Positions 1 to 34,510 of a DNA stretch of 34,510 bases are shown piece by piece (position 1 is the stretch's first letter; each line of letters starts with the position of its first letter). This DNA is from Verrucomicrobiota bacterium. Its GTDB lineage: Bacteria; Verrucomicrobiota; Verrucomicrobiia; JADLBR01. The notes below the pieces were generated by a model. That model ran no database searches. It was not told where the DNA came from and saw only the letters and a program-made list of their open reading frames with translations. The stretch lies in NCBI GenBank assembly GCA_029560585.1, contig JAKQKQ010000072.1, positions 1 to 34,510 on the forward strand, written 5' to 3'. A program made the position numbers and the translations under genes.

Positions 1-261
1 AACGGCTTCTTCGACATCACCAACGGCACCCTGCAGTTCGTTTTCTCGGGCTCGATGACCAACGATTTCTACGTGTTCGCCCAATACGATTCGATATCCG
101 GGGATCCGTTCCTCGGCGTGCAGAACCTCCCGACCGGATACGCGATCGACTACGCTTTCGGGGGCAACCAGATCGCGCTGGTGATCCCGGAGCCCTCGAC
201 CGTTGCCCTGCTCGCCGTGGGCCTCGCCCTGGTGGCGTGCCTGGCCCATCGCCGCCGCTAG
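1..261 (+). CDS. C-terminal end of a PEP-CTERM sorted surface protein (5' end outside window)
   Basis: The frame is open from base 1 and ends at the TAG at 259-261, so 86 residues of a longer protein are seen. The visible part is a polar beta-rich stretch followed by a PEP-CTERM tail: the motif VIPEPST, a hydrophobic helix (VALLAVGLALVACLA) and a final basic cluster HRRR. PEP-CTERM tails are known to be recognised by an exosortase, which removes the tail and delivers the protein to the envelope or extracellular matrix. No exosortase gene is in this window. The N-terminal domains, and so the function of the protein, cannot be seen. The sorting tail is clear; everything else about the protein is unknown. 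Confidence 0.85.
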   Translation, partial: NGFFDITNGTLQFVFSGSMTNDFYVFAQYDSISGDPFLGVQNLPTGYAIDYAFGGNQIALVIPEPSTVALLAVGLALVACLAHRRR

Positions 262-612
262 ACCAGGAACTTCAAACCACGGATATCGTTCATGGCGCGG
301 ATGAGATGCTATCCGTGGGACCGTCGTGGACTAAGATTCAGGCCACGGATCGTAGGAGCCTGCTTGCAGGCGATTCGAATCGCTCGCGAGCGCGCTCCCA
401 CGTCCCATCTTCATCCAAGGGTGGTTCCCCGCCTGCGGGGCATGGGATTCTGGCTCGATAATAGCCGAAGGCTGTAGCGGCGAGCGTGAGCCAGCCATCC
501 CTCCGCATGTAGGAGCCGCCTCGCACGTGCCATCTTCATCCTCGTTGGGCATGCGATCTGGCCCAAGGTTTCTGTCGCCTCCGGCCCCTCTCATGACCTA
601 GGATCTGCCGCC
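262..612. other. Repeat-bearing intergenic spacer
   Basis: There is no convincing gene between the PEP-CTERM tail and the beta-propeller gene. The spacer holds a 50-bp palindromic REP-like unit (352-401) and a partial relative starting GTAGGAGC at 509. An 18-bp near-direct repeat occurs at 399-416 and 524-541 (CACGTCCCATCTTCATCC with one change). A small perfect hairpin, CCCCGC-CT-GCGGGG, lies at 427-440. Short frames across it change strand and read through these palindromes, so I do not call them genes. Confidence 0.6.
352..401. repeat. REP-like palindromic repeat, copy 1
   Basis: This 50-bp unit starts GTAGGAGCCTGC and ends GCGCTCCCAC, so its ends pair (GTAGGAGC with GCTCCCAC, one wobble). 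Inside are CCTGC-TT-GCAGG and the self-complementary CGATTCGAATCG and CGCTCGCGAGCG. A second unit of identical length with six differences lies at 3954-4003. Such GTAGGAGC...GCTCCTAC units resemble REP elements of other bacteria, which REP-associated (Y1) transposases can spread. No such transposase is in this window. Confidence 0.75.
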
Positions 613-2202
613 ATGAATCGGCGCCTGTGCCCCTTCCTCTTGCTCCCTTTGCTCTTCCCCTGCGCCATGCGGCTCCATGCGTCCAATGATTGGCCCTGCT
701 GGCGGGGACCGGGCCAAAATGGTGTCGCCGCAGACATCGCCGCCGCGACCGGCGCGATCGCCACAAATGGCGTGAGGCCAATTTGGACCAGCGAGCCGAT
801 CCTCTCCGAGCGCGACGGCGGATACGGTTCGCCCGTGGTCGCGGGCGGAAAGGTCTACGTCTATTGCTGCTGGCGGACGAAGCACCCCGTGGAATACCGG
901 ATCGTCCGCGAGGAGAACCTGGCCGACATCGGCGTCCGGCGCCCCGCGGCGCTCTCGGATGCGCGCCACGCCGAAATCGAGGCAGCGCGGGTCTCGCAAG
1001 AACGCAAGGACGTGGGCCCCGATGAACTCGACGGGTGGATGGAGCGCTGGTCCGCCCAACACCTCACGCCAGAGGAAAGGAAGGCACCCGGGGTGGCCCA
1101 GTACACCCTGGATCGTCTTCGCCGTGGCGAGGGGGCCCTGCCCATCGAGACGCTCGAGACGCTCGCCTCGATCATCGACAAGAAGTTCGAGAGCGAGGCG
1201 GCCCTCGATGCCTGGGCCGCCTCCAGCGGCATCGACCCGATGCTCTGGCGCCGCCAGATCCGCTCAAAAATCCCCGACTACGAGCGCACCGAGGAGGATG
1301 TCCTGTTCTGCCTGGATGCCGAAAATGGAAAAACGCTTTGGAAATATTCGCAGCCCAGCCGTTCGACGCGATGGAGTTCCTCCACGACCCCGTGCGTTGC
1401 GGGCGGCGGCGTCTTCTTCCTGGGCGCACAGTGTACCGCATATGGGCTCGACGCAGCCACCGGCGCCGAACGATGGAAAACTCCGATCGCGGGTCCGACC
1501 GTGGCCGGCAACGGCTGCAACTCATCGTTCGCATTCGCCGACGGCAAGCTGTTTGTCATGGCGGGCCGCCTCGTCGCGCTCGACGCGGGAACCGGAAAGA
1601 CCCTCTGGGAGTGCAAGGAGGTCACAGGCTTCAGCTCTTCGCCCGTGATCTGGCGAAACGCGGGCAAGACGTTCGTGATCTGTGGCGAGTCGAGGCGCTG
1701 TGCCGTTGACGCCGCGACCGGGAAGATCGCGTGGCGGGTGCCGACGCCGGGGCAAAGCACACCGGCCGTCAGCGGGGACATCATGGCCATCGGCCACGGC
1801 CACGGATTGATTGCCTATCGCCTCTCGCCCCAGGGTGCCGAGAAGATCGCCGAAACCGACAAGGGGGGATCGAAGGGCGGCAGCCCCATCGCCGCGGGAA
1901 ATCGCATCTATTCCGGAACCTTCGAGGCCGCTTGTCTCGACACGACCTCGGGCTCCCTGCTCTGGACTGCCCACCGGGGCCTCGACGGCTATTCCTCCGG
2001 CGCGCTCGCAAACGGTAGACTCTGGTGCCTAGGGAAGGGCAACCTCCTCGCCATCGATCCCGAAACCGGCAAGGAACTCGCCCGCACCCGCGTCGACTTC
2101 CTCAAGTGCGGCTCGCCCGCCTTCGCCAACGGTAAGATCTTTGTCCGAACTCGCAAGGGGATCACCTGCTACGACCCCGGCGCGAAGCCGTCGAACCTGT
2201 AA
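613..2202 (+). CDS. Secreted PQQ-binding-like beta-propeller (BamB-like) protein with a helical insertion
   Basis: The protein has 529 residues. Residues 1-24 form a signal peptide with a hydrophobic core FLLLPLLF. The mature start NDWPCWRGPGQNG is the usual opening of PQQ-type propeller proteins in Planctomycetes and Verrucomicrobia. Blade-type motifs of the form DAxTGKxxW recur near residues 235-243 (DAENGKTLW), 280-288, 324-332, 366-374 (DAATGKIAW), 443-451 and 482-488. Between blade one and the later blades, residues about 90-228 are charged, predicted helical and lack propeller motifs; they look like an inserted helical region. Family members act as scaffolds or, less often, quinoprotein-like enzymes. 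No dehydrogenase catalytic set is evident here, so the role is open. The gene stands alone between repeat-bearing spacers. Confidence 0.85.
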   Translation: MNRRLCPFLLLPLLFPCAMRLHASNDWPCWRGPGQNGVAADIAAATGAIATNGVRPIWTSEPILSERDGGYGSPVVAGGKVYVYCCWRTKHPVEYRIVREENLADIGVRRPAALSDARHAEIEAARVSQERKDVGPDELDGWMERWSAQHLTPEERKAPGVAQYTLDRLRRGEGALPIETLETLASIIDKKFESEAALDAWAASSGIDPMLWRRQIRSKIPDYERTEEDVLFCLDAENGKTLWKYSQPSRSTRWSSSTTPCVAGGGVFFLGAQCTAYGLDAATGAERWKTPIAGPTVAGNGCNSSFAFADGKLFVMAGRLVALDAGTGKTLWECKEVTGFSSSPVIWRNAGKTFVICGESRRCAVDAATGKIAWRVPTPGQSTPAVSGDIMAIGHGHGLIAYRLSPQGAEKIAETDKGGSKGGSPIAAGNRIYSGTFEAACLDTTSGSLLWTAHRGLDGYSSGALANGRLWCLGKGNLLAIDPETGKELARTRVDFLKCGSPAFANGKIFVRTRKGITCYDPGAKPSNL

Positions 2203-2444
2203 CCCCTCGACGTCGGCCAAAGCCGACACATCTCCGGCCACGCATGTGCCATTTTGGCGCTATTGGCATCGCCCCAACAAAAGCTACATCATGCTCAATA
2301 CCAACGATTAATACCATTTGGATGCCCATCCTTGGACTGGCATGGCGCATGCGATTCAAAGTGAGGAACGGCCCCCTGAAGAAACGGGTGGGAGGTGGGC
2401 CGCGAGACGAGCCTCCCACCAAGAGAACGAAAGGAGGCATTGAG

Positions 2445-2903
2445 ATGAGAGCGTTGACACAATGGGATCCCTTCCGTGAGTTGGAGCACTTCTCGCGCCA
2501 TCTGGCGTCGGCAATGAACCGGCCTGTGCCGGAACAGCGGGGCGAGGGGCGCGACGAGTGGCTCCTGTCGGCCGACTGGGCGCCCTCGGTCGATATCCTC
2601 GAGGACGACAAGGTCTACACCATCAAGGCCGATCTTCCCGAGGTGAAGAAGGAAGACGTGAAGGTCTCCGTCGAGAATGGCGTGCTGGTGATCACCGGCG
2701 AGCGCCGCGCCGAGAAGGAGGAGAAGGGCCGGCGCTACCGCCGGATCGAGCGGAGCCACGGCAGCTTCGTCCGCTCCTTCACGGTACCCGAGGACGCCGA
2801 TTCGACCAAGGTCTCGGCGGCATTCAAGGATGGCTTGCTGATCGTGACCTTGCCGAAGACCGAGGAGGCGAAGCCAAAGAACATCGAGGTCAAGGTGACC
2901 TGA
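2445..2903 (+). CDS. Small heat shock protein, Hsp20/alpha-crystallin family
   Basis: This 152-residue protein is a holdase chaperone that binds unfolding proteins. The ATG at 2445 is preceded by a strong Shine-Dalgarno run (AAAGGAGG at 2430-2437). The open frame continues upstream to 2244, but the residues there are not Hsp20-like. The N-terminal arm begins MRALTQWDPFRELEHF, typical of bacterial class A Hsp20. The alpha-crystallin domain runs from about residue 45 (WAPSVDILEDD) with GVLVITGER near residue 81-89 and the conserved A-x-x-x-x-G-L motif as AAFKDGLLIVTLPK near 125-138. The tail has an I-x-V version (IEVKV) of the I-x-I oligomerisation motif. A clear terminator follows, so this is probably a single-gene transcript. 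Confidence 0.95.
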   Translation: MRALTQWDPFRELEHFSRHLASAMNRPVPEQRGEGRDEWLLSADWAPSVDILEDDKVYTIKADLPEVKKEDVKVSVENGVLVITGERRAEKEEKGRRYRRIERSHGSFVRSFTVPEDADSTKVSAAFKDGLLIVTLPKTEEAKPKNIEVKVT

Positions 2904-2925
2904 TCACCGCGAAGGGATTCAGATC

Positions 2926-2957
2926 AGGGCGGGGCCATGGAGGGCTCCGCCCTTTTT
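2926..2957 (+). terminator. Rho-independent terminator of the hsp20 gene
   Basis: A 10-bp stem AGGGCGGGGC (2926-2935) pairs with GCTCCGCCCT (2944-2953) through one G-U pair and an 8-base loop. A run of five T follows (2953-2957). It lies 23 bases after the hsp20 stop codon. It may also face the convergent DUF1460 gene. Confidence 0.85.
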
Positions 2958-2984
2958 GCTTTCACTTTTCGAGCCTGGCGGGCA

Positions 2985-3890
2985 CTACTTGATCGGCCGA
3001 CCCACGATGATGCCAGCATGGCCAGAGAACCGCGCGAGATAATCGCTGAGGCGGTCGTCGAGCGTGACCTTTCGGACGCCTCTCTGGGAGGAGGCGTGCA
3101 TGAAGTGCAGCACGCCCTTGGCGTCGCGCTGGGCGAGGCCGACGTGCGAGCAGAAGGCGCCCAGGTCCTTCGACGTGATGCCAATGATATCGCCATTCTG
3201 AAGCTTCGGCTCGATGGCCGCCACGCGGGATTTCGGGATGTGCCAGACCTCCATCGCCGTGATTCGCTTCTCGTGCTCGCGCATGGGCCCGAGGAGTTTC
3301 GGGTTCTCCCGCAGATAGCGATAGTGCTTCCAGCCATTCGACATCTCGCAACACGTGTTGTAGTGGCGCGCCGCGCCGGGCAGCTCGCGCGCCATGCCCT
3401 TCACGAGCCCACGCCGGTCGTTATCGGCCAACCAGTCCACGAGGTAGTGCAGCCGCGAGAGATATTCGCCGGTGCATTTCCCGTCGCGATATCGGTCCAT
3501 CTCGATGTAATGGAGCATGAGCTGCGGGGTGCGCGCCTCGGGCGGGTGATCCAGCATGCGCGCGAACGCCAGGGAAACTTCAAAGAATGTCCAGCAGTCC
3601 AGTCCGTCCAGATTGACCGACGGCGCCTCGATGCGGTCGTCGATCTCAAGCGTGTAGGACTTGTACGGCGTGCCCAGCAGCGCTCGGCCCACCGCCGCCG
3701 TGCGCTCGCCGATGGGCAGCGCCGCCCAGCCATCGGCCACGGCCCGCTTTTTCAACGCCTCGAACTTGCCGACCCCTTTGAAGACCGTCTCGAAGGGCAG
3801 GCGCTCCCACGATTCCGCGGCGGTGGCCGAGATGGCGCACGCCGCGAGCGCGGCGCACAACCGAAACGCATGACGCATTCCAAAAACCAT
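2985..3890 (-). CDS. Secreted DUF1460 family protein (NlpC/P60-like amidase candidate)
   Basis: From the ATG at 3890 the protein has 301 residues; the ATG at 3878 (MRHAFRLCAALAAC) is an equally good start and both give a signal peptide ending near TAAES. The open frame extends to 4106, but that part reads through a REP-like repeat and is unlikely to be translated. DUF1460 hallmarks are LLGTPYKSYTLE (71-82) followed by VNLDGLDCWTFFE, with Cys99 as the expected nucleophile. GAFCSHVGLAQ (244-254) carries the candidate catalytic His249. Characterised DUF1460 relatives have an NlpC/P60 papain-like fold and cleave muropeptides. A periplasmic or outer-surface peptidoglycan role is therefore likely but not shown. 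The neighbours are not functionally linked. Confidence 0.85.
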   Translation of the reverse strand: MVFGMRHAFRLCAALAACAISATAAESWERLPFETVFKGVGKFEALKKRAVADGWAALPIGERTAAVGRALLGTPYKSYTLEIDDRIEAPSVNLDGLDCWTFFEVSLAFARMLDHPPEARTPQLMLHYIEMDRYRDGKCTGEYLSRLHYLVDWLADNDRRGLVKGMARELPGAARHYNTCCEMSNGWKHYRYLRENPKLLGPMREHEKRITAMEVWHIPKSRVAAIEPKLQNGDIIGITSKDLGAFCSHVGLAQRDAKGVLHFMHASSQRGVRKVTLDDRLSDYLARFSGHAGIIVGRPIK

Positions 3891-3953
3891 AGGCGGCCAA
3901 CATGCGCCGCCGCGCCGCGGACGCAAGTGCGCACAGGAGCCACTTGTGAGTTG

Positions 3954-4003
3954 ATAGGAGGCTGCTTGCAGGCGATTCGGATCGCGCGCAAGCGCGCTCC
4001 TAC
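3954..4003. repeat. REP-like palindromic repeat, copy 2
   Basis: It matches the unit at 352-401 over its full 50 bp with six substitutions, sharing GCTTGCAGGCGATTCG and GCGCGCTCCTAC. Several differences keep the inner stems pairable, as expected for an element whose secondary structure matters. It lies between the DUF1460 gene and ychF. Confidence 0.75.
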
Positions 4004-4060
4004 GTCGCATTGACCAATCGACGACGGCGATCGGCCACAACCGGTGCCACCGACCAGAAA

Positions 4061-4092
4061 TCCTCTGCGCCCCCGCGTCTCTGCGGGAGAAC
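4061..4092. repeat. Possible dispersed CTCTGCG-rich repeat after ychF
   Basis: The segment reads CTCTGCGCCCCCGCGTCTCT followed by GCGGGAG. This low-complexity phrase resembles short CTCTGCG repeats that I recall in intergenic regions of unrelated GC-rich genomes. It lies just downstream of the ychF stop codon. Only one copy is in the window, so the repeat status is recalled rather than seen. Confidence 0.3.
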
Positions 4093-4102
4093 AAAAACCC
4101 GG

Positions 4103-5206
4103 TCACACGTTGAACCGGAACTCGATGACGTCGCCATCCTTGACGACATATTCGCGGCCCTCGAGGCGAAGCTTGCCGCTTTCTCGGGCCTTGGCCATCG
4201 AACCGAGGGCGATGAGATCGTCGTAGTGGATGGTCTCGGCGGCGATGAAGCCGCGCTCAAAATCCGAGTGGATCTTGCCGGCCGCGACCGGCGCGGTGTC
4301 GCCCGCGTGGATGGTCCATGCGCGGCTCTCCTTCTCGCCGGTGGTCAGGTAGGTGCGGAGGCCGAGGAGATGGTAGGCCGCGCGGATGAGCGAGCCGGCG
4401 CCTGATTCCTCGACGCCCAGTTCCTTGAGGTATTCGCGCTGCTCGTCGGGGGTGAGGTCCACCAGCTCGGATTCGATGCGTGCGGAGATCACGATGGCGT
4501 CGGTATCGTGGTGCTCTCCGACGTACATGCGCACTTTGCCCACGAAGGGATTGGCGGCGGCGTTCGCGAGCTGGTCTTCCGCGACGTTGCAGGCGAACAG
4601 CGTCGGCTTCGTGGTCAGCAGGAAGAAGCCGCGGGCGATGGCGCGCTCCTCGGGATGGAGGTCGAGGGTGTTGGCGGGTTTGCCCGCATCCAGGTGCGGG
4701 ACAATCTTCTCAAGGACGTCCTGCTCCGCCTTGGCGTGCTTGTCGCCGGCGCGGACAGCCTTCGCGCCCCGCTCGATGCGCTTCTGGACGGCCGCGAGAT
4801 CCGCGAGCACCAGCTCGGTGTTGATGATCTCGATGTCGCGCACCGGATCGACGCTGCCGGTGACGTGATGGACGTTCTCGTCCTCGAAGCAGCGGACGAC
4901 CTGCACGATGGCGTCGGCCTCGCGGATGTGGGACAGGAACTGATTGCCGAGGCCCTCGCCCTGGCTGGCGCCCTTCACGAGCCCGGCGATGTCCACAAAC
5001 TCGATGGCGGCGTGGACGACTTTCTTGGATTTTGACATCTCGACCAACCGGTCGAGGCGCGGGTCGGGAACGTTCACGACGCCGACGTTGGGATCGATGG
5101 TGCAAAAGGGATAGTTCGCGGCCTCCGCCTTGCGCGTGCGGGTGACCGCGTTGAACAGCGTGCTCTTGCCGACATTCGGCAGGCCGACGATTCCGACCCG
5201 TAACAT
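4103..5206 (-). CDS. ychF: YchF/OLA1 family ribosome-associated ATPase
   Basis: The protein has 367 residues, the usual YchF length. The P-loop is GLPNVGKST (8-16) and the switch II region is DIAGLVKGASQGEGLG (72-87). The base-specificity motif is NVAE (207-210) instead of the GTPase NKxD. This exchange is known to give YchF/OLA1 proteins preference for ATP. A coiled-coil region follows the G domain around 130-175, and the C-terminal TGS domain spans about 281-365, ending EYVVKDGDVIEFRFNV. The family binds ribosomes and is linked to stress and redox responses in other bacteria. The gene is transcribed alone, divergent from the SYLF gene. All core motifs are intact. Confidence 0.97.
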   Translation of the reverse strand: MLRVGIVGLPNVGKSTLFNAVTRTRKAEAANYPFCTIDPNVGVVNVPDPRLDRLVEMSKSKKVVHAAIEFVDIAGLVKGASQGEGLGNQFLSHIREADAIVQVVRCFEDENVHHVTGSVDPVRDIEIINTELVLADLAAVQKRIERGAKAVRAGDKHAKAEQDVLEKIVPHLDAGKPANTLDLHPEERAIARGFFLLTTKPTLFACNVAEDQLANAAANPFVGKVRMYVGEHHDTDAIVISARIESELVDLTPDEQREYLKELGVEESGAGSLIRAAYHLLGLRTYLTTGEKESRAWTIHAGDTAPVAAGKIHSDFERGFIAAETIHYDDLIALGSMAKARESGKLRLEGREYVVKDGDVIEFRFNV

Positions 5207-5299
5207 GGGGGGAAAGTCTCGCGAATCAGCACTTCCGAGTCACGGCGAAAAGGGCATGAATTCCCTTGCGCGTGTAACGGGGGAGGGCAGTTTTGCTGC

Positions 5300-6034
5300 A
5301 TGAGAGCGCACACGAGACGCGACGTTCTGAGGGCCCTGGCGTCGGCGGGGGGCGTTTTCGTCGCGGCGGCCCCCGCCAGCGCCGCGGGCCTGCAGGACGC
5401 GGTGGATCAGGCGGTGACCATCCTCCGGCGGTTCCAATCCATCCCGGAACAGTCGATACCGGCCGAGGTCATCCGGGACGCGCAGGGCCTGGCGGTGCTG
5501 CACGTGATCAAGGCGGGCTTCATTTTCAGCGGGCGCGGTGGCCAGGGCGTCGTGATCGCCCGCACGCCGAAAGGCTGGTCCGGTCCCGTGGGCATCACGA
5601 CCGGTGGCGCGGGATTCGGCTTTCAGATCGGGGCCCAGGTTTCGGAATTCGTGATCGTGCTCAACACCCCCGATGCCGTAAAGGCCTTCAGCCAGGGCGG
5701 CAACGTGGCGCTCGGCGGGGATCTCAGCGTGGCGGCCGGCCCCGTGGGCCGCAGCCTCGGCGCGGACGTGACGGCCAAGGCGGCGGTCTACACTTACAGC
5801 CGAAGCCAGGGGGTGTTCGCCGGCGTTTCTTTGGAGGGGACCGTCCTCGTCTCGGAACCCAAGCGCAATGCGGCCTACTACGGGACCAATGTCGCGCCGA
5901 TCGACGTGCTTTCGGGCAGGGTACTCCCGCCGGCGGGCGCGAAGATGCTGCTCGCAACCCTCGAGCAAATGGACCGCGCGTACGGGATCAAGGCACAGCA
6001 GTTGCCATCACCCACGAGCCCCACGAAACCATGA
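5300..6034 (+). CDS. Exported SYLF (YSC84/DUF500) lipid-binding domain protein
   Basis: The protein has 244 residues. The leader MRAHTRRDVLRALASAGG has a twin-arginine pattern (TRRDVL) followed by a hydrophobic stretch and an ASA cleavage-type site near residue 28, so Tat export is likely. The mature part is a full SYLF domain. It starts with the helix LQDAVDQAVTILRRFQ, then IPAEVIRDAQGLAVLHVIKAGFI, the Gly-rich core GGQGVVIAR and GWSGPVGITTGGAGFGFQIG, then NTPDAVKAF. It ends with a late VYTYSRSQGVFAGVSLEG segment. In eukaryotes this domain binds phosphoinositides; bacterial versions are periplasmic and poorly characterised. The small downstream frame at 6077 could be co-transcribed. Confidence 0.9.
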   Translation: MRAHTRRDVLRALASAGGVFVAAAPASAAGLQDAVDQAVTILRRFQSIPEQSIPAEVIRDAQGLAVLHVIKAGFIFSGRGGQGVVIARTPKGWSGPVGITTGGAGFGFQIGAQVSEFVIVLNTPDAVKAFSQGGNVALGGDLSVAAGPVGRSLGADVTAKAAVYTYSRSQGVFAGVSLEGTVLVSEPKRNAAYYGTNVAPIDVLSGRVLPPAGAKMLLATLEQMDRAYGIKAQQLPSPTSPTKP

Positions 6035-6076
6035 CGGCATGATTCCGGCAAATCCCCAGAAAGTGTCCCCGTCACC

Positions 6077-6268
6077 ATGGTCAAGCGGCTGTTGAATTGG
6101 ATCGTGGGCCTGTTGCGGCCCAAGATTTCTGGCGCCCTCGGCGAAATCCGCCTCGAGGTCACCGACGCCGAAGGCAAGATCCACTCGCATCGGTTCGTGC
6201 CGGGCCGAGGCAAGAAACGCGAGCCCACCATCCGCGATTTCTGCGCACTGGAAAAGGCCGAGGAGTAA
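6077..6268 (+). CDS. Small hypothetical protein
   Basis: This 63-residue frame starts 42 bases after the SYLF gene. It begins with an amphipathic, partly hydrophobic helix (MVKRLLNWIVGLLRP). A short mixed segment (LGEIRLEVTDAEGKIHSHRF) and a charged end ENAEE-like tail (LEKAEE) follow. No Shine-Dalgarno sequence is obvious. Codon use is like that of neighbouring genes. I do not recognise a family. It could be a membrane-peripheral partner of the SYLF protein or a chance frame. Confidence 0.45.
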   Translation: MVKRLLNWIVGLLRPKISGALGEIRLEVTDAEGKIHSHRFVPGRGKKREPTIRDFCALEKAEE

Positions 6269-6403
6269 TCCGTCGCGCCGATGACCCGCCCCCCGGCTCG
6301 TCCCCACATCGGGGATCACGCTGAATCGAAAATGCCAATCCCCTGGATCGGCGGCGGCTGCGCGCGCCGCACCAAAGGCCTGCGGCCGAAATGCAGCCTC
6401 ACG

Positions 6404-6568
6404 CTACGACCACTTGATCGCATCGTAGTTGCGGCGGAATTTCGCGCTGATGTTGCGCGGGGCATCGCCCTTGCCGTTCTGCACGACAACCTTCTTAGAT
6501 TCGGTCGCCTTCGTCTCCGCCTTCTTATGCGCGCTGCATCCGCAGCCAGCTCCACAACCTTCGCTCAT
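6404..6568 (-). CDS. Cys-rich miniprotein
   Basis: This 54-residue protein begins MSEGCGAGCGCSAHKK. The first dozen residues hold three cysteines in a C-x3-C-x-C arrangement with a nearby His, suggesting metal binding. A Lys/Glu-rich linker and a basic aromatic C-terminus (FRRNYDAIKWS) follow. The ATG at 6568 has a good Shine-Dalgarno (GGGAGG) 8 bases upstream. The open frame extends to 6628 but lacks a better start. A sigma-54-like promoter lies at the right distance (6616-6633). I do not know the family. The start signals and promoter make this more than a chance frame. Confidence 0.65.
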   Translation of the reverse strand: MSEGCGAGCGCSAHKKAETKATESKKVVVQNGKGDAPRNISAKFRRNYDAIKWS

Positions 6569-6615
6569 CTTCTGAACCTCCCGAACTCTTCTGCTTCGCT
6601 GCTCTGAGCGGGGGA

Positions 6616-6633
6616 AAGCTAGCACCATGCCAA
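6616..6633 (-). promoter_or_regulatory. Candidate sigma-54 (-24/-12) promoter
   Basis: Read on the minus strand the site is TTGGCATGGTGCTAGCTT. Against the sigma-54 consensus TTGGCACGGNNNTTGCTT it has two mismatches. It keeps the essential GG and GC dinucleotides exactly 10 bases apart. Transcription would start near 6605, giving a leader of about 37 bases before the miniprotein ATG at 6568. No enhancer-binding regulator is in the window. Confidence 0.5.
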
Positions 6634-6776
6634 ATCGGGCGCAATAGGAACGACAAAATCATAAGTCCTTTAACCCTAGGCGGTTATTCTAGAGCCAACG
6701 GGCTATGCGTCTTTCTCTCGCCCAGGCTTCCGTCGTTTCTATTGCGCCAAGTTGGCACTGCTTGGCCCTTGTCGTT

Positions 6777-6814
6777 GAAAATAAAAGGACCCGAATCCTT
6801 TCGGACCCGGGTCC
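6777..6814 (-). terminator. Strong intrinsic terminator, minus strand
   Basis: On the minus strand a 12-bp stem GGACCCGGGTCC / GGATTCGGGTCC closes on a GAAA tetraloop and is followed by TTTTATTTT. The two central pairs are G-U on the minus strand but A-C mismatches on the plus strand, so the hairpin favours leftward transcripts. It shows that something upstream (coordinates above 6815) is transcribed leftward, although no good gene ends nearby. Confidence 0.85.
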
Positions 6815-7722
6815 AAATATTGGGGTTGGGAGTTCGCCACGCTCTCTTTCCCATTTACTGGCATTTGGCGCCCAACGCGGTGGTTGGCTGCCAGCTCCCC
6901 GACGCTATTCTCCACGGCAAGCGGAGTTCTCGGTCTCGTAGCAGGACCGTCCCGGCGTTTTGTATCGCCGGAATTATTGAGTGAGGCCTCTTTGCCCGGT
7001 TCGATCCGCATCTGCCGATGCCGATTCGCCGAACAGGGTGATGAGATTCCCGCAAAGATCTCCGATAACCTCACCACCTTTTAACACAGGGTCTGCCCCC
7101 ACTTTTGGTGGGGCGTTGGCCCTATGCTACGGGTCTGACCTCTTACCTCTCAGGTTGCTTTCCCATTGCAGGTCGGGCGACGCTTCCGCGCCTCCCAATC
7201 ACGGGGCCTTCGGGCTTTGCCACGCCCCTGGAACCCCACGCCGCAGAACCATCCTTTCGCGCGGGCGCACCACTGGGGCACGCCCACCTTCGGGCGGGGG
7301 ACCTCCCGCCGACGAATTCCACGGCGACTGGCTTGTCAGTAGCAACCACTACCCTCTGGGTAACTGCATTTGATCGCCGGGCCGAAACATCCCGGCCATC
7401 ATCACTCGACTCGGCCGCGGTTTCTAATCGCGCCTCGCCGCTCAGGTTTCCCGATCGCATCAACCACCATGTGCGACCATGGCGGCAGAAACCGGTGAAA
7501 TATGCCTTGCTGATCTCCCGTTTCCGCTCAATCCGCAAGGGGCTGGCCCCGCCAGCGGGAACCAACCTTTGCTCGGTCGCCCGAGTTCATCCTGAGATCA
7601 CACCAGAGAATCACGCGCATTCTCCAGCACAATCCGTTCTTTCAAGGAACCTAAATCAACTTACTGCGCAAACCCAAATCGTCAAGGGGTCCACCTTTGT
7701 AAATATCGCATCGACAACAGGT

Positions 7723-7742
7723 TGTGAATAATCTGTGAATAA
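7723..7742 (-). promoter_or_regulatory. Tandem pair of consensus DnaA boxes
   Basis: Two copies of TTATTCACA (minus strand; TGTGAATAA at 7723-7731 and 7734-7742) lie 11 bp apart, one helical turn. Both fit the TTWTNCACA DnaA-box consensus fully. An A-run (7818-7826) is about 75 bp away. They may be part of a replication origin, a DnaA-titration site or a DnaA-regulated promoter. No dnaA, dnaN or gidA gene is nearby. Confidence 0.5.
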
Positions 7743-7905
7743 CTCCAGAACCCGCTACCCGGCTGTGACTTCGGGGGCGCAGCCGCGGTGAATATTTCTC
7801 CCGGACCACGATCCGCGAAAAAAAATCTGTGCTTGGGTTCAGGATTTTGCGGGCCGCGAGCCGCCCGCGGTGGGACGGCACGGAGCGCCTGGCACGATTG
7901 TCGGC

Positions 7906-8865
7906 CTACTGTCCCATGCCGCTCAATGCGGTGAAGGCCGAGGTGTCGAGCGATCGGAGGCGACGCGAGAGTTCGCGGGCGATGTTGAAGATAATGCGCG
8001 CATGATCGGCGGGCCAGTACGCCGCGAATTTCTGAAACACGGGGAGGGCCAGGCAGTGGACGATCGAGCTTTCGCGCGCTCGGATCGCAGCGGAGCGGGG
8101 CCCTCCCTCGACCAGGCACATTTCTCCAAAGACGCTGCCGTGGCCGAGGACCGCCAAAACGGTCTCTCCCGGTTGGCCGACGGATTTTACGACTTCGACG
8201 GAACCCTCGCCCACCAACCAAACACTGTCGCCAGGAGCCCCCTCCTCAAACGCGAACTGCCCTGGCCGGAGCTTCACTTCCGTGGTGGCCATCGCGAGGG
8301 CGCGGACAGCATCCGGCGCCAGTCCCTCAAAGATGAACACGCCTTGCCAGCCCACCCCCGGGGCCGGGGCGGTGATGGATGGCCGTTCGCGCCGCAGCGC
8401 AGCATAGGCCGCGTCTAGGGCCCGCAGTCGACGGGAGAGTTCCAGCGCGATGTTGCACATGATGGTGTGGTACTGGCGCGGATGCTCGGTCGCCATGCGC
8501 ATCACATGTTCTCGACCCAGCGAAAAGATGGTGGTCTCGTCCTCGCACGCGCGGACCGTGGCGGATCGCCGGTCGTCCTCAATGAGTCCCATCTCCCCGA
8601 AGAATGCGCCCGGCCCCAGATGGGCGAGGACGGTTTCCGCATTGGTGCCCGCGCCCTTGACCACCTCGGCAGATCCCGTGCCAATGACGTAGATGTGGTC
8701 CCCCACGGAACCCTCGAAAACGATCGTCTCGCCCGGGCCAAAGACGCGTTCCCGCATCCCGGCGGCGATGGAGAACAGGGCCTCGCCCGAGATGCCGCGG
8801 AACACGGCCATCTCTCGAACGGGAATGGGAATATTGAAAGGGTCGCGTTCGCTCGAGAGCGGCAT
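7906..8865 (-). CDS. Protein with two cyclic nucleotide-binding domains and no DNA-binding domain
   Basis: From the ATG at 8865 the protein has 319 residues; an upstream TTG at 8901 is possible. It has two tandem CRP-type cNMP-binding beta-barrels. The first has the phosphate-binding-cassette-like segment GAFFGEMGLIEDDRRSATVRA (about 90-110, split here by description) and the second GSVFGEMCLVEGGPRSAAIRA (about 245-265). In both, the FGE...R(S)A pattern retains the Glu and Arg that contact cyclic nucleotides in CRP/PKA-type domains. Both domains end in a similar helix (ELSRRLRALDAA and ELSRRLRSLDTS), indicating internal duplication. No helix-turn-helix, kinase or membrane segment is present. 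It resembles PKA regulatory-type modules and may be a cytoplasmic cNMP sensor or adaptor; the partner is unknown. Confidence 0.85.
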   Translation of the reverse strand: MPLSSERDPFNIPIPVREMAVFRGISGEALFSIAAGMRERVFGPGETIVFEGSVGDHIYVIGTGSAEVVKGAGTNAETVLAHLGPGAFFGEMGLIEDDRRSATVRACEDETTIFSLGREHVMRMATEHPRQYHTIMCNIALELSRRLRALDAAYAALRRERPSITAPAPGVGWQGVFIFEGLAPDAVRALAMATTEVKLRPGQFAFEEGAPGDSVWLVGEGSVEVVKSVGQPGETVLAVLGHGSVFGEMCLVEGGPRSAAIRARESSIVHCLALPVFQKFAAYWPADHARIIFNIARELSRRLRSLDTSAFTALSGMGQ

Positions 8866-8995
8866 GCACACAGCATACGGATATTGGGACCGCAGAAGCA
8901 ACGCCTAGGCTCAAGGCCACCTTATCGGCTTTTCATCGGAGACGATAATGGTTACGATGAAAGTGCGCGGTACAGGCATTTTGCGGAGGTGACAA

Positions 8996-10525
8996 ATGGC
9001 GCGGATCTTCATCGGAATCGACAGCGGGACGCAAAGCACCAAGGCACTGATCGTGGATGGTGACACCGGTAAGATCCGGGGCGTGGCCTCCCACGCTCAT
9101 AACCTCATCGCCGGACTGCCGCCCGGGGCCAAAGAGCAGGATCCGGACGTCTGGATCGACGCGACACGCAAGACCGTGCGAGCGGCGATGCGAAAAGCAA
9201 AGGCGCGGCCGACGGATGTCCTGGGCATCGGCGTGTCGGGCCAGCAACACGGATTCGTGGCCCTGGACGAGGCCGGCCACGTCATCCGCCCCGCGAAACT
9301 CTGGTGCGACACGAGCACGGCAACGCAGTGCGAGCACCTGATTCGCAAGATCGGCGGCCTCCAGCGCGTCATTGAACTCACCGGAAATTCGATCCCGCCC
9401 GGCTTCACGGCCTCCAAGATCCTTTGGCTCAAGCAGGCCGAGCCAAAGAACTTCGCGCGCCTCGCGACGGTGCTGCTGCCGCACGACTACATCAATTTCT
9501 GGCTCACCGGCGAGCGCACCATGGAGCATGGCGACGCCTCGGGCACGGCGCTCATGGACGTCAAGACGCGCCGGTGGAGCGAGCCGGTGCTTTCGGCGAT
9601 CGACCCCGACCTCGCCTCCCTCCTGCCGCCGCTCCAGGGCTCGGACCAGCCCGCCGGAAAGGTCCGTCCCGAGGCCGCGCGCCAGCTCGGGATCGCGCCG
9701 GGGGCGCTCGTCTCCGCGGGCGGGGGCGATAACATGATGGGGGCCATCGGCACGGGCAACACGCGCCCGGGCATTGTGACGGCCAGCTTCGGCACCTCGG
9801 GCACCATCTACGGCTACAGCGCCCGCCCCGTGATCGATCCCGACGGCGAGATAGCCGCCTTCTGCGACAGCACCGGCGGCTGGCTCCCGCTGCTCTGCAC
9901 CATGAACGTCACCGTCGCCACGGAACTGGTGAAACGCCTCTTCTCCCTGGACAACGACACGCTCCGCGCCCTTGTCAGGCAGTCGCCGCCGGGCGCCGAT
10001 GGCCTGCTGCTGGTGCCCTACTTCGAGGGCGAGCGCACGCCCAACGTTCCCAATGGCACGGGTATCTTCTTCGGGCTCCGGGACGCGACCTTCACGAAGG
10101 CTCACATGGCGCGCGCCGCAATGGAGGGCGCCACCCTCGGCATGAACTACGGCCTCAATCGCCTGTGCGCGCTGGGGCTGCGCCCCAAGGAGATCCGGAT
10201 CACGGGCGGCGGATCGAAGGATGCCGAGTGGCGACAGATCATGGCGGATGTTTTCGCGACCCCGGTGGTCGCGATGCAGACGTCCGAGGGCGCCGCCTAC
10301 GGGGCCGCGCTCCAGGCGAAGTGGACCTGGCACCTGCACCGCGGCGAGCGCGTGCGCATCAGCGCCATCACCGACGAATTCGTCAAGGTGGACAGCGCCT
10401 CCCGCGTCGAACCCCGCCGCGAAGCCGTGAAGACCTACAAGGAACTCCAGCACATCCAGGACGGGTTCAGGGCCTCCTGTCGCGACGCATTCGCGCTCCA
10501 CGCGCGGATCCGGTCGGCCGCCTGA
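8996..10525 (+). CDS. xylB: Xylulokinase, FGGY carbohydrate kinase family
   Basis: The 509-residue protein phosphorylates D-xylulose with ATP to xylulose 5-phosphate, feeding the pentose phosphate pathway. A strong Shine-Dalgarno (GGAGGT at 8985-8990) sits 5 bases before the ATG. The N-terminal ATPase motif is IGIDSGTQSTKALIV (6-20). The substrate-site motif SGQQHG (81-86) and the late GGGDNMMGAIGTG with the expected catalytic base Asp245 are typical of XylB. The second ATP-domain motif TGGGSKDAEWRQIMADVF follows near 400-417. Length is slightly above the usual 480-500 owing to the C-terminal tail. No xylose isomerase or transporter lies next to it. Relatives in the FGGY family use other sugars, so the exact substrate is inferred. 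Confidence 0.92.
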   Translation: MARIFIGIDSGTQSTKALIVDGDTGKIRGVASHAHNLIAGLPPGAKEQDPDVWIDATRKTVRAAMRKAKARPTDVLGIGVSGQQHGFVALDEAGHVIRPAKLWCDTSTATQCEHLIRKIGGLQRVIELTGNSIPPGFTASKILWLKQAEPKNFARLATVLLPHDYINFWLTGERTMEHGDASGTALMDVKTRRWSEPVLSAIDPDLASLLPPLQGSDQPAGKVRPEAARQLGIAPGALVSAGGGDNMMGAIGTGNTRPGIVTASFGTSGTIYGYSARPVIDPDGEIAAFCDSTGGWLPLLCTMNVTVATELVKRLFSLDNDTLRALVRQSPPGADGLLLVPYFEGERTPNVPNGTGIFFGLRDATFTKAHMARAAMEGATLGMNYGLNRLCALGLRPKEIRITGGGSKDAEWRQIMADVFATPVVAMQTSEGAAYGAALQAKWTWHLHRGERVRISAITDEFVKVDSASRVEPRREAVKTYKELQHIQDGFRASCRDAFALHARIRSAA

Positions 10526-10596
10526 CCATGCCGCGGCGGCGGCACCGGGCGCGGTTTTCTCCTCGGCATCTGAGGATACGGGGCTAAAGCATCGCC

Positions 10597-12225
10597 ATGC
10601 GCGCGACCGGACATTGGCTGGGGGCACAGGCGTCCAACGCCACGGCTGTCCTCGTGCGCCACTGCCGCGAGGGCGCCGCCGATTTCGCCGCCATGCTCAG
10701 GGGACCCGCGGCCCGACGGATGCTGTGGCTCTGTGCCCCCGCGCTCGTGCTCGGGATCATCCTGCGGGTCACACTGATGGCCCAGATGCCCTGCGCGTTC
10801 ATCAACGACGACACGCGCACCATCATGAGCACCGTCGAGGAGTTCGTCGAAAAGGGGCGCTTCGAGACCTCGCCCAAAAAAGTCTTCCTCGCCCCCTTCC
10901 TTTATTCGGTCCCCGTCTTTCTGCACCAGCCCGCGCTGCCGTGGATCGCGGCGGGACAGCACGTGCTCGGCCTCTTTGCCGTCTTGGCGTTTGGCGCCCT
11001 CTGCTCGCTATGGTTCCGGTGCCCGGCCGTGTGGATCGCGCCCCTGACGCTGTTCGGCGCGTTGAATCCCGACTTCCTGTGGTACGAGCACCTGGCGCTC
11101 CCGGAGTCGATGTTCCTGTGCTTCTCACTGTGGACCGCGGTCTGCGGCACCCTGTATTTTCGGAGACCCACGCCGGCGCGATTCGCGCTGTTCTGGCTCG
11201 CGCTATTCCTGACCGCCGGCAGCCGCCCGGAGGGAAAACTCTTCTGCGGTTTCGGCATCGCCCTGGCGGCGCTGGCCCCGGCGTGTGGCTGGCTATCCCG
11301 ATTGCGCCGCGGTGCGGTGGCGATCCTCCTGACGGTCTGGATCTTTTCGATCACCCGAACCAGCCAGAGCGGCCTACTGCTGTTCACCAGCGTGATCCAT
11401 TTCTCGCCCGACCATTTCGTCACCGCGCCCGGCCTCGAGGACGACATCCGCGAGATCCGGGATCGACTCGCGGTCGAGTGGCGGGTCCGGCCCTCCGACA
11501 TGGTGAAGGTCCGCCGGCAGATATCGCGCGCGGCGGAGGCCTACCTCGCCAAGCACCCCCCCGAACCCGGCAAGCGGCACAAGGATGTTATCAACACTCT
11601 CTGCAAACGCGCCGGGATCGAGACCGTTCTGCGCTCGCCGTTCCGCGCCATGGCGATGGGGTTCAACAAGTTCTGCTATACCCTCCGGATACCCGCGGCA
11701 GAGAGCTTTGGCAAACCCTGGATCCGCGACGAGCACATGAATATCTTCTACGAGCCCGATGGCGCCAAGAAGGACTCGATGGAATATGTCGTTTCGCTGA
11801 CGGGAAGAAACTTTGCCAACCAGGAGGAATTCCGCGCGTGGCTGGAATCCGCGTATCGGCCGTTCGACCCGGACTGGCCCACCGCGGCGCGCAATGCCTT
11901 CCATCGCGCCATGATCCACCTCCGCCTGCCGGATCGCGAGCAAGACGTCATCGGCTTTCCCCTGCTGCATCTGGCCGCGATCGCGGGGGCCATGCTCCTG
12001 ATTGTGGTGTCCAGGGGCGAACGGTGGCTCCACCTGTCGTGGGCGGCGGCTCTGTTCGGCCTCCTGGCGATCGTCTTCGTGACCGCGAACGTGAAGGCGC
12101 GCTTCCGGTTCGCGTTCGAACCCTGGTGGGTGATCTATGCTTGCGCGCTTGTGGACCTGGTGGCGAGCCGGGCGTGGGGGCTGTGGGCCAAGGCGCGGGG
12201 CACCGCGGGTGGGGCGGGCGGCTGA
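10597..12225 (+). CDS. Polytopic membrane protein, GT-C (GT39-like) glycosyltransferase candidate, paralog 1
   Basis: The protein has 542 residues with about ten hydrophobic segments, one near 43-63, more between 100 and 265, and a group after 440. After the first segment an extracytoplasmic loop holds FINDDTR (Asp71-Asp72), the position of the catalytic acidic residue in GT-C enzymes. Further motifs, YEHLALPES, GSRPEGKLF, SVIHFSPDHF and KARFRFAFEPWW, recur in the downstream paralog at 12739. A large soluble segment (about 275-420) lies between the membrane blocks. GT-C enzymes transfer sugars from polyprenyl-phosphate donors on the outer face of the membrane. It overlaps the GtrA gene as TGATG, so translation is coupled. 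Substrate unknown. Confidence 0.75.
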   Translation: MRATGHWLGAQASNATAVLVRHCREGAADFAAMLRGPAARRMLWLCAPALVLGIILRVTLMAQMPCAFINDDTRTIMSTVEEFVEKGRFETSPKKVFLAPFLYSVPVFLHQPALPWIAAGQHVLGLFAVLAFGALCSLWFRCPAVWIAPLTLFGALNPDFLWYEHLALPESMFLCFSLWTAVCGTLYFRRPTPARFALFWLALFLTAGSRPEGKLFCGFGIALAALAPACGWLSRLRRGAVAILLTVWIFSITRTSQSGLLLFTSVIHFSPDHFVTAPGLEDDIREIRDRLAVEWRVRPSDMVKVRRQISRAAEAYLAKHPPEPGKRHKDVINTLCKRAGIETVLRSPFRAMAMGFNKFCYTLRIPAAESFGKPWIRDEHMNIFYEPDGAKKDSMEYVVSLTGRNFANQEEFRAWLESAYRPFDPDWPTAARNAFHRAMIHLRLPDREQDVIGFPLLHLAAIAGAMLLIVVSRGERWLHLSWAAALFGLLAIVFVTANVKARFRFAFEPWWVIYACALVDLVASRAWGLWAKARGTAGGAGG

Positions 12226-12755
12226 TGGCCAACCCTTTGAAAGTCTCGGATCTTGGCGGCGGCTCGGTGGTCGTGCGCGGCGTGCTGTTCTTCGTTGGCG
12301 GCGGCATGAGCTACGTCATGAACACCGCGCTGTTCGAGCTGCTCACCACGGGGCTGCGGTGGCCCGAGACGATGCTGCGCTTCGTGGATGTCGAGCCCCT
12401 TATCGTGCGCGGGGCGGGATGGCCACCGACCGGCGCCTATGCCGCGAGCCTCGGGAGCGTGATCGCGCTGAGTTTCCTCTGGAGCTATTATATCAATTTT
12501 CGGACGTCGGTCGCGTGGCATGCCTGTGCCCCCAGGTACATCACCACCGTAGGCGCGTGCGCCCTGCTGAACTACACAATCGTCCAACTGCTGCTGCTGC
12601 AGGCGCCCACGCGCGAGAAGCTCATCATCCTGATCGGGATGGCAACCGCGGCGGGATTCAAGTTCTTGTCATACCACTTCTGGGTTTTCCCGGGCGGCAA
12701 GCCGACCGGCGGGGAGGCGCCGGTGGCGGGCGGAACCGATGGCCTCGATGGATAG
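12225..12755 (+). CDS. GtrA-like small membrane protein (polyprenyl-phosphate-sugar flippase family)
   Basis: This 176-residue protein has four hydrophobic segments, near 17-40, 70-90, 107-123 and 134-150. The family signatures are the N-terminal FFVGGGMSYVMNTALFELL, the central SLLWSYYINF-type motif (SFLWSYYINFRTSVAW) and the end FKFLSYHFWVF. GtrA proteins are proposed to flip undecaprenyl-phosphate-linked sugars across the membrane for GT-C transferases. Its position between two such candidates fits that role. The ATG overlaps the previous stop by one base (TGATG), and its last 17 bases overlap the next gene. The Gly/Pro-rich tail is extra. The loop near 45-65 is longer than in short GtrA proteins. 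Confidence 0.85.
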   Translation: MANPLKVSDLGGGSVVVRGVLFFVGGGMSYVMNTALFELLTTGLRWPETMLRFVDVEPLIVRGAGWPPTGAYAASLGSVIALSFLWSYYINFRTSVAWHACAPRYITTVGACALLNYTIVQLLLLQAPTREKLIILIGMATAAGFKFLSYHFWVFPGGKPTGGEAPVAGGTDGLDG

Positions 12756-14379
12756 GGAACGATGGCATTCGGCGGCCGGGCGGGCGTGGCGCACCTGCCG
12801 CGCGCTGCCGGGCGAGGTCCTGGCATTCCTCGCCGAGTGCGCACGCGACCACCGGGTGCGCCCGGTGCTCCTCTGGTGCATCCCGGCGCTGGCGTGCGGG
12901 CTGGCCGCCCGCCTCGTCCTGATGGGCCTGGCGCCCTGCGCCGTCTTCAACAGCGACACGCGGGGCCTGATCGACGCAGCGGAGAATTTTCTGCGGAGGC
13001 CCTGGGCGGTTTTCGGCGGCGGCACGCGGACGTTTCTGATGCCCGTGCTGTACTCGGTCCCCCTGGCCCTGAAGCAGCCGCTCCTGCCCTGGGTGGCGGC
13101 CGGTCAACACCTGGTGGGTCTCGCGGCCGTTCCGGCCACGGGCCTGCTGTGCGCCGCGTGGCTGCGCCAGTGGCGCTGGTGGATCATTCCGGTGACGATG
13201 GTCCCCGCCATCCACCCCACGATCCTCTGGTGGGAACACATGGCCCTGCCCGATTCGCTTTTTCTGGTGCTGTCGCTCGCCGTGTGCGTCGCCGTCGTGG
13301 CTTTTTCCCGTCGGCCCAACAGGGCGTCATTCGCGCTGATCGCCGGGACGGTCATTCTGGCCGCGGGAGCCCGCCAGGAAGGTTTCTTGCTGCTCGGGTC
13401 GTTGCCCCTCATCTGCGCGGCGGTCTTCTGGGGCGACTGGGCGCGCATCGGCCGATATGTCGCGGCATCGGCGGCGCTGGCCGCGCTCGTGATGGCCATC
13501 TCCCGCACCGGCCAGGGCGGCCAGATGCTCCTTACGTCAGTGATCCACATGGCGCCAGACCACCTGTCCAGCGAGCCGGGTTTTTCGTCGCGGGCCGCCG
13601 CCCTGCGCGACCGGTTCGCGCCAAGCTGGCCGGTCTATCCCGACGATCACAACGCCAGCCGCAAGGAGATCGTCGCGCAGGTCCAGGAGCACCTCATGAA
13701 AGAGCGAGGCCTTGGCGCCGGGCAGGAGCGGGCGCTGCGCGATCGATTCTGCAAGCGCGTCGCCAAGGAGATCGCCCTGCGCAATCTGCACGCGCTTCCG
13801 GGCCTGGCGTGGCACAAATTCCTCGCCACCCATCTGGACGAACCTTCCCCCCGATTCGACACCATTCCCGCCGAAATGGTCGACGAGGCATTCGATGGCA
13901 AAGAACTCAAGGAGTTGCCCTACCTCCGGCGTCTCTTCGGGCGGAATTACGCGCGGGCCGAGGATTTCCAGCGCGACGTCGAAACCCGCTACTACCCCGC
14001 CATCGCCGTGCCGTGGTTGACGCGCTGGCAGGACGCGTGGACCCGGATCACGCTCCGCCAGGGAGACAAGAGTTATATCCGCCTCGTGGGGCCACCGGGC
14101 CACCAGCAGCGGCTGCCGATGCTCCCGCCCCTGTATGCGCCCGCGGCGCTGGGCCTCGTGTTGCTGGCGCTCATGCGAGGAAAATCGTGGCCCTCGCTGC
14201 CCGTTTGGCTGCTGACGCTGCTGGGCGTCGCGTTCGTGACGTTGCTCACGGGGAGTCTCCGGGCACGCTACAGGCTCATGTTCGAGCCCTACTGGTACAT
14301 CGGATGGGCGGGCCTCCTGGATGCGGCCGTGACGCTCGTGGGCCGGATCAGGTCCCGAGTGATTCGCCGCTCCCCATAA
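12739..14379 (+). CDS. Polytopic membrane protein, GT-C (GT39-like) glycosyltransferase candidate, paralog 2
   Basis: This 546-residue protein is a diverged duplicate of the product at 10597. It shares the order CAVFNSDTRG (Asp73), MPVLYSVPLAL, LPWVAAGQHLVG, WWEHMALPDSLF, GARQEGFLL, SVIHMAPDHL and RARYRLMFEPYWYIG. The central soluble segment (about 280-440) carries different charged residues, which may set acceptor or donor specificity. It starts inside the GtrA gene, 17 bases before that gene stops, so the three genes form one coupled cassette. An internal ATG at 12748 is also possible. The next gene is convergent and no terminator is evident. Confidence 0.75.
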   Translation: MASMDRERWHSAAGRAWRTCRALPGEVLAFLAECARDHRVRPVLLWCIPALACGLAARLVLMGLAPCAVFNSDTRGLIDAAENFLRRPWAVFGGGTRTFLMPVLYSVPLALKQPLLPWVAAGQHLVGLAAVPATGLLCAAWLRQWRWWIIPVTMVPAIHPTILWWEHMALPDSLFLVLSLAVCVAVVAFSRRPNRASFALIAGTVILAAGARQEGFLLLGSLPLICAAVFWGDWARIGRYVAASAALAALVMAISRTGQGGQMLLTSVIHMAPDHLSSEPGFSSRAAALRDRFAPSWPVYPDDHNASRKEIVAQVQEHLMKERGLGAGQERALRDRFCKRVAKEIALRNLHALPGLAWHKFLATHLDEPSPRFDTIPAEMVDEAFDGKELKELPYLRRLFGRNYARAEDFQRDVETRYYPAIAVPWLTRWQDAWTRITLRQGDKSYIRLVGPPGHQQRLPMLPPLYAPAALGLVLLALMRGKSWPSLPVWLLTLLGVAFVTLLTGSLRARYRLMFEPYWYIGWAGLLDAAVTLVGRIRSRVIRRSP

Positions 14380-14463
14380 TCGGTCCCGCGAGCACCTGCC
14401 CACCCAACCCGGATACTCCGCGGCCATCGCACCGCGGACTTCCGACTCCGGCCCGCCGCTTCG

Positions 14464-15525
14464 TCACACGGGCACCGCACGCGCCCCCGCACCGGTCGGC
14501 GTTCCCCCCATATTCGCCGGCAGATCCACCTTCGGGGCCAGCGCCACAACCAGTTCCTCGTGGCAGGCCTCCGCCTGCGCCTCGTGCTTCTTGAAGAATC
14601 GCAGGCATGCCAGCAGGCCCTGCCCCTGCCTGAAGAACGTCATCTCGTCGCAAAGGAAACGCCTCTGGAAATCGATCTTCGCGCCCCCCAGCGGAATCGC
14701 CTGCACCACCGGCTGGAACGATTTCTTGCCAACGAAGTAGAGCCGGGCGGCATCACTGGTCCTCACGAGGAACCCCCTGACGTTGCGCCCCGCCGCCGGG
14801 AAGCGCCCCGTCAAACAGGGCACGGCCCACTCGATCTTCTCATCTGGCGCGAGCTGCGCCCCGAGGGCCAGATCCGCCTCGTGCGGCAATCGCGGCGAAA
14901 GCGCGTCATCCCCGCCCGCACCGACCGCGGTCAGCTTGCCAAAGATGAGCGCAAACTGCGCCTTCAGGGCCCGGAACATCGCCGGCGCAAAATACACGAA
15001 CGTCGCGACGCCCAGCACCGTGATCACCAGCGCCAGAATCGGATGCTGTACCACGAAGATGCTCCCCGCCACCACGACGACGTCCTCGGCCACACTCGTC
15101 GCAATATTCGAATAGGGCTCCGGTGATGTGTTGACCATGAGCCGGAATCCCGCCTTGGCCGAATGCGTTGCCACGGCCGCCGTTCCCGCGCAGAGCACGC
15201 CGATGATCTCCATGGCGGGAAGCGCGTCACCCAGGGTCGCCGCCGCGACGAGCATCGCCCCGATCGGGCGAATCGCCGTGTGGACGCTGTCCCACAAGGA
15301 GTCCACCCACGGCACCTTGTCCGCAAAAAACTCCAGCAGGTACAACACTAGCGCCACGCCCCAGATCCATGGGTTATCGAGCGCCTGCAGCGGCTCAAGC
15401 CCGGGGCTCAGCTGCAGCCACCCCTCGTGCAGCGAAATGCCGACGACGAACACCGTCAGATACAGGCTGAGACCCGACAGGACTCCCAGCCCCAGCGCCG
15501 CACCCAAAAGTTCAATCTGTTCCAT
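14464..15525 (-). CDS. DUF4126 family membrane protein
   Basis: The ATG at 15525 gives 353 residues and has a Shine-Dalgarno (AGAGGAAAAG) directly upstream; the frame is open to 15564. The N-terminal half is a DUF4126 domain. It has hydrophobic segments at about 5-30, 52-67, 85-110, 120-140 and 155-185, with the hallmark FFADKVPWVDSLWDSVHTAIRP near 68-89. The C-terminal half is soluble. It has LGAQLAPDEKIEWAVPCLTG, a YFVGKK element and a predicted beta-sheet, which may be a regulatory or PH-like extension. DUF4126 has no established function. The gene is convergent with the glycosyltransferase cassette. Confidence 0.8.
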   Translation of the reverse strand: MEQIELLGAALGLGVLSGLSLYLTVFVVGISLHEGWLQLSPGLEPLQALDNPWIWGVALVLYLLEFFADKVPWVDSLWDSVHTAIRPIGAMLVAAATLGDALPAMEIIGVLCAGTAAVATHSAKAGFRLMVNTSPEPYSNIATSVAEDVVVVAGSIFVVQHPILALVITVLGVATFVYFAPAMFRALKAQFALIFGKLTAVGAGGDDALSPRLPHEADLALGAQLAPDEKIEWAVPCLTGRFPAAGRNVRGFLVRTSDAARLYFVGKKSFQPVVQAIPLGGAKIDFQRRFLCDEMTFFRQGQGLLACLRFFKKHEAQAEACHEELVVALAPKVDLPANMGGTPTGAGARAVPV

Positions 15526-15706
15526 CTTTTCCTCTTTTCGGCCCCGCCATCCGCGCGACCACACGCCACGCGCACAGGCCGAGCCAATGATACGTTAGAC
15601 CCAAGATGCCGCGAACCGATTCACTTTTTCTTGTCCCATTTTTCGCGTCCGGCGCCGGAGCTGATTGCACTGGCATCCCGCGCCCCCGCAGGCAATTCTT
15701 TCATCC

Positions 15707-16378
15707 ATGGACGGAGACGGCGAAGGCCCGCTCGCGATGATCACCGGCGGGCACGGCTACCTCGGGCGCGCGTGCGCCGCGGCCTTTGCCGCGCAAGGAT
15801 GGCACGTGCTGGCGCCGGGACGCGACGAACTGGACGTGGGTTCCGCGGCCTCCGTCGATCATTTCTTCGCGGGCCTCGACCGCATCGACGCGCTGGTCAA
15901 CAATGCCGGCACAACCGGCGACGCCCTCGTCACCCGGATGGATGACGCGGCGTGGGAGCACATCCTCCGGATCGATCTCACGGGCGCGTTCCTCTGCTCT
16001 CGCGCCGCGATCCGCCTGATGGTGAAAAGGCGCCGCGGCCATCTGATCCACATCGGATCATGGTCTGGGCTCCGCGGCAATCTGGGCCAGGCGAACTACG
16101 CCGCCGCCAAGGCGGGGCTCATCGGTCTCTCGGCCTCGCTTGCCAAGGAGTATGGCGGCCGCCAGATCCAGAGCAACGTGGTCTTGCCCGGATTCCTTGA
16201 GACGAAGATGACGGCCCCGCTTCCGCCCGCGGTCCGCGAGCGCGCCCTCGCGGCGCACGCCCTTGGGCGGTTCAATACGCCCGGCGACGCCGCGGCCTTC
16301 ATCGCGTTTCTCGCTAGAATGCCCCATGTCTCCGGCCAGGTCTTTCAACTCGATTCGAGGGTTGGCCGATGGGCATGA
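15707..16378 (+). CDS. Short-chain dehydrogenase/reductase, FabG-like
   Basis: This 223-residue NAD(P)-dependent reductase has the Rossmann motif TGGHGYLG (13-20), NNAG (65-68), the catalytic Ser in IGSWSG (118), Tyr131 and Lys135 in YAAAK. It ends in a QLDSRVG segment like FabG proteins. At 223 residues it is a little shorter than the usual 240-250 because the region after the third strand is compact. The ATG at 15707 has no clear Shine-Dalgarno; the frame is open upstream to a TTG at 15665. The stop overlaps an ATG of bioF as ATGA (16375-16378), so the two are co-translated. A 3-oxoacyl-ACP reductase role supplying acyl chains for biotin synthesis is a reasonable inference. Confidence 0.85.
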   Translation: MDGDGEGPLAMITGGHGYLGRACAAAFAAQGWHVLAPGRDELDVGSAASVDHFFAGLDRIDALVNNAGTTGDALVTRMDDAAWEHILRIDLTGAFLCSRAAIRLMVKRRRGHLIHIGSWSGLRGNLGQANYAAAKAGLIGLSASLAKEYGGRQIQSNVVLPGFLETKMTAPLPPAVRERALAAHALGRFNTPGDAAAFIAFLARMPHVSGQVFQLDSRVGRWA

Positions 16379-17580
16379 CGGGCGAGAATCCCCCCCGGTC
16401 CCGCGACGCCCTGAGGGCACATTGCGCCAACGCCCTTGCCGCACTCGAGGGGCAGAATCTCCTCCGGCGCATGCGGGAGGTCGATTCCGCCCAGGGGACC
16501 GAGATCGTTGTCGGCGGTCGATGCCTGCTCAATTTCTCCTCCAACGACTATCTCGGTCTCGCGAACCATCCCGCGATCGCCGATGCGGCCCACGAGGCCG
16601 TCGCGCGCTTCGGCACGGGTTCTGGCGCATCGCGTCTCGTCTGTGGAAATCTCGCGCCCCATGCCGCGCTCGAAAACGCCATCGCACGCCTGAAGGGCAC
16701 CGGGGCGGCCCTGGCCTTTTCCAGTGGTTATGCGGCGGCCCTTGGAACCATACCCGCACTCGTCGGTCGCGGCGATGCCATCATACTGGATAAGCTCTGC
16801 CACGCCTGCCTCGTCGATGCGGCGCGCCTTTCTGGGGCCCGCGTGCGCGTATTTCGCCACAACGACATGGCACAGCTCGAGGAACATCTCCGCTGGGCGG
16901 CGTCCAGCGACATGCGCGCCCTCGTGTTGGTTGAATCGGTATACTCCATGGATGGCGACGCCGCGCCCCTTCGCGCCATCGTCGAGGCCAAGGACCGCCA
17001 TGGCGCATGGCTGCTCGTCGACGAGGCTCATGCCACCGGAATCTTCGGCCCCGGCGGCGCAGGCCTGTGCCGGGAACTCGGCGTCTCCGAGCGCGTGGAG
17101 ATCCAGATGGGCACGCTCAGCAAAGCGTTCGGCTCAAGCGGCGGATTCATCGCCGGTGATCGCGAGTTGATCGATCTGCTGATCAACCGCGCGCGAAGTT
17201 TCATCTTCTCCACCGGCCCGGCGCCCGCCGCGGTCGCCGCCGCGCGCGCCGCCGTCGAACTCTCATCGGGCCCCGAGGGCGATGTGCGCCGCACCGCCCT
17301 CTGGGCCAATATCAACGACCTTGCCACCGAACTTCAGGATCTCTGGCCGGACCCGCCCAAGGGCGAAAGCCCCATTCTTCCCCTCATCGTCGGCGCCGAG
17401 AATAGCGCCCTCGCCATCGCCGGGGCGCTCCGTGAACGCGGCCTCTGGATTCCCGCCATCCGATATCCCACCGTCGCCCGGGCCAAGGCCCGCCTTCGTG
17501 TCTCTCTCTCCGCCGCCCACACCCGCGCACAGGTCGCCGCCCTCGTCGAGGCATTGCGGGCAGTGCGCGGGATCAAGTGA
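16369..17580 (+). CDS. bioF: 8-amino-7-oxononanoate synthase (BioF)
   Basis: The 403-residue protein belongs to the alpha-oxoamine synthase family of PLP enzymes. It condenses pimeloyl-ACP or -CoA with alanine in biotin synthesis. Visible motifs are NFSSNDYLGLANHP (55-68), the Gly-rich FGTGSGASRLVCGN (81-94), DEAHATGIFGPGG (218-230) and the PLP-lysine motif GTLSKAFG with Lys252. It then has the C-terminal ILPLIVG and IRYPTVARAKARLRVSLSAAHT, which favour BioF over glycine C-acetyltransferase (Kbl) or serine palmitoyltransferase. Two starts are possible, 16369 and 16375; the latter makes an ATGA overlap with the SDR gene. No other bio gene is in the window, so assignment rests on motifs alone. 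Confidence 0.85.
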   Translation: MGMTGENPPRSRDALRAHCANALAALEGQNLLRRMREVDSAQGTEIVVGGRCLLNFSSNDYLGLANHPAIADAAHEAVARFGTGSGASRLVCGNLAPHAALENAIARLKGTGAALAFSSGYAAALGTIPALVGRGDAIILDKLCHACLVDAARLSGARVRVFRHNDMAQLEEHLRWAASSDMRALVLVESVYSMDGDAAPLRAIVEAKDRHGAWLLVDEAHATGIFGPGGAGLCRELGVSERVEIQMGTLSKAFGSSGGFIAGDRELIDLLINRARSFIFSTGPAPAAVAAARAAVELSSGPEGDVRRTALWANINDLATELQDLWPDPPKGESPILPLIVGAENSALAIAGALRERGLWIPAIRYPTVARAKARLRVSLSAAHTRAQVAALVEALRAVRGIK

Positions 17581-17735
17581 GGCAGGCGATCCCGCCCGCC
17601 GTCACTCCCAAACGATGAACGTTCGAGGTTGTGCTCTCAAGGCATGGCGATCGGGGGCACATTCTTTGCCTAAACAAGAGCCTGTGCGGTGTCTCAGATG
17701 AATCTGAACACCCATCTGATCCGCCTGGAAAAGGC

Positions 17736-17958
17736 GGAGGGACGCCGACCCCGGCGTCAGCGTCTCACCGGATGCGCGGCTCCTGGGCCGACCCGGCCCG
17801 CGAGGCGAGGCTGTCTCAAGACTCAAACGCCCAACACGGAACACCCAACAATCAATGCCCATCTGATGATAGAGGGGACTTCCAATGGTGTGCGGCGCGC
17901 GACAATGCACGGCATCTCACAGAGATGCCCTACAAAATTTGTAGGCCGGCGTCCCTCC
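17736..17958. repeat. Inverted repeat pair GGAGGGACGCCG / CGGCGTCCCTCC
   Basis: GGAGGGACGCCG at 17736-17747 is the exact reverse complement of CGGCGTCCCTCC at 17947-17958, 199 bases apart. The left arm also starts a local hairpin (GACGCCGACCCCGGCGTC). The arms look like two oppositely oriented copies of a short dispersed repeat rather than ends of one gene-bearing element. Confidence 0.55.
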
Positions 17959-18052
17959 CACGCCCAAAGCGACGGTATGTCGGGCGGGTTTTTCAACGGG
18001 TTGTCAGCGCAATGAACGATGCCCGTGGTGTGAAGTCGATGGGTCAGCCCGG

Positions 18053-18154
18053 AATGGCGCTAAGTTAAGGGACATTTGGGATCGTGGCATGGGCATCCTG
18101 CCCACGGCCAGGATGGCCGTGCCACTGTCGCGACAGACTTAACTTAGCGCCATT
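18053..18154. mobile_element. 102-bp MITE-like element with 17-bp perfect terminal inverted repeats
   Basis: AATGGCGCTAAGTTAAG at 18053-18069 is the exact reverse complement of 18138-18154. The 7-base word TCAGCCC occurs just outside both ends (18044-18050 and 18159-18165), a possible remnant of target duplication. The interior is a perfect cruciform palindrome (18084-18125). No transposase is encoded, so it would be a non-autonomous element if mobile. Its right end touches the feoA stop codon. Confidence 0.6.
18084..18125. repeat. Perfect double-hairpin (cruciform) palindrome
   Basis: GTGGCA and TGCCAC (18084-18089, 18120-18125) close two adjacent perfect hairpins: TGGGCA-TCC-TGCCCA (18090-18104) and CGGCCA-GGA-TGGCCG (18105-18119). 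Every base outside the two three-base loops is paired. The arrangement resembles a REP/BIME unit sitting inside the MITE-like element. Confidence 0.75.
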
Positions 18155-18158
18155 CGGA

Positions 18159-18392
18159 TCAGCCCCCGACCCGCCCCACCTTGACCGCCACCGCATCGGC
18201 ACGCCTCAGGCTCAACCGATGGCCCTGCAGTTCCACTGTGATCGGATCCCCGAACGGCGCCACCGCGACGACCTTCACCTCGAGTCCGGGAAGAAAGCCC
18301 ATGGCCAGCAACCGCTGGGAGGTGCTGCAAACCGCATCGATCGAGAGCAACCGCCCCCGGCCGCCAAGCGGCAGATCACTGAGCGCTTTCAT
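18159..18392 (-). CDS. feoA: FeoA family ferrous iron transport accessory protein
   Basis: The 77-residue protein has the length and SH3-like fold pattern of FeoA. The features are MKALSDLPLGGRGRLLSI, then RLLAMGFLPGLEVKVVAVAP (30-49), GDPITVELQGHRLSLRRADA (51-70) and a final VAVKV strand. FeoA is a small cytoplasmic partner of the Fe(II) transporter FeoB. No feoB lies next to it here, which is unusual but known for stand-alone FeoA-domain proteins. The ATG at 18392 has no clear Shine-Dalgarno. Upstream are a TTGACA promoter element and an FNR-type site, consistent with low-oxygen control. The stop codon abuts the MITE-like element. Confidence 0.88.
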   Translation of the reverse strand: MKALSDLPLGGRGRLLSIDAVCSTSQRLLAMGFLPGLEVKVVAVAPFGDPITVELQGHRLSLRRADAVAVKVGRVGG

Positions 18393-18426
18393 GGGCCCTG
18401 AAATATCGCAACTTCCACTCGTAGAA

Positions 18427-18454
18427 CGTCTAGAACCAGCACCCGGAGTGTCAA
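18427..18454 (-). promoter_or_regulatory. Candidate sigma-70-type promoter of feoA
   Basis: On the minus strand a perfect -35 TTGACA (18449-18454) is followed after 16 bases by a weak -10 TAGACG (18427-18432). Transcription would start near 18420, about 28 bases before the feoA ATG. The -10 is poor, as expected for an activator-dependent promoter. Confidence 0.4.
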
Positions 18455-18472
18455 GGACGGGGGCGCCATCCC

Positions 18473-18486
18473 TTGACCCGGATCAA
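18473..18486. promoter_or_regulatory. FNR/Dnr-type operator between feoA and hemH
   Basis: TTGACCCGGATCAA fits the FNR/Anr/Dnr family consensus TTGAT/C-N4-ATCAA, with both half sites present. Its centre is about 60 bases upstream of the predicted feoA transcription start, close to the class I activator position (-61.5). It is 22 bases before the hemH ATG, where it would more likely repress or overlap the hemH promoter. No FNR gene is in the window. Confidence 0.6.
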
Positions 18487-18508
18487 GAACCGGCGATACC
18501 GTTGTGCC

Positions 18509-19573
18509 ATGGGCCAAGATCAAACGACACCGCGAAGGGCCGTGCTGCTCGTCAACTTGGGTTCGCCCGATTCCCCATCCGTCCCGGATGTCCGGCGATA
18601 CCTCACCGAATTCCTCTTGGATCCGCGGGTCATCGACATCCCGTGGCCCCTGCGCCAGCTGCTCGTCCGAGGCGCGATCATCCCGAGGCGGGTGCGAAAC
18701 TCCGCCGAGGCCTATCACTCGATCTGGACCCCCGACGGGTCGCCGCTGACGGTCAGCAGCAAGAAACTGCGCGACCTTCTCCAGGCGCGCGTTGAGGTCC
18801 CGGTCGCCCTGGCGATGCGCTATGGCAATCCCTCGATCCGCGATGTCATCGGCCAACTGGCCACCATGGGCGTCGATGATCTGTTCCTGATCCCCCTCTA
18901 CCCGCACTACGCCATGTCGAGTTATGAGACGGTGGTCGTCCGCGTGCGCGAAGTGCTCGCGCGCACCGTCCCGCGCTGCCGCCTGTCCGTGCAACAGCCG
19001 TTTTACGTCGACCCCGATTATGTCTCGGCCCTCGTTGCGTCCGCCCGACCGTGGCTGCAGCAGCCGCACGATTACGTCCTCTTTTCGTACCACGGCATAC
19101 CCGAGCGACACTGCCGGAAAGCCGACGCCTCCCGATCACACTGCCTCGCCCGGCCCGATTGCTGCGATGTGCCGCACCCCGCCCACAGTGTCTGCTATCG
19201 CCACCAGGTGTTCGCCACCACCCGCGCCTTCGCCGCAGCGGCCGGCCTTGCCGAAGGAACATATTCCGTCTCGTTCCAATCGCGCCTCGGAAAAGACCCC
19301 TGGCTCGGGCCCTACACGGATTTCGAACTGGATCGCCTCGCTCGCTCCGGCATCAAGCGCCTGCTGGTCGTCTCTCCAGCCTTCGTCTCCGACTGCCTCG
19401 AGACCATCGAGGAACTCGGCTTCGCTGGCAAAAAGACGTTCCTCCGGGGTGGCGGCGAATCCTTCGAACTCATCCCCTGCCTCAACGAACACCCGGCCTG
19501 GCTCGATTTTCTGGAGCACCGAGTCCGCGAATACCTGTCATCAGGACATGAGACTAACACCCCATCCTGTTAG
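18509..19573 (+). CDS. hemH: Ferrochelatase with an internal Cys-rich segment
   Basis: The 354-residue protein inserts Fe(II) into a porphyrin at the end of haem synthesis. Motifs are AVLLVNLGSPDSP (11-23), YGNPSI, FLIPLYPHYAMSSYE, SYHGIPERH with metal-site His195, SFQSRLGKDPWLGPYT and SPAFVSDCLETIEE with Glu298. The start at 18509 matches the family N-terminus; the frame open to 18473 overlaps the FNR-type site. Right after SYHGIPERH is an insert with Cys202, Cys212, Cys218/Cys219 and Cys229. Some bacterial ferrochelatases are known to carry a [2Fe-2S] cluster on such an internal four-Cys segment. The gene diverges from feoA and is convergent with the hydrogenase operon. Confidence 0.95.
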   Translation: MGQDQTTPRRAVLLVNLGSPDSPSVPDVRRYLTEFLLDPRVIDIPWPLRQLLVRGAIIPRRVRNSAEAYHSIWTPDGSPLTVSSKKLRDLLQARVEVPVALAMRYGNPSIRDVIGQLATMGVDDLFLIPLYPHYAMSSYETVVVRVREVLARTVPRCRLSVQQPFYVDPDYVSALVASARPWLQQPHDYVLFSYHGIPERHCRKADASRSHCLARPDCCDVPHPAHSVCYRHQVFATTRAFAAAAGLAEGTYSVSFQSRLGKDPWLGPYTDFELDRLARSGIKRLLVVSPAFVSDCLETIEELGFAGKKTFLRGGGESFELIPCLNEHPAWLDFLEHRVREYLSSGHETNTPSC

Positions 19574-19575
19574 TC
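19552..19575 (+). terminator. Hairpin at the end of hemH
   Basis: GACTAACA (19552-19559) pairs perfectly with TGTTAGTC (19568-19575) across an 8-base loop. The hairpin overlaps the hemH stop codon and no T-run follows. It may stabilise the mRNA end or act as a weak bidirectional terminator between the convergent hemH and hydrogenase operons. Confidence 0.4.
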
Positions 19576-19608
19576 CCGTCCGCCTCTCGCAATCCTCGGG
19601 TTCAAGTT

Positions 19609-20094
19609 CTACGCCCCCGACCATCTCGCCACCCACTCAAGAACCCGACTCGTCGCCTCGGGCACCGCATCGCGGACCGCCGGCGACATCGCATCCCCCA
19701 GTTTCGCTGATCCCAGCGCCACACCCACGATGCGCACCCGCCCCGGCAAGATCCCCAGCCGATCGGCAAGCCCCAACTGTTCGCCCACCGACATCGCGTG
19801 AGAGCTGATCGCGGCCCCCCCCGCCAACCCCGGTCGCGCGGGATCCCGCCAATCCACGTCCACTACTTCGCCCGGCACCAGCCCCGGCCCCGTCACCGCA
19901 TCGACCAGAATCAGTCCGGCCCCCTCCTCCAACTCATCCAGCAGCGCCGACGGTCCCCTCGATGCCAAATCTACCACGCGCATCCTTGAGTCATCCCGCG
20001 CCAGCAACTCCCTCGCCATCTGGGAACCAACCCCGTCATCCCCCGCCTCCGGATTGCCTAACGCCAACACCAGGACTCTCGTTTCACCCGACAC
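19609..20094 (-). CDS. [NiFe] hydrogenase maturation endopeptidase
   Basis: The 161-residue protein belongs to the HycI/HyaD/HoxW peptidase family. It cuts the C-terminal extension from the hydrogenase large subunit after nickel insertion. Motifs are the N-terminal GNPEAGDDGVG (13-23) with nickel ligand Glu16, LILVDAVTG with Asp65, and SSHAMSVGEQLGLADRLG with His99. The PGRVRIVGVALGS strand follows. It is the last gene of the hydrogenase operon, 46 bases after the large-subunit gene. That gene encodes the expected substrate with a 15-residue extension. The exact subfamily is not set by motifs; position points to a 3b-type enzyme-specific peptidase. Confidence 0.93.
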   Translation of the reverse strand: MSGETRVLVLALGNPEAGDDGVGSQMARELLARDDSRMRVVDLASRGPSALLDELEEGAGLILVDAVTGPGLVPGEVVDVDWRDPARPGLAGGAAISSHAMSVGEQLGLADRLGILPGRVRIVGVALGSAKLGDAMSPAVRDAVPEATSRVLEWVARWSGA

Positions 20095-20140
20095 GACTCT
20101 CCCAATCCTCTATGGCGCTCGAGCGAGCCCGTTGCCGCCG

Positions 20141-21499
20141 CTACACCACCCCCCGCGTCCGGCGCACGCTCCGGGTGAACCTCAGGAAGTGCGCGGAACA
20201 GGAGATGCACGGATCGTAGTTCCGGATCAGGTGCTCGCTGCGCAATCTCGCGACATCATCGGACAGCTCGTTCAACTGCGGGGCCAGTTCCACCAGATCC
20301 TCCTCCATCACGCCCAAGTTCTGGCCCGTCGGAGCCATGATCCGCGCAGAGGCTATCGTGCCATCCGCCTCCGTCCGATACTGGTGCCAGCAGATCCCGC
20401 GCGGCGCCTCGGTGCCATGCCCCCCGATCCCCGCGCGTGGCTCGCACGGCACCCGCGATCGCGCCGGCGGGCTGTATTCCGCCAGGATGTCGTGCGCCAG
20501 CGCCAGCGCGTGCACCGTCTCCAGCCCCCGCGCCAACAGCGAGAGAAAGTTGTTTCGCCACGGCAGCTTCCTGCCCACCCGTTCGCACACCAGGCGCAAC
20601 AGCTCCCGCGCGCGCGGGTGTAGTTTCTCCCCGTTGAGGTTCAACCTCGCCAGTGGCCCCACCAGATAGTGCCCCCGACCCTTCACCGCCGCGTGCAGCG
20701 CCGTCGAATGCGCCACGTGCCGCTCCTCCACCACGGAGAGATACTCATCCTGATCCACGTCCAGCCCCTTGTTTGAACGGATGCGACCCAGGTTCATCGG
20801 ATACCCGTCGACAGGGCACAGGGACACAAACTCGTAATCGCGCTCGAGTTCGGGAAACTTGATCTTCTCCGCCAAAAACAGCGTCAGCTCAGCCATCTCG
20901 TCGATCGCGATTCTGACCTGGCGCGCCAACTCGTGGCACGCCGCCCGCTCCGGAACCGCATGGAATCCCCCCACGCACATGCCCACCGGATGCACCGCCC
21001 GTCCACCCACCAACGTCACGATCGCGTTGCCCAGCTTCTTCAACCTGAGTGCCTGTTTCACGACCGGCCCGTGGCCGTTGACCAACGACAGTGCGCTCTC
21101 CTGACCGAGGAAGTCCGGCAGGTGCAGCAGAAACATGTGCAGCACGTGGCTCTCGATCCACTCCCCGCAATAGATCAGATCCCGCAGCGCGCGGATCGCC
21201 GGATCGATCTCGTTGAAGATCCCCATCGCCTTCTCCAGGGCATGGCTGGAACTCGCCTGGTACGCGACCGGACAGATCCCGCAGATCCGGGCCGTGATGT
21301 CGGGCACCTCCCGGAAATCCCGGCCCCGCAAGAATGCCTCGTAGAATCGCGGCGGCTCGTAGATGTCCACCCGCGCCGACACGCACTTGCCATCCACCAT
21401 CTCGAGGTGGAGGCCCCCCTCCCCCTCGACGCGTGCCAGCGCCTCCACCCGAAAGGTCCGGGTCTTGCCCTCAGCGGCCCTGCTTCTCGATTTGCTCAT
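20141..21499 (-). CDS. hydA: [NiFe] hydrogenase large (alpha) subunit, group 3b type
   Basis: The 452-residue catalytic subunit binds the NiFe(CN)2CO centre. The L1 motif is [10 protein letters not shown] with Cys73 and Cys76. The L2 motif is [10 protein letters not shown] with Cys431 and Cys434 near the end. Processing after His437 would release a 15-residue peptide ([15 protein letters not shown]), matching the endopeptidase gene downstream. All four Ni-ligand cysteines are present and the early Glu of VEGEGG is kept. The N-terminal half ([18 protein letters not shown]) is of the group 3 HydA/HoxH kind. The ATG at 21499 overlaps the delta-subunit gene by 29 bases. Subgroup 3b is inferred from the beta-gamma-delta-alpha gene set. 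Confidence 0.95.
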
Positions 21500-22292
21500 A
21501 GTGGTCGCTCGCCTGCTTGAAGGGTTCCAGATATCCGTTGAAAGATCGCAGCTTCCGCTTCATGTCCCTTGCCGTCAGCCCCAGCCCCGTCAATCGCTCC
21601 CCGAAGCTCCTCATGTTCGGTTGCTCAGACGGCCCAAAACAGCCGTAGCAACCCCGGTGAAGCGCCGGGCATAGCGCCCCGCAGCCCGCCTGCGTCACCG
21701 GACCCAGGCAGGCCTCGCCCTCGGCCACCATGACGCACGGCAGCCCCCTGCGCTTGCACTCCATGCACAACGAGTAGGTCGGGATATTCGGACGCCGTCC
21801 CACCAGCAGCGCACAGATCAGCTCAAGCAACTGGCGCTCGTTGACCGGGCACCCGCGCAGCTCGAAATCGACGAACACGTGCGACGCGATCGGCGTCGCC
21901 GTCTCCAGTGACCGGATGTACTCCGGGTGCGCGTACACCGCCCCGATGAAATCTCCCAGGTCCGCCCAGTTGCGCAGCGCCTGGATTCCCCCCGAGGTCG
22001 CGCACGCCCCGATGGTCACTAGGAATTTGCAGTCGCGACGCACCTGCCGGATCCGCCGCTCCTCCTCCGGCGTGCTGATCGACCCCTCCACCAACCCCAC
22101 GTCATACGGCGGCGGCAACGCCCGGCTCCTCGCCTCCAGAAAATACGCGATCTCCACGGCCCCGGCCAACGCCAGGAGTTCGTCCTCGAGATTCAGCAGC
22201 GAGAGCTGGCACCCGTCGCAACTGGAGAATTTGAATACGGCCAGGCGCGGCCGGGTCCCGGCCTCCGGCGGACTCAGCAGCGATCCCACCAT
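21471..22292 (-). CDS. hydD: [NiFe] hydrogenase small (delta) subunit, group 3b type
   Basis: From the ATG at 22292 the protein has 273 residues. A strong Shine-Dalgarno (GGAGGAG) lies inside the end of the gamma gene and the two genes are separated by one base (TGA-T-ATG). Cysteines for the proximal Fe-S cluster are Cys25 and Cys28 (FSSCDGCQ), Cys97 (GACATSGG) and Cys148 (RGCPV). Further cysteines at 176-195 (CMEC, LPC, EAC) and 204-218 (GCGALC, GCYGC) can hold two more clusters. The protein passes electrons from the NiFe site to the beta/gamma subunits. There is no Tat signal, so the enzyme is cytoplasmic. Confidence 0.94.
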
Positions 22293-22293
22293 A

Positions 22294-23166
22294 TCAGATC
22301 TCCTCCTTCGCGAAGATGTCCGCGATCTCGTCAAAGCAGAACACCGGGCCGTCCCGACAGACGAACTTGGATCCGTACTGGCAGTGGCCACACCGCCCGA
22401 AACCGCAGTTCATGTTCCGCTCCAGGCTCACGTAGACCTGCGACGGCGGCACGTGCAACTGCAGGAAGTTCCACGCCGCCACCCGATTCAGGATCCTCGG
22501 CCCGCAGACGATCACCACCGTCTGCCGCGCGTTGACCTTCACGCGCCGCAGCAGGTTCGTCACCACGCCCACCGGCCCCGTCCACCCCCCCGTCGCATTG
22601 TCCACCGTCACCAGCACATCCAAAGCATGGTCCCCCGACCACCGCTCCAACTCCTCGACGTAGAGACGATCCTCCGGCGTGCGGCACCCGTAGAGCAGCA
22701 CCACGCGCCGACAGTGTTCCCGATGCTGGAGCAGCCAGTAGATCACCGGTCGCAGGGGCGCGAGCCCGATGCCCCCTGCCAGGATCACTACGTCCTTGCC
22801 CTTCAGTTGCTCCAGCGGCCAGCCCCGCCCGAATGGCCCCCGGAGCCCGATCACGTCACCCGCCCCCATCCGCGCGATCGCCCGCGTCACCGTGCCCACC
22901 AGGCGGATCGTGTGATCCAGCCGCCTCGGCTGGTGCGGGTTGGAACTGATCGAAATCGCCGCCTCCCCCACCCCAGGCACGTACACCATGTTGAACTGCC
23001 CGGGCGCGAACCCGTACGTGTCCCGGATCCCCTCGTCGCAGAACTCCAGCGTGAATGTCTTCGTGTTGAAATTCTCCTCCCGCACCGCCAGAATGCGCGC
23101 CGGCACCGGCACCCAGCTGTCCATCCCACACACCGGCTCCGGCCTCCCCAGCATCTTCGCGCTCAT
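22294..23166 (-). CDS. hydG: Hydrogenase gamma subunit, FAD/NAD(P)-binding diaphorase
   Basis: The 290-residue protein is of the ferredoxin-NADP reductase type. The FAD-binding part has [20 protein letters not shown] near 70-90. The NAD(P) part has [13 protein letters not shown] and [11 protein letters not shown]-terminal [2Fe-2S] motif has Cys254, Cys259, Cys262 and Cys270 ([11 protein letters not shown]). It links the hydrogenase to NAD(P)H and in sulfhydrogenases also supports sulfur reduction. The ATG at 23166 overlaps the beta-gene stop as ATGA, so translation is coupled. Family resemblance to dihydroorotate dehydrogenase PyrK subunits is expected and excluded here by the neighbours. Confidence 0.94.
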
Positions 23167-24323
23167 GACGTCACCTCCACCGCGCCGGGCGCCATCGCCT
23201 GCCGGATCCGCGCCGCCTCGGCCGTCAGATCGATCCCCGCCGGGCACCAGGTGATGCATCGCCCGCAGCCCACGCAGCCGCTGCAGCCAAATTGGTCAAA
23301 CCAGGTGCAGAGTTTGTGCCGCATCCAATGCCGGTACCGCCCCCGCACCGTGCTGCGCACCGGCCCCGCCGTCGTGTAGCTGAACTGGTGCGAGTGACAC
23401 GACTCCCATTGCCGCCACCGCGTCACCGTCGCACTCCCCAGCTCCGTCTGATCCATTACCGTCGAACAAAAACATGTCGGGCACACCATCGTGCAGTTGC
23501 CGCAGGACAGGCACCTCTTCGCCACCTCGTCCCACTGCGGGTGCTCGACCGCCCCGTCCAAAAGCTCCTTCAACCCGGCCACCTCCAGCCGCCGCCCCAT
23601 GTGTTCCCGCGCGTTCTCCAGCTTGATCTCCGCAAGTTCCAGTTCCGCCGAACTCGGCTCTCGCACCGGCAGTCTCCCCAATAGACTCCGCCCGGCCTCC
23701 GAGCCCGCCTCGACCACGAACCCCGCACGCAATTCCGTCAGGCACAGGTCGTATCCCCCAGAAGCCGCCGGACCCGTCCCCATCGACGCGCAAAAACACG
23801 TCCCGGCCGGCCGCGTGCAATTCACCACAACCAGCAGCGCCCTCCGCCTCGCCTCCCCATACAGATCCTCCGCCGCACACCGCGGCGTCCCAGACTCTCC
23901 CACACCAAAGGCCCGATCCTGCACCCGCAGCGCCGCCAGATCGCACGGCCGTATCCCCACCATCGCCAGCTTCGACACCTGCGCCGGCCCAGCGTCCAAC
24001 ATGAACCTCTCCCCTTCCACGTGACACCGGTACATCCGCTGCATCGCAGGAAAGAAAAACGACTTCGGGCTGTTCATCCCAACCGCACACTCAAACCCCA
24101 GATCCGGATCTCCCGGCCCCAGCCGATACCTCCCCCCTTCCTGCTCGTCCCTCACACCACGCGCCAAATCCTCCGCCGACCCCACCTCCCCAAGCAGCAA
24201 CACCGCCCCCTCACGCCGCGGACCAATCACCGTATATCCATCCGCACGCAATACCCCGATCAACTCCCCAAGCGCGCCCCTCGGCAAAAAACTCCGCCCC
24301 CCTCCCACCTCATCCGTCGCCAT
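23163..24323 (-). CDS. hydB: Hydrogenase beta subunit, 4Fe-4S electron-transfer protein
   Basis: The ATG at 24323 has a good Shine-Dalgarno (GGAGGAGGG) and gives 386 residues; the frame open to 24386 lacks better signals. Two ferredoxin-type clusters are evident: Cys271, Cys274, Cys277, Cys281 (CLSCGNCTMVCP) and Cys347, Cys350, Cys353, Cys356, Cys360 (CSGCVGCGRCITWCP). Earlier conserved parts are VGIRPCDLAALRVQD and NCTRPAGTCFCASM, typical of the HydB / sulfite reductase AsrA-like family. It carries electrons between the small and the flavin subunits. It is the first gene of the operon, and its promoter should lie between 24324 and 24490. Confidence 0.93.
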   Translation of the reverse strand: MATDEVGGGRSFLPRGALGELIGVLRADGYTVIGPRREGAVLLLGEVGSAEDLARGVRDEQEGGRYRLGPGDPDLGFECAVGMNSPKSFFFPAMQRMYRCHVEGERFMLDAGPAQVSKLAMVGIRPCDLAALRVQDRAFGVGESGTPRCAAEDLYGEARRRALLVVVNCTRPAGTCFCASMGTGPAASGGYDLCLTELRAGFVVEAGSEAGRSLLGRLPVREPSSAELELAEIKLENAREHMGRRLEVAGLKELLDGAVEHPQWDEVAKRCLSCGNCTMVCPTCFCSTVMDQTELGSATVTRWRQWESCHSHQFSYTTAGPVRSTVRGRYRHWMRHKLCTWFDQFGCSGCVGCGRCITWCPAGIDLTAEAARIRQAMAPGAVEVTS

Positions 24324-24652
24324 TTCACCCTCCTCCTTCCCGACATCCCCGAGACGGGAATTGCACGATAAATCCACCGCGATCAAACCCCATTCTTACG
24401 AACGTTCCTTGCGCGGGTTCCCGCATGCCCCGTCCACGTGGCTGCCGCTCCCCCTTCACGTGTTAGGTTACTTTAAGAGGGGGCCAATTGCAAAAAGAAA
24501 GCGTGATGGCGCCTAGGGTGCAGGGACAGGCGCGCTAATTGAGGAATCACGATGCAGGCAACCATGGCATTGCATCTGCCTATACGTTGGGAAGGACTGA
24601 GCGTTCGGGCGGTGAAATCAAAATCCATCGACCGGGCGAAACCTCCCTGACG
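24324..24652. other. Spacer between the giant gene and the hydrogenase operon
   Basis: These 329 bases contain no convincing gene. They should hold the end of the giant-gene transcript and the hydrogenase promoter (both minus strand). A terminator-like hairpin with a T-rich tail lies at 24492-24551. No good -35/-10 pair stands out. A single FNR half site (TTGAT, near 24382-24386 on the minus strand) lacks its partner. Confidence 0.5.
24492..24551 (-). terminator. Candidate terminator of the giant gene
   Basis: On the minus strand CGTGAT pairs with ATCACG and an inner CGCCT pairs with AGGCG across a 13-base loop. An unpaired bulge interrupts the two stems. The tail CTTTCTTTTTG follows. It sits about 100 bases after the giant-gene stop and before the hydrogenase operon. 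The long imperfect stem makes this moderately likely. Confidence 0.45.
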
Positions 24653-27600
24653 TCACCACCGAACACAGGCCCGGTAGAACCGAGCAGGATGCTGGCCGGC
24701 TTCAGGGTCTATGACTTCGGCAAACCCTTCGAAGCCAGAAACAAGTCCGCCGGGGAGTGGATTCCAGCGAACAAGATCGGCAGAGAAATCGACCTGATAG
24801 GTCCTATTTGAGTAAGCGTGAAAACCAATAATGGCCTGACCATTGACAAGCCTGAACGACGCAATCGTGAAGCAGCTGGCGCGGTCGTGCGGGTCGGTCC
24901 CTGCCAGATATTCTTCCAGATTCGAGAGTCCGTCACCGTCAGGGTCGAGTGGCGCGTCGGAGGGATCATTGGGATCCAATCCGTTGTCATCTTCATATGC
25001 GTCGTCCATGCCGTCGCCGTCGGTGTCACGAAGCACAAGGGTCAACGTCAGGGCGACATTGTTGGCGGGGACCGGATCGGGCTGGAGCGCGTCAATGGTA
25101 GCACTATTGGTCACGAGACCGGCGGCGACGGGGGTGACGTTCATGCTGAGCGTCGCGAACTGATCGATCGAAAGCGTCCCGATCGACCAGACGACGGTGC
25201 CGGCGATGTTGGCCCAGGTACCTTGGCTGGCTGAAGCCGAACCGAAGGCGACATCCGCAGGCAATGAGTTGGTAACGACCACGCCGTAGGCCGCATTGGG
25301 ACCGATGTTGGTGACGACGACAACGTAAAGGAGGTTGCTGCCAAACCAGACGGGATCGGGCGAATCCGATGCGGTGACAGCGAGGTCGGCGGGCGCAGTG
25401 ACGGCACTCCCGTAGGCAAGGATGTTCGCGCGCAGATTGGCGGCCTCGGGTTGCGGGTTGTGATAATTGTCAGTGGTCATCCCACCGAACAGAGCGTGGC
25501 CCGACCCATAATCCATCTCCCCGAGCACAATCCGGCCTGTGGCGGTATTGGTGATCACGGCCGAAAGCCCGGTTCCCGAGACCGTGGCGTGTCCAAAGTC
25601 AGTACCGGTCCAGGATGCACCGACAGGAGTGAAAGGCCCTTGCCCGATCGGATGATCCGTCGAAACCAGCCCACCAGTTGCTGTGGTGTCCGAGTATGTC
25701 AACGTCACGCCAAAGCCGAAGCTCATCCCGTCGCCCTCATTGGGGGCCGCATTGACGAAGAGGCTACCTCCGGCGTTGACCCAGTTCTGGATGGTTGCCG
25801 TGTTGGCTGTGAGGAAACTCTCCAGTTCGTCTGCGCCGTCGTCGCTACCATCCATGAAGATGAATCTCATGTGGGGCGCAAACAGCGACACGACGTCGGC
25901 CGTCTCGAACCGCAGATCATACCAGCCGTTTGTTCCGAAAACCTTATTCATGGCCGTCTCATTGGCGGTGGAACCCCAAGGGGAGCCAACCGTCGACCTC
26001 AGATAGGCAGCCTGCGGGAGGTCGGTATCAATAACGGCGAGGGTCGCAGACGACGGCGAAACGAGGATCCCGCCACCGGAGGGATTGAGGAGGGACAGCA
26101 AAACGGTCTCATCGCCCTCGCGGATTTCGTCATCCAGAATCGGCACATAGAAGGTGTTGGTCAATTGCCCCACGGCGAATGTCAGGGTGCCGGTCGCCAT
26201 CAGATAGTCGGCGCCCGCCGTGGCCGTGCCGTTGCTGGTCGCGTAGTCCACCGTGACGCCCCCGAGGGCGCCGTTGGCCCGCACCACCTCAATGCTGTGG
26301 AGCATGTTGCTCTCAGTGACAAAACTCGTCGCCGAGGCGAACCGGATCATGTCGTCCGCGGTGGTGAAGGACCACACCGCCCCGGTGGTGACCCCCACGA
26401 CGTTGGACGCCAGCACCTGCCAGTAGTACGTGGTGCCGAAATCCAGCAGGTCGGGATCCCAGGTGGTCTGGGTCAGGTTGCTGGCGACGAGGTCCAGCGC
26501 CGCCGCGTTGGTGCCAAAATAGACGAAGTACTGATTGAGATCCGTGCGGCAGGGCCACTGCGCGGCATTCGCGAGCAGCCGGGCCATGTCGGCGTTATAC
26601 GAGTAGCAGTCCCACCCGACCAGCACCACCCCGCCGGCGCCGAAACTCCTGGCGGCCACCATGGGGCGACCGTCGGCCGTGACCGTCACCAGAACCTCGG
26701 CGTTGGTCACGCTCGTGTACGCGACGCTCCCGTCCATGGCGGTGAACGTCGCGGCGACTCCCTCCGTGATCGGATGGGCCGCGGCGACTGTGGCGCTCCG
26801 GTCGCCGGTGCTGTCACCATAGACGACAGTCATGAGCCCCGCGTTCGCCAAAAACGCCGCCGACCCGCCGGTCGGGCTGTAATCGCAGACTATTACCGTG
26901 CCTCCAGCCGCCACAAAATTGCTCAGCGTGCCGGCGAGGTTGGCGCCGAATGCGCCCATCGACGTGACATCCCAGCTCTCCTGCTCGGGCATCAGGAACA
27001 CGTCCTTCCCGACCAGCTCGAACGCGAGCGTCGCGGGATCCTCCGCCGCGGTGGCGGTCACATTGACGTTGCTGAGGCTGCCGGTGATGGCAGCCACCGT
27101 GTTCTCATACTCGCCCCCGGCCGAATTATCGGAATGCCCGTTGAACACCAGCATCTCGATGGCCGAAGCATCGGTGGCCGCTTCGGTCATAAGCTGTCCC
27201 ACGGCCGCTCCGCCCCCGGGGTTATTCCACGACAGATCGAAGTCGGTCGGCACACCCACGGCCCCGTTGGTGGGACTGGGGTTGAAGGGTTCCGGCGGCG
27301 GAGGCGGCAGTTCCACGACGTTCAATTGGGCCTGGCGCGTCTGTGCCACGCCGCTGGTCAGGTTACTGATGATGGCCACGGCGCTGTAATTGCTCACGAC
27401 CAGACCATTGGCGTCAGCCGTCAGGCTCAGGGTGACGCTGTTGGTCTCGCCGGCCGCCAGGTTGCCGGAGCCGGGCTCCAAAGAGATCCACGACTCGGTG
27501 CATGCCGCTGCCCAGCTGACGTTGGACGGGCCCAGATTCACCAGCGTGTAAACCACATTCGAGGGCTCAAACGGGCCACCGATGTAGCCGGACGCGCTCA

Positions 27601-30600
27601 AACCCGTGCCGGGGCTCACCAGTAGGTCGTCCTGCCGAATCCCGGTGACCGCGATGTCGTCGATGCCGATGCCGTCGGTGGCGATCGCGTAGTTGTCGTA
27701 CTGGTTGAATCGGATCATGAACCTGCCGTTGTACGAGAGACCGTGCGCCGCGATGGCCGCATCGAGATCAACGGTGAACTGCTGGTAGGTGGTAGTAAGG
27801 CTCCTGAGGCCTTGGACCTCGTACCAGGTGACCCCGTCCTCGCTGATGGCCACGCCATCGAAATCCGCGCCGCCAATGAACGGCATGCTCGGAGGCCCGT
27901 GCGATTCATCGCTGTATCCCAGAGCCCAGAAAGCGAGCACCACGTTGGTGTAACCCTCCAGATTGATGGTCAGGGTGAACTCGTTCCGGGAATACAGGCT
28001 GCCGTCCACGGAATCGTCCATCGTCAGGTGGTAGCCGCCCCCGTGGGGGCCGTTGGCGCCCGTCAGCTGTGTCCGGTACTCGCCGGTGCCGCTGACCTGC
28101 CAGTAGGGCCTTACCCCGCCGCTCTCGAAATCCTCGTAGAAGGGCATCCTGGCGACGTTGTCGTCATCGACAATCGTCAGTGAGGCCGTCGACGGGGAAA
28201 CCAGTACGGCCCCACCGGAGGGATTGCCCAGGGACAACAGCACGGTCTCGTTGCCCTCCCAGATGTCGTCGCCCAGGATTGGCACCTCGAACGTGTTGGT
28301 GAGCTGCCCCGCGGCAAACGTCAGGGTGCCGGTCACCATCAGGTAGTCCTCACCCGCGGCGGCCGTCCCATTGCTGGTCGCGTAGTCCACCGTGACGCCC
28401 CCGATGGCGCCGTTGGCCCGCACCACCTCAATGCTGTGGAGCATGTTGGCCTCCGTCACGAAGTTGGTCGCCGACGCGAACCGGATCATGTCGTCCGCGG
28501 TGGTGAAGGACCACACCGCCCCGGTGGTGACCCCCCAGGCGTTGGACGCCAGCACCTGCCAGTAGTACGTGGTGCCGAAATCCAACAAACTGGGGTCCCA
28601 CGTGGTCTGGGTCAGGTTGCTGGCAACCAATGACAGGTCCGCAGCGTTCGTCCCCAGATACACAAAGTAGTTTGCGGAGTCTGCGCCACCGCCTCCAACC
28701 CAAGTCAACGCGTTGGCCATCAGTCGGGCACCGTCTGTTGCGGCCTGCCAGAAATCGCTCCGCACGTCCGATGATGGAGGGTAAAAAGCCAAGTCAGCGC
28801 GCGGGGTGTTTCCGATAACCTTTGTCACCACAAGTGGGCGTCCATCAGACCAGTCCGCGACACGCGTGCTCCCCGCCGAAATGTCAAAGGTGACCGTGCG
28901 GTAGCTACTGCTGCCTCCGTTGAAGTTTGTCACGCCCTGCAGGATCGGGTGGCTCGGATCATAGACGGTCCCTAGGGTCGCGCTAGAACCGGAAGTGGAA
29001 CTGCCCCGTGGGATGGCATAATACCCCTGGCTGTTCCAGCGTCCCTGCATCCAGGAACTGCCTGCACTTTCAAACATCATGCAGACGACGCCACCTCCCC
29101 AATCCACATAGTCCGCCATGACATCGCCAAGCGCCGTCGCATTGGCATAGCCAGCGTTCGAGAAAACCACGACCGCGTCGAACGCCTGCAGTTCCGCCAA
29201 CGTCGGGGTCACCAAGGACACATCGATGACGGTCACGGTGTTAAACTTGCCGGTTCCAATCAACTTGGCCTGGATATCTGTCAAACGGGATGCGTCGGCC
29301 GCCCCACACACCACCACATTCATCCCGCCCAGGGCCATGATCCCCGCGTCAGAGGCGGAACGCACATTCGCGATAGCGTCCGGTTCCGTGACGTTGACCG
29401 AAGTTGCGTCTCGTCCGTCGCCGGTCGCAGTCGTGCCCGACGCGACGGTGATGGGTCCGCTCCGTATCCCGCTGCGCTCGATGATGGAAAGCACCGAGGC
29501 CGCGACTCTCGACGGGACTCCCGGCTCGGCCTGTGAGGCTGCGCCTGAGTTGTTCCACAAGAGGGTCGCGTCGATCGGCACGCCCATGGCCCCGTTGGTG
29601 GGACTGGGGTTGAAGGGCACCGGCGGCTCGTTGTCCAAGACCTGAACGGTGCCGGTACCGCCCGCGAAGCCGGGGGCCTCCGCGGTGACGTCGACGGTTT
29701 GGGCGCCGTCGGGCTGGGCGTCGTCGGCGACCGTCAGGCTGAACAGGGCGTTGCTCTGGCCCGCCAGGATCGTGACGCTGGCGGGCACCGAGAGCTCGGT
29801 CGTGTCGCCCGAGGCCAGGGCGACGTCCAGGTCGTTGCTCAGCACCCCGCTGATGGCGATCCGGCCCGCGTTGGTCAGGGTCCCGTCGCCCTCGGTGACC
29901 TGCGGCGGCACGGCGACCATGAGGTTGGTGTGCTCGTTGTCGAAGACCGTGATGGCGGCGGCGCCATCGGTCCAGTTCTCGAAGTGGGCGGTGATGGTCG
30001 CGCCCTGGGCCCCGTCGATGAGGTTGTTGTCCACCACGGTGATATTGAAATTCGTGGAGGTCTGGCCCGCGGCGATGGTGACCGTGGCGGGAACCAGGAT
30101 CTTGGCCGTGTTGCTGGAGATGAGGCTGGCCATGATGTTCGTGGACGGCGGCGCGCTCACCGAGAGGATACCCGCGTTGGTCAGCACGCCCTGCCCTTCG
30201 GTCGCGCTCGAGGGCGCCAGCAACGTCAGCGTCGCGGTCTCGTTGTCGTGGACGGCCATCGTGGCCCGCCCGCTGCCGTAGGACAGCGCCGATGCCGTCA
30301 CCGTCGCCAGCTGGGGGCCATCCAGCTCCACGTCGTTCTCGACGGTCACATCGAACGCCACGTTGGTCTGGCCCGCCGGGATGATCACGCTGGACGGCAC
30401 GGTCGCCTCGGTCGTGTCGCTGCTGGCCAGAGCCACCGTCAGGTCCGCCCCCGGCGCGACAGAAACGAAGACCTGGCCCCCACCGGCCAGCACGCCGTCG
30501 CCCTCGGCCGCATCGGGCGGCAGCGCCACCGAAAGGTCGGCCACATTGAGGGCGCTGAAGACGTTGCCCGTGCCGCTGTGCCCGCCGCCGTCGTCGGCCC

Positions 30601-33600
30601 GCAGGTACATGTTGGTGGCCACCTCCAGCACCGTGACAGAGCCGGTCCACACGCCGCCGACGAAGCTCCCGGAGCTGGTCGGGGCGATCGCGACTGGGGT
30701 ACCGGTGCCCACGGTGTAGCGGAGATCCACGAACCACCACCGGACCGAGTCGGTGGTCGTCGGAAAGGCGTCGCCGGAACTATAGTAGCTCTCATTGATG
30801 GCGCCATCGGGGAAACTCGTCGCGCCATCGTAACGATAGTAGTACATCAAGCCCCCGGTATAGACGGCCACCCGGTAGCGGCTGCCGGCGGTCAGCGCCA
30901 CCGGCGTCGCCAGCGCCGTTTCCACCCACGTGCCCGGCGCGCTGGTCACCGCCTGGCTCGCCAGGAGCACCCCGCCGTCCGTCCACAGGGAGACCTTGGT
31001 GCCGGAGTAGTGCCGGACGTGCGTGACGGTCAGGTCGTTGGTTGGCGTGAAGGAATAGCCGAGCGTGAACGTCCCGCTGCTCGAGTAGCTGTGAGCGATG
31101 TCCCCGAGGATGCGGTTGGTGCTCGCCCCCCCGCCGCCCGTGGCGCCGCCCAGCGCGACCCCGCCGGTGAAGGACGCCACCGTGTTGTCCGCCGCGTCTT
31201 TGGCCTCGATGGTCACCGGGATCGCCAGGCCGACATATTGCGTCGGGGCCACGCTGCTCCAGCCGAAGTGGTGCAGCGGCCCGACCACCACGTCGAAGGG
31301 CGCGCTGGTGCCCACGTGGCCAGCCCCGTCGTCGGCAGAGAGCCGCACATTAGTATCTGGCGTCTGAACCGCCATGCTGCCCGCCCACCGGCCGTTGCTG
31401 AAGGTTCCCGCGGAGGCCGGCGTCACCACCACCGCGCCGCCATCCCCGGCGCCACTGAGGTAGGCCGGGCCGGGGTAGTTGCTCATCGTCACGTTGTTGA
31501 CGTCCTGGGCGGTGAGGGTCACGCCGAAGGCCGTGCCGGCATCCTTCGGGCCGGAGATCGCCCCCCAGGCGAAGTGGTGCAGGTCGTTGTCCAGCACGCT
31601 CACCGTCGCGCCGCTGTCGGCGAACCCGGCAGCGCTCGCGGTGACCCCGGCCAGCTGCGTGCCATCGGTCTCCGCGTCGTCCTCAACGGTCACGCTGAAT
31701 GCGGCATTGGTCTGGCCCGCGGGGATGGTGACGCTGGCGGGCACCGATAGCTCGGTCGTGTCGCCGGAGGCCAGGGCAACGACCAGATCCGTTCCGAGCG
31801 CGCCGCTGATGGCGACGCGGCCAACGTTGGCCAGTGTGCCCTGACCCTCGCTCACGGCACCCGGCATCGTGAGCGCCAGGTTCGTGCCCCACACCGTCAG
31901 CGTTATTGGCCGCGCCTGCACGACCCCGCTGGTGGCGTTGCTGAAGCCCACCGTCGCGCCGTAGGTCCCCACCTCCAGGCTGTCCGCTTCCGCGCCGAGC
32001 GATACCGTCACCCCGTTCGTCTGGCCCGCCGCCAGGACGCCACTGGCCGGCGCCACGCTCACCCAGTTCGACGGGCACTCCGCCACCCACGCCAGGTTCG
32101 ACGCGCCAGAGTTGGTCACCGTGTAGACCTTGTTGGAGGGCCCAAACGGCCCACCAACATATCCGGAAGCGTTTAGACCGGTGGAGGGGGTCACTGCCAG
32201 ATCATCCGGTATGCCGAAATTCACGATCTTCGCTAAATCCGCCACGGTAATCCCCGACAGGGCACCCAATCCCAACGTAGTCAGCTGGGGCGCCTTGCTT
32301 ATGGCCGTGCTGCGGTTCGGATTCTGTGCGCCAAAATGCATCACGATCTTGGTCTCACCAGGTGCCAGCACCACCTGGTATTCGTACCCTAGGTATTCCG
32401 TGCTGTAACTCACTGCCGACGGTCGCTGTCGCCCGCTGTCGTTGCCAATGACATGCAATACCGTCGGATCACCCGAGCCGTCGCTGTCGTCGGTCACAAT
32501 CCAATTGTCGGTCGCCTCAAACAGCGTATCGCCGTCCGATGTCCTAACGAGCACGGTACTCCCGTCTGACCCCAGATTCGTGTCCAGCCGCACCCGGTTC
32601 GTCACTGTGGACACCCCAATGTTTTGGATGACCTCAAGGAACCGTGCGTACGCCTGACTGGTCGGAACGTAAATCCGGCGGGAGGTGACAACTCCCCCGT
32701 TTGTAACCGAGCCAATTCTCACTTCCCGTCCCTCGGCAAACAGCATTCCACTGGAAAAACTCGGGAAACCGCTCAGCACATGCCCACCGTCGTAGGCATC
32801 GCTTGTCCCGTTCAAGATGTTTCCATTCTGCTGGATGTCCCAAAGATAGCTGCTTCCATCGTACAGACTCACTGGCAATGCGGTCGGCGTGCCATCGTCA
32901 TCCGTGATCGTCAGCGTCGCCCGATAAGGTGACACAAGGACGGTATTGCTAGAGGGATTGCTCAGGGCCAACAGGACCGTCTCATTACCTTCGGAAACGC
33001 TGTCACCAAGGATCGGCACCTGGAACGTGTTGGTGAGCTGCCCCGCGGCGAAGGTCAAGGTGCCAGTCGTCATCAGATAGTCGGCGCCCGCGATGGCCGT
33101 GCCGTTGCTGGTGGCATAGTCCACCGTGACGCCGCTGAGGGCGCCGTTGGCCCGCACAACCGTCACGCTTTGGAGGACGTCGGCCTCGAGGACGGAACTC
33201 GTCGCCGAGGCGAACCGGATAATGTCGTCCGCGGTGGTGAAGGACCACACTGCGCCGGTGGTGACCCCCCAGACATTGGATGCCAGCACCTGCCAGTAGT
33301 ACGTGGTGCCGAAATCCAACAAACTGGGATCCCAGGTGGTCTGGGTCAGGTTGCTGGCGACCAGTGACAGACTGACGGAGTTCGTCCCGAAATACACAAA
33401 GTAGTTCGCCGAGTCTGCGCCACCGCCGCCAACCCAAGTCAACGCGTTGGCCATCAGTCGAGCGCCGTCTGTCGAGGCAGTCCAGAAATCGCCACTGATG
33501 TCCGATGACACCGGGTAGAAAGCTACGTCAGCACGCCGCGCGCCGCCGATGTCCTTTGTCACCACGAGCGGCCGGCCATCAGACCAGTCCGCGACGCGCA

Positions 33601-34510
33601 CGCTTCCCGCCGAGATGGCAGTCGAGCTCGGGCGGTAGCTGCTGCTGCCTCCGCTGAAGTTTGTCACGCCCTGAAGGATGGGATGGATCGGATCATAGAC
33701 GGTCCCAAGGGTCGCGCTAGAACCCGAAGTGGAACTGCCCCGTGGGATGGCATAATACCCCTGGCTGTTCCAGCGCCCCTGCATCGGGACGACGCCCACC
33801 TCAAACATCATGCAGACGACGCCCCCGCCCCCATCCACGTAGTCCGCCATGGCATCGCCAAGCGCCGTTGCATTGGCATATCCATAGTCAGAGAAAACCA
33901 TGACCGCGTCGAACGCCTGCAGTTCCGCCAACGTCGGGGTCATCAAGTAGACATTGATGATAGTAACAGAATTGAACTGCCCGGTTCCAAGCAACTTGGT
34001 CTGGATATCTGTCAAACGGGACGCGTCGGATTCCGCCCCACACACCGCCACATTCATCCCGCCCAGGGCCACGATCCCCGCGTCAGAGGCCGAACGCACA
34101 TTCGCGATAGCGTCCGGTTCCGTGACGTTGACCGAGGTTCCGCTCCGCCCGCCTCCGCTCGCGGCCGTGCCCGACGCGACGGTGATGGGTCCGCTCCGTA
34201 TCCCGCTGCGCTCGATGATGGAAAGCACCGAGGCCTGGACTCTCGACGGGACTCCCGGCTCGGCCTGTGAGGCTGCGCCTGAGTTGTTCCACGAGAGGGT
34301 CGCGTCGATGGGTACGCCCATGGCCCCGTTGGTGGGGCTGGGGTTGAAGGGCACCGGCGGCTCATTGTCCAGGACCTGAACGGTGCCGGTGCCGCCCGCG
34401 AAGCCGGGGGCCTCCGCGGTGACGTCGACGGTTTGGGCGCCGTCGGGCTGGGCGTCGTCGGCGACCGTCAGGCTGAACAGGGCGTTGCTCTGGCCCGCCA
34501 GGATCGTGAC
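24653..34510 (-). CDS. Giant secreted modular protein (at least 3285 residues; N-terminus outside window)
   Basis: The frame is open from the right edge to the TGA at 24653-24655. The first ATG in the window (34354) is inside a repeat module and is not the true start. Numbering from it, modules are: FN3-like halves (1-60, 315-375) around an inserted glutamine-amidotransferase-like domain (98-311); Calx-beta (376-488); an unrecognised part (489-715); BACON-like (715-825); Calx-beta-like (825-925); two LHHF-type domains (925-1265), the second with a DUF4082-like insert; three Calx-beta-like repeats (1270-1575). A second FN3/amidotransferase/Calx-beta set follows (1580-2065), then a MAM-like domain (2070-2238), BACON-like (2238-2348), a third set (2352-2778), another Rossmann-like domain (2778-2985), DUF11 (2985-3105), TSP3 Asp repeats DTDGDGMDD and DPDGDGLSN (3108-3155) and a C-terminal beta domain. 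It is probably an extracellular Ca-binding adhesin or matrix protein. Confidence 0.9.
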   Translation of the reverse strand, partial: VTILAGQSNALFSLTVADDAQPDGAQTVDVTAEAPGFAGGTGTVQVLDNEPPVPFNPSPTNGAMGVPIDATLSWNNSGAASQAEPGVPSRVQASVLSIIERSGIRSGPITVASGTAASGGGRSGTSVNVTEPDAIANVRSASDAGIVALGGMNVAVCGAESDASRLTDIQTKLLGTGQFNSVTIINVYLMTPTLAELQAFDAVMVFSDYGYANATALGDAMADYVDGGGGVVCMMFEVGVVPMQGRWNSQGYYAIPRGSSTSGSSATLGTVYDPIHPILQGVTNFSGGSSSYRPSSTAISAGSVRVADWSDGRPLVVTKDIGGARRADVAFYPVSSDISGDFWTASTDGARLMANALTWVGGGGADSANYFVYFGTNSVSLSLVASNLTQTTWDPSLLDFGTTYYWQVLASNVWGVTTGAVWSFTTADDIIRFASATSSVLEADVLQSVTVVRANGALSGVTVDYATSNGTAIAGADYLMTTGTLTFAAGQLTNTFQVPILGDSVSEGNETVLLALSNPSSNTVLVSPYRATLTITDDDGTPTALPVSLYDGSSYLWDIQQNGNILNGTSDAYDGGHVLSGFPSFSSGMLFAEGREVRIGSVTNGGVVTSRRIYVPTSQAYARFLEVIQNIGVSTVTNRVRLDTNLGSDGSTVLVRTSDGDTLFEATDNWIVTDDSDGSGDPTVLHVIGNDSGRQRPSAVSYSTEYLGYEYQVVLAPGETKIVMHFGAQNPNRSTAISKAPQLTTLGLGALSGITVADLAKIVNFGIPDDLAVTPSTGLNASGYVGGPFGPSNKVYTVTNSGASNLAWVAECPSNWVSVAPASGVLAAGQTNGVTVSLGAEADSLEVGTYGATVGFSNATSGVVQARPITLTVWGTNLALTMPGAVSEGQGTLANVGRVAISGALGTDLVVALASGDTTELSVPASVTIPAGQTNAAFSVTVEDDAETDGTQLAGVTASAAGFADSGATVSVLDNDLHHFAWGAISGPKDAGTAFGVTLTAQDVNNVTMSNYPGPAYLSGAGDGGAVVVTPASAGTFSNGRWAGSMAVQTPDTNVRLSADDGAGHVGTSAPFDVVVGPLHHFGWSSVAPTQYVGLAIPVTIEAKDAADNTVASFTGGVALGGATGGGGASTNRILGDIAHSYSSSGTFTLGYSFTPTNDLTVTHVRHYSGTKVSLWTDGGVLLASQAVTSAPGTWVETALATPVALTAGSRYRVAVYTGGLMYYYRYDGATSFPDGAINESYYSSGDAFPTTTDSVRWWFVDLRYTVGTGTPVAIAPTSSGSFVGGVWTGSVTVLEVATNMYLRADDGGGHSGTGNVFSALNVADLSVALPPDAAEGDGVLAGGGQVFVSVAPGADLTVALASSDTTEATVPSSVIIPAGQTNVAFDVTVENDVELDGPQLATVTASALSYGSGRATMAVHDNETATLTLLAPSSATEGQGVLTNAGILSVSAPPSTNIMASLISSNTAKILVPATVTIAAGQTSTNFNITVVDNNLIDGAQGATITAHFENWTDGAAAITVFDNEHTNLMVAVPPQVTEGDGTLTNAGRIAISGVLSNDLDVALASGDTTELSVPASVTILAGQSNALFSLTVADDAQPDGAQTVDVTAEAPGFAGGTGTVQVLDNEPPVPFNPSPTNGAMGVPIDATLLWNNSGAASQAEPGVPSRVAASVLSIIERSGIRSGPITVASGTTATGDGRDATSVNVTEPDAIANVRSASDAGIMALGGMNVVVCGAADASRLTDIQAKLIGTGKFNTVTVIDVSLVTPTLAELQAFDAVVVFSNAGYANATALGDVMADYVDWGGGVVCMMFESAGSSWMQGRWNSQGYYAIPRGSSTSGSSATLGTVYDPSHPILQGVTNFNGGSSSYRTVTFDISAGSTRVADWSDGRPLVVTKVIGNTPRADLAFYPPSSDVRSDFWQAATDGARLMANALTWVGGGGADSANYFVYLGTNAADLSLVASNLTQTTWDPSLLDFGTTYYWQVLASNAWGVTTGAVWSFTTADDMIRFASATNFVTEANMLHSIEVVRANGAIGGVTVDYATSNGTAAAGEDYLMVTGTLTFAAGQLTNTFEVPILGDDIWEGNETVLLSLGNPSGGAVLVSPSTASLTIVDDDNVARMPFYEDFESGGVRPYWQVSGTGEYRTQLTGANGPHGGGYHLTMDDSVDGSLYSRNEFTLTINLEGYTNVVLAFWALGYSDESHGPPSMPFIGGADFDGVAISEDGVTWYEVQGLRSLTTTYQQFTVDLDAAIAAHGLSYNGRFMIRFNQYDNYAIATDGIGIDDIAVTGIRQDDLLVSPGTGLSASGYIGGPFEPSNVVYTLVNLGPSNVSWAAACTESWISLEPGSGNLAAGETNSVTLSLTADANGLVVSNYSAVAIISNLTSGVAQTRQAQLNVVELPPPPPEPFNPSPTNGAVGVPTDFDLSWNNPGGGAAVGQLMTEAATDASAIEMLVFNGHSDNSAGGEYENTVAAITGSLSNVNVTATAAEDPATLAFELVGKDVFLMPEQESWDVTSMGAFGANLAGTLSNFVAAGGTVIVCDYSPTGGSAAFLANAGLMTVVYGDSTGDRSATVAAAHPITEGVAATFTAMDGSVAYTSVTNAEVLVTVTADGRPMVAARSFGAGGVVLVGWDCYSYNADMARLLANAAQWPCRTDLNQYFVYFGTNAAALDLVASNLTQTTWDPDLLDFGTTYYWQVLASNVVGVTTGAVWSFTTADDMIRFASATSFVTESNMLHSIEVVRANGALGGVTVDYATSNGTATAGADYLMATGTLTFAVGQLTNTFYVPILDDEIREGDETVLLSLLNPSGGGILVSPSSATLAVIDTDLPQAAYLRSTVGSPWGSTANETAMNKVFGTNGWYDLRFETADVVSLFAPHMRFIFMDGSDDGADELESFLTANTATIQNWVNAGGSLFVNAAPNEGDGMSFGFGVTLTYSDTTATGGLVSTDHPIGQGPFTPVGASWTGTDFGHATVSGTGLSAVITNTATGRIVLGEMDYGSGHALFGGMTTDNYHNPQPEAANLRANILAYGSAVTAPADLAVTASDSPDPVWFGSNLLYVVVVTNIGPNAAYGVVVTNSLPADVAFGSASASQGTWANIAGTVVWSIGTLSIDQFATLSMNVTPVAAGLVTNSATIDALQPDPVPANNVALTLTLVLRDTDGDGMDDAYEDDNGLDPNDPSDAPLDPDGDGLSNLEEYLAGTDPHDRASCFTIASFRLVNGQAIIGFHAYSNRTYQVDFSADLVRWNPLPGGLVSGFEGFAEVIDPEAGQHPARFYRACVRW
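26020..27300 (-). repeat. Module copy C (FN3 / amidotransferase-like / FN3 / Calx-beta)
   Basis: This third occurrence of the module begins PFNPSPTNGAVGVP and ends in a Calx-beta repeat. Its FN3 and Calx-beta ends match copies A and B closely. The inserted Rossmann-like domain is a different sequence (EMLVFNGHSDNSAGG...), so the insert has been replaced or has diverged far more than the flanks. Confidence 0.75.
28160..29776 (-). repeat. Module copy B of the giant-gene duplication
   Basis: This copy aligns with copy A (32890-34510) at an offset of about 4734 bases. Identity is highest at the 5' side of the gene: 29643-29776 equals 34377-34510 except for one base seen. It falls in the Calx-beta part (28200-28440). 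The inserted amidotransferase-like domain is shared with copy A. Confidence 0.85.
32890..34510 (-). repeat. Module copy A of the giant-gene duplication (continues past the window)
   Basis: This copy begins outside the window in a Calx-beta-like repeat ending VQVLDNEPPVPFNPSPTNG. The same junction occurs in copy B. The window therefore ends inside a long near-identical repeat. Confidence 0.85.

Follow-up and report, generated by a model that had tools for sequence, protein, structure and literature searches.

The structured region in the window (the whole 34.5-kb stretch of Verrucomicrobiota DNA that was analyzed) is, with near certainty, a member of the MISL family of bacterial RNAs (RF03079), and comparison with its relatives supplies likely true ends for this RNA, a boxA-like signal that all the relatives examined share, and a fold with pseudoknots whose base pairs can be tested. 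Among the classes of large bacterial RNA, MISL is one for which, to our knowledge, no function is known. The Infernal search against Rfam that the initial annotation had proposed gives a full-length match on the minus strand (7592..6829; model positions 1-751 of 751) with 493.1 bits and E 8.7e-149, far above the family's gathering threshold of 274.6 bits. MISL is the sole Rfam family above threshold in the window, and a search with its model finds a single copy in the 7.06-Mb genome. The matched core (6829..7592) includes the long-range helix that closes the multiloop and has few non-standard pairs. The consensus helices of the Rfam model are present in the window RNA, as are the near-invariant strands UAAGAGG, AGACCCGU, GGCCAACG and GUGGCGAAC. 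The strand AAGACCCGU may have a short likeness to 23S rRNA. The region had been annotated as an orphan with no matching RNA class, which is incorrect, since the class is catalogued; the suggestion of a large noncoding RNA is borne out by the same match. A MISL window is also mentioned in a Ribonanza preprint (PMC10925082).

The copy in the window is an ordinary member of a class already catalogued, and what is added here is relative to the Rfam covariance model. That model begins at GGAUAAUC and ends at the last hairpin. It lacks the boxA-like element and the 5' helix (about 58 nt here) as well as the terminator, and, being nested, it cannot display the pseudoknots seen here. The comparison shows a MISL RNA that is predicted to be longer than the Rfam-catalogued form, with a boxA-like start and several knots outside the model. 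The proposed ends would be the proper boundaries for probing or cryo-EM.

The strong minus-strand terminator that first drew attention to the region is real. It occupies 6779..6814 (-), with a 12-bp stem (6814-6787, 8 of the pairs G-C), a GAAA loop and a U-rich tail (TTTTATTTTC) to about 6779, and it begins 14 nt past the end of the core match. A generic terminator scan proves little by itself (3.5 such sites are expected by chance in 3.5 kb), so the argument is conservation: in 111/120 distinct full-length relatives the Rfam end is followed by a conserved (C)ACCCCC linker and then by an intrinsic terminator. At the other end, a promoter-like site lies at 7658..7685 (-), with TTGACG (7685-7680), a 16-nt spacer and TAAGTT (7663-7658), and predicts a start at about 7651. 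The window TAAGTT ends 7 nt before the boxA-like element, and G001 has equal spacing. Of the 58 relatives that are not of the Opitutaceae type, 25 have a TANNNT hexamer ending 7 nt before the element and 7 have one ending 6 nt before it, with about 1.2 expected per offset. From this spacing and the position of the terminator, the transcript is predicted to have its 5' end at the boxA-like element or right beside it and to run from about 7651 to about 6784 (-), or about 865 nt; these predicted boundaries are well supported by the comparison. The initially described stretch, 6777-7722, takes in all of it. Opitutaceae-type sequences lack a canonical -10, with TANNNT at offset 6 in 2/60. The 60 Opitutaceae-type promoters are A-rich at -44 to -39 before the boxA-like element and their -10 region tends to be CA-like, which suggests an UP element combined with an unusual -10, or perhaps another sigma factor.

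No convincing gene had been seen among the hairpins of this region, and that description holds. The fold of the 867-nt minus strand is better by 4.1 sd than that of dinucleotide-shuffled sequences, of which 20 were used at this length. The frame at 7143-7565 (-) has no Pfam match and is rejected as protein-coding, and the ORF at 7105-7731 (+) likewise has no Pfam match. In 120 relatives the longest stretch without a stop in a sense frame is between 59 and 235 aa (median 123), and no frame length is common to them; this survey takes only stops into account and does not test coding. A repeated GGTCAGACCC / GGCAGACCC pair (7089-7136) had been noted as further structure. The pair is present, but it is not a biologically meaningful repeat, as only one copy is conserved as such. 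The first copy falls within UAAGAGGUCAGACCCGU, a junction strand that is almost invariant. The second makes up the 3' side of a local hairpin that varies, most relatives having GCCGUCCC there.

One trace of MISL at the RNA level comes from the only match in IMG/VR. In this contig, L210 (3300034676_001488), a sense MISL segment of 476 nt, which shares 88.7% identity with the Opitutae copy L147, is joined to a single-stranded RNA phage genome that carries a maturation-protein gene (Phage_mat-A, E 7e-28). In a second contig, L217 (3300034669_001154), the phage recurs at 99.4% behind another 5' sequence, which argues that L210 is a chimera. An ssRNA phage passes through no DNA stage, so both contigs derive from RNA; they look to be chimeras from metatranscriptome assembly that were entered as viral genomes, and the MISL RNA of a relative was therefore present as RNA in the sample. 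This shows, indirectly and from one chimera, that a relative of the MISL RNA in the window is transcribed.

A number of helices lie outside the Rfam model. Immediately upstream of the core is the 5' helix P0 (7595..7635, -; about 17 bp here). Its cells are paired in 474/564 cases, compared with at most 382 in 500 shuffles, and several of its pairs show compensatory types; its fold has a z of -3.2, and it folds locally in four test sequences. Other helices are long-range or knotted, all on the minus strand. PK1 pairs GGUUGC (7342..7347) with GCAACC (7153..7158), 98% paired with 50 two-sided changes. PK2 joins CUGGC of a hairpin loop (7551..7555) to GCCAG (7328..7332), with 99.7% pairing and 29 two-sided changes. 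In PK3 the hairpin-loop strand UGCUA (6939..6943) pairs with UAGCG (6903..6907); it is 100% paired and has 31 two-sided changes. An H-type pseudoknot is formed by UCGCA (7472..7476) and UGCGA (7455..7459; 93%, 47 two-sided changes), and a kissing loop by GAAAC (7420..7424) and GUUUC (7384..7388). With 91% pairing and 11 two-sided changes, the kissing loop is the weakest of the set. Finally, UGAA in the loop of the boxA-like hairpin (7644-7641) pairs with UUCA (7496..7499) of the conserved strand UUUCACC, 97% paired with 29 two-sided changes. The variable position in this pairing is A-U in 29 sequences, U-A in 15, C-G in 7, U-G in 4 and G-C in 3 (n=65).

These helices come from an unbiased scan of all 4-6-bp helices, scored by APC-corrected covariation over 119 sequences with an effective number of 43. 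The scan recovered the Rfam helices, which account for most of its top-scoring covarying helices, along with several others that score 11-48; the remaining background was below 5 except for the stem of the boxA-like hairpin (6.0). The helices were rechecked against shuffles and slid partners in an independent MAFFT alignment (A1) of 66 diverse sequences. For the six new helices, 0/300 shuffles reach the observed paired fraction, two-sided changes or covariation. Shuffle controls take no account of relatedness, and more weight therefore goes to the compensatory types and to the fact that slid partners fail. PK1, the H-type pseudoknot and the boxA pairing exceed shuffles and slid partners by a large margin. 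The margin is small for the kissing loop and for PK3, which exceeds its slid versions by less than PK1 and PK2 do. P0, PK1, PK2, PK3, the H-type pseudoknot and the boxA pairing are thus well supported by comparative evidence as real; the predicted kissing loop is supported less strongly. A fifth boxA pair (7640-7500) is not claimed, since it is paired in only 37/65 sequences, nor is a covarying helix from the scan at 7172-7169/7053-7050, which looks misaligned in the window's own sequence. The same scan shows a local hairpin change at 7197/7174.

Such an architecture resembles that of ROOL, GOLLD and OLE, which like MISL are large, multi-domain, pseudoknotted bacterial RNAs. ROOL, GOLLD and OLE have been seen by cryo-EM to form homo-oligomers (PMC12286853). 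None of the Rfam models for these three RNAs reaches threshold in the window. They differ as well in that MISL relatives are found in bacterial genome assemblies with no match in phage records. A phage-borne RNA like GOLLD or ROOL was considered and rejected: searches of phage and plasmid records gave no match, two further viral scans for MISL found nothing, and the single IMG/VR hit is the chimera described above.

The boxA-like element, GUUCCUUGAAAGAAC, lies at 7636..7650 (-), outside the Rfam model, and is also a 4-bp hairpin. An element of the form G-N-TC-N-TTGA-N-A is found 39-156 nt upstream of the model start in 120/120 distinct full-length relatives, a few of which deviate from it once; in four of the 120 it lies further upstream than usual. 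The commonest forms are GTTCCTTGATAGAAC and GTTC(A/C/T)TTGAAAGAAC. In 9/11 genomes the exact pattern has a single occurrence, located at MISL; the other two genomes lack it. For comparison, boxAs could be read in the rRNA leaders of 12 of the same genomes (e.g., TGTTCCTTGAAA, TGCTCTTTGAAA, CGTTCTTTGAAA and AGATCTTTCACA); most lie 120-180 nt upstream of 16S, and the one in G351 lies 228 nt upstream. A 16S gene was not found in the window's own genome, and the comparison is with other genomes. With a matrix built from these 12 rRNA-leader boxAs, the best hit is the MISL element in 117/120 leaders, and 97% of MISL leaders score above the 99th percentile of 2,400 background windows. The element matches the boxA of its lineage in sequence and stands upstream of a long untranslated RNA in 120/120 MISL genes. 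As a sequence feature, a boxA-like element of MISL is well supported.

It is rather likely that MISL is a complete, free-standing, single-copy chromosomal gene whose boxA-led, untranslated and structured RNA acts in trans, with recruitment of Nus factors at its start. In E. coli it is established that NusB-S10 binds boxA and counters Rho (e.g., PMC4807359). The MISL element is like the boxA of rRNA operon leaders in sequence, in preceding a long structured RNA that is not translated, and in a presumed need for protection from Rho, which for rRNA is established in E. coli. By analogy with rRNA leaders, the element (predicted target GUUCCUUGANAGAAC) would recruit NusB-NusE(S10) to RNA polymerase, and this recruitment would protect the long untranslated transcript from Rho. 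The strand N'UCACC, about 145 nt downstream, could once made pair with the UGAN half of boxA; the pairing would make boxA part of the folded RNA, in competition with the binding of Nus factors. More tentatively still, and with some doubt, the antitermination signal may be part of the fold in this non-ribosomal RNA, such that boxA loads NusB-S10 and N'UCACC, once transcribed, then takes UGAN, the correct folding of the 5' region displacing the Nus complex. The finished RNA would act in trans, probably as an RNP or RNA assembly. Both the antitermination role and its handover to folding are inferred. Should the boxA prove functional, MISL would be another large structured RNA that uses processive antitermination.

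The element can be read in another way, as only a structural hairpin whose loop forms a pseudoknot with N'UCACC and which is unrelated to Nus factors. This is possible, if on the doubtful side. UGAN is a structural partner, so part of the likeness to boxA could come from the fold: UGAN-N'UCA covaries with A-U, U-A, C-G, G-C and U-G types, and the GUUC/GAAC stem of the hairpin is 91% paired. The element would also be 5'-terminal. In this it is unlike the rRNA boxA, which lies some distance into its transcript, and half of it also pairs inside the RNA. The Opitutaceae-type MISL boxA (GTTCCTTGAT) differs, moreover, from the two Opitutaceae rRNA-leader boxAs that were read (GTTCTTTGAA and GCTCTTTGAA), a comparison limited to two leaders because the SSU rRNA of most Opitutaceae genomes was not found with either the family model or a primer pattern. 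Against a purely structural role, the stem pairs show no compensatory change, and the first G is invariant even where the stem is lost. For example, Akkermansiaceae-like sequences (GATCTTTGACAGAAA, GATCTTTGACAGACT and GCTCTTTGACAGAAC) have a broken stem, yet G-N-TC is kept. The match to the rRNA boxA of the same genomes is also far above background, which again argues for the boxA reading.

Two further explanations concern the gene as a whole. A cis-acting leader or riboswitch-like element that controls a downstream gene is improbable, even though typA (27 of 157 loci) and cysK (17 of 157) are codirectional downstream in some lineages. The terminator would end such an RNA in nearly all relatives, the downstream genes vary by lineage and are often in the opposite direction, and in the window the next ORF, about 200 nt past the core end, is of doubtful coding value. 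The terminator and the varying neighbors indicate instead a free-standing gene. That different genes lie downstream in different lineages, typA and cysK in some and others elsewhere, argues for action in trans, and lineage-specific neighbors fit a stably inherited independent gene rather than a leader. A decayed retroelement or other mobile insertion, proposed initially on account of dense hairpins with no gene, is scarcely conceivable now. The covarying structure is intact and conserved, no protein domain is present, no intron or retron family appears in the Rfam scan, and phage and plasmid records have no match; there is one copy per genome, except in two relatives with two, and in Opitutaceae relatives the neighbors are fixed in the order hrpB-MISL-typA. 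A group II intron or retron was rejected specifically, as none of the 19 window ORFs scanned, which include those adjacent to the RNA, has a reverse-transcriptase domain.

The MISL model matches in 8/57 sampled relatives and in 31/388 genomes sampled across the phylum, and the matches are concentrated in one family (f15, taken as Opitutaceae). In a search of 84,980 species genomes, at least 118 stretches match a pattern for the conserved core; among the 80 matches listed, all titles are Verrucomicrobiota except one that reads plain 'bacterium'. One f15 genome, G043, has no MISL match, possibly through loss or because a divergent copy was missed by strict filters. The two genomes with two copies hold L060 (G189:C33:31713-32464) with L049, and L050 with L051. 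In the second G189 copy the near-invariant strands are altered (CAAGAGGUCAGGCCCGU), and the boxA-like element and a terminator-like hairpin are kept.

Over the 157 loci the neighbors of MISL are lineage-specific, with hrpB divergent upstream in 45. In Opitutaceae (e.g., L036, L047 and L046), MISL sits between divergent hrpB and codirectional typA in 17 loci. The products of hrpB (a DEAH helicase) and typA (a ribosome-associated GTPase) are both RNA- or ribosome-related, which may or may not bear on the function of MISL. The window has a double cNMP-binding protein upstream and short ORFs downstream. Elsewhere in the window, a 3233-aa ORF at 24653-34354 (-) has Calx-beta, DUF11, DUF4082 and ThuA-like stretches, and its product is probably a giant surface or secreted protein. 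A hydrogenase-like cluster at 20141-24386 (-) has, consecutively, a match to the NiFe hydrogenase large subunit, Oxidored_q6, an NAD/FAD oxidoreductase and 4Fe-4S proteins.

Follow-up and report, generated by a model that had tools for sequence, protein, structure and literature searches.

A MITE family with IS4-type ends and a palindromic core, most likely mobilised by IS4, in a Verrucomicrobiota genome

The repeated element located next to the end of feoA in a Verrucomicrobiota genome is very probably a non-autonomous MITE copy that depends for its movement, in trans, on an IS4-subgroup DDE transposase (IS4 family). Judged from sequence, it represents a new MITE family of a known kind, for which mobilisation by IS4 is the most likely assignment. 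Its members are short, lack a transposase gene, are bounded by terminal inverted repeats (TIRs), are dispersed and are flanked by duplications of constant length, and autonomous elements with matching ends exist in other genomes. The transposase would recognise the 18-bp TIRs and cut out the element, which would be inserted at palindromic targets of the GGGtCAGaCCC type by an 11-bp staggered cut, generating 11-bp duplications.

The window is the whole stretch of DNA analysed (34,510 nucleotides). The parental genome, G000, is a draft of 7.06 Mb in 336 contigs, 95.7% complete. L-numbers denote loci, C-numbers contigs of G000, and the other G-numbers other genomes.

Structure of the element at feoA

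The element spans positions 18052-18155 of the window, for a length of 104 bp. The exact 17-bp inverted repeats described in the first-pass annotation (18053-18069 and 18138-18154) were recovered, but their length had been understated, as both arms can be extended to 18 bp (18052-18155). The TIR pattern, allowing up to 3 mismatches, is found twice in the window vs 0.02 matches expected by chance, and the stretch holding the element folds with z values of -6.9 as DNA and, as RNA, of -8.2 on the + strand and -5.2 on the - strand. The motif TCAGCCC, previously noticed at both ends, is indeed present at 18044-18050 and 18159-18165, as part of an imperfect 11-bp duplication (GGGTCAGCCCG vs GGATCAGCCCC) identical at 8 or more of 11 positions. 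The reported location at the feoA stop codon also holds: the gene, on the - strand, ends at 18159, 3 bases from the element, with its stop falling within the right duplication copy. The features identified are the following.

17736-17948, + strand: remnant of another repeat composite, lying roughly 100 bp from the MITE (similarity to L046 and G001)
18041-18051: left target site duplication, 11 bp, GGGTCAGCCCG (of all lengths from 5 to 16, 11 bp alone gives high identity across copies)
18052-18069, + strand: left 18-bp TIR, GAATGGCGCTAAGTTAAG, which also bounds the autonomous IS of L116 and L146 on either side
18070-18083, + strand: left subterminal stretch; element positions 23-31 hold the block ATTTGGGAT (comparison with IS)
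18084-18125: palindromic core, 42 bp, 12 bp below the family consensus length (folding and alignment)
18126-18137, + strand: right subterminal stretch (alignment of copies)
18138-18155, - strand: right 18-bp TIR (exact inverted repeat)
18156-18166: right copy of the target duplication, GGATCAGCCCC, holding the feoA stop codon (flank comparison)
18159-18392, - strand: feoA, FeoA domain (Pfam PF04023, 66.7 bits), 77 aa, stop codon at 18159-18161

The nearby relic has two parts: positions 17807-17948 are 95% identical over 142 bp to the interior of a 365-bp element in L046, bounded by imperfect forms of the same TIRs, while the sequence before them, ending at 17806, has 19 counterparts in G001 with 71-85% identity and resembles the core of the elements of that genome.

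Copies in the parental genome

A scan of the parental genome with the 17-bp TIR, allowing up to 2 mismatches, gave 13 forward and 22 reverse matches, vs 0 and 2 for the reversed control pattern; the repeats are therefore found well beyond this site, and the reservation that they might occur only here can be set aside. The whole-element query returned 53 rows, many of which were on the opposite strand or limited to the core. From these regions 19 copies, located on 14 contigs, were aligned to a consensus of 116 bp, to which they are 94-99% identical over the aligned bases. Each aligned copy includes the core and at least one end: both ends are recognisable in 16, and the right end is missing in three (L045, L046 and L049). 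The alignment leaves out a diverged element on C178, the 365-bp element (L046 3308-3672), in which imperfect forms of the MITE TIRs surround another interior, and what remains as fragments or chimeras on three further contigs (C63, C201 and C272). The description of the element as MITE-like is borne out by these copies together with the TIRs, the 11-bp duplication and the transposases with matching ends in other genomes, described below.

Some copies deserve separate mention. The C178 element (L072 468-572) has 3 mismatches in each TIR and other stem sequences; its core keeps, on one strand, the plan GTGGCA-hairpin-hairpin-GCCAC, with stems of other sequence that remain self-complementary, which suggests an exchange of palindromes within a conserved design. 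In L045 and, as a variant, L049, and also in L242 of the same-genus genome, a hairpin of the TAGCCTGCATATTTCACG...CGTGAAATATGCAGGCT type interrupts the right TIR near CTTAAC; it apparently represents the terminus of some other repeat or mobile element choosing that site. The left TIR of L038 contains the end of a PPIase-domain reading frame (1-1089), whose last codons and stop are thus supplied by the element.

Target site duplication

Flanking sequences were compared, at lengths from 5 to 16 bp, for 15 elements of the parental genome and 41 element rows from other genomes. The former omit the copies in L041, L045, L046, L048 and L049, by effect of a 4-mismatch filter on end pairs, and include the 365-bp element; the latter include four rows of IS length (L116, two overlapping rows for L146, and L147), a pair of overlapping L148 rows, and the G001 contig L104. 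Flank identity peaks at 11 bp in both sets, with values of 0.855 and 0.780 respectively, vs 0.17-0.40 at all other lengths. Perfect 11-bp duplications are present in 5/15 own elements and 17/41 rows from other genomes; at least 8 of 11 positions match in 14/15 and 30/41, leaving one and 11 below this value. The single exception in the parental genome, L034, has a perfect 12-bp duplication instead.

The consensus target derived from the flank rows, GGGtCAGaCCC, is of palindromic type; in the parental genome A (6.5/14) is commoner than G (3/14) at its first base. In L089 (3649-3933) and L152 (837-1078) two elements lie exactly 11 bp apart, with one target copy in common, an arrangement which gives independent support for the size of the duplication. 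In these tandems the duplication itself seems to have been reused as a target.

Autonomous elements with identical ends

An exact scan of genome_contigs with the 17-mer detected at least 104 stretches, and 80 loci (L073-L152) were examined among the matches listed. A paired TIR, with up to 4 mismatches, is present in 35 of these 80 loci: 32 pairs bound short elements and three elements of IS length. Single matches were not counted as evidence, as some 30 exact occurrences of a 17-mer would arise by chance in the 257 billion bases searched, by our own arithmetic and under uniform base composition.

L116 (1552 bp) and L146 (1558 bp) are complete IS whose TIRs are identical to those of the MITE and which are flanked by perfect 11-bp duplications, GGGACAGACCA and GGGGCAGAGCC. 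Each contains one protein of 488-489 aa, matching the NCBIfam model transpos_IS4_1 at 210 bits (cut-off 115) and Pfam DDE_Tnp_1 at 87 and 97 bits, with the residues D156-D232-E349 (D-75-D-116-E) and YFQRWDVELFFRDIK as YREK; both match the Pfam model Nterm_IS4 only below its cut-off. According to the portions of the IS4 family survey consulted here (De Palmenaer, Siguier and Mahillon 2008, PMC2266710, with Table 1), the IS4 subgroup has ends of the form -AATR--------WTW----, a length of 1400-1650 bp, 10-13 bp repeats and, in a single ORF, a DDE transposase with Y(2)R(3)E(6)K and D(60-110)D(100-150)E. At each position that this end consensus specifies (PMC2266710 Table 1), GAATGGCGCTAAGTTAAG agrees with it, and L116 and L146 agree with the subgroup in ends, length, duplication length and DDE/YREK residues. 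The window element shares the end consensus and the duplication length, and differs in being 104 bp long and in containing no transposase gene.

A search of the class detected the transposase in 23/384 genomes at E <= 1e-60. Among the 28 loci from this search, 10 are IS with paired ends and at least 8/11 flank matches, eight of them perfect, a count in which three loci come from one genome and the choice of end pairs favoured matching flanks. Several IS from the class search measure 1851-1862 bp and are thus longer than the published range. The transposases of ISAcma16 and other plasmid-borne IS4, whose names are annotation labels, are 33-39% identical in the 15 records listed among 354 with a match. 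The IS4 transposase genes of L116, L146 and L203 have their stop codon within the right TIR.

In the parental genome, two transposase queries gave no match at E <= 10 in the 336-contig, 95.7% complete draft; the same queries were positive in 7/93 and 23/384 genomes. Since no such transposase was found in the draft assembly, the element looks orphaned in its own genome: a multi-copy IS may be missing from the draft, or the copies may be fossils. The six own-genome loci with DDE_Tnp_1 genes were considered as partners and rejected, none having a TIR within 4 mismatches. The transposase with matching ends that the first-pass annotation proposed to look for is thus found in L116 and L146 and, truncated at its 5' end, in the same-genus genome G001 (L203), and was not found in the own draft assembly.

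Sequence similarity between MITE and IS beyond the TIRs was evaluated over 16 IS. The block ATTTGGGAT (element positions 23-31) is identical, at the same offset, in the left end of the L264 IS, with close variants in L263 and L265. Overall the similarity is weak: the left end is only weakly above shuffled sequences (p = 0.07 for left-left and 0.01 for left-right comparisons) and the right end shows none (0.99 and 0.90 in the two right-end comparisons). Subterminal kinship was accordingly dropped as a general feature.

Related elements in other genomes

In the same-genus genome G001, the truncated transposase remnant of L203 ends at an exact TIR, and elements of 221 bp carry the same TIRs as the window MITE around another core, GTGGGAGGG...CCCTCCCAC. 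The surroundings of two G001 elements, L243 and L246, are wholly included in L104 and L119, records of Verrucomicrobiia bacterium SJ186 (JADLBR01), to whose genus the window very probably belongs as well. The stretch of the window related to this core is found at 19 places in G001, six of them at a TIR; 10 of the other 13 were fetched, nine without a TIR-like site and one with a single site at 4 mismatches. The dominant core thus differs between the two genomes, though not absolutely, because the own 365-bp element also contains a stretch resembling the G001 core. Elements with still other cores, and TIRs one base different, were found in G003 (192 bp) and G058 (205 bp).

The feoA gene of G001 has no MITE. 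A clean empty site was sought there and none was seen, because gene order differs: the matches to feoA and to the bioF-like and ferrochelatase-like genes of the window (names assigned by eye) fall on three different contigs. Spread by phages or plasmids was discarded, as searches of both with the 116-bp MITE gave no match and the 18-bp TIR has no exact match in viral_contigs.

Location of the copies relative to genes

A selected role at feoA, as a bidirectional transcription terminator or a stabiliser of mRNA 3' ends, with transposon origin being secondary, is an improbable alternative, yet the one that fares best. The arrangement at feoA is suggestive, with the element 3 bases from the stop and a neighbouring gene (bioF by eye, no family search) ending at 17580 and pointing towards it from the other side; the RNA fold of the element is very stable on both strands (-65 and -78 kcal/mol for 131 nt). 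The combination typical of terminators, a GC-rich hairpin followed by a T-run, is however not found: no terminator-like site with a T-run is present in 17500-18600, Rfam gives no match up to E = 1 in 17500-18500, and the feoA gene of the sister genome has no such element.

The genomic location of the other copies was evaluated on the 45 ORFs listed around the 19 copies by length and third-position GC (none at L043), 30 of which were scanned with Pfam; the starts of ORFs opening inside an element are predicted only. A Pfam-supported neighbour was found for 12 copies; the remaining seven, with none among the ORFs scanned, were not counted. Seven of the 12 face or meet gene ends (feoA in the window, L036, L038, L039, L040, L044, L046), L044 being itself 3 bases from the stop of a methyltransferase gene, and five face gene starts (L032, L033, L035, L041, L049). 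As copies face both ends and starts of genes, their placement fits insertion into gene borders which tolerate it. The suggestion that the element may end transcription did not stand, and a dedicated terminator role is not supported, both for the lack of a T-run and for the copies at gene starts, and it was set aside as the principal explanation; there may be a mild effect on 3' ends.

In terms of the MITE reading, the window copy landed on the last feoA codons and stop. Because the 11 bp holding the stop were duplicated, the insertion left the gene intact, and may have been neutral.

Structure and origin of the core

The double hairpin with every stem base paired, described earlier, was confirmed by folding positions 18084-18125: the 42-bp core can be drawn, on both strands, as a three-way junction in which all stem bases form Watson-Crick pairs and only two 3-nt loops are left. 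For the + strand, predictions favour one long hairpin over this cruciform (-32.1 vs -24.7 kcal/mol as RNA, -18.8 vs -17.4 as DNA). On the - strand, another fold is slightly preferred as RNA (-25.5 vs -24.7 kcal/mol) and the cruciform is the best fold with DNA parameters (-17.4 kcal/mol).

In the alignment of the 19 copies, 12 bp between two CCCA repeats are absent only from the window copy and L044; the remaining 17 have a longer core, which folds as two separate hairpins. Since the shortened core is limited to two copies of 19, the perfect cruciform is, on this alignment, a deletion product and not the design of the family: the window copy has lost the 12 bp between the CCCA repeats. The earlier label of a REP-like cruciform is therefore fair for the core, whereas the perfect cruciform is a property of these two copies.

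The core was also searched separately from the TIRs, as had been advised. With an exact 18-nt core probe, 18 sites are detected in the parental genome, 17 of them in aligned copies with TIRs and one (C201) beside a decayed right end. A variant differing by one base, CTTGCCC, is found at 22 further places; in the 18 of these fetched with about 210 bases on each side, no TIR was detected within 5 mismatches. The core is thus kin, by sequence, to a hairpin repeat which also occurs without TIRs, and the interior of the MITE was probably acquired from these free-standing repeats of its own genome, or is common to them. L050 is a chimera of MITE core and free hairpin repeat, and short core matches without TIR were found in 5/92 other genomes searched. 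The fetched CTTGCCC repeats (L053-L070, 18 of the 22) are often multi-hairpin composites around GGCATGGGCATCTTGCCCATGGCC, several of them flanked by GTAGCGAAG on the left and CTTCGCTAC on the right.

These free repeats raise the alternative that a REP-associated tyrosine (Y1) transposase spread the whole element as a repeat of REP/BIME type, the TIR being only the outer part of a long hairpin. Besides the 22 related repeats, six matches to Y1_Tnp (PF01797), all over the cut-off, are present in the parental genome on C147, C163, C243, C246 (two) and C268, and are candidate REP-associated tyrosine transposases. Y1 transposases are not expected to leave target duplications, and the 11-bp duplications of the family therefore contradict such a spread for the whole element; in addition, the TIR is shared with DDE IS4 elements and is missing from the 18 fetched repeats. 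This alternative is accordingly very unlikely, while a Y1 route for the origin of the core alone is possible. A chance inverted repeat or an assembly artefact, conceivable in a 336-contig draft, can practically be dismissed given the 19 aligned copies on 14 contigs, the 0 and 2 control matches vs 13 and 22, and the paired TIRs with 11-bp duplications of other genomes.

The interiors of other TIR-bounded elements were compared with same-length stretches located 150 bp outside, probably largely coding, for 35 short elements from the 80 listed loci, with those of at least 350 bp and an overlapping row of L148 excluded. By local folding, z is below -2 in 13/35 interiors vs 7/65 flanks (Mann-Whitney p 1e-4); with unrestricted pairing, which also counts long inverted repeats, the figures are 19/35 vs 6/65 (p 4e-8). 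Hairpin cores bounded by TIRs are present, for example, in L088, L097, L110, L118, L126 and L142. The p values overstate the difference, because the set includes elements sharing one genome or nearly duplicating each other (L103/L121, L118/L134, L140/L150, L089/L152, and pairs in L084 and L097). No fold excess is seen in 22/35 interiors by the local and 16/35 by the unrestricted measure, such as L084, L111, L127 and L141, nor in the G058 element L250. Some TIR-bounded cores presumably resemble palindromes widely dispersed in other genomes.

Discussion

The GGGNNNNNCCC-like target at first suggested the IS231 subgroup. MIC231 mobile insertion cassettes are reportedly non-autonomous DNA between IS4-family ends, a description which also applies to the window element. 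The subgroup was dropped, since IS231 ends begin with CAT (PMC2266710), whereas the ends described here begin with GAATGG; IS231 elements can also carry passenger genes (PMC2266710), and the window element carries no gene.

The nested layout, singled out as unusual in the first-pass annotation, is real; it is, however, recurrent, because the same ends enclose different, often hairpin-rich cores in short elements of other genomes, and a REP within a MITE has been published for Coxiella (PMC5896051). According to that paper, QMITE2 of Coxiella burnetii is a 150-190 bp MITE with 7-11 nt duplications which contains a REP, has TIR-less short forms and is located mainly in 3' untranslated and intergenic regions. 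The family described here is similar in being a MITE with duplications that encloses a REP-like sequence, and in having a core also found without TIRs; it differs in that the REP of QMITE2 is of GTAG type, and IS4 does not appear as a whole word in the text of PMC5896051. REPs are palindromes of 20-40 bp with many extragenic copies; GTAG or CGTC tags beside the palindrome are described for them (PMC3733652). ISRm22 is an IS4-family element inserting into REPs with a preference for palindromic targets (PMC1525189); there the REP is the target and is split, whereas here the palindrome is cargo and the target an 11-bp GGGtCAGaCCC-like sequence.

In the main text of PMC2266710 neither 'MITE' nor 'non-autonomous' occurs, and 'IS4' is absent from the main text of a 2024 review of prokaryotic MITEs (PMC10969869). 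A full-text literature search with the 13-bp TIR core gave no paper, and among the papers listed on IS4-type MITEs, MIC231 and Verrucomicrobia MITEs none has a title or abstract beginning that describes this family; as most subscription papers lay outside these searches, this does not prove absence.

GAATGGCGCTAAGTTAAG ends are found around unrelated hairpin-rich cores in Verrucomicrobiota, Gammaproteobacteria and others, among the listed loci, and even inside a single genus identical ends go with different dominant cores. It is conceivable, though doubtful, that IS4-subgroup ends act as a general carrier, capturing extragenic palindromes and spreading them across phyla. One set of transposon ends repeatedly carrying unrelated palindromes would be the unusual part of the system. 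If true, it would provide a route for the dispersal of REP-like sequences independent of REP-associated tyrosine transposases.

An anonymous repeat of an uncultured genome can now be tied to a defined transposase family, and annotators gain an end sequence, a target and a duplication length that can be searched for. Should the wider reading hold, it would offer a testable account of the way in which some extragenic palindromes spread from site to site and from one lineage to another.
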